A stretch of DNA of 23,109 nucleotides from a virus, in the IMG/VR virus record IMGVR_UViG_3300027759_002865, positions 1 to 23,109 of that record. One strand, written 5' to 3'. Within the stretch, counting starts at the first letter, position 1; every line of letters starts with the position of its first letter. The position numbers and the translations under genes were made by a program. Under the pieces are notes generated by a model that was not told where the DNA came from, did not search any database, and worked only from the letters and a program-made list of their open reading frames with translations. Positions 1 through 23,109 of this stretch are shown here, in pieces.

Positions 1-16
1 TTATAAGGGGTCAACA

Positions 17-175
17 ATGGAAGACAATGACACGAGTTATCAACGACTAAAACCCAAATGCACCTGCTGGTGTACAGGACACTGCGGATCAAGTTGTATG
101 ACAGACGGCTGCGACTGCCCGGACTGTGAATGTGCAGATTGCCTGGACAAAGATGTCAACCGTGGTTATAACTGA
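17..175 (+). CDS. Cys-rich mini-protein, metallothionein-like composition
   Basis: This is a 52-residue reading frame starting at ATG 17, preceded by an AAGGGG ribosome-binding site at 5-10 and ending in TGA at 173-175. Ten cysteines fall within 28 residues (C15, C17, C19, C23, C27, C32, C34, C37, C39, C42), in CxC and CxxC spacings such as CTCWC and CDCPDCECADC. That density suggests metal (zinc or copper) binding as in metallothioneins or a compact zinc-knuckle protein, but no specific family is recognised. There is no signal peptide or membrane segment, so a cytoplasmic protein is likely. Its last 23 bases overlap the next gene in another frame, typical of translational coupling in phages. 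The function is inferred from composition only. Confidence 0.6.
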   Translation: MEDNDTSYQRLKPKCTCWCTGHCGSSCMTDGCDCPDCECADCLDKDVNRGYN

Positions 176-794
176 TAATCAGTTTGACTCCAACGGCTAT
201 TGGGACCAGCCCATAGAGAAACTGCTCTACCAACCCACAATAGAAGATCTAGATCTCTTTGATCAGAACGGCTACGATCTTACACAGTTGGAACAGCACT
301 TTGCCTACGGCAACAGAATCAAACCCAAGAAGCACAGAGATCATCTACGAGCACTCAAGCAGGATTGGTTTACACAGTTACCCAGAACAGAAGGTGCTCA
401 CCTTAATCACAGCCTGCTATTTGAACGCAAGGGCTACAAGGGTGCCGCCCTAGAAGAATTACAATTCTGGGCAAAGACCTTGCCATTAGTCAACAAGGTC
501 ATTGCCCTACGCCCTAAGTGGGGATTAGACTTCTCAATGGACTATGCTGACCGTGAAGGCAGAGCATTTGAAGTCTTACATTGGGAATGGGACAGCTTTG
601 TCTACGAAGAAACTCAGTGCATCAAAAACATTGTAGAGCCCGTGCTGTTAAACATTGACTGGGCAGATGCAGCTCAACAGATCCTAGCACAAAAGCACAA
701 GTGGCATCACCTAGACTTCTTTGCCCAGAGCCAATGGAAATGCAGATACTTTGGCATTCCAGAGGAACGATTCAAAATGGTCGCTTGGCAATAA
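153..794 (+). CDS. Hypothetical phage protein, 213 aa
   Basis: I do not recognise this soluble protein. The open frame could start at ATG 126, but ATG 153 is preferred: a purine-rich GGACAAAG lies just upstream, while 126 has no ribosome-binding site and would overlap the Cys-rich gene far more. It is rich in Trp, Gln and aromatic residues (for example KWHHLDFF near the C terminus) with no signal peptide or membrane segment. The stop codon TAA (792-794) lies inside an AATAAATA late-promoter-like box serving the next gene. Compact packing with neighbours and ordinary phage codon use support a real gene. No function can be assigned. Confidence 0.8.
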   Translation: MSTVVITDNQFDSNGYWDQPIEKLLYQPTIEDLDLFDQNGYDLTQLEQHFAYGNRIKPKKHRDHLRALKQDWFTQLPRTEGAHLNHSLLFERKGYKGAALEELQFWAKTLPLVNKVIALRPKWGLDFSMDYADREGRAFEVLHWEWDSFVYEETQCIKNIVEPVLLNIDWADAAQQILAQKHKWHHLDFFAQSQWKCRYFGIPEERFKMVAWQ

Positions 795-797
795 ATA
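790..797 (+). promoter_or_regulatory. Late-promoter-like box AATAAATA
   Basis: Seven of eight positions match the T4 late box TATAAATA. It overlaps the TAA stop of the preceding gene and lies only 5 bases from the ATG at 803. If used with T4 geometry, the transcript would begin at about the start codon, so it could be leaderless. The region is AT-rich and the match may be fortuitous. Confidence 0.4.
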
Positions 798-802
798 AAA
801 GT

Positions 803-1618
803 ATGAAAAAACTACTAACATTATTATTTGTCTTTGCTTCCTTTAGTTCTTACGCCTGGGACCAAAGACCTCCGTTACCCGTAGATGCTTGTAAAGTACA
901 CAGTCCCTACGGTTTTGCTCAAACACAGAAATCTGCAGGCCCTATCTGCAGAGAAGCTTATCTAGTAGCATTTGACCCTGCTGCCAAAATTCCTGTTTAT
1001 GTAGCCTATACCCTATTGCCACAAAATGCTCTAGGATGCTTTCCACGCACCAACGCTTTCGTAGCTGATCAATCAATTCCGGGCGGGCCACGTCCAGATG
1101 ACTATGCTGGCACAGGCTACGACAAAGGACATGCTGCTCCGGATGGTGACCTAAGCTGGAGTCAACAAGTGGAATATGAAAGTTTTTTAATGACAAACAT
1201 GTACCCTCAACACGGCTCTTTAAACAGGGGAATTTGGAAATTGTTGGAAACATCCGTCCGCGGTTGGGCAGTTCAAATGAACCAACCATACACTATATAC
1301 GTGGGGGCATTATATGGCGCTGGTAACGAGCGTATCGGTAACGGTGTTGTTGTTCCACATGGATTTTACAAGATTGTTATCAACAATGCCACAGGTGCAG
1401 TCGCTGGTTGGGCATTCCCACATACTAAACCTTACGTGAATTTGGGCAACGACCTAACCAAGTTCCGTTTACCACTTGCTCAAATTCAAACACAGGCAGG
1501 TGTACAATTTAAGTTTCCAGCTAACGCAAAAGAATTAAATCCAGGACAAGAATGGCCTGTGGACTATGGCGCATTGACTAATGCCAAGCGTGCCAAGTGT
1601 GGTAAGAACGCTGAATAA
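803..1618 (+). CDS. Exported DNA/RNA non-specific endonuclease (NucA/Serratia-nuclease family)
   Basis: This 271-aa protein has a classic Sec signal peptide (MKK, a hydrophobic core LLTLLFVFASF, then SSYA before the likely cleavage near residue 18), so it should act in the periplasm or outside the cell. The catalytic signature of the beta-beta-alpha metal nuclease family is visible: D107-K-G-H110-AAP (family DRGHxxP, His as general base), then TNMYPQ at 131-136 and LNRGIWKLLE at 140-149, where N141 and E149 match the metal-binding Asn and the conserved Glu of Serratia nuclease. It would cut double- and single-stranded DNA and RNA with magnesium. The longer upstream open frame from 701 is rejected because the signal peptide sets the start at 803. 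A phage-encoded exported nuclease could scavenge DNA nucleotides or destroy competing phage DNA in the periplasm; that role is inference. Confidence 0.88.
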   Translation: MKKLLTLLFVFASFSSYAWDQRPPLPVDACKVHSPYGFAQTQKSAGPICREAYLVAFDPAAKIPVYVAYTLLPQNALGCFPRTNAFVADQSIPGGPRPDDYAGTGYDKGHAAPDGDLSWSQQVEYESFLMTNMYPQHGSLNRGIWKLLETSVRGWAVQMNQPYTIYVGALYGAGNERIGNGVVVPHGFYKIVINNATGAVAGWAFPHTKPYVNLGNDLTKFRLPLAQIQTQAGVQFKFPANAKELNPGQEWPVDYGALTNAKRAKCGKNAE

Positions 1619-1735
1619 AGAACACCTACCTTAGGAACGCTTGCGTTACTTGGTGTGCCCGGCTGCTGGGCAGAGGATTATGGGAGTCGTGCCCCGGAAT
1701 GATCTTCTAAGTGAGCACTATTATAAAGAGCTGTG
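1619..1735 (+). other. Structured non-coding spacer / candidate leader RNA
   Basis: No convincing ORF lies in this gap. Several complementary arms are visible: ACACC (1622-1626) with GGTGT (1652-1656) enclosing AACG/CGTT (1636-1639/1644-1647), then GCCC/GGGC (1657-1660/1668-1671), then a weaker GTGC/GCAC (1689-1692/1715-1718). A TATAAAGA box (1722-1729) and an AAAGAG ribosome-binding site follow just before ATG 1736. It could be the leader of the next gene, the 3' end of the previous one, or a small RNA. It matches no riboswitch or tRNA that I know. Confidence 0.4.
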
Positions 1736-2380
1736 ATGAAAAAGATTGCGTTATTCTTACATCAACCCAAGTGCAGTGTACAAAGTGGCAATGGGATTAT
1801 GCAAGCCCTAGGCTCTCATTACAGTTTTAAAATTTTTACCCGCCACGAAGTTGAGCGGGATTTCTTTGACGATGTAGACTGTGTCTGTGTTCCCGGAGGC
1901 ATAGGCGATGCAGCCAGTTTCGATTATCTGTTCAGCGAGAATGGAGATGCAGTCAAAAGATTTGTTCGAGGTGGTGGCCGGTATCTAGGCATCTGCATGG
2001 GAGCCTACTGGGCCGAACACTACTATCTTGATCTACTCAAAGACATTCGTGCAGAACAGTACATCACCCGTCCAGGTGCTGACACACGCAGGCCACACGC
2101 TAAGAATCAACGAGTGTTATGGAAGGGCGAAGAAGAGACCATGTTCTTCTATGATGGCTGTGCTCTAGTAGGCTCAGGCATTGACACAGCCAAGATATGG
2201 AGTCTGTATCCTAACGGTGACCCAATGGCAGTCATACAAGGAAATGTAGGTATTATAGGCTGTCATCCAGAAAGTCAACCGCATTGGTATGAAGGCTATT
2301 CATGGATGCAGGGCAAATACCACAACGGGCATCACCATAATCTTTTATTAGACTTTGTTGACGAACTAATGAATAAATAA
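1736..2380 (+). CDS. Class I glutamine-amidotransferase-like protein (BPL_N-like)
   Basis: This 214-aa protein has a flavodoxin-like/class I amidotransferase fold signature. VPGGIGDA at about 53-60 forms the early glycine loop, C87 in GICMGAYWA is the nucleophile elbow, and H177 with E179 in GCHPES completes a possible Cys-His-Glu triad. The GxCxGAY form of the elbow and the Gly-rich N-terminal half resemble the N-terminal domain of biotin-protein ligase (BPL_N) and related stand-alone proteins more than anabolic GATases. It may therefore act on an unknown amide or be a protease-like hydrolase. Start: ATG 1736 has AAAGAG at a good distance; a GTG at 1733 is an alternative. The substrate is unknown. 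The stop codon overlaps an AATAAATA box, and an AAGGAGGGG site for the next mini-gene follows. Confidence 0.75.
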
Positions 2381-2400
2381 TTATCAAGGAGGGGCAACCT

Positions 2401-2559
2401 ATGAAACAACGAAAGTTAGTTCAGCAGTTGTATAGGGCTTGCTTCGACCACGATGCCGAGAAACAGTTAGAACTTCGCAAGAAGGAATTCGCCAAGATCA
2501 TCAAGCACAAGGCCGAAGGTAAACCATTTACAACTAAATGGACAGTGGTTCAAATCTAA
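2401..2559 (+). CDS. Small basic hypothetical protein, 52 aa
   Basis: The frame begins at ATG 2401, has a very strong ribosome-binding site (AAGGAGGGG about 7 bases upstream) and ends with TAA at 2557-2559. The product is Lys/Arg/Gln-rich and probably largely helical (the segment from [10 protein letters not shown] through [11 protein letters not shown] looks amphipathic), ending in a short [10 protein letters not shown] strand. There is no signal peptide or membrane segment. The strong initiation signal and tight spacing to the preceding gene (20 bases) suggest co-transcription and high translation. The family is not recognised. A role as a small regulatory or host-modifying protein is possible, but nothing in the sequence shows it. 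Confidence 0.7.
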
Positions 2560-2578
2560 CACAGACTGTAACACTAAT

Positions 2579-2601
2579 GTAATCGATACTACGGTAAATA
2601 T
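2579..2601 (+). promoter_or_regulatory. Composite promoter GTAATCGAT-N7-TAAATAT
   Basis: GTAATCGAT (2579-2587) is followed after exactly 7 bases by TAAATAT (2595-2601), 5 bases before the ATG at 2607. The same two blocks with the same spacing recur at 4248-4270. The second block is the core of the T4-type late box. The first block would lie roughly at -28 to -20 and may be an activator-binding or extended promoter element. Confidence 0.5.
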
Positions 2602-2629
2602 TTGTTATGCAAAAAACTTACCGTAGTAT
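2586..2629 (+). repeat. 12-bp perfect inverted repeat around a start codon
   Basis: ATACTACGGTAA (2586-2597) and TTACCGTAGTAT (2618-2629) are perfect inverse complements separated by 20 bases. The left arm overlaps the promoter block and the right arm lies in codons 4-8 of the metallophosphoesterase gene. The ATG (2607) sits in the loop. It could be an operator for a dimeric repressor or an RNA hairpin that presents or hides the start codon, which has no visible Shine-Dalgarno sequence. Confidence 0.65.
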
Positions 2630-3491
2630 TTTTGTAAGCGATGTCCACTTAGGTACAAAAGACTGCAAGGCAGGACAACTAAACAATTTCCTCAAGCATA
2701 ATAGTTGTGACACACTATACCTTGTGGGAGATATAATCGACGCCTGGAAGATTCAACAGAACAAATGGCGGTGGAAACAGAGCCATACCAATGTGGTACG
2801 CAGAGTTCTCGGGCATGCCAAGCGTGGTACTAGAGTTGTATTCATAGCAGGCAATCACGATGAATTTCTAAGACCCATGATACCCTATGGGTTTAGTTTT
2901 GGACTAGTAGAAATACACAATCAAATAGAACACATAGGTGCAGACGGCAAACACTATCTAGTCACACACGGTGACCTGTTTGATGGCATCACTAGACTGG
3001 CACCGTGGATTGCGTTCTTAGGAGACAAGGCCTATGACTTTGTTCTTAGCCTCAACAATAAATTTAATTGGATTCGTCGTCGTATGGGTTTTGGGTACTT
3101 TAGCCTTAGCAAGTTCCTTAAGCACAAAGTTAAACGAGCAGTAGACTTTATATTCAAGTTTGAAGAAAATTTAGCCAATTACTGCAAGAAGCGTGGTTAC
3201 GATGGAGTCATATGCGGACACATACATCATGCAGAGATCAAAGAGATCAACGGTGTCACATACATGAATGACGGTGACTGGGTTGAATCATGTACAGCAC
3301 TTGTGGAGCATCATGATGGTCGCTGGGAAATCGTAACTTGGACCAAGGAGAGCGACCATGTGGATACTGATAATACTGGCAGTGCATCTAAACAATCCAA
3401 AAGACATTCCGGGAAAGGTAATGATAGAATTTCCTACCCACCAGGAGTGCGAGCGAGCACGATCAACAATGACCAGTTGGTTAAAGTTTGA
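2607..3491 (+). CDS. LpxH-like calcineurin-type metallophosphoesterase
   Basis: This 294-aa protein carries the complete two-metal phosphoesterase motif set: D12-V-H14, G41-D42, GNHD with N83-H84-D85, H121 in THGD, and GHIH with H205 and H207. The overall pattern (SDVHLG, YLVGDIIDAW, GHIHHAEI) fits the UDP-2,3-diacylglucosamine pyrophosphatase group (LpxH/COG2908), peripheral membrane enzymes of lipid A synthesis. The basic stretch FNWIRRRMGFGYFSLSKFLKHKVKR (about 153-177) could bind membrane or lipid. The last roughly 45 residues, after EIVTW, are low-complexity and overlap another gene in a different frame, so this tail looks overprinted. A glycosyltransferase follows, which supports an envelope role, but the true substrate is not proven. 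Initiation at 2607 lacks a Shine-Dalgarno and may be leaderless or hairpin-controlled. Confidence 0.85.
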   Translation: MQKTYRSIFVSDVHLGTKDCKAGQLNNFLKHNSCDTLYLVGDIIDAWKIQQNKWRWKQSHTNVVRRVLGHAKRGTRVVFIAGNHDEFLRPMIPYGFSFGLVEIHNQIEHIGADGKHYLVTHGDLFDGITRLAPWIAFLGDKAYDFVLSLNNKFNWIRRRMGFGYFSLSKFLKHKVKRAVDFIFKFEENLANYCKKRGYDGVICGHIHHAEIKEINGVTYMNDGDWVESCTALVEHHDGRWEIVTWTKESDHVDTDNTGSASKQSKRHSGKGNDRISYPPGVRASTINNDQLVKV

Positions 3492-3528
3492 TAGTTTTAA
3501 GGTGGTAGCAGAATGCAAGAAACAATAA
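3358..3528 (+). CDS. Nested small protein, 56 aa, hydrophobic N terminus
   Basis: This frame begins at ATG 3358 with a textbook ribosome-binding site (AAGGAG at 3345-3350, 7-base spacer) and ends at TAA 3526-3528. It overlaps the 3' end of the metallophosphoesterase gene by 134 bases and the start of the glycosyltransferase gene by 16 bases. The product opens with MWILIILAVHL, a short signal-anchor-like segment, followed by a soluble part with two cysteines (C31, C53) and KVMIEFP near 20-26 suggesting a beta strand. It may be a small membrane or exported protein with a disulfide. The good initiation site and sensible composition argue for a real gene, but no function is recognised. Confidence 0.68.
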   Translation: MWILIILAVHLNNPKDIPGKVMIEFPTHQECERARSTMTSWLKFDSFKVVAECKKQ

Positions 3529-4235
3529 AATTAAGTGACCAAATTACCATTGTGGTTCCCTGTAAAAATGAGGAGAACTACATACACTATTTGTTAGACT
3601 CTCTACGCAGTCAAAGCATAGATAATACTAGAATTATCATTGCTGACTGTTCTACAGACCGCACACGACAAGTTATACAAGACAACAAGGGTTTGTTAAA
3701 TGTAGAAATCATTGAGGGAGGTCCTGTGTCCTTGGCCAAGAACCGTGGAGCACAACTAGTTAACACTCCCTACATATTATTCATTGATGCTGATGTTCGC
3801 TTCTTCAAGAACACAGTAATTCGTGATGCTGTCAATTTAATAGAGCGTAAGAACCTAGACCTTATAGGATTGAATATCAAATGCTATGACAAGGACCTTA
3901 GAGCAAAGATTGGGTTTACTGCATTTAACTTAATCAATCATGCATTAAAACATTTCTCACCTTTTGCAGTAGGTGCCTTTATGTTAACTCGTCGAGATCG
4001 TTTTGAGGAGTATGGCGGCTTCCCGGAGCAGTTTGCAACATCAGAAGACTTCTTCTTGAGCCGCAAGTACAGCCCTCGAAAGTTTAGAATTGTTCGCCAC
4101 CACTTCGGACAAGATAGTCGCAGGTTCAAGAAGATGGGCTATATGGGTATGGCCAAATATCTAGTCAAGAATTTTGTTAATCGTAATAATAAAGCATACT
4201 GGGACAAACTAGATTCATCTAGGTACTGGAGTTGA
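3513..4235 (+). CDS. Family 2 glycosyltransferase (GT-A fold)
   Basis: This 240-aa protein starts with the GT2 nucleotide-sugar-binding strand ITIVVPCKNEENYI (about 11-24), followed by IIIADCSTDRT (41-51) and KNRGA near 76-80. The metal-binding DxD is D92-A-D94 in FIDADVRF, and the acceptor-side ED motif is E178-D179 in TSEDFFLSRK. It should transfer a sugar from a nucleotide sugar to a lipid, polysaccharide or protein acceptor at the cytoplasmic face; the donor cannot be read from sequence. The C terminus is basic and could associate with membrane, but no clear transmembrane helix is present. Start 3513 has AAGGTGG about 8 bases upstream. It sits next to the LpxH-like gene, suggesting host surface modification or virion glycosylation. 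Confidence 0.9.
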   Translation: MQETIKLSDQITIVVPCKNEENYIHYLLDSLRSQSIDNTRIIIADCSTDRTRQVIQDNKGLLNVEIIEGGPVSLAKNRGAQLVNTPYILFIDADVRFFKNTVIRDAVNLIERKNLDLIGLNIKCYDKDLRAKIGFTAFNLINHALKHFSPFAVGAFMLTRRDRFEEYGGFPEQFATSEDFFLSRKYSPRKFRIVRHHFGQDSRRFKKMGYMGMAKYLVKNFVNRNNKAYWDKLDSSRYWS

Positions 4236-4247
4236 TGTAATATTGTC

Positions 4248-4270
4248 GTAATCGATTATTCTTTAAATAT
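4248..4270 (+). promoter_or_regulatory. Composite promoter GTAATCGAT-N7-TAAATAT, second copy
   Basis: GTAATCGAT (4248-4256), 7 bases, then TAAATAT (4264-4270): identical blocks and spacing to the copy at 2579-2601, with unrelated bases between. The TTTAAATA box (4262-4269) matches T4 late TATAAATA at seven of eight positions. Transcripts would begin near 4275 and serve the acidic-protein gene at 4309. Confidence 0.55.
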
Positions 4271-4272
4271 AT

Positions 4273-4289
4273 GTGTGCCACAAGCACAC
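4273..4289 (+). promoter_or_regulatory. Leader hairpin before the acidic-protein gene
   Basis: GTGTGC (4273-4278) pairs with GCACAC (4284-4289) around a CACAA loop, lying between the late-type promoter and the AAGGAG ribosome-binding site (4297-4302). It may protect the 5' end of the mRNA or space the ribosome site. The same promoter-hairpin-ribosome site order recurs at 9704-9784 and 10747-10849. Confidence 0.5.
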
Positions 4290-4308
4290 TAACCACAAGG
4301 AGCTCAAA

Positions 4309-4623
4309 ATGAAACTTGAAATGACAGTACACGGGTTAAACGTTAATTTAGAATTAGATGATGCCTACAACGGCCTAGAAGTTTTACAGCATGTAAAAGA
4401 TCTAATTGACGAATTGTCAGCATACGACAAAGTCATGCTATCAATAGTATCAGCACCGGATGACGAAGACTTTGAAGAAGCAGAAGAAGAAAATGAAGAG
4501 TATGAAGATATGTCAGAGGAAGATCATGTAGCACAAGCAACATGGCCTTTTCCAGAAGGTGGATTGGATGATCAAGGTGCAGAAGTAGTTGCTTTTGTTG
4601 AACCAGAACAAAAAACAGCTTAA
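4309..4623 (+). CDS. Acidic small hypothetical protein, 104 aa
   Basis: The start at ATG 4309 is fixed by a perfect AAGGAG six bases upstream; the longer open frame from 4273 would begin inside the leader hairpin and is rejected. The first 60 residues alternate hydrophobic and polar residues (LEMTVHGLNVNLELDD, then a helix with a VLQHVKDLIDEL pattern) and may form a small alpha/beta domain. Residues about 62-83 are almost entirely Glu/Asp, and the tail is Gly/Pro/Glu-rich. Strongly acidic phage proteins often act as DNA mimics or nucleoid-protein antagonists, but this is only a possibility. It has its own promoter and strong ribosome site, so it is probably well expressed. Confidence 0.8.
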   Translation: MKLEMTVHGLNVNLELDDAYNGLEVLQHVKDLIDELSAYDKVMLSIVSAPDDEDFEEAEEENEEYEDMSEEDHVAQATWPFPEGGLDDQGAEVVAFVEPEQKTA

Positions 4624-4639
4624 TTGTTAGATAAAATCG

Positions 4640-4676
4640 GATACAAGATATGGTATCACTGGAATCCGTAACCAGT
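4640..4676. terminator. Hairpins between convergent genes, weak terminator candidate
   Basis: Two hairpins occupy the gap between the converging acidic-protein and HAD genes: GATAC (4640-4644) with GTATC (4653-4657), and ACTGG (4658-4662) with CCAGT (4672-4676). Neither is followed by a clear T-run, so intrinsic termination is uncertain. Confidence 0.35.
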
Positions 4677-4678
4677 AA

Positions 4679-5257
4679 CTATTTTATAATATCGTAAATT
4701 TCTTTCCAGTTCTTTGCAACAGGATAATCACACACATGATGCATGTTGTGTCCATGCTCAATAAGAATACTTTTTAATCCCATAGCGTGTCCAACATCTG
4801 CATTCTGCGGCTTGTCTTCAATCCACCACTTGCCACTGTCGCGATATGGTTCTAGTGCTGTATCTTTGTCCGCTCCTGTATCTAAACAAATCACTGACTC
4901 TATGGCATTGCCAAATAACTTACGCAGATTCTTTCCACGCAGCTTCTGTGCATTTTTATCTAGACTTAGACTGGTAATAACACGGAACTGGTATCCATGT
5001 TTTTCGTGTAAGAGTTTAACATAGTGAACACTGTCACGAAGTGCAGGAAGGAATCCAATAGCCGCCGATTCGTTAAAAGTTTTGACAACTTTCTTGGCAT
5101 CTTTTTCTTCCAGCTCATTGTAGTGATGATGCAGATAATAGCTTTTCTTGTTATCTGCTGTCAGTGTGTAACCGCGTTCTTGCATCCAAACTGAGAATGC
5201 CCATTCCCAATCTAGTATCACACCATCGCAATCTGTAAGTATAAGTTTGTTTTTCAT
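4679..5257 (-). CDS. HAD-superfamily phosphatase, nucleotidase-like
   Basis: This 192-aa haloacid-dehalogenase-type hydrolase has motif I at D9-C-D11-G (nucleophile Asp and acid/base Asp), motif II at T95-S96 in RVITSLS, a lysine region just after (KNAQKLRGKN), and motif IV at E147-D148 in WWIEDKPQNA. The small helical cap (about 16-75, with YYLHHHYNELEEKDAKK) fits a C1-cap enzyme such as 5'(3')-deoxyribonucleotidases, which dephosphorylate nucleoside monophosphates. The exact substrate is unproven. It is transcribed leftward from an excellent sigma70-type promoter whose expected start point coincides with the ATG, so the message may be leaderless. A role in nucleotide-pool control would fit with the ribonucleotide reductase downstream. 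Confidence 0.85.
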   Translation of the reverse strand: MKNKLILTDCDGVILDWEWAFSVWMQERGYTLTADNKKSYYLHHHYNELEEKDAKKVVKTFNESAAIGFLPALRDSVHYVKLLHEKHGYQFRVITSLSLDKNAQKLRGKNLRKLFGNAIESVICLDTGADKDTALEPYRDSGKWWIEDKPQNADVGHAMGLKSILIEHGHNMHHVCDYPVAKNWKEIYDIIK

Positions 5258-5263
5258 ACTGGT

Positions 5264-5292
5264 ATTATAGCACTAGTTTAGTCGTGTGTCAA
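5264..5292 (-). promoter_or_regulatory. Consensus sigma70 promoter for the HAD gene
   Basis: On the minus strand TTGACA (5292-5287) and TATAAT (5269-5264) are both perfect and separated by 17 bases. The expected start point, 6-7 bases beyond the -10 box, is the A of the ATG at 5257. This is a host-RNA-polymerase promoter, so the gene is probably early. Confidence 0.85.
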
Positions 5293-5307
5293 CGGGCTAA
5301 GTAATCA

Positions 5308-6012
5308 ATGAATATAATAATCTATACCTTGGTGATGGTACAAATCACCATAGCCTGTGTTACCCTATACCTGCACAGAAGTCAAACACATAGAGCCGTA
5401 CAATTTCATCCTGCGGTTAACCATTTTATGCGAGCCTGGCTTTGGTTCACAACAGGTATGGTTACTCGTCAATGGGTGGCCATCCATCGTAAACATCATC
5501 AGCGTTCGGATCAAGAAGGTGATCCACATAGTCCACAGATCTATGGAATTTGGCGTGTGCTATTTGGCGGAGCATTCCTCTATCATTCAGCCAGCAAAGA
5601 CACAGCTATGGTCGACTCACTGAGCAAAGACTGTCCCAATGATTGGATTGAACGCAACCTTTACTCCGCACACAGTCGCTCAGGTATTCTTGTAATGCTG
5701 GTCGTAGACCTTTTGCTCTTTGGACCGTGGGGACTTGTAGTGTGGGGTATTCAAATGATATGGATTCCATTCTGGGCAGCAGGAGTGGTCAATGGATTGA
5801 GTCATTGGTGGGGATATCGTAACACAGATACCAAAGACACTAGCCGCAACATCATTCCGTGGGCTGTTTGGATTGGTGGGGAAGAACTACACAACAATCA
5901 TCACGCAGATGGTGCCAATGCCAAGTTCAGTCAGAGGTGGTGGGAATTTGATCTAGGTTGGATGTATATCTGCATCCTGCGCTTTTTTGGACTGGCCAAG
6001 TTACGCACATAA
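5308..6012 (+). CDS. Membrane fatty-acid desaturase (delta-9 / stearoyl-CoA type)
   Basis: This 234-aa integral membrane protein has the three histidine boxes of the acyl-lipid/acyl-CoA desaturase family: H23-RSQT-H28 (HxxxxH), H60-RK-H63-H64 (HxxHH) and H195-NN-H198-H199 (HxxHH). The family NGxSHxxGY element also appears (near 162-170, H166). Hydrophobic segments lie at about 3-20, 40-52, 126-160 and 218-230. These residues bind a di-iron centre that introduces a double bond into a fatty acyl chain using oxygen and an electron donor. At 234 aa it is shorter than many bacterial enzymes but keeps all boxes. It is transcribed rightward between leftward genes and has only a weak ribosome site. 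As a phage auxiliary gene it would alter host membrane fluidity; the acyl substrate form is unknown. Confidence 0.92.
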   Translation: MNIIIYTLVMVQITIACVTLYLHRSQTHRAVQFHPAVNHFMRAWLWFTTGMVTRQWVAIHRKHHQRSDQEGDPHSPQIYGIWRVLFGGAFLYHSASKDTAMVDSLSKDCPNDWIERNLYSAHSRSGILVMLVVDLLLFGPWGLVVWGIQMIWIPFWAAGVVNGLSHWWGYRNTDTKDTSRNIIPWAVWIGGEELHNNHHADGANAKFSQRWWEFDLGWMYICILRFFGLAKLRT

Positions 6013-6013
6013 G

Positions 6014-6037
6014 AAAAAGGACCCGAAGGTCCTTTTT
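6014..6037. terminator. Bidirectional intrinsic terminator with UUCG loop on the minus strand
   Basis: AAAAAGGACC (6014-6023) and GGTCCTTTTT (6028-6037) form a perfect stem around a four-base loop. Read leftward the loop is C(UUCG)G, an exceptionally stable tetraloop, followed by a U-run, so it should stop transcripts of the 90-aa minus gene; read rightward it stops desaturase transcripts. A second small hairpin ACCGC/GCGGT (6058-6070) lies between it and the minus gene. Confidence 0.85.
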
Positions 6038-6092
6038 CATTCTCTACTATAATATATACCGCTATGCGGTCAATAACTCTATAAAGTAATAT

Positions 6093-6365
6093 TTACTTCT
6101 TTACGCCGCTGTTTACAAATGAGTACATTTTTTCAGCTGTTTCTAGAACTTTGTCAAGTCCTGGAAACTGTGGCATTTCAACTTTACTAACGATTTGACC
6201 AGTCTTCTCGTCACGAGTAGCAGTCATTTCCCAGCCTTGGAATTTGGCGTGGAAGTCGTCTTGTACTAGACTCTTGGCCATGCCCAAGATGTCTGTACGG
6301 ATTTCATAACCGTTTTTGTTGAATTTAACTTCTGGTAGCTTTGGTGCTTCGAATGTGTTTGACAT
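6093..6365 (-). CDS. Conserved-type phage hypothetical protein, 90 aa
   Basis: This small soluble protein has a Pro-rich start (FEAPKLPEVKF), a compact centre containing GYEIRTDILGMAKSLV (about 19-34), a mixed strand region (GWEMTATRDEKTGQIVSKVEMP) and a C-terminal helix (LETAEKMYSFVN). No enzymatic motif is visible and there are no cysteines, signal peptide or membrane segment. It looks like proteins often seen in marine T4-like phages, but I cannot assign a family. An AGGAG ribosome-binding site precedes the ATG at 6365, a sigma70-type promoter lies at 6454-6426, and a strong terminator lies downstream at 6014-6037. It therefore appears to be a single-gene, probably early and well-expressed transcription unit. 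Confidence 0.82.
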   Translation of the reverse strand: MSNTFEAPKLPEVKFNKNGYEIRTDILGMAKSLVQDDFHAKFQGWEMTATRDEKTGQIVSKVEMPQFPGLDKVLETAEKMYSFVNSGVKK

Positions 6366-6425
6366 AATAATCTCCTGTGTGTTAATGTCTGTAAATTAAC
6401 AACTACTTCTTTTCGCTGTTAACTT

Positions 6426-6454
6426 ATTATATATGCTCTGCGACAGAAAAACAA
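6426..6454 (-). promoter_or_regulatory. Sigma70-type promoter for the 90-aa minus gene
   Basis: On the minus strand TATAAT (6431-6426) is perfect and TTGTTT (6454-6449) is a partial -35 box, separated by 17 bases. It lies about 60 bases upstream of the ATG at 6365, just beyond the stop of the frameshifted hydrolase. Confidence 0.65.
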
Positions 6455-6455
6455 C

Positions 6456-7032
6456 TTATTTCCGGAACTTTTTTACTCGTTCTTTGATAAGTCCAACCAC
6501 TTGGTCGCTGAGCACTACTTCATAGTGGTTGCAGTTCTACTTCTATTAGTTCCATATCCTCATGATGCTTCTGACTGGCTATGGTTACCACGCCGTCATT
6601 GGGCTCATGCATGAATGGACTTTGGCCTTTAACTGTTACAATGTTAGTCCAAGGGTGCTGTATTTTAATCTTATCTGCTTGCCTCATTACCCACGAGCTG
6701 GGACCAATGTCTCGCATCAGTCTGCTGAAGGGCAAGAAGTATTGAGCATAGTCTGCTACTTCTGCGCCACCATAGGGTGTGCTTAGAGTAACAGCACCTT
6801 TAACAGCATTAGGCATTGTATTAGCTAGGTGCAGGCTGTAAATACCGCCTAGGCTATGAGCAATGAACACTATATCAGTGTAATTACTCAATGCTGACTG
6901 CATGTCTTTTAGGTTATTCTCAAACCCATTGCGACTGTCGTAGTTGATATCTACTCCGTTGCCTAATTTACTTCTAATATAATTGAAGCTTTCGCTGGTG
7001 GCATTAGCTCCGTGAATGTACACCAAGTTCAT
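6456..7032 (-). pseudogene. Alpha/beta hydrolase (lipase-like), frameshifted near its end
   Basis: The frame from 7032 encodes LVYIHGANAT (oxyanion-hole region), the nucleophile elbow AHSLGG with S60, and PNDGVVT with the probable acid D146: a lipase/esterase-type alpha/beta hydrolase. It stops at TGA 6522-6520 after ELIEVELQPL and lacks the catalytic histidine. Skipping one base (the C at 6531 on the minus strand) opens the next frame to TAA at 6458-6456. That adds NHYEVVLSDQVVGLIKERV and five more residues, which supplies a histidine in exactly the expected position. The gene is therefore a one-base frameshift from intact: mutation, sequencing/assembly error, or less likely programmed shifting, since no slippery heptamer is visible. 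If active it would be a cytoplasmic esterase/lipase, because no signal peptide is present. Confidence 0.8.
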
Positions 7033-7037
7033 GCCAA

Positions 7038-7045
7038 TATTTATT
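7038..7045 (-). promoter_or_regulatory. Late-promoter-like AATAAATA on the minus strand
   Basis: Read leftward, AATAAATA (7045-7038) lies 5 bases before the hydrolase ATG (7032) and overlaps the TAA stop of the upstream mini-gene (7046-7044). It has one mismatch to T4 TATAAATA. As at 790-797, its use would give a nearly leaderless transcript. It may be fortuitous. Confidence 0.3.
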
Positions 7046-7163
7046 AAGATCCGTAGACAGCTTTAGCTTCTTCTATACGGCCTTGACGAGCAAGACTTGC
7101 GGCAGCACGGGCCTGTGCAAATGATTCTAAAAATGACCAGATTGAGTTTAAGATTGTTTTCAT
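7044..7163 (-). CDS. Mini-protein, 39 aa, helical
   Basis: This frame starts at ATG 7163 and ends at TAA 7046-7044. Its product begins MKTILNSIWSFLESF and continues with an Ala/Arg-rich helix (ARAAASLARQGRIEEAK). The N-terminal half is amphipathic and could dock on a membrane or a protein partner; there is no clear signal peptide. Its ATG overlaps the TGA stop of the upstream mini-gene (ATGA), so the two are almost certainly translationally coupled. It is too short for a domain assignment, and no function is recognised. The coherent composition, the coupling and the shared promoter support a real gene. Confidence 0.68.
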   Translation of the reverse strand: MKTILNSIWSFLESFAQARAAASLARQGRIEEAKAVYGS

Positions 7164-7336
7164 AGATAAGATTCCTTTTGAGAATTAAATTGTCGGATGT
7201 AGTTTTCCAACTGTGCGGCATCGGTAATGCCTTTGGTGCTTAGATATTGATCTAAGCGGCTTTGATAGCTAGATCCTGGAAACATTTCACTTAATCGTTC
7301 CAAGATAGACTGCATTTTTTCTGATAGGTATTTCAT
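7160..7336 (-). CDS. Small hypothetical protein, 58 aa
   Basis: This frame starts at ATG 7336 behind a CAGAGGA ribosome-binding site and ends at TGA 7162-7160, overlapping the next mini-gene by ATGA. The product is helical with MKYLSEKMQSILERLSEMF at the N terminus, then a polar middle (SSYQSRLDQYL) and GITDAAQLENYIRQF, which resembles small helical proteins that bind partners through a conserved surface. There is no membrane segment. It leads a minus-strand operon (58-aa, 39-aa and the hydrolase) behind a sigma70-type promoter, so early expression is likely. The function is unknown. Confidence 0.7.
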   Translation of the reverse strand: MKYLSEKMQSILERLSEMFPGSSYQSRLDQYLSTKGITDAAQLENYIRQFNSQKESYL

Positions 7337-7391
7337 TTTGTGTATCCTCTGTGTATGTAGCGACTCATGGTTTCTACTGAGTATTTAGTTC

Positions 7392-7420
7392 ACTATACAT
7401 TACAGTTAGATTAAAATCAA
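7392..7420 (-). promoter_or_regulatory. Sigma70-type promoter of the leftward mini-gene operon
   Basis: On the minus strand TTGATT (7420-7415) and TATAGT (7397-7392) are separated by 17 bases, about 55 bases upstream of ATG 7336. It lies back to back with a possible rightward promoter at 7423-7451. Confidence 0.6.
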
Positions 7421-7422
7421 CA

Positions 7423-7473
7423 TAGACCTTTGCCAAAAACTAATGTATAATAAGATTTAATTTGAGTTAAATA
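7423..7473 (+). promoter_or_regulatory. Rightward promoter region: sigma70-like plus late-like GTTAAATA
   Basis: TAGACC (7423-7428), 17 bases, then a perfect TATAAT (7446-7451) make a possible host-type promoter. GTTAAATA (7466-7473), identical to boxes at 11207 and 22651, lies 18 bases before ATG 7492. The late cluster may thus have both early and late starts. The rest of this roughly 155-base divergent gap shows nothing further. Confidence 0.45.
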
Positions 7474-7491
7474 CGTAATAGGAAACAGTTT

Positions 7492-7776
7492 ATGAAACTT
7501 CGCACCAGATCGATTCTGCAGGAACTTAATAGTATTGCTGATGTACGTAGTACAGACTCTCTAATCGAAAGTCGTGCCACTAACATCATTAATTCTGCAA
7601 TTAATCTGCTGGAAAGCATCCACAAGCACTACGATGCTGAAAGTGCTGATGAGTTAGAGCGTAGACTAATTAATGCTATCAAAGGACAAGATCCTGCTAA
7701 ATTTACACGTGGTGTGCGTAGGATTGCAGAGTCACGTAAACAACGAAGAAAACTAGATGAAAGCAATGACAACTAA
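7492..7776 (+). CDS. Small basic helical protein, possible head/core protein, 94 aa
   Basis: This protein has an N terminus MKLRTRSILQE followed by a predominantly helical, Arg/Glu/Asn-rich chain ending in KQRRKLDESNDN. The start resembles the T4 capsid-targeting peptide (short basic-hydrophobic segment ending in L-x-E, here LQE at 9-11), so a prohead-core or internal protein is possible but unproven. No enzymatic motif or membrane segment is visible. GGAAAC lies about 5 bases before the start as a modest ribosome site. Its 3' end overlaps the nucleotidyltransferase gene by 20 bases, indicating coupled translation with that enzyme. Confidence 0.78.
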   Translation: MKLRTRSILQELNSIADVRSTDSLIESRATNIINSAINLLESIHKHYDAESADELERRLINAIKGQDPAKFTRGVRRIAESRKQRRKLDESNDN

Positions 7777-8578
7777 TCTATTTGAGGGCGGCAACGTATT
7801 CAAAGGCCCGGATAAAGAACCATTAACACAGCGCATCGCTACCAAAGATGTGCCAGCGACCATTGACTTTATTGAAAAGGTCACAGGATTAGATTTCACT
7901 AAAGAACTAGACCCAGATGACAAAAAACCAGTAAAGTGGCTAGGCACCACAGGGCGTAAAGAAGATCCGGATGGCACATTTGAATTAAACAGTTCAGGCG
8001 ACCTAGATCTTAGCGTAGATGCCAACGAAGTAGACAAAAAAGAATTTCAAGCCAAGCTGGTTGCACAGTTTGGTAAAGACTCAGTTAAATTAAGCGGCGA
8101 CAGCGTACATTTAAAAACACCAATTGCAGGTGATCAAGTCAATGGCTTTGTGCAAGCTGACTTTATGTTTTCGGCTAATCCGAAGTTCCAACAGGGCAGT
8201 ATGATTGGTGGACGTGGTTCTTATCGCGGTGAACATCGTCATATTTTATTGAGCAGTATTGCTCGTGCTAGAGGATTAAAGTATAGTCCAAAGTTTGGAT
8301 TGTTACATGCAGATACCAGCGAACCATTAGAGAACGGTGATGACTGGAATACTATTGCCAAACAGTTACTAGGACAAACTGCCACAGTTAAAGATGTAAA
8401 AAGTGTAGACGGCATCATCGCCTACATTATCAAATTACCTAACTATGATGAGTTAGTAGCAGGTGCTAGAGAAACACTGGGTAAACAGGGCATTGAACTG
8501 CCAGTTAAAGAAGCATTTGAAAGTTACGTGCCAGGTAGCAATGCTTGGATGCGTAGAATGATTAATATTGTAAAATGA
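7757..8578 (+). CDS. Nucleotidyltransferase, DNA polymerase beta superfamily-like
   Basis: This 273-aa protein has a nucleotidyltransferase core signature: LGTTGR (62-67) as the glycine-rich helix start, SGDLDLSVD (80-88) with the metal-binding pair D82 and D84, and VQADFM (132-137) with a plausible third carboxylate, D135. Members transfer nucleotides to RNA, small molecules or proteins; the acceptor is not evident. MTTNLFEGG at the N terminus contains an LxE-G step like a T4 prohead-protease site; an alternative start is ATG 7766. A basic middle part (RGSYRGEHRHILLSSIARARGLKYSPKFG) may bind the acceptor. It overlaps the upstream gene by 20 bases and shares an ATGA with the downstream ligase-like gene, so the two enzymes are probably made and used together. 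Confidence 0.78.
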   Translation: MKAMTTNLFEGGNVFKGPDKEPLTQRIATKDVPATIDFIEKVTGLDFTKELDPDDKKPVKWLGTTGRKEDPDGTFELNSSGDLDLSVDANEVDKKEFQAKLVAQFGKDSVKLSGDSVHLKTPIAGDQVNGFVQADFMFSANPKFQQGSMIGGRGSYRGEHRHILLSSIARARGLKYSPKFGLLHADTSEPLENGDDWNTIAKQLLGQTATVKDVKSVDGIIAYIIKLPNYDELVAGARETLGKQGIELPVKEAFESYVPGSNAWMRRMINIVK

Positions 8579-9672
8579 GATTCTGGGAAATATTAACTGA
8601 AGCTGAAGCACCTGCTCCTAAGAAGGTAGGCAGAGAATTCAACCACCTAGAAGATCTAGTGTTCACAGAAGCTGATGGTGCTGTTCGTGCTATCAAAGTA
8701 TTGAAAGATCTAGCCAGCCCGGAAACCAGCATCACAATCAAGTGGGACGGCAATCCCACAGTATATTGGGGCAGAGACGATGATGGTACATTCCGCTTAG
8801 TAGGTAAAAACAACTGGGGCCGTGAAGAAGGCAAAAGCTCTAGCCCAGAAGAACTTGCAGGTTTTATCAATAGCAGAGGCAAGGGCGAAGAATGGCGTGC
8901 CAAGTTTGCCGGAGATATGGCTGCTCTATGGCCCGTATTTGAACAAGCAACTCCTGCAGATTTCCGTGGTTATGTCTACGGTGATATCCTATTCCACCCA
9001 GGCAAACCATATCAAGGCGGCGACGGACGCATAAGTTTTACTCCTAATCAAACAACCTATTCAGTAATTGGCAGTAGCCAAATTGGTAGAGAATTGGCCA
9101 AGGCCAAAGTAGCAGTGGCCGCACACAAACTCTTTAGTTACTTTGGAGACAAGAGCGGTGAGGATTTTACAGATCCTGATCAGTTTAGTACTAATCCAGA
9201 ATTGAAAGTATTTGGCCTAACCAGTGTCAGCCATAGACCAGCTGTTGGCGCAGAGAATCTTGCCAAAATCGAAGTGCTGGCCAAAATGCAACCAGCTATT
9301 AACAAACTACTAGCACCAGTGGCAGGCATGGGCTATTTACAAAGTGAGATCTATACATTTGTTAACACTCAGAGTAAAGCCAAACAACTAGATAAAATCA
9401 ACACAGAAGCTTTTATGGCCTTTGAGCAAAAGACTCCTGCAAAAGCAGCCAAAATACAAGCACACAGCGAATCACATCCCGGCGTAATGGACAAGATGTT
9501 TGAGCTAGTACGTGAAATTATGGCGGCCAAAGACGAAGTAATCCGTGAGTTAGATAGTGCAGGAGGCGACATCACTGCCAGCACAGGTGGTAAACCTGGC
9601 GGTGAAGGCTATGTTGCAGGCGGTACAAAACTAGTTCCACGCGATCGTTGGACTCCATTTAGAGCCGATTAA
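8575..9672 (+). CDS. Ligase-like protein with KxDG motif
   Basis: This 365-aa protein contains ITIKWDGNPTVYWG, in which K56-W-D58-G59 matches the KxDG nucleotide-attachment motif of DNA/RNA ligases and capping enzymes. YGDILF (135-140) resembles motif III, and a C-terminal EGYV followed by TKLVPRDRW resembles the motif IV/V pattern, though its distance from motif III is larger than in ordinary ligases. If active it would form a covalent Lys-nucleotide intermediate and join or modify nucleic acid ends. I recall similar KWDG proteins as uncharacterised in marine T4-like phages. The N terminus MRFWEILTE-AEAPAP closely resembles the T4 capsid-targeting peptide with a prohead-protease site after LTE. 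It overlaps the nucleotidyltransferase stop by ATGA. Ligase activity is inferred. Confidence 0.75.
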   Translation: MRFWEILTEAEAPAPKKVGREFNHLEDLVFTEADGAVRAIKVLKDLASPETSITIKWDGNPTVYWGRDDDGTFRLVGKNNWGREEGKSSSPEELAGFINSRGKGEEWRAKFAGDMAALWPVFEQATPADFRGYVYGDILFHPGKPYQGGDGRISFTPNQTTYSVIGSSQIGRELAKAKVAVAAHKLFSYFGDKSGEDFTDPDQFSTNPELKVFGLTSVSHRPAVGAENLAKIEVLAKMQPAINKLLAPVAGMGYLQSEIYTFVNTQSKAKQLDKINTEAFMAFEQKTPAKAAKIQAHSESHPGVMDKMFELVREIMAAKDEVIRELDSAGGDITASTGGKPGGEGYVAGGTKLVPRDRWTPFRAD

Positions 9673-9703
9673 GGTCTCAAGAAGCCTGATTTTTCCATTC
9701 CAA

Positions 9704-9711
9704 TATAAATA
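9704..9711 (+). promoter_or_regulatory. T4-type late promoter TATAAATA
   Basis: This is an exact copy of the T4 late consensus TATAAATA, 73 bases before the structural gene at 9784. Transcripts would start near 9717, at the foot of the first leader hairpin. Confidence 0.8.
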
Positions 9712-9716
9712 CTTTA

Positions 9717-9762
9717 TAAGAATCAGGGTGATTCTTAGTATTGCCAGTCCCGGAGCGGGACT
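9717..9762 (+). promoter_or_regulatory. Double-hairpin 5' leader of the structural gene
   Basis: TAAGAATCA (9717-9725) pairs perfectly with TGATTCTTA (9729-9737) around GGG, and AGTCCCG (9746-9752) pairs perfectly with CGGGACT (9756-9762) around GAG. They follow the late promoter and precede AAGGAG (9770-9775), 8 bases before ATG 9784. The first hairpin would lie at the very 5' end of the mRNA, as in leaders that protect messages from decay. Confidence 0.7.
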
Positions 9763-9783
9763 ATTGATCAAGGAGAACATATC

Positions 9784-10266
9784 ATGGCAGATTTAACAAG
9801 TTTTGCACAGACCTACAGCAATGCAGGCGCAGCAATCACAGCATCTTACTTACCAGCTAACAACTACAAGTTGTTGGGCGACGGCGCAGCAGGAATTGGT
9901 CCATACACACGTTTTGGTACACGTCAACTACAGGCTATCCAAGTTGTTTCCGCATCTTTGGACTTCACAACAACTCCAACTATCACTAACAGCCTAATGT
10001 CTAAAGCAGTAGCTGGTTTGATCGCTGGTGGTGCTGAAGTATTCTACATTGGCAAGCCACACGCTAGCACACAGGGTTTCATTGCTCTAGTAGCATTGGA
10101 CACAGCTAACGCAGGTGGACGTGGTGCTGACAGTATCGGCGGTACAGCTGACACAGGCAACACAACCTACGAAACTCTAGAAGAGTCAGTATCTTTGAGA
10201 GCTAAAGGCGCTAACGGTGACATCACAATCACTAACGTCGTTCTAACAGGTACAACATTTGCTTAA
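9784..10266 (+). CDS. Probable abundant virion structural protein, 160 aa
   Basis: This protein is Ala/Gly/Thr/Ser-rich with many short beta-type segments (ANNYKLLGDG, YTRFGTRQLQAIQVV, AEVFYIGKPHA, ISL-like repeats absent). It has no cysteine, no signal peptide and few charged residues, typical of head-decoration or tail structural proteins. I cannot name a T4 counterpart. Expression signals are the strongest in the window: an exact TATAAATA promoter, two leader hairpins, a perfect AAGGAG site and a strong intrinsic terminator directly after the gene, so it is a monocistronic, very highly expressed late unit. That expression pattern is the main argument for a structural role. Non-structural alternatives cannot be ruled out. 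Confidence 0.82.
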   Translation: MADLTSFAQTYSNAGAAITASYLPANNYKLLGDGAAGIGPYTRFGTRQLQAIQVVSASLDFTTTPTITNSLMSKAVAGLIAGGAEVFYIGKPHASTQGFIALVALDTANAGGRGADSIGGTADTGNTTYETLEESVSLRAKGANGDITITNVVLTGTTFA

Positions 10267-10297
10267 TAGCATTTAATTCTCAGGGATGGGAAGATGG

Positions 10298-10323
10298 GGG
10301 CGGATTTATTCCGCCCTTTTTTT
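10298..10323 (+). terminator. Strong intrinsic terminator
   Basis: GGGCGGA (10298-10304) pairs with TCCGCCC (10310-10316) around TTTAT and is followed by seven T. It terminates the structural-gene transcript. Confidence 0.92.
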
Positions 10324-10328
10324 ATCGG

Positions 10329-10336
10329 TGTAAATA
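10329..10336 (+). promoter_or_regulatory. Late-promoter-like TGTAAATA
   Basis: This box has one mismatch to TATAAATA. It lies between the strong terminator and ATG 10347; transcripts would start near 10342, leaving almost no leader. Confidence 0.5.
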
Positions 10337-10346
10337 GTAGCATATT

Positions 10347-10751
10347 ATGCCACGCTATCGTATTATCACACTTGTCGACATTACTAGGACCAATCCACAT
10401 AGGTCTGAAACTGATACACTGAAACTTCGTCAACAGGCCAATTTTAACAGCCTACTACAGGCCATTGGTCTACGAAGCAACGTACAATGGGTGCGAGATC
10501 CTATAATGAGCAAGGGTAGTCTGCCCTATGATATAGGTGGCAAAGCCCATCATTGGAGTTGGGAGTTTGATGTTGAACGCGACGATGTTTTTTTACGTGA
10601 CAACAATTCTGTTGGCCTACTAATTGATGATTTACACGGCGTCCCAATCATAGCTAATTTAACTAATTCTGTAGACATAGACCCTGCTTGCTTTATTAGC
10701 AAAGGTGATCAAGCCAATATTTGGGTCCGTGATATAACCAATTCAATATAA
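10347..10751 (+). CDS. Conserved-type phage hypothetical protein, 134 aa
   Basis: This protein starts MPRYRIITLVDITRTNP and contains LKLRQQANFNSLLQAIGLRSNVQW (about 26-49), a middle WSWEFDVERDDVFL (about 70-83), and a C-terminal part with GVPIIANLTNSVDIDPACF. The mix of strands and a single helix suggests a compact alpha/beta fold, but no catalytic motif is seen. Its position among late structural genes and its late-type promoter suggest virion assembly or a head/tail completion role. Its stop codon TAA (10749-10751) lies inside an exact TATAAATA promoter for the next gene. I recognise the general look of the family from marine phages but no function. Confidence 0.8.
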   Translation: MPRYRIITLVDITRTNPHRSETDTLKLRQQANFNSLLQAIGLRSNVQWVRDPIMSKGSLPYDIGGKAHHWSWEFDVERDDVFLRDNNSVGLLIDDLHGVPIIANLTNSVDIDPACFISKGDQANIWVRDITNSI

Positions 10752-10754
10752 ATA
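10747..10754 (+). promoter_or_regulatory. T4-type late promoter TATAAATA overlapping a stop codon
   Basis: This is an exact late consensus. The TAA at 10749-10751 is the stop of the preceding gene. It serves the coiled-coil membrane gene at 10849 through a leader of about 90 bases. Confidence 0.78.
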
Positions 10755-10773
10755 AAGCATACAGGCAAATCAC

Positions 10774-10848
10774 CATTAGGCATTCGATTATACATTAGGC
10801 ACATGGCTCGGAGCGAGCACTTGACTTATAACATTGGAGATAGCCTAA
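10774..10848 (+). promoter_or_regulatory. Leader with tandem CATTAGGCA, GGAG hairpin and start-site complement
   Basis: CATTAGGCA occurs twice (10774-10782 and 10793-10801). Both contain TTAGGC, complementary to GCCTAA (10843-10848), which directly abuts ATG 10849. Between them GCTCG/CGAGC (10806-10810/10814-10818) forms a hairpin with a GAG loop like that at 9746-9762. GGAG near 10835 is the likely ribosome site and would be enclosed by the long-range pairing, so translation could be controlled by alternative folding. Confidence 0.5.
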
Positions 10849-11196
10849 ATGGCCACGAAAGAAGCAGTTGCACAATTGGCTGCACTACCTGAGCGGGTAG
10901 CTGTAGTTGAAATCAAAGTAGAAGCGATTAACGAAAAACTTCTTGATATCAAAAGTGATGTCAGAGATATGCACGACTGTTTAGATAACACTCGTGATTT
11001 ACTAGCAGACAAACTAAAAGAAATGGCTGAGGCATCTAATAGCCAACATGCAGAACTTGCTAACAAGATTGGTGATCTAGAAAAAATCAAAAATAAGTAC
11101 ACTATGTACATGATGGTATTGTTAGCGTTTGGTGCAGGCACTGGCTGGATGGGGCATTTAAATATGCCATTGATACTCAAATTCCTAGGACTCTAA
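10849..11196 (+). CDS. Coiled-coil protein with C-terminal membrane helix (XhlA-like layout)
   Basis: This 115-aa protein has residues about 1-80 forming a long charged helix with heptad character (VEIKVEAINEKLLDIKSDVRDMHDCL, later HAELANKIGDLEKIKNKY). One hydrophobic segment follows (YMMVLLAFGAGTGWMGHL, about 86-103) and then a short tail. This layout, cytoplasmic coiled coil plus C-terminal membrane anchor, resembles haemolysin XhlA-type accessory lysis proteins, but similar architectures occur in other phage membrane proteins. No lysozyme or clear holin is adjacent, so a lysis role is only a suggestion. It has its own late promoter and structured leader, and an intrinsic terminator follows at 11216. 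There is a single cysteine (C44). Confidence 0.78.
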   Translation: MATKEAVAQLAALPERVAVVEIKVEAINEKLLDIKSDVRDMHDCLDNTRDLLADKLKEMAEASNSQHAELANKIGDLEKIKNKYTMYMMVLLAFGAGTGWMGHLNMPLILKFLGL

Positions 11197-11206
11197 AATA
11201 TACGCA

Positions 11207-11214
11207 GTTAAATA
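11207..11214 (+). promoter_or_regulatory. Late-promoter-like GTTAAATA upstream of a terminator
   Basis: This octamer is identical to those at 7466-7473 and 22651-22658. With T4 spacing the start would be near 11220, inside the left arm of the terminator hairpin, so new transcripts would escape the terminator. Confidence 0.5.
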
Positions 11215-11215
11215 T

Positions 11216-11236
11216 AGGACCTAAGGGTCCTTTTTT
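11216..11236 (+). terminator. Intrinsic terminator
   Basis: AGGACC (11216-11221) pairs with GGTCCT (11226-11231) around TAAG, followed by a T-run to 11236. It ends the membrane-protein transcript one base before ATG 11238 of the next gene. Its GGACC/GGTCC stem matches that of the 6014-6037 terminator. Confidence 0.82.
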
Positions 11237-11237
11237 A

Positions 11238-11666
11238 ATGACAGATATCCGAAGACGGCTTGACCAAGTCGTCAGCAAAGAACTAGCCCGTAACATAATT
11301 CCTGTTAAGACAGATCAGGGAATTCTTGTAGGCTCTATACTCATAGTCAGCGAAGGCCCAGTTAAACATCTTTACAGCAACGAAGTTTGCGTATACAATA
11401 ACATAAGTCTAAACGCAGTGGCAATTAAACTAGCCAATGCATTAGCTAGAAATCAAAATACTATTCAAATGGATCGACTATATCGTGCCGATCAAGAATA
11501 CGGGCGTTGGTTCGCTGACAGCCAAACACTGCTAACCAAGTATCATTCTGCAACTAAAAACAAAGATTATGATCGTGCTGATACACTGTGGGCTAAGTAT
11601 TGTGAAAGCAAGGAAAGGACCAGTTCAGCGAAATCTACCGCTATAGGTTTAACTTATTCCGTATAA
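11238..11666 (+). CDS. Hypothetical phage protein, 142 aa
   Basis: This soluble protein starts MTDIRRRLDQVVSKELARN, with a beta-rich stretch (GILVGSILIVSEGPVKHLYSNEVCVYNN, about 28-56) followed by a helical C-terminal half containing ANALARNQNTIQMDRLYRADQEYGRWF and NKDYDRADTLWAKY. No known motif is seen. The start codon lies one base after a terminator T-run and has no ribosome site on full-length RNA, so it may be expressed mainly from the GTTAAATA box at 11207. Its stop TAA (11664-11666) lies inside an exact TATAAATA promoter. Its neighbours (structural and core proteins) suggest a morphogenesis role. Confidence 0.78.
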   Translation: MTDIRRRLDQVVSKELARNIIPVKTDQGILVGSILIVSEGPVKHLYSNEVCVYNNISLNAVAIKLANALARNQNTIQMDRLYRADQEYGRWFADSQTLLTKYHSATKNKDYDRADTLWAKYCESKERTSSAKSTAIGLTYSV

Positions 11667-11669
11667 ATA
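11662..11669 (+). promoter_or_regulatory. T4-type late promoter TATAAATA overlapping a stop codon
   Basis: This exact late consensus has the preceding gene's TAA (11664-11666) inside it. It lies 24 bases before ATG 11694 of the core-protein gene. Confidence 0.8.
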
Positions 11670-11693
11670 CTACATCAATCTGGATCCCTAAAA

Positions 11694-13205
11694 ATGAGAA
11701 CAACAGAACTTTTTAAATTTAATAGATCTCCTAAAAGACTAAATGAATCTTTGGAAAAACTATTCGGCAACAAAATTGATTTCGCTACCTTTGACACAGC
11801 CAAACTGGAAGATGCACGTAACAAGCTACGTACACAGATCAGCCAAGTTCGAGGCCAAAGTGGATTCACTGAGGATCTAGATAACGAAGCATACACCAAA
11901 GCACAGTTCATGCACGATGCTATTGTTGCTGAACTAGCAGATCGTCAAGAGTACATTGTTGGTACTGAAGATCAAGAAGGTATTGAACAGGAAGCTGTAG
12001 TAGCTGAAGCATACTCATATGAAGAAATCGCACAAAAAGTATATGATGAACATCCTGACCTACCAACCAGTGGACGTGGCGATGAATTTTTCAGCGCCGC
12101 ATGGCCTTACATTCTAGAACTTGCTGGCGGTAGTAAAAAACGTGCCAACTATATGTTAAATTATGATGAAGATTTTCCAGCTGACCTAATCAGTGCTTAT
12201 CACGACTTACAAAAACAAGGTCATGAAGTTGGTGAAGCAGGTTATCAACACGGGTTTGCTGATCCTCATGCTCCGAGCCTTGGTTCGCAAGACAAACGCG
12301 ACTTTAAACGTGCTGAACTACAACACGAACTAGGTCATGAAAAGAATAACATCCAAGTTTCTATCAATGGTAAGCCTTGGAAAGTATTTGCTGGCAAAGG
12401 TACAGCAGACAGCCCAGAAGAATATCGTCATTTACAAAGCATGAAACACTGGGCCGAAAAGAAATCAGCAAGCTCAGGCAAGAAGTGGTCAGTGAGTCTA
12501 ACTGGTGCTGAACCTTCGGAAAGCATTCAGTCTGAAAAGTTTGATCCATTAAAGCATGTCAACAATCCTACACAAGGTGAGAAAGATGCTGCCAAAGATG
12601 TCAAGCGTGGTAGCTATGGCGACCGTGCCGCAATGTTAAAATCTGCAGAGAATGACGGCAGATTAAAGAAAGATAAAAACGAAAGCATAAACACAGGAGA
12701 AGATATGCGTAATCTAAGAGAAGGTGAGATCCAGCAAGCTTCTGCGATCGTCACAGCAAAAACAATGGTGGACAGAGTAGGTCGTTGGATTGAAGAACTT
12801 TCTGGTATGGAGAATGACACTCTATTACAGTTAGGCGACAGTATCCGTGATGAAATGGGCCAAGAACAAGCCAAGGCATTCATTGAAGCCGTTGCTCCAG
12901 CAATTCAACAGGCTTTAGAAAATCTAAAAGCCACCCGCGATACACTTTCAACAGGCGTTCGTAGTTTGGCCAGCGGTGAGCAACCAGCAGATATGCTAGG
13001 CGGCGAGCCAGGTGCCGAATCAGGTGCTGATGATATGGCAGCTGAACCAGACATGATGAACGCAGAGCCAGGTGCAGACATGGGCGGAGAAGAAGATGCA
13101 TTTGCCGCAGCTGAGCCAAGCACAGGTGGTGCAGAAGAAGCAGGACGTGAGCAACGTGAAAGCATCCAACGTAGCAATCGTTTGATGAAACTTCTAGCAG
13201 GTTAA
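11694..13205 (+). CDS. Candidate prohead core/scaffold-type protein with internal start
   Basis: This 503-aa, very charged, largely helical protein has three parts. Residues about 1-95 are basic-acidic helices (with RLNESLEKLF, LEDARNKLRTQIS). Residues about 105-300 form a more globular part (EEIAQKVYDEHPDLPTSG, YPYILEL-like helix, DFKRAELQHELGHE). The C-terminal part from about 338 is a helical segment (ASAIVTAKTMVDRVGRWIEEL) followed by an acidic Ala/Gly/Glu/Met low-complexity tail ending RSNRLMKLLAG. This resembles phage prohead-core proteins. An internal ATG at 12705 (residue 338) carries its own AGGAGA site five bases upstream and may give a 166-aa C-terminal product. HELGH (210-214) looks like a zinc-protease HExxH-type string but is only HxxGH, so I do not call it a protease. 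Core assignment is inferred. Confidence 0.7.
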   Translation: MRTTELFKFNRSPKRLNESLEKLFGNKIDFATFDTAKLEDARNKLRTQISQVRGQSGFTEDLDNEAYTKAQFMHDAIVAELADRQEYIVGTEDQEGIEQEAVVAEAYSYEEIAQKVYDEHPDLPTSGRGDEFFSAAWPYILELAGGSKKRANYMLNYDEDFPADLISAYHDLQKQGHEVGEAGYQHGFADPHAPSLGSQDKRDFKRAELQHELGHEKNNIQVSINGKPWKVFAGKGTADSPEEYRHLQSMKHWAEKKSASSGKKWSVSLTGAEPSESIQSEKFDPLKHVNNPTQGEKDAAKDVKRGSYGDRAAMLKSAENDGRLKKDKNESINTGEDMRNLREGEIQQASAIVTAKTMVDRVGRWIEELSGMENDTLLQLGDSIRDEMGQEQAKAFIEAVAPAIQQALENLKATRDTLSTGVRSLASGEQPADMLGGEPGAESGADDMAAEPDMMNAEPGADMGGEEDAFAAAEPSTGGAEEAGREQRESIQRSNRLMKLLAG

Positions 13206-13206
13206 A

Positions 13207-13638
13207 ATGCGTTTAGACGAGATCACCTCCGAGAAAGAAAAACAACAGCTGGATGAAATACTGCCGGCTCTTGCAGCCGGTGCAGGTATGTTGGCTCGCG
13301 GTGCTGTGGCCGCCGGTGGTGCAGCTCTCAAAGGTGGTGCAGCTTTAGCCAAAGGCGCAGGTACCGCAATAGCCAAAGGTGCGCAGGCAGTCGGCAGTGC
13401 AGTCAAGACAGGTGCGCAGGCAGTTGGCCAAGGAGTCGGCAATGTTGCTCAGGCAGCGCAAGGTGCAGCCGCCCAGGGTGGTCAAATGTTGGGTGCAGAA
13501 GATCCTGCTGAAAAAGCCAAACAAGATGCAGAACATGCGAAAGAAGTACAGGCTCAGAAGCAAGACGTGCAAGATCAAATCAAAGTCAAACAACAAGAAG
13601 TACAGGCTCTACAACAACAGCTGGCACAGATAAAATGA
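13207..13638 (+). CDS. Ala/Gly-rich repetitive protein with C-terminal coiled coil
   Basis: This 143-aa protein has residues 1-20 (MRLDEITSEKEKQQLDEILP) that resemble a capsid-targeting peptide with LDE steps. Residues about 20-97 are almost wholly Ala, Gly, Lys, Val and Gln in a degenerate roughly 11-residue pattern (KGGAALAKGAG, KGAQAVGSAVK, TGAQAVGQGVG). This could form a long amphipathic or membrane-inserting helix with small-residue faces. Residues about 100-143 are a charged Gln-rich coiled coil (IKVKQQEVQALQQQLAQIK). No enzyme motif is present. It follows the core protein by one base and overlaps the next gene by ATGA. A structural internal or membrane-interacting ejection protein is a reasonable guess, not shown. 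The higher G+C reflects its Ala/Gly content. Confidence 0.75.
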   Translation: MRLDEITSEKEKQQLDEILPALAAGAGMLARGAVAAGGAALKGGAALAKGAGTAIAKGAQAVGSAVKTGAQAVGQGVGNVAQAAQGAAAQGGQMLGAEDPAEKAKQDAEHAKEVQAQKQDVQDQIKVKQQEVQALQQQLAQIK

Positions 13639-14033
13639 GATTTTTTGAATTTTCCAATGATGATCAAGGTGATAAGTTTGTTATGGTTCTCCGTAACTAT
13701 ATTGGTCGTGCCGCCAGCAAGAAAGCACCTTCAAGTTTAAATTGGTCAGGACTTAACAAAGTATTATCTACTAGTGGATTTGAACTCAGTGCTGACTACG
13801 AAACTTTCAAGGCCATGTACGACGGCAGTCCTGCGATACAGGCCATGGTTAAGAATTTCAATGAACGCGGCCTAGAATTAAAAGTTCCTGGTGCTCCAGA
13901 CGATCAAGAACAGAGTCCACAACAAACTGGAAAAACCAGTCAAGATCAAGTGGATCAAACGGCGGATAGTGCTGCCGCAGGGCAGCTTGCCCAATCACAG
14001 CAGACTCCACAAGTAACTAATCCCCAGGCTTGA
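13635..14033 (+). CDS. Hypothetical protein with MRFFEF start, 132 aa
   Basis: The N terminus MRFFEFSNDD matches the style of the neighbouring MRFWEI and MRLDEI starts. Residues about 14-90 are a compact helical domain (KFVMVLRNYIGRAASKK, LNWSGLNKVLSTSGFELS, YDGSPAIQAMVKNF), and residues about 92-132 are a disordered Gln/Asp/Ser-rich tail. No known domain is recognised. The ATG overlaps the previous stop (ATGA) and the stop TGA (14031-14033) lies inside the -35 box of the next promoter. It belongs to the late cluster and may be a packaged or structural component. Confidence 0.75.
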   Translation: MRFFEFSNDDQGDKFVMVLRNYIGRAASKKAPSSLNWSGLNKVLSTSGFELSADYETFKAMYDGSPAIQAMVKNFNERGLELKVPGAPDDQEQSPQQTGKTSQDQVDQTADSAAAGQLAQSQQTPQVTNPQA

Positions 14034-14066
14034 CAAAACAATTCTTTTACTGTAATATATACAGTA
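14030..14066 (+). promoter_or_regulatory. Promoter with SOS-box-like palindrome before the nuclease gene
   Basis: A perfect -35 TTGACA (14030-14035) overlapping the previous TGA stop, a 17-base spacer and -10 TAATAT (14053-14058). The -10 is embedded in the near-palindrome TACTGTA-N5-TACAGTA (14048-14066). This resembles the E. coli LexA box (CTG-N10-CAG) but has N9, one base short. It looks like an operator that blocks the promoter; the bound regulator is unknown. Confidence 0.6.
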
Positions 14067-14067
14067 T

Positions 14068-14763
14068 ATGATTATCAGCCCACCACCCTTTGTCGAACGC
14101 TTCCAATATAAAGGCTGCGTTCAGGTCAATGACCCCGTAACACGCAAACGTGTCTACCAAACTCCAGACGGCGAAAGCCTACCCAGCGTAACTACCATTC
14201 TCAGTGCAACCAAAGATATGACGCACTTGAATGAATGGAAGAAACGTGTAGGCGTAGAAAATGCACAACGCATCACTACAGAAGCCGCAGGCGTAGGTAC
14301 TGCCATGCACAGTAACCTAGAAAGGTTTATTGCCGGCATACAACGACAACCAGGTAACAATCCTGTTCATGTGCAGGCCAATAAAATGGCCGATGTTATC
14401 ATTGATCAAGGACTTAGCAAGGTCAATGAAGTTTGGGCTATGGAACAGAGTCTATACTTTCCTGGACTGTATTCGGGCACTACTGATCTAGTAGGTGTCT
14501 ATGACGGCGAACCTGCTGTTATGGATTACAAGCAGACTAATAAGCCTAAAAAAGCAGAATGGGTTGAAGACTACTATATGCAGTTAGTGGCCTATATATT
14601 AGCACATAATGAAGTCTACGGCACAGACATTCGTCGTGGTATTGTGTTTATGTGTAGTCGTGCTTTTGAATATCAACAGTTTGAAGTAAAAGCTGAAGAT
14701 TTTAACAAGTACCAAGACATGTGGCTTAACAAGGTAGAAGAGTACTATGCCCTAGGAAGATAA
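14068..14763 (+). CDS. PD-(D/E)XK exonuclease, RecB/MGME1-like
   Basis: This 231-aa protein has SVTTILSATKDMTHLNEWKKRVG (40-62) as the typical entry segment. VGTAMHSNLERFI (76-88) carries H81 and E85, and YSGTTDLVG contains D140. VMDYKQTNK follows with D153 and K155 (the D-Y-K of the PD-(D/E)XK core), then MQLVAYILAH with Q172 and Y176 (the QxxxY motif of the RecB/Cas4/MGME1 group). It should degrade DNA ends or flaps with magnesium. In a phage this fits recombination, replication repair or host DNA processing. It has its own sigma70-type promoter with a palindromic operator, unlike neighbouring late genes, so it is probably expressed earlier or under damage-type control. No iron-sulfur cysteine set is visible. 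Confidence 0.88.
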   Translation: MIISPPPFVERFQYKGCVQVNDPVTRKRVYQTPDGESLPSVTTILSATKDMTHLNEWKKRVGVENAQRITTEAAGVGTAMHSNLERFIAGIQRQPGNNPVHVQANKMADVIIDQGLSKVNEVWAMEQSLYFPGLYSGTTDLVGVYDGEPAVMDYKQTNKPKKAEWVEDYYMQLVAYILAHNEVYGTDIRRGIVFMCSRAFEYQQFEVKAEDFNKYQDMWLNKVEEYYALGR

Positions 14764-14766
14764 ATA
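14759..14766 (+). promoter_or_regulatory. Late-promoter-like GATAAATA overlapping a stop codon
   Basis: One mismatch to TATAAATA; the TAA at 14761-14763 is the nuclease stop. It lies 21 bases before ATG 14788 of the tailspike gene. Confidence 0.65.
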
Positions 14767-14787
14767 CCCTATAACGGGAATTTATCT

Positions 14788-16746
14788 ATGGCTGTCGTAC
14801 AGATATCGAAAATACAACAAAGACGCGGGCAAAAACTGCTTTCAGGTCTGCCGCAACTTAGTTCTGCTGAACTAGCATGGGCAGTTGACACACAAGAATT
14901 ATACATTGGTAACGGCAGCGTCACCGAAGGTGCTCCCTATGTCGGTAATACCAGAATACTTACTGAGCACGATAACCTACTAGCTCTTGCAGGTAGCTAC
15001 AAATTTGCAGAACCTGATCTCAGTATAACTGCCAGTGTCTTTAGATCAATACAAACCAAATTAGATGAGATGGAAGTCAGTGTAATTGACTTTGGTCCTG
15101 ACCCAGATCCTAGTACAGATCATACAGAATACTTCCATACAGCGTTTAATCAACTATTTCAAAATGCAGATACTAAATTTAGAAAAGTCTTAGTTGTTCC
15201 TAACGGACATTACTATTTTAAAACTACATTAAAAATTCCTAGCAATGTTATCCTTAAAGGAGAAACACCCACAGGAGTCATCCTTGATATTGGTAGTACA
15301 GGTATAGAATTCCTAAGCGAAACCGGTGCAGATGTATTGACTTTTACCAGTACAGATAGACCAGAAAATATTTCTATTAGCAATCTAACAATTGCCTTTA
15401 CTTCGGGTGAAACTAATTTGACTGGTTTAAAAGACAGTAAGTTTGAAAATGTAACATGGAAAGGCACGTATCAATTAGGTGACGATAACTATAATCCAAT
15501 CCTGGCATCCCAGTCATATGATTTATCAAGTATTACCACAGGTGGCTATATCACAGTAACTGGTAGCGGTATTGGTACTGCATCTAGAATTCAAGTTTAT
15601 GTATCTTCTACGGTAGCATCGGTTACTGCATTAGTTGATACATTAAACAATACTGATACCGTTTTTCCTTTATATTTTGAAGCTAGTATAATTGCTGAGT
15701 CTTTGATTATAACTGCCATGTTGGGAAGCGATATTTCAGCACAAGAAATTGAAAGCTATATTACTATAAGATTAAAACCTTCTACAGACGGTGCCGAGTT
15801 TATGGTAGAACCAACTCCAACTAATTCGTCAACTGGCATCAATACGGCCAAATCCGCACTTGCCTGGGAAAATAATTTCTTTGGAACTAGAGTACACAAC
15901 ATTGATTTTATTGGATGTTCTTTTGATTCTGTTACACTGGCAGCAAAATGTATTCACACCCACAGTGAGTCAGACTACTATGAAACTAAAATAGTCTTTG
16001 ATGATTGCAAATTTTATATCTGCGATACTGCCATTTACATTGAAGGTGTAACCGACTTACAGACCAATAACTGGAGTTTCGGTCGAAGCCGTTTTGAAGA
16101 CATTGCCAAACAGGCACTATTTTCAACCAAAGGTCATGGCACCAGTATCAACGATACCATTTTTACAAATGTAGGTAATGGTATTAACGGTAATGCTAAT
16201 CCTGAAACCGAAATGGTAGTCTTTGGTACAAAATACGGCAACGTAGTTACTAACTGTCGCAGCGATCGTCATCAAGAAGCAGGTATCACTTTAGTTGATA
16301 CCTCCGTTGGTATTGCTGAAGTTGTTAATGCTGGATCTGTAAATTTCACAGACGACTACTATAGTATCATTTATCTCAGTGATACATTTATTCCACTTGC
16401 AGTATTTTCTGTTAAGAACAGATATATTATAATTGATTATAATATTACCATAGGTGAGTATAGTTATAATAGAAAAGGTCAGCTAACCATAGTTGTCAAT
16501 GATGGTGTTGAAAACACCAGTGATCATGTGGCCATTGCAGATAATTATACATACTCTATTAGCTTAGTTACAGATCCAGGAGGCCTAGTAATGACTAATT
16601 TTGAATTCAATGCAGAATTAAAAGACAATGAAGACACTACAGGTGATTCAACCCAAAGTGTTGATACTATTCTTTTAACATACAAGAATCCATTGCAGTA
16701 TGCGGGCACTGGTACTATTTCTTACTCAATTCGATACGGTGTATAA
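14788..16746 (+). CDS. Tailspike: virion-attachment head plus pectate-lyase-like beta-helix
   Basis: This 652-aa protein has residues about 8-60 (KIQQRRGQKLLSGLPQLSSAELAWAVDTQELYIGNG) that match the short adaptor domain seen at the N terminus of phage tail fibres and the major-tropism-determinant family, which anchors to the baseplate. Residues about 98-520 carry the Pectate_lyase_3-type opening (VIDFGPDPDPSTDHTEYFHTAF, then VLVVPNGHYYFKTTLKIPSNVILKGE) and many short strand repeats with Asn ladders, a right-handed beta-helix likely trimeric. The last about 120 residues are strand-rich and may be a trimerisation or receptor-binding cap. The DFG.kgDg.tDDT family motif is present in altered form. 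It would bind and possibly cleave host surface polysaccharide; catalytic residues cannot be assigned by eye. It has a late promoter. Confidence 0.85.
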   Translation: MAVVQISKIQQRRGQKLLSGLPQLSSAELAWAVDTQELYIGNGSVTEGAPYVGNTRILTEHDNLLALAGSYKFAEPDLSITASVFRSIQTKLDEMEVSVIDFGPDPDPSTDHTEYFHTAFNQLFQNADTKFRKVLVVPNGHYYFKTTLKIPSNVILKGETPTGVILDIGSTGIEFLSETGADVLTFTSTDRPENISISNLTIAFTSGETNLTGLKDSKFENVTWKGTYQLGDDNYNPILASQSYDLSSITTGGYITVTGSGIGTASRIQVYVSSTVASVTALVDTLNNTDTVFPLYFEASIIAESLIITAMLGSDISAQEIESYITIRLKPSTDGAEFMVEPTPTNSSTGINTAKSALAWENNFFGTRVHNIDFIGCSFDSVTLAAKCIHTHSESDYYETKIVFDDCKFYICDTAIYIEGVTDLQTNNWSFGRSRFEDIAKQALFSTKGHGTSINDTIFTNVGNGINGNANPETEMVVFGTKYGNVVTNCRSDRHQEAGITLVDTSVGIAEVVNAGSVNFTDDYYSIIYLSDTFIPLAVFSVKNRYIIIDYNITIGEYSYNRKGQLTIVVNDGVENTSDHVAIADNYTYSISLVTDPGGLVMTNFEFNAELKDNEDTTGDSTQSVDTILLTYKNPLQYAGTGTISYSIRYGV

Positions 16747-16749
16747 GAT

Positions 16750-17163
16750 ATGTTTGATCTCTACGGCAACGAGAGATTAACAGAGTGGAAAAAGTTTAGA
16801 GACAGATTAGAAGTAAGCGAAACACCGCTTACCGATGTTGCCGAACTCTGGAGCCGAGCTCCCTTTGTTAATCATTATCTGAATCCCAAAATCCCTTCCG
16901 AATGGCCCGATCCATGGCATTTAGTTCTTGATGGCAAACTAGATGAGCTTGCAATTTGCCTAGGAATGCTGTACACTTTAAAATTAACGCAGCGGTTTAT
17001 GACCAGCGTTTGTGAGATACATACGTCTATGCCAGTGGAAAATCAATCCAGATTCTATCTTGTGGTCGACAACGCACATGTGTTGAACTATGAGCCTAGG
17101 GTTGTGCATGAGTTTAAAGATTTTCAAACCAACACCTTATGGCGCTGCGGTCAGTTGCTATAA
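16750..17163 (+). CDS. Conserved-type phage hypothetical protein, 137 aa
   Basis: This protein is Trp/Leu/Asp-rich and starts MFDLYGNERLTEWKKFRDRLE, with WSRAPFVNHYLNPKIPSEWPDPWHLVLDGKLDELAICLGMLYTLKL (about 34-79) and a strand-rich C-terminal half (FYLVVDNAHVLNYEPRVV). The hydrophobic stretch around LAICLGMLYTLKL is probably a buried helix rather than a membrane span. I recognise the pattern from T4-like marine phages, but it has no assigned function. It follows the tailspike by 3 bases, so it may be a fibre-assembly or chaperone-like factor; that is inference from position. Its stop lies within an exact TATAAATA promoter for nrdA. Confidence 0.82.
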   Translation: MFDLYGNERLTEWKKFRDRLEVSETPLTDVAELWSRAPFVNHYLNPKIPSEWPDPWHLVLDGKLDELAICLGMLYTLKLTQRFMTSVCEIHTSMPVENQSRFYLVVDNAHVLNYEPRVVHEFKDFQTNTLWRCGQLL

Positions 17164-17166
17164 ATA
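17159..17166 (+). promoter_or_regulatory. T4-type late promoter TATAAATA before nrdA, overlapping a stop codon
   Basis: This exact late consensus has the preceding TAA (17161-17163) inside it. It is 21 bases before ATG 17188. A late-type box in front of nrdA is unexpected, because nucleotide-metabolism genes are early in T4. Confidence 0.7.
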
Positions 17167-17187
17167 TCAACTAAAATAGAGACATAG

Positions 17188-19527
17188 ATGGAAATAACAG
17201 TAATTAAAAGAAGCGGAAAAAAAGAGCCATTGGCAGTTGAGAAATGGCAGGCACAGGTAGCGAAAGTTTGTAAGGGTATTGCGGATGTTAGTCAAAGTAT
17301 GATTGAGATCAAAGCCCAACCTCATTTTTACGACGGCATCACCACTGAAGAAATTGACGGCATTACTTTACGTGCTATTGTTGATCTAATTGACGTTGAA
17401 AACAATCCAGACGTTGGACATGTTAATTATCAATATGTTGCAGGTAAACAACGTGTATCTATGCTACGTAAAGATGTCTACGGAAGCTACACCCCACCTA
17501 ACCTATACGACATAGTTAAAAAGAATGTAGAAGTTGGTCTCTATACTCCTGAACTGCTTGTATGGTACACGGAAGATGATTGGCACAAGATGGACGATAT
17601 GTTGGATCATGAAAAAGATGAACAATACGGATACGCAGCCATTGAACAGTTGATAGAAAAATATCTTGTTAAAAATCGTGCAACAAAAGACACTTATGAA
17701 ACACCACAAGTTCGTTACATGGTTGCGGCCGCAACTGTTTTTCATAAAGAAGAACCTAATTCAGCTCGTATGCGATACATCAAAGAGTATTACCAAGCCG
17801 CCAGTGATGGTCTTTTTACTCTTGCTACTCCTGTACTCGCTGGCCTTGGTACTCCTACCAAACAGTTTAGTAGCTGTGTTCTTATTCGTAGCGATGATGA
17901 TCTCGATTCTATTTTTGCCTCAGGGGAAATGATGGCCAAGTATGCCAGCAAACGTGCTGGCATTGGTCTAGAGATAGGACGTTTAAGATCACTAGGCAGT
18001 CCCATCCGTGGTGGTGAGATCATGCATACAGGTATGATACCTTTCCTAAAGAAATGGTTTGGTGACTTAAGAAGTTGCTCACAAGGAGGTATCCGTAATG
18101 CAAGTGCTACTGTATTCTATCCTATTTGGCATCACCAGTTTGATGATCTTATTGTGCTTAAAAACAATCAGGGTACTGAAGAGACCCGTGTACGCCACAT
18201 GGACTACGGTGTCGTCTTGTCAGCCTTCTTCTGGAGAAGATTTAAAAACAAAGAAAACATAACATTCTTTGATCCAAACGAAGTACCTGATTTATATGAA
18301 GCATTCTACAAAGACACCGAGTTGTTTGAAGAGCTATATGTAAAATATGAAAAGCAGAAAGGTCTACGTACTAAGACTATGTCTGCTGAGGAAGTTTTCA
18401 AGAGTGGTATACTGAAAGAACGCACAGACACAGGTCGAATATATCTTGTATTCATTGATAATGTAATGAATCAAGGGCCTTTTGACCCTGACTATCATAC
18501 GATTTATCAAAGTAACTTGTGTTGTGAGATCCTACTACCCACCCGTCCATTTAAGCGATTAGACGACGAGGCAGGCCGCATAGCGTTATGTACACTGGGA
18601 TCTATCAACTGGGGATCGTTCCGAAATCCAGAGGACATGCGTAGAGCTTGTAGAATTCTACAGCGTAGCCTGTGTAACATTCTTGACTATCAAGATTTCT
18701 TATCGATACAGAGTAAACTGTCAAACGATGAGATACAACCATTAGGGATTGGTGTAACCAATCTAGCCTACTGGCACGCCAAGCGTGGTCTGAAATACGG
18801 TGACAAAGATGCACTGGCAGAGGTAAAATCTTGGATGGAACATCAAGCGTTCTACTTAACGGAAGCGACAGTAGAGTTGGCCCGAGAGCGTGGTGCTTGT
18901 CAGCATAGCTCACAGACACGATACGGCCAGGGTACGTTTCCGTGGGAGCTACGTGCTAAAGGTGTAAATGAACTAGCAGACTTTACTCCTGAATTGGATT
19001 GGGAAACACTACGTGGTAACATGAAGCAGTATGGAGTACGCAATGCCACACTAATGGCCATTGCTCCAGTAGAAAGCTCTAGTGTTGTTATTAACTCAAC
19101 CAACGGTATTGAAATGCCTATGAGTTTGATCAGCACCAAGGAAAGCAAAGCAGGATCGTTTACACAGGTAGTACCTGAGTATAACAGACTAAAGAACAAG
19201 TATCAACTGATGTGGGAACAAAAAGACTGTGATGGTTATCTAAAGACTGCGGCTGTACTAGCAGCCTATGTTGATCAAAGTATTTCAACAAACACCTTTT
19301 ACAACCCCGCACACTGGGCTGATCGCAGAGTGCCTACAACGCTGATTGCAAAGAATTTAATGCAGGCTCACATGTGGGGATTGAAGACATTCTATTACAG
19401 CCTAATCAACAAAGCAGGCAGCAAGGCCACAGCAGAACCAACACCGGAAGTACACTACAACGGCTTCCACAATGAACGCGAAGTTGAAACAAGCATAGAA
19501 GAAGATTGCGAGGCATGTAAACTATGA
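17188..19527 (+). CDS. nrdA: Class I ribonucleoside-diphosphate reductase, large subunit
   Basis: This 779-aa catalytic subunit reduces ribonucleoside diphosphates to deoxy forms with NrdB. The N-terminal ATP-cone (KRSGKKEPL at 7-15, on to about 95) gives dATP/ATP overall regulation. Catalytic residues match E. coli NrdA: C230 in FSSCVLI and C468 in ALCTLGSIN are the redox pair (E. coli C225/C462). N443, C445 and E447 in SNLCCEI are the substrate/radical site (E. coli N437/C439/E441). C774 and C777 in the terminal CEACKL are the shuttle cysteines that pass electrons from a glutaredoxin or thioredoxin. Length and motif order are normal for the family. The stop TGA overlaps the nrdB ATG, and a glutaredoxin gene follows further on. 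Confidence 0.97.
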   Translation: MEITVIKRSGKKEPLAVEKWQAQVAKVCKGIADVSQSMIEIKAQPHFYDGITTEEIDGITLRAIVDLIDVENNPDVGHVNYQYVAGKQRVSMLRKDVYGSYTPPNLYDIVKKNVEVGLYTPELLVWYTEDDWHKMDDMLDHEKDEQYGYAAIEQLIEKYLVKNRATKDTYETPQVRYMVAAATVFHKEEPNSARMRYIKEYYQAASDGLFTLATPVLAGLGTPTKQFSSCVLIRSDDDLDSIFASGEMMAKYASKRAGIGLEIGRLRSLGSPIRGGEIMHTGMIPFLKKWFGDLRSCSQGGIRNASATVFYPIWHHQFDDLIVLKNNQGTEETRVRHMDYGVVLSAFFWRRFKNKENITFFDPNEVPDLYEAFYKDTELFEELYVKYEKQKGLRTKTMSAEEVFKSGILKERTDTGRIYLVFIDNVMNQGPFDPDYHTIYQSNLCCEILLPTRPFKRLDDEAGRIALCTLGSINWGSFRNPEDMRRACRILQRSLCNILDYQDFLSIQSKLSNDEIQPLGIGVTNLAYWHAKRGLKYGDKDALAEVKSWMEHQAFYLTEATVELARERGACQHSSQTRYGQGTFPWELRAKGVNELADFTPELDWETLRGNMKQYGVRNATLMAIAPVESSSVVINSTNGIEMPMSLISTKESKAGSFTQVVPEYNRLKNKYQLMWEQKDCDGYLKTAAVLAAYVDQSISTNTFYNPAHWADRRVPTTLIAKNLMQAHMWGLKTFYYSLINKAGSKATAEPTPEVHYNGFHNEREVETSIEEDCEACKL

Positions 19528-20624
19528 GCAAAGCTCAATATAATTTAAACACAAAGACAGACTACCTTAATCGTAAGATGTTTCTGGACCCAGCAGGGCC
19601 TGTTACCATCCAACGATTTGAAGAAGTAAAATACAATAAGATTGCCAACTTTGAAACTACTGCACGTGGTTTCTTTTGGGTACCTGAAGAAATATCACTG
19701 ACTAAAGATGCTGGCGATTTTAAAGATGCTAGTGATGCTGTCAAGCACATCTTCACCAGTAACCTATTGCGTCAAACAGCACTAGACAGTTTACAAGGTC
19801 GTGGTCCAAGTCAAGTATTTGCTCCGGTAATCAGCTTGCCAGAACTAGAAGCACTAGTATACAACTGGACATTCTTTGAAACTAATATTCACAGTCGTAG
19901 TTACAGTCATATTATTCGCAACATCTATAATGTGCCCAAGGATGTGTTTAATACAATTCACGACACAGAAGAAATTGTTGGAATGGCTAGTAGTGTAGGC
20001 AACTATTACGATCGCTTGCACAGAATTAACTGTATGAAAGAAATGGACGGTAAGGTCAACGAAGCTGAACATATTAAAGCAATTTGGTTGGCACTACATG
20101 CATCATACGCATTAGAAGCATTCCGCTTTATGGTTAGCTTTGCCACAAGCCTAGCAATGGTAGAGAATAAAATCTTTATGGGCAATGGAAACATTATTCA
20201 GTTAATTCTACAAGACGAATTATTACATAAAGGTTGGACAGCTTTCCTAATCAATCAGGTGATCAAAGAAGATCCAAGATTTGCCGCAGTGAAATCAGAG
20301 TGTGAGCAAGAAGTCTACGAGCTATATCTTGATGTTATCCGTGAAGAAAAAGCCTGGGCCGATTATTTGTTTAACAAAGGTCCAGTGATTGGACTTAATG
20401 CTAACATACTTAAAGACTTTGTTGACTACACAGCAGTAGGTGCTTTAAAAGACATTGGTATCAAATACCATAACCCTGCACCAAAGTCTACACCTATTCC
20501 TTGGTTTAACAAGCATGTCGATACCAGCAAGAAACAAACAGCATTACAGGAAAGTGAAAGCACTAATTATGTTATTGGTGTTATGAGTGATGCCATTGAC
20601 TATGATGCTCTTCCAGCATTATAA
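19524..20624 (+). CDS. nrdB: Class I ribonucleoside-diphosphate reductase, small subunit
   Basis: This 366-aa di-iron/tyrosyl-radical subunit generates the radical used by NrdA. The ferritin-like core shows D88 in TALDSLQGR, E119 and H123 in FFETNIHSRSYSHI, Y127 as the radical tyrosine (E. coli Y122), an EAFRFMVSFA helix (E. coli E204 region) and LQDELLH (E. coli E238/H241 region). One oddity is that the first Glu and His ligands are separated by three residues (ETNIH) where E. coli and T4 have two (ETIH). The C-terminal tail (SESTNYVIGVMSDAIDYDALPAL) should dock in NrdA. Overlap of the nrdA stop by ATGA implies coupled translation and equal stoichiometry. Confidence 0.96.
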   Translation: MSKAQYNLNTKTDYLNRKMFLDPAGPVTIQRFEEVKYNKIANFETTARGFFWVPEEISLTKDAGDFKDASDAVKHIFTSNLLRQTALDSLQGRGPSQVFAPVISLPELEALVYNWTFFETNIHSRSYSHIIRNIYNVPKDVFNTIHDTEEIVGMASSVGNYYDRLHRINCMKEMDGKVNEAEHIKAIWLALHASYALEAFRFMVSFATSLAMVENKIFMGNGNIIQLILQDELLHKGWTAFLINQVIKEDPRFAAVKSECEQEVYELYLDVIREEKAWADYLFNKGPVIGLNANILKDFVDYTAVGALKDIGIKYHNPAPKSTPIPWFNKHVDTSKKQTALQESESTNYVIGVMSDAIDYDALPAL

Positions 20625-20630
20625 TATATC

Positions 20631-20798
20631 ATGTTCAAAGTACATTTTAAAGTTAGAACACCCTATGAGTCCTGGAGCAGTCTAGGTAGCTATGGCACAG
20701 AAGCACAGGCTATATCAGCGGCCTTGGCCAAGAAACAAAAAGGTGCTATACTAGTTAGAGTGACTAATACAAAAGGACAAATTGTCTATTCAAGTTAA
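20631..20798 (+). CDS. Mini-protein, 55 aa, between nrdB and glutaredoxin
   Basis: This frame starts at ATG 20631 six bases after the nrdB stop and ends at TAA 20796-20798. The product has two strand-like ends (MFKVHFKVRT, then GAILVRVTNTKGQIVYSS) around a helix (TEAQAISAALAKKQKG), forming a plausible compact beta-alpha-beta mini-domain. No ribosome site is obvious, so translation may be coupled to nrdB. The coherent fold-like pattern and tight placement suggest a real gene. The function is unknown. Confidence 0.72.
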   Translation: MFKVHFKVRTPYESWSSLGSYGTEAQAISAALAKKQKGAILVRVTNTKGQIVYSS

Positions 20799-20807
20799 GG
20801 AAATAAA

Positions 20808-21038
20808 ATGAAAGCTATTGTATGGAGCAAGTATAACTGCCCCTATTGCGATCAAGCAAAGGCGTTGTTAAAACAAAAAGGTATCCCATTTGAAGAAAAG
20901 AAAATTGGAGACGGGTACACTAAAGAAGAATTGTTAGAAGCTGTACCTACAGCAAGAACAGTACCACAGATTTTTCTAGGTGAAGAACTAGTGGGCGGAT
21001 TTACAGAACTAAAGAAAAGGTTAGAAAATGCTAATTGA
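20808..21038 (+). CDS. Glutaredoxin (CPYC type)
   Basis: This 76-aa dithiol glutaredoxin has C11-P-Y-C14 at the N-terminal active site, TVPQIF with the conserved cis-proline P53, and LVGGFTEL with the glutathione-binding glycine pair. Length and motif order are those of small bacterial/phage glutaredoxins. It should reduce disulfides using glutathione and is placed to recycle the C774/C777 shuttle of NrdA, completing dNTP synthesis in the nrdA-nrdB-grx block. AAGGA precedes the start by eight bases. Its end overlaps the next gene by 11 bases. Confidence 0.95.
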   Translation: MKAIVWSKYNCPYCDQAKALLKQKGIPFEEKKIGDGYTKEELLEAVPTARTVPQIFLGEELVGGFTELKKRLENAN

Positions 21039-21318
21039 TAAAGGTGTCGCCATTGGCGAAGTTGTTACACTCAAACTTACCAGCGGAGAAGAAATTGTTG
21101 CCAAGTTGGTAGACGATGGGCCAATGTATTATAAATTGAGCCACCCACAGGTCATAGGCATGGGTCCAAAAGGTCCTGGACTAATGCCTTATTTGTTTAC
21201 AGTTAGTCCCGACAAAGAAGTTAGACTAAACAAAGGTACAGTAGTAGTAATCGAAGCTACTGACAAATCTTTTGCAGATCAGTTTATTCAGAGCACCACA
21301 GGTATTGCTCTAAGATAA
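21028..21318 (+). CDS. Sm-like-fold candidate, 96 aa
   Basis: This small beta-rich protein has VVTLKLTSGEEIVAKLVDD (about 13-31), which looks like the Sm1 strand pair found in Sm/LSm/Hfq proteins (hydrophobic-x-L-x-x-G-x-x-hydrophobic). It is followed by strands with PQVIGMGPKGPGLMPYLFTV and KGTVVVIEAT, then a polar C-terminal helix (DKSFADQFIQS). I recall a structurally solved Sm-like protein attributed to cyanophages with a similar layout, so an RNA-binding oligomeric ring is possible. No catalytic residues are seen. It starts inside the glutaredoxin stop region with AGG about 8 bases upstream. The fold is inferred by pattern only. Confidence 0.6.
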   Translation: MLIDKGVAIGEVVTLKLTSGEEIVAKLVDDGPMYYKLSHPQVIGMGPKGPGLMPYLFTVSPDKEVRLNKGTVVVIEATDKSFADQFIQSTTGIALR

Positions 21319-21319
21319 T

Positions 21320-21889
21320 ATGCCTTGGAAATTTACAGTAATAGAAAAAATTCCATTGCCCAGTGGCATAGTAGGAGATCAATATCCTGATGTAGGTACA
21401 ACTCCTGGATCGGGATATATTCCTTCTGCACTCTCGGGAGCAGAGGTGGACTTTGATGTAAAATTTGAATATTCAGATGGTACAGATACTGCTCCAGTAT
21501 TATCTATTATAGTACCGACTAATTTGGGAGTTTCTGGAATTACTGTAACTAAAAAAGGTGCAGATACCATCAATATAAAAGGCACACCTGTAAATATTTT
21601 TACAGACGAAGTGTTTAGGTTTGTATTCCCTGATTTAACAGAAAAAAATCTACCACCGGACAATACCGAACCGTGGAAAAGTATAATTAAATGGGCACCA
21701 CCTAGCAGTAGAGAAAAGCTGGCCACTTATAATTTCATCGCTAAATATGACGATAATCCAGCGGCCGCTGTACCTATTGTGGGTGCTACAGAACCTGCTC
21801 CTATTAAACAATTTTTTTATTGGAGATATGAGCCTTCTCTAGCCTATTTTAAAGCATTAGTTGCCAAAGGTCCAAATTACAAGGAGTAG
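21320..21889 (+). CDS. Hypothetical phage protein before PAAR, 189 aa
   Basis: This Pro/Thr/Ser/Asp-rich, mostly beta protein (KFTVIEKIPLP, VDFDVKFEYSDGTDTAPVLSIIVP, KSIIKWAPPSSREK, KQFFYWRYEP near the C terminus) has no signal peptide, membrane helix or cysteine. It starts two bases after the previous stop and ends in AAGGAGTAG, so its last codons supply the ribosome site for the PAAR gene. Position next to PAAR suggests a baseplate, spike or adaptor component, but no family is recognised. TAAATA strings at 21591 and 21742 lie inside the gene and are probably chance. Confidence 0.78.
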   Translation: MPWKFTVIEKIPLPSGIVGDQYPDVGTTPGSGYIPSALSGAEVDFDVKFEYSDGTDTAPVLSIIVPTNLGVSGITVTKKGADTINIKGTPVNIFTDEVFRFVFPDLTEKNLPPDNTEPWKSIIKWAPPSSREKLATYNFIAKYDDNPAAAVPIVGATEPAPIKQFFYWRYEPSLAYFKALVAKGPNYKE

Positions 21890-21891
21890 TT

Positions 21892-22206
21892 ATGCCCCCA
21901 GTAGCTAGAGGAAAAGGAACAGACAGCGTATTCAGTAAAACTGGAACAGCTAAAAAATGCCCGGCACCAGTTGGTACCGCAACTAACGCCTGTTCGGGAG
22001 ACGTGTTTGTTAATGAAATTGGTGCAGTAAGACAAGGTGATGTGGTTGCACCACATCCTGCCGCAGGTTGCGGAAATGATGGTAGCACAGTAACATCTGC
22101 CAGTGGTACTGTATTCGTTAACGGTTTACCGTTAGCTAGAATTGGAGACGAATATACAGGCGACAATACAATTACATCGGGGAGTTCAAATGTCTTTGCC
22201 GGATAG
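21892..22206 (+). CDS. PAAR-domain spike-tip protein
   Basis: This 104-aa protein has the PAAR fold features: an N-terminal PVARGKGTDS, CPAPVGTAT (C23 region), a repeated Gly-x-hydrophobic beta pattern (GDVFVNEIGAVRQGDVVAPHPAAGC with H55 and C60, then GTVFVNGLPLARIGDEYTG) and a final GSSNVFAG. Such proteins form a sharp conical tip with a metal ion held by His/Cys near the apex, like T4 gp5.4, and help pierce the host outer membrane. Length is typical for a stand-alone PAAR. Its perfect AAGGAG comes from the preceding gene's end. Its last 17 bases overlap the next gene. Confidence 0.93.
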   Translation: MPPVARGKGTDSVFSKTGTAKKCPAPVGTATNACSGDVFVNEIGAVRQGDVVAPHPAAGCGNDGSTVTSASGTVFVNGLPLARIGDEYTGDNTITSGSSNVFAG

Positions 22207-22627
22207 TGTTAAAAAGTTTTTTTGGAAAATACTAGGATTTCTTAGTTTAGGAATGGCCTATATTGGTTTGATTACTCCTGGCATACCCTACAGTTGTTTT
22301 GTAGTCTTTGCCGCATATTGTTTTGCCAAAGGTAGTCCTAAAATGCATGCCTGGTTATACAATCACAAAATTTTTGGCCCTTTCTTAACTAATTGGAATG
22401 AGAAACGGGTATTCCCACATAAAATGAAATTTTTCATGCTGGCCATGATGTCTAGCAGTTTGGTTATCATGTGGTTGACAGCAGTGCCCGTTCGTGGTAT
22501 AATGTACACAGCAGCCTTTATGTGCCTAGTGGCAATTTGGGCTTGGCGCTTTCCAGGTTCGGTAGAGGAACACGATAAGCGTATTCTAGAAGGTCGTAAG
22601 ATTGGATGGTTTAACAATCAATTCTAG
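22190..22627 (+). CDS. YbaN/DUF454-family inner-membrane protein
   Basis: This 145-aa integral membrane protein starts at ATG 22190, behind a GGGGAG-type site (22179-22184), overlapping the PAAR stop. The longer frame from 22142 lacks a good start. LGFLSLGMAYIGLITPGIPYSCFVVFAAYCFAKGSPKMHAWLYNHKIFGPFL (about 16-67) closely follows the YbaN/DUF454 pattern (PGIP, AAYCFAxGSP, WLxNHxxFG). Two further hydrophobic segments lie at about 80-117. The family's function is unknown; in bacteria it is an inner-membrane protein sometimes linked to envelope or lipid metabolism. Why a phage carries it is unknown. Confidence 0.85.
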   Translation: MSLPDSVKKFFWKILGFLSLGMAYIGLITPGIPYSCFVVFAAYCFAKGSPKMHAWLYNHKIFGPFLTNWNEKRVFPHKMKFFMLAMMSSSLVIMWLTAVPVRGIMYTAAFMCLVAIWAWRFPGSVEEHDKRILEGRKIGWFNNQF

Positions 22628-22650
22628 TCAACGAATCTTGAGGCTAAGGC

Positions 22651-22658
22651 GTTAAATA
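22651..22658 (+). promoter_or_regulatory. Late-promoter-like GTTAAATA
   Basis: The same octamer occurs at 7466 and 11207. It lies 24 bases before ATG 22683, with AAGGAG (22671-22676) between. Confidence 0.55.
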
Positions 22659-22682
22659 TATACAGGCTCTAAGGAGAAGGTT

Positions 22683-22985
22683 ATGAAAAAGATTTTAGCC
22701 GGTTTATTACTTTCTGTGTTAGCAGTTTCTGCTAACGCACAACACCATGGTTGGAGACACGGCCACGGCGGATATTATGGTGGCAACGGTTGGGGTTGGG
22801 TAGCACCAGCGGTAATCGGAGGTGCTGTAGTTTATGCGGCAACGAGACCGCCTGTGATCGTACAACAACAGCCTGTGATCGTACAACAACAGCCCGTAGA
22901 TGTTGTTTACATTGACGGTATTGCTTATAAAAAGCAAATCATGGTCATTAATGGACAATATCAAGAAGTTTTAGTAAGATTATAA
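22683..22985 (+). CDS. Exported small Gly/His/Trp-rich protein with PVIVQQQ repeat
   Basis: This 100-aa protein has a Sec signal peptide (MKKILAGLLLSVLAVSANA, cleavage probably after ANA at 19). The mature part begins with HHGWRHGHGGYYGGNGWGW, then a hydrophobic segment (APAVIGGAVVYAATRPP, about 41-57), then PVIVQQQ-PVIVQQQ-PVDVVYI, and a strand-rich C terminus. It resembles short periplasmic or outer-membrane-associated proteins of bacteria, not a usual phage protein, which suggests acquisition from a host. Strong AAGGAG and a late-type box indicate late expression; a role in envelope change or lysis is possible but not shown. Confidence 0.8.
   Translation: MKKILAGLLLSVLAVSANAQHHGWRHGHGGYYGGNGWGWVAPAVIGGAVVYAATRPPVIVQQQPVIVQQQPVDVVYIDGIAYKKQIMVINGQYQEVLVRL
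22851..22892 (+). repeat. Tandem 21-bp direct repeat inside the exported gene
   Basis: Two perfect copies (22851-22871 and 22872-22892), each encoding PVIVQQQ with identical codons. Exact identity suggests a recent slippage duplication. Confidence 0.95.
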
Positions 22986-23024
22986 TTTACACACACAGAA
23001 AACATTTAACACAATAGGAAAAAA

Positions 23025-23109
23025 ATGGTAACAGGAAAAGTAAAGTGGTTTAACGACACCAAAGGTTTTGGTTTCATTACTCCCGACGACGGTGGCGCAG
23101 ATTTATTTG
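23025..23109 (+). CDS. Cold-shock-domain protein (start only)
   Basis: The first 28 residues are visible before the window ends. They begin [18 protein letters not shown], with WFN near position 8 and the RNP1 motif KGFGFI (13-18) of CspA-type OB-fold proteins that bind single-stranded RNA/DNA. A GGAAAAAA ribosome-like stretch precedes the ATG. Full-length CspA proteins are about 67-70 aa, so most is missing here. In a phage it may act as an RNA chaperone or single-stranded nucleic acid binder. Only the start can be verified. Confidence 0.9.

Follow-up and report, generated by a model that had tools for sequence, protein, structure and literature searches.

Comparative analysis of the window, that is, the whole stretch of virus DNA studied here (23,109 bases), suggests as the best and a reasonably probable explanation that it carries hybrid promoters, in which a PHO box is joined to a phage late-type core, and that these would drive a phosphate-starvation regulon. 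According to this proposal, the PHO box, bound by the phosphorylated PhoB of the host, would sit in the place of the -35 element, and the phage late-type TAAATA core would follow it at a fixed helical phase. The putative regulon would comprise a PlcP-like metallophosphoesterase and a GT2 glycosyltransferase behind the first site, a small acidic protein behind the second and a small ORF behind the third, with pstS as a further member in relatives, and the virus may express these genes under phosphate scarcity. At the first site transcription is predicted to begin at or next to the AUG, that is, without a leader, and read-through transcripts from upstream would carry a hairpin burying the start. 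Since the start would be hidden in such read-through RNA, only the dedicated promoter is expected to yield protein. The box with its pitch, phasing and conservation, the match to E. coli, the link to pstS, the covariation of the hairpin and gp55 in large relatives are read from sequence; PhoB binding, a response to Pi, late timing, the use of gp55, translation without a leader, silencing by the hairpin and PlcP activity are predictions.

A phased tandem repeat in the window

An earlier note on this DNA had drawn attention to two blocks of the form GTAATCGAT-N7-TAAATAT, at 2579-2601 and 4248-4270, as being identical at 16 positions and preceding two different genes. Both points are borne out: exact copies of GTAATCGAT lie at 2579-2587 and 4248-4256, each followed after 7 nt (ACTACGG at site 1, TATTCTT at site 2) by TAAATAT (2595-2601 and 4264-4270), all on the plus strand, and the ORFs behind them start at 2607 and 4309. 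When the whole record, itself a fragment of 23,109 bases, is searched for the block, these two are its only exact copies, and a third member has diverged. The related claim that the other TAAATA boxes lack the block hence holds for exact GTAATCGAT but not for this third member, TTTAATCTAACTGTAATG..TAAATA, which shows the same spacing on the minus strand (7418-7382). The pair by itself is weak to borderline, because an identical 9-mer at an equal offset from two TAAATA boxes also turned up in 15 of 300 dinucleotide shuffles.

The conserved element extends beyond GTAATCGAT, which makes up one half of it; another half-site is present 11 bp upstream at both sites (half-site pairs TGTAACACTAATGTAATC at 2567-2584 and TGTAATATTGTCGTAATC at 4236-4253). 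The complete repeat has the form TGTAAY-N5-TGTAAY with an 11-bp pitch, in which GTAATCGAT constitutes the right half; the right half in relatives is GTAAT, and some relatives show the variant TGTCAC..TGTCAT. Relatives of the 2607 gene were collected from viral contigs (the best 80 of at least 599 stretches, with 64 distinct upstream sequences). TGT[AC]A pairs are found 11 bp apart in 35 of these 64 upstreams, and every other distance from 6 to 25 occurs in 0-2 of the 64. A position weight matrix (PWM) of 24 columns was derived from 29 non-redundant relatives with the window left out. Its only matches in the window that score at least 6 and have TAAATA at +7 are 2564+, 4233+ and 7418-, and 300 shuffles yielded none. 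A further match at 12843- (15.8), which lies within a gene and is without TAAATA, is probably due to chance. The elements of the three sites are as follows:

2564..2587, + strand: site 1 PHO-box-like repeat, TGTAAC-ACTAA-TGTAAT; contains GTAATCGAT; PWM 22.7, the best in the window
2595..2600, + strand: site 1 late-type TAAATA core, at +7 after the box (sequence, PWM scan)
4233..4256, + strand: site 2 PHO-box-like repeat, TGTAAT-ATTGT-CGTAAT; PWM 14.1, left half weak
4264..4269, + strand: site 2 TAAATA core (sequence, PWM scan)
7395..7418, - strand: site 3 PHO-box-like repeat, TTTAAT-CTAAC-TGTAAT; PWM 17.1, TAAATA at +7
7382..7387, - strand: site 3 TAAATA core (PWM scan)

Conservation and phasing of box and core

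A box scoring at least 9, together with an exact TAAATA within 30 nt, is present in 54 of the 64 distinct upstreams of the 2607-gene relatives, a count that is partly circular, as 29 of the promoters in it had served to train the matrix. The offsets of TAAATA in these 54, namely +7 in 27, +17 in 24, +18 in 3 and none elsewhere, are not circular, given that the spacing to TAAATA is absent from the matrix. The +17/+18 class is placed one helical turn beyond +7. A broader tally over the window and the 80 loci, not dereplicated and counting the overlapping registers of triple repeats, gave offsets of 7 (75), 17 (28), 18 (12) and others (4). The box plus TAAATA is missing in the remaining 10 of the 64 upstreams, among which L136, L171 and L177 have a boxed pstS promoter about 1.1 kb upstream, and L181 (18.7) and L179 (9.5) have kept a box-like score.

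The second site shows a comparable pattern, with 16 of the 17 relatives of the 4309 protein scoring at least 9 with TAAATA at +7, and the remaining one scoring 8.5, also at +7. In four large records (229-349 kb), scanned as separate 20-kb pieces, the matrix matches best at the phosphoesterase promoter; three of the four records have another promoter about 1.67 kb downstream of it, before a different gene. This conservation of both sites already contradicts the view that two late promoters resemble each other by chance. The shuffled pairs described above lend that view some weight, but it is very improbable in light of both the conservation and the three matrix matches in the window against none in the shuffles.

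Identity of the element and its probable reader

The PHO box has been defined as two 7-bp direct repeats with an 11-bp pitch, making up a 22-bp site (PMC4971064), and the 11-bp pitch of the phage repeats matches that definition. When run on regions of E. coli MG1655 (20-30 kb each), the phage matrix placed the known site at rank 1 for phoB, pstS and phoE, at rank 2 for ugpB and at rank 3 for phoA, and missed the PHO box of phnC. With its columns reversed as a control, the matrix scored 16.1 at a single unrelated position, 13129+ in the phoE region, and no more than 8.1 anywhere else. The element also takes the place of the -35, near upstream of the -10 or TAAATA: the distance from the 24-mer to the -10 is +6 for E. 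coli phoA and phoB, and that to TAAATA is +7 in the window. Furthermore, phosphate genes follow the box, namely the PlcP-like gene in the window and pstS at seven listed loci in relatives (L136, L149, L161, L171, L177, L190 and L202). The L149 protein passes the NCBIfam PstS equivalog model (390.8 bits, cut-off 339), that of L190 matches PBP_like_2, and the remaining five were assigned by visual inspection. Other genes behind the box in relatives encode rubrerythrin (L180), a radical SAM protein (L181) and proteins without a Pfam match. The 11-bp pitch, the ranks at E. coli phoB, pstS and phoE, and the pstS genes behind the box, taken together, suggest that the element is very probably a PHO box.

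The bacterial homologues of the phosphoesterase were surveyed at 79 of 80 loci, L303 being dropped because its start was too near the end. Only 3 of the 79 score at least 10 in the 250 nt upstream (in-gene control, 0), a looser pattern was found at 14 of 79, compared with 6 of 79 when the opposite strand was scanned and 0 inside the genes, and a pitch of 11 was seen in 17 upstreams, with other distances in at most 3. The support from these orthologs is moderate, since the boxes are few and some occur on the opposite strand too. In a study of cyanophages, predicted Pho boxes proved unreliable (PMC10976474).

The OmpR/PhoB-type DNA-binding domain (PF00486) was absent from all 14 phage records searched, several of which are fragments; the control for this search was positive in 10 of 14 named genomes. 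This absence makes the PhoB of the host the likely reader of the box, a conclusion in which we place good confidence. The earlier note had envisaged a separate promoter class, for example of middle genes, read by a phage activator. A class with an activator is indeed supported, but the core is of the late type, TAAATA, and not a middle-type -10, and the element fits PHO boxes in its pitch, its match to E. coli Pho promoters and its association with pstS. The MotA-box motif, TTGCTT, is not present before the core of either site 1 or site 2 as read from the sequence, and together with the lack of PF00486 in the 14 records this led us to reject a middle-promoter class with a phage activator. The more general version, that a phage-encoded activator of some other family reads the repeats, draws on the constant spacing seen before two or three of the phage's genes, which would suit any activator, and on the many phage ORFs without known function. 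Against it stand the recognition of E. coli PHO boxes by the matrix, the pstS genes behind the box, and the domain and motif searches, which make it improbable.

The genes behind the boxes

The following genes lie behind the three sites:

2607..3491, + strand: calcineurin-like metallophosphoesterase, PlcP-like (Pfam PF00149, 41.3 bits)
3513..4235, + strand: GT2 glycosyltransferase (Pfam PF00535)
4309..4623, + strand: acidic protein of 104 aa (no Pfam or PHROG match)
7160..7336, - strand: small ORF of 58 aa behind the third site (no Pfam match)

PlcP proteins are calcineurin-like phosphoesterases, and Pho boxes have been described at plcP loci (PMC4796936, PMC8528852, PMC8231724). By family and context, the 2607 protein is predicted to be PlcP-like, an enzyme of low-phosphate lipid remodelling. 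Its bacterial homologues (46-63% identity) are without functional names. An identification as LpxH was rejected, the two models scoring 45.7 (cut-off 134) and 34.7 (cut-off 190.35). The GT2 glycosyltransferase adjoins the phosphoesterase in the four large records examined and is probably co-transcribed with it. It was not equated with Agt, as the window enzyme is a GT2 and the Agt homologues described are GT4 (PMC8231724). The leader of the 4309 gene contains a Shine-Dalgarno sequence and the stem GTGTGCCACAAGCACAC; in the leader at 4273-4309 this stem reads GTGTG-CCACAAG-CACAC, and the leader also has a sequence that hardly varies among 17 relatives. A relative of the small ORF in L126 has the same box with the same spacing.

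The window also encodes a DNA/RNA non-specific endonuclease (803-1618) and a fatty acid desaturase (5308-6012), and the latter could belong with lipid remodelling. It has no Rfam match at gathering thresholds and no tRNA. Among 50,697 phage records there was no nucleotide match to the window, and the phosphoesterase protein matched 5 of them. In Pelagibacter phage Mosig, an isolate with a cultured host, the phosphoesterase homologue and a "putative phosphate ABC transporter" are divergently oriented (L375 2842-2991). TAAATA stands 5 nt before the ATG of this homologue, and the matrix detected no convincing box in Mosig (best intergenic score 7.6), nor any in S-SRM01.

The late-type core and the polymerase

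In the four large records, TAAATA is enriched upstream of ORFs, predominantly in the forward orientation (forward/reverse 73/14, 113/28, 81/22 and 55/16). A second promoter class, with the sigma70-like core TGCTATAATA, occurs upstream of ORFs in the large phages G004 and G002. The late sigma factor gp55 (phrog_234) was detected in 7 of 14 records and was not found in G003 and G006, among the closer large relatives, or in the window record, which is a fragment. With respect to the T4 late consensus, TATAAATA, the window sites have TAAATA without the leading TA, and the two bases leading TAAATA vary in the genomes of four relatives. No upstream element belongs to the T4 late promoter as described (PMC2988020), and at the phage sites a conserved, phased box stands upstream. 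On the strength of the core and of gp55 in large relatives, we consider it fairly probable that these promoters are used late, via gp55.

A less likely reading, though one to be taken seriously, is that these are ordinary host-type Pho promoters used by PhoB and sigma70, with TAAATA, or NTAAAT one base earlier, serving as a poor -10; expression of the genes would then be early, or would follow PhoB activity, with no need for gp55. This is consistent with the -10 of E. coli phoA and phoB, which lies one base from the position of TAAATA, with the reported recruitment of sigma70 by PhoB to promoters that have no -35 (PMC4496699), and with G006, which shows the same arrangement with no gp55 match. 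It is opposed by the exact TAAATA at phased offsets in the 54 of 64 upstreams (in a search that asked for TAAATA only), by the separate sigma70-like core that G004 and G002 possess and do not use here, and by the bacterial homologues, where TAAATA follows none of the 3 best boxes upstream of the 79.

PhoB is known to act via domain 4 of sigma70 (PMC4496699), whose place on the beta flap is taken by gp33 in T4 (PMC2988020), so that the pairing of PhoB with a gp55 polymerase is one for which we found no precedent. We offer only tentatively the suggestion that the host's PhoB~P directly activates the gp55 late RNA polymerase, either replacing the sliding clamp or acting alongside it. If true, these would be late promoters of the T4 type that carry a sensory element upstream, and late expression of lipid and phosphate genes would answer phosphate starvation.

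A hairpin and a probable leaderless start at the first site

The first site overlaps a predicted RNA structure:

2586..2629, + strand: hairpin, arms 2586-2603/2612-2629; -18.1 kcal/mol, z -4.3

The 5' arm overlaps the N7 spacer and the TAAATA core, the 3' arm lies in codons 3-8, and the stem of 12-13 bp holds the start codon in its apical part. Across 45 distinct arm pairs, own arms form 5.53 of 9 pairs versus 5.31 for the best of 2000 permutations, a test that is inflated by shared ancestry. The stem is kept (at least 7 of 9 pairs) in 21 of the 45 and is lacking in 24; among the 21 stem-keepers, a subset chosen for pairing, both partners of the pair have changed at five stem positions, for instance from C-G to G-C. 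As TTTTT follows the 3' arm, the hairpin could also terminate read-through RNA.

The start codon of the phosphoesterase lies 6 nt after TAAATA and has no Shine-Dalgarno sequence. The first ATG or GTG is found 4-7 nt after TAAATA in 52 of the 53 distinct upstreams that have TAAATA, and an SD-like motif is absent from 78 of the 80 relatives' loci. T4 late transcription starts about 6 nt after the core. With a start point expected at about this distance, the 5' end of the RNA would fall on or close to the AUG, leaving out the 5' arm, and the phosphoesterase transcript is probably leaderless. The same logic has been documented for T4 gene e, in which promoter-proximal RNA is spared an inhibitory hairpin (PMC3014915); as in that case, the start is hidden in the hairpin and the promoter lies inside its 5' arm. 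For an enzyme that could damage membranes, the covarying hairpin and the start without a leader would provide a second safeguard.

Comparison with known systems

Control of phage genes by host PhoB is already known from marine cyanophages: T4-type members carry genes under host PhoB, such as pstS of P-SSM2, and S-PM2d has been studied with a PhoB EMSA (PMC10976474). The promoters described here resemble these in that phage genes are put under the host's two-component phosphate system via Pho boxes. They differ in the motif, which is TGTMAY-N5-TGTMAY here and PyTTAAPyPyT/A for cyanobacteria as quoted in the cyanophage study (PMC10976474), in the phasing to a late core, and in the PlcP-like lead gene. 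The phages concerned are big, form a large group that is uncultured and have T4-type late features, and they appear to use such control with an E. coli-like box joined to a late core at a fixed helical phase. No report of phage plcP, or of Pho boxes at phage late promoters, was found among the matches listed from the open-licence PMC literature.

The locus is also comparable to bacterial plcP promoters (PMC4796936, PMC8528852), where a PlcP-type phosphoesterase stands behind a Pho box with an adjoining glycosyltransferase. The phage version is set apart by its TAAATA core, leaderless start and hairpin, and by a GT2 neighbour in place of the GT4 Agt (PMC8231724). The PlcP-like enzyme could release phosphate from membrane phospholipids.

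The TAAATA core, and gp55 in large relatives, are shared with the T4 late system (PMC2988020), unlike which there is an upstream element here. Since T4 late promoters are described without one, cooperation between PhoB and gp55 would represent a novel way to activate late transcription. The hairpin recalls those of T4 e, soc, 49 and I-TevI (PMC3014915), with a late promoter in the 5' arm and a start hidden in read-through RNA, but unlike the gene e group it would conceal a leaderless AUG with no Shine-Dalgarno sequence, and its promoter has a PHO box. A precedent for PhoB acting with an alternative-sigma polymerase is provided by sigma-VreI of P. aeruginosa (PMC4971064); that protein is a bacterial ECF sigma factor with its own -35/-10, and its box is not phased to a phage core as are the boxes of the window.

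Follow-up and report, generated by a model that had tools for sequence, protein, structure and literature searches.

The gene pair and its genomic neighborhood

The window, which is the whole 23,109-base viral contig analyzed here, encodes on its + strand a Pol X-like nucleotidyltransferase (NTase) of 273 amino acids (7757-8578), whose catalytic residues D82, D84 and D135 correspond to the codons at 8000-8002, 8006-8008 and 8159-8161. It is followed on the same strand by a 365-residue ligase-fold covalent nucleotidyltransferase of the DUF6267 family (8575-9672; hereafter the ligase), with the key residues K56, D137, E344 and K352 encoded at 8740-8742, 8983-8985, 9604-9606 and 9628-9630, respectively. 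The stop codon of the first gene and the start codon of the second share an ATGA (8575-8578, + strand). In the first set of loci, in which some entries are overlapping pieces of one contig, 144 contain the NTase, the ligase and a small gene upstream of both. About 136 loci retain the 4-nt overlap. In 79 it is present with the ligase start as called; in the other 57 the call uses an upstream ATG (-34 nt), and the conserved MR(A/F) start gives -4.

The small gene lies directly 5' of the NTase (7492-7776, + strand), matches a PHROG annotated 'virion structural protein', and was found in 125 of the 163 distinct NTase loci examined, many of which are on truncated contigs. Also upstream of the pair, the - strand at 6520-7032 encodes an alpha/beta hydrolase (Abhydrolase_6, 1.7e-6) that is conserved in ~70 loci. 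Downstream, three + strand genes at 10347-10751, 11694-13205 (a virion structural gene) and 14068-14763 (an exonuclease gene) are homologous to and collinear with PA5oct EST35_0234 (E 6.4e-10), EST35_0237 (E 1e-48) and EST35_0240 (E 1.4e-99), forming a partly syntenic structural block.

Scans of viral contigs revealed hundreds of relatives. DUF6267 accompanies the NTase in 245 of 265 NTase loci; the loci without a ligase are mostly explained by contig ends, and in one of them DUF6267 is present at another position of the contig. The two proteins are fused in eight ORFs, in both orders: five are NTase-ligase fusions, one is a ligase-NTase fusion (L272), and two (L280 and L282) are three-domain proteins that begin with a HIGH-type nucleotidylyltransferase-like domain, which matches CTP_transf_like with an E value of 0.005, below the curated cut-off. 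The earlier note had postulated a coupled pair from the ATGA overlap, and both the overlap and the coupling are borne out by this neighbor survey. We conclude that the NTase and the ligase are a functional unit. Strong purifying selection acts on both genes, with pN of 0.09-0.21 versus pS of 0.62-0.76, the latter being near saturation and pN several-fold lower.

In the jumbo phages of the PA5oct group, Phosso and Atu_ph07, the NTase adjoins or lies near a divergent ligase-like ORF that contains KxDG and EG(V/Y)V. Alignment of this ORF to the first DUF6267 columns using hhalign yielded a weak match, which hints at a distant kinship. The Lak megaphages carry an NTase homologue with no evident ligase neighbor, exemplified by Prevotella phage Lak-B5 (L288:5980-6975). 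S-PM2 (L289:4995-6774) has DUF6267 divided between two ORFs, with a CTP_transf_like domain joined to the C-terminal half. PA5oct EST35_0229 (L287:4638-5657) and DLP_6 AAY80_065 (L150:5076-5993), each beside a ligase-like gene, have similar N-termini and no Pfam match.

Conserved motifs and folds of the two proteins

The NTase exhibits the motifs G63-T-T-G66, S80-G-D82-L-D84 and Q133-A-D135, and the three aspartates are invariant in 162 of 162 distinct sequences. The G[ST]..GDxD signature together with the third palm carboxylate places the protein in the Pol beta-type nucleotidyltransferase superfamily. Its AlphaFold2 (AF2) model has a pLDDT of 88.7, with residues 1-11 disordered, and the best PDB entries among the matches listed are DNA polymerases beta and lambda (Z of 9.7 over 160 residues), aligned over the palm and the region that follows it. 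The N-terminal 8-kDa and helix-hairpin-helix (HhH) DNA-binding regions of Pol X are absent: a chain of 273 residues is too short to contain them, and the palm is the first part of Pol beta to be aligned. Profile alignment with hhalign brings GS../SGDLD, Q-x-D and FTGS..HN..R..A..KG of the NTase and Pol X into register, a match that is not significant alone (probability 3%, E 0.014 for one pair). Matches of the model in BFVD are mainly unnamed phage proteins, with giant-virus DNA polymerases lower down.

NTase sequence searches of Pfam, PHROGs and the PDB gave no usable match, and no family was assigned. Glyoxalase and Ribonuclease J were rejected as weak chance matches. CCA-adding enzymes do not occur among the top VIA rows listed for the NTase. 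Other NTase families may still account for the protein, since many Pol X entries crowd these top rows and a CD-NTase is present lower in the Foldseek list. No relative was confirmed when genome contigs were searched with the NTase profile, and a bacterial or prophage origin is thus unsupported at that sensitivity.

The ligase matches Pfam DUF6267 (PF19782) with 63.7 bits against a curated cut-off of 27 (E 2.7e-17); all 46 members of alignment A4 match the family as well. It contains motif I (K56-W-D-G59), motif III (G136-D137), motif IV (E344-G-Y-V) and motif V (K352-L-V-x-R356). K56, D58, G59 and D137 are invariant in 151 of 151 sequences, and E344, K352 and R356 in all 145 in which those columns are present. 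The AF2 model (pLDDT 87.7, residues 1-13 disordered) returned DNA or RNA ligases in all 50 VIA rows, with modest Z values that reach 6.6 at most. Such a fold, combined with KxDG and motifs III, IV and V, assigns the protein to the ligase/capping-type superfamily of covalent nucleotidyltransferases. The unusual spacing around motifs IV and V that had been remarked upon in the earlier note corresponds to a mostly helical insertion at residues ~190-330, ahead of motif IV, and to a chain that stops shortly past motif V with no C-terminal OB-type domain. Pfam searches gave no match of the ligase to PF01068 or PF09414, and a PDB sequence search found no relatives. The ligase therefore lacks both features that characterize ATP-dependent DNA ligases, namely a PF01068 match and an OB domain C-terminal to motif V.

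Structure prediction, the catalytic residues D82, D84 and K56, and the frequent co-occurrence of the two genes thus all agree with the original reading of a Pol-beta-type NTase beside a KWDG ligase-like protein. The idea that the pair serves as the ordinary DNA ligase of the phage was rejected, as two large pair-bearing contigs carry a separate PF01068 ligase; no NAD-dependent ligase was found, and PF09414 (the RNA_ligase family) had no match in the two contigs.

Predicted cleavable leaders and probable association with the virion

Both proteins open with a short disordered leader that ends in [LI]-x-E. The predicted NTase leader, MKAMTTNLFE (7757-7786, + strand), ends in L-F-E and would yield a mature protein starting at GGNVFK, while the predicted ligase leader, MRFWEILTE (8575-8601, + strand), ends in L-T-E. 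The small upstream gene product also has an L-x-E in its N-terminal MKLRTRSILQE. An [LI]xE directly precedes the NTase body (GGN..) in 150 of 153 distinct sequences, the other three having VFE, while at least 10 different residues occupy the x position and the rest of the leader is variable as well. In the ligase, which starts with MR..E.LxE or similar, [LI]xE is found before or near the body in 141 of 161 sequences. The eight fusions carry it at 16 of 16 domain boundaries.

Relatives that have no leader start where the mature protein is predicted to start, the NTases of Phosso and Atu_ph07 with MGG and the cyanophage S-WAM1 DUF6267 with MSKNTHLEHLED; in the related L301 protein, FLLTE is followed by SKNTHLEHLED. 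As a control, most neighboring gene families have [LI]xE near the N-terminus in 0-7% of their members, and a few others have it often. The merged NTase/ligase cluster scored only 56% in this control because automatic start calls often lie upstream of the conserved start. The possibility that overlap with the upstream gene imposes the LFE of the NTase was rejected, as its codons lie at 7778-7786 and the overlap ends at 7776.

Many ligase homologues contain an extra module between leader and body, after which some have a second site (e.g., IYE or INE) and some have VNE. This module is KYKSSINCSNPKGFSQKAHCAGRKK in L122:5369-6601, L130, L220 and others, and is replaced by a different CxxC module in L022. 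In the 353-kb relative G001 (L155-L172), ~12 further ORFs have a similar [LI]xE-ending leader, e.g., 38809-40233, 133582-134763, 136580-137137, 208489-209961, 209963-210871, 269523-270083 and 330925-331455, and include a CTP_transf_like protein and a DUF6321 protein. Judged from these N-termini, the leader-bearing ORFs possibly represent a whole packaged cargo set.

In phage T4, the gp21 prohead protease cuts at L/I-x-E, and a 10-residue leader suffices to route a protein into the head and then into the host (PMC9026906; PMC10229621). The packaged cargo of T4 is thought to enter the cell together with the DNA (PMC9026906). Both large pair-bearing contigs encode a gp21-type Peptidase_S77, and their gp23 has KYLAE or KYLSE before SATAGATSAGN; the gp23 of the larger contig is nearest, among named phages, to those of Phosso, PA5oct and GAP32. 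The pair thus displays two hallmarks of T4-type packaged internal head proteins, an L/I-x-E leader and a gp21 in the phage, with the protease seen in these two large relatives, outside the window fragment.

The PA5oct NTase homologue EST35_0231 is annotated in its record as 'structural protein, ESI-MS/MS', and EST35_0234 and EST35_0237 are PA5oct virion proteins too. For the PA5oct ligase-like protein, the record carries no detection mark. As an [LI]xE leader is absent from the NTases of PA5oct, Phosso and Atu_ph07, association of these NTases with the virion would follow another route. Counted from gp18, the Atu_ph07 pair would correspond to gp65/gp66, which places it within the CDS 31-76 cluster; mass spectrometry identified 29 proteins of this cluster (PMC6102473).

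Taken together, the motif, the protease, the domain boundaries and the proteomics of a relative make the predicted packaging of the pair well supported. The earlier suggestion that the pair acts at the start of infection is probably correct, for the different reason that the proteins carry capsid-targeting, protease-cleavable leaders. An improbable alternative is that the leaders do not serve as packaging signals or that the proteins are merely structural, such that the pair acts late within the cell or has lost its enzymatic function in the head. The leaderless cyanophage DUF6267 and the structural nature of the rest of the gene block would fit this alternative, whereas the invariant catalytic residues, the retention of [LI]xE while x and the other leader residues vary, its presence at every fusion boundary and the occurrence of the PA5oct NTase homologue in virions all argue against it.

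Proposed role and comparison with known systems

Our leading, still tentative proposal is that the NTase and ligase are packaged in the head, matured by the protease and injected with the genome, where they mend the incoming DNA. Each newly made protein would bear a short capsid-targeting leader at its N-terminus and enter a T4-type prohead, in which a gp21-like protease would cut both after [LI]-x-E. The trimmed enzymes would stay in the mature head and be delivered to the cell with the DNA. There, nucleotide addition by the NTase, at 3' ends or in small gaps, would be followed by sealing of the junction by the ligase through a Lys56-nucleotide intermediate. The incoming genome could thereby be mended ahead of any phage gene expression. 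For this phage, we infer the cleavage and packaging from the leaders, and injection, enzymatic activity and DNA as the substrate are likewise part of the proposal. The chemistry of the pair would follow from its conserved motifs and folds, with DNA gap filling and sealing as our first choice of activity and RNA repair or host modification as further candidates.

A DNA substrate is favored by the NTase, whose closest solved structures among the matches listed are DNA polymerases beta and lambda. In contrast, the ligase favors RNA. Its top VIA rows are RNA ligases (Naegleria RNA ligase with Z of 6.6, TbREL1, Trl1 and Rnl2). DNA ligases usually carry an arginine in motif I, and the KWDG-x-P of this protein lacks it. 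These properties would suit a packaged pair that mends RNA, such as tRNA, after cleavage by host defenses at the start of infection, with the NTase restoring 3' nucleotides and the ligase sealing, and delivery alongside the DNA would be appropriate for such an immediate counter-defense. We regard this as rather unlikely, as the NTase resembles the two DNA polymerases rather than CCA-adding enzymes in the matches listed, and no 5'-kinase/3'-phosphatase partner was recognized in the list of conserved neighbors.

The missing C-terminal OB-type domain raises a different possibility, that the 'ligase' is a self-adenylating transferase and that the packaged pair serves host takeover by nucleotidylating either host proteins or small molecules. 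T4 Alt, a packaged enzyme, ADP-ribosylates the host RNA polymerase, so that packaged T4 enzymes provide a precedent for host modifiers, and the third fused partner, CTP_transf_like, belongs to a superfamily that acts mostly on small molecules. Retention of ligase motifs I, III, IV and V and a polymerase-like partner that points to nucleic-acid ends make host takeover quite unlikely.

Mending of the incoming DNA is itself opposed by several observations: the [LI]xE motif is missing from the PA5oct, Phosso and Atu_ph07 NTases and the PA5oct record carries no detection mark for the ligase-like protein; the top rows of the ligase are RNA ligases with Z of only 6.6, and its motif I lacks the arginine; the NTase lacks the 8-kDa and HhH regions and its Pol X profile match is not significant alone; and a conventional DNA ligase is also encoded by these phages. 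The separate DNA ligase also fits a distinct, early, virion-borne role for the pair. With less assurance than the proposal for this pair, giant T4-like phages may be envisaged to pack a DNA break- and gap-repair kit of a polymerase-like and a ligase-like enzyme, to which some add a third nucleotidylyltransferase. The enzymes would be made either as individual precursors or as a polyprotein that the prohead protease divides, and would mend the injected genome before phage genes are expressed.

Literature searches found nothing on DUF6267 and likewise nothing on the cyanophage cytitidyltransferase, and the searchable open-licence papers describe neither a packaged Pol X-like/ligase pair nor two or three nucleotidyltransferases made as a prohead-protease polyprotein. 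Head-packaged enzymes are already known (T4 Alt and the internal proteins); the analysis suggests that the new element is where the pair would act, as enzymes packaged in the virus head via predicted cleavable leaders and injected with the genome. Hundreds of deposited phage records contain DUF6267 relatives with no assigned function, and the Pol X-like partner together with the capsid-targeting/prohead-protease route gives this family a concrete, testable role. Some phages may thus bring their own nucleic-acid processing enzymes into the cell, and [LI]xE boundaries offer a sequence-based reading of T4-type head cargo.

The two proteins resemble the T4 internal head proteins (IPI-III and Alt) in their short N-terminal leader ending in L/I-x-E, and the large pair-bearing contigs have gp21 and gp23 of the T4 type. 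Unlike the T4 proteins, the cargo is a polymerase-like/ligase pair, sometimes a single polyprotein with internal sites, and its cleavage is predicted. The ligase (P0002) is 24-27% identical to the DUF6267 proteins of cyanophages and of Stenotrophomonas phage DLP_6, and K56, D58, G59, D137, E344 and K352 are common to them; the S-WAM1 protein has no leader and adjoins a CTP_transf_like gene where the pair has the NTase. The NTase aligns structurally with Pol beta and lambda (family X) over the palm with GS/T..SGDxD, the third aspartate and the following region, and differs in lacking the 8-kDa/HhH domains, in its extra C-terminal helices and in having no significant sequence match. With ATP-dependent DNA and RNA ligases (Rnl1/Rnl2, Naegleria RNA ligase, T7 and LigIV-type), the ligase has in common the nucleotidyltransferase fold and four motifs (I, III, IV and V); it differs from them in having no C-terminal domain after motif V and a big helical insertion before motif IV. 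PA5oct, Phosso and Atu_ph07 exhibit the same NTase/ligase-like pairing, with a ligase-like protein that is too diverged for a DUF6267 match and is annotated as hypothetical or 'structural', and the PA5oct gene order is common to the window.
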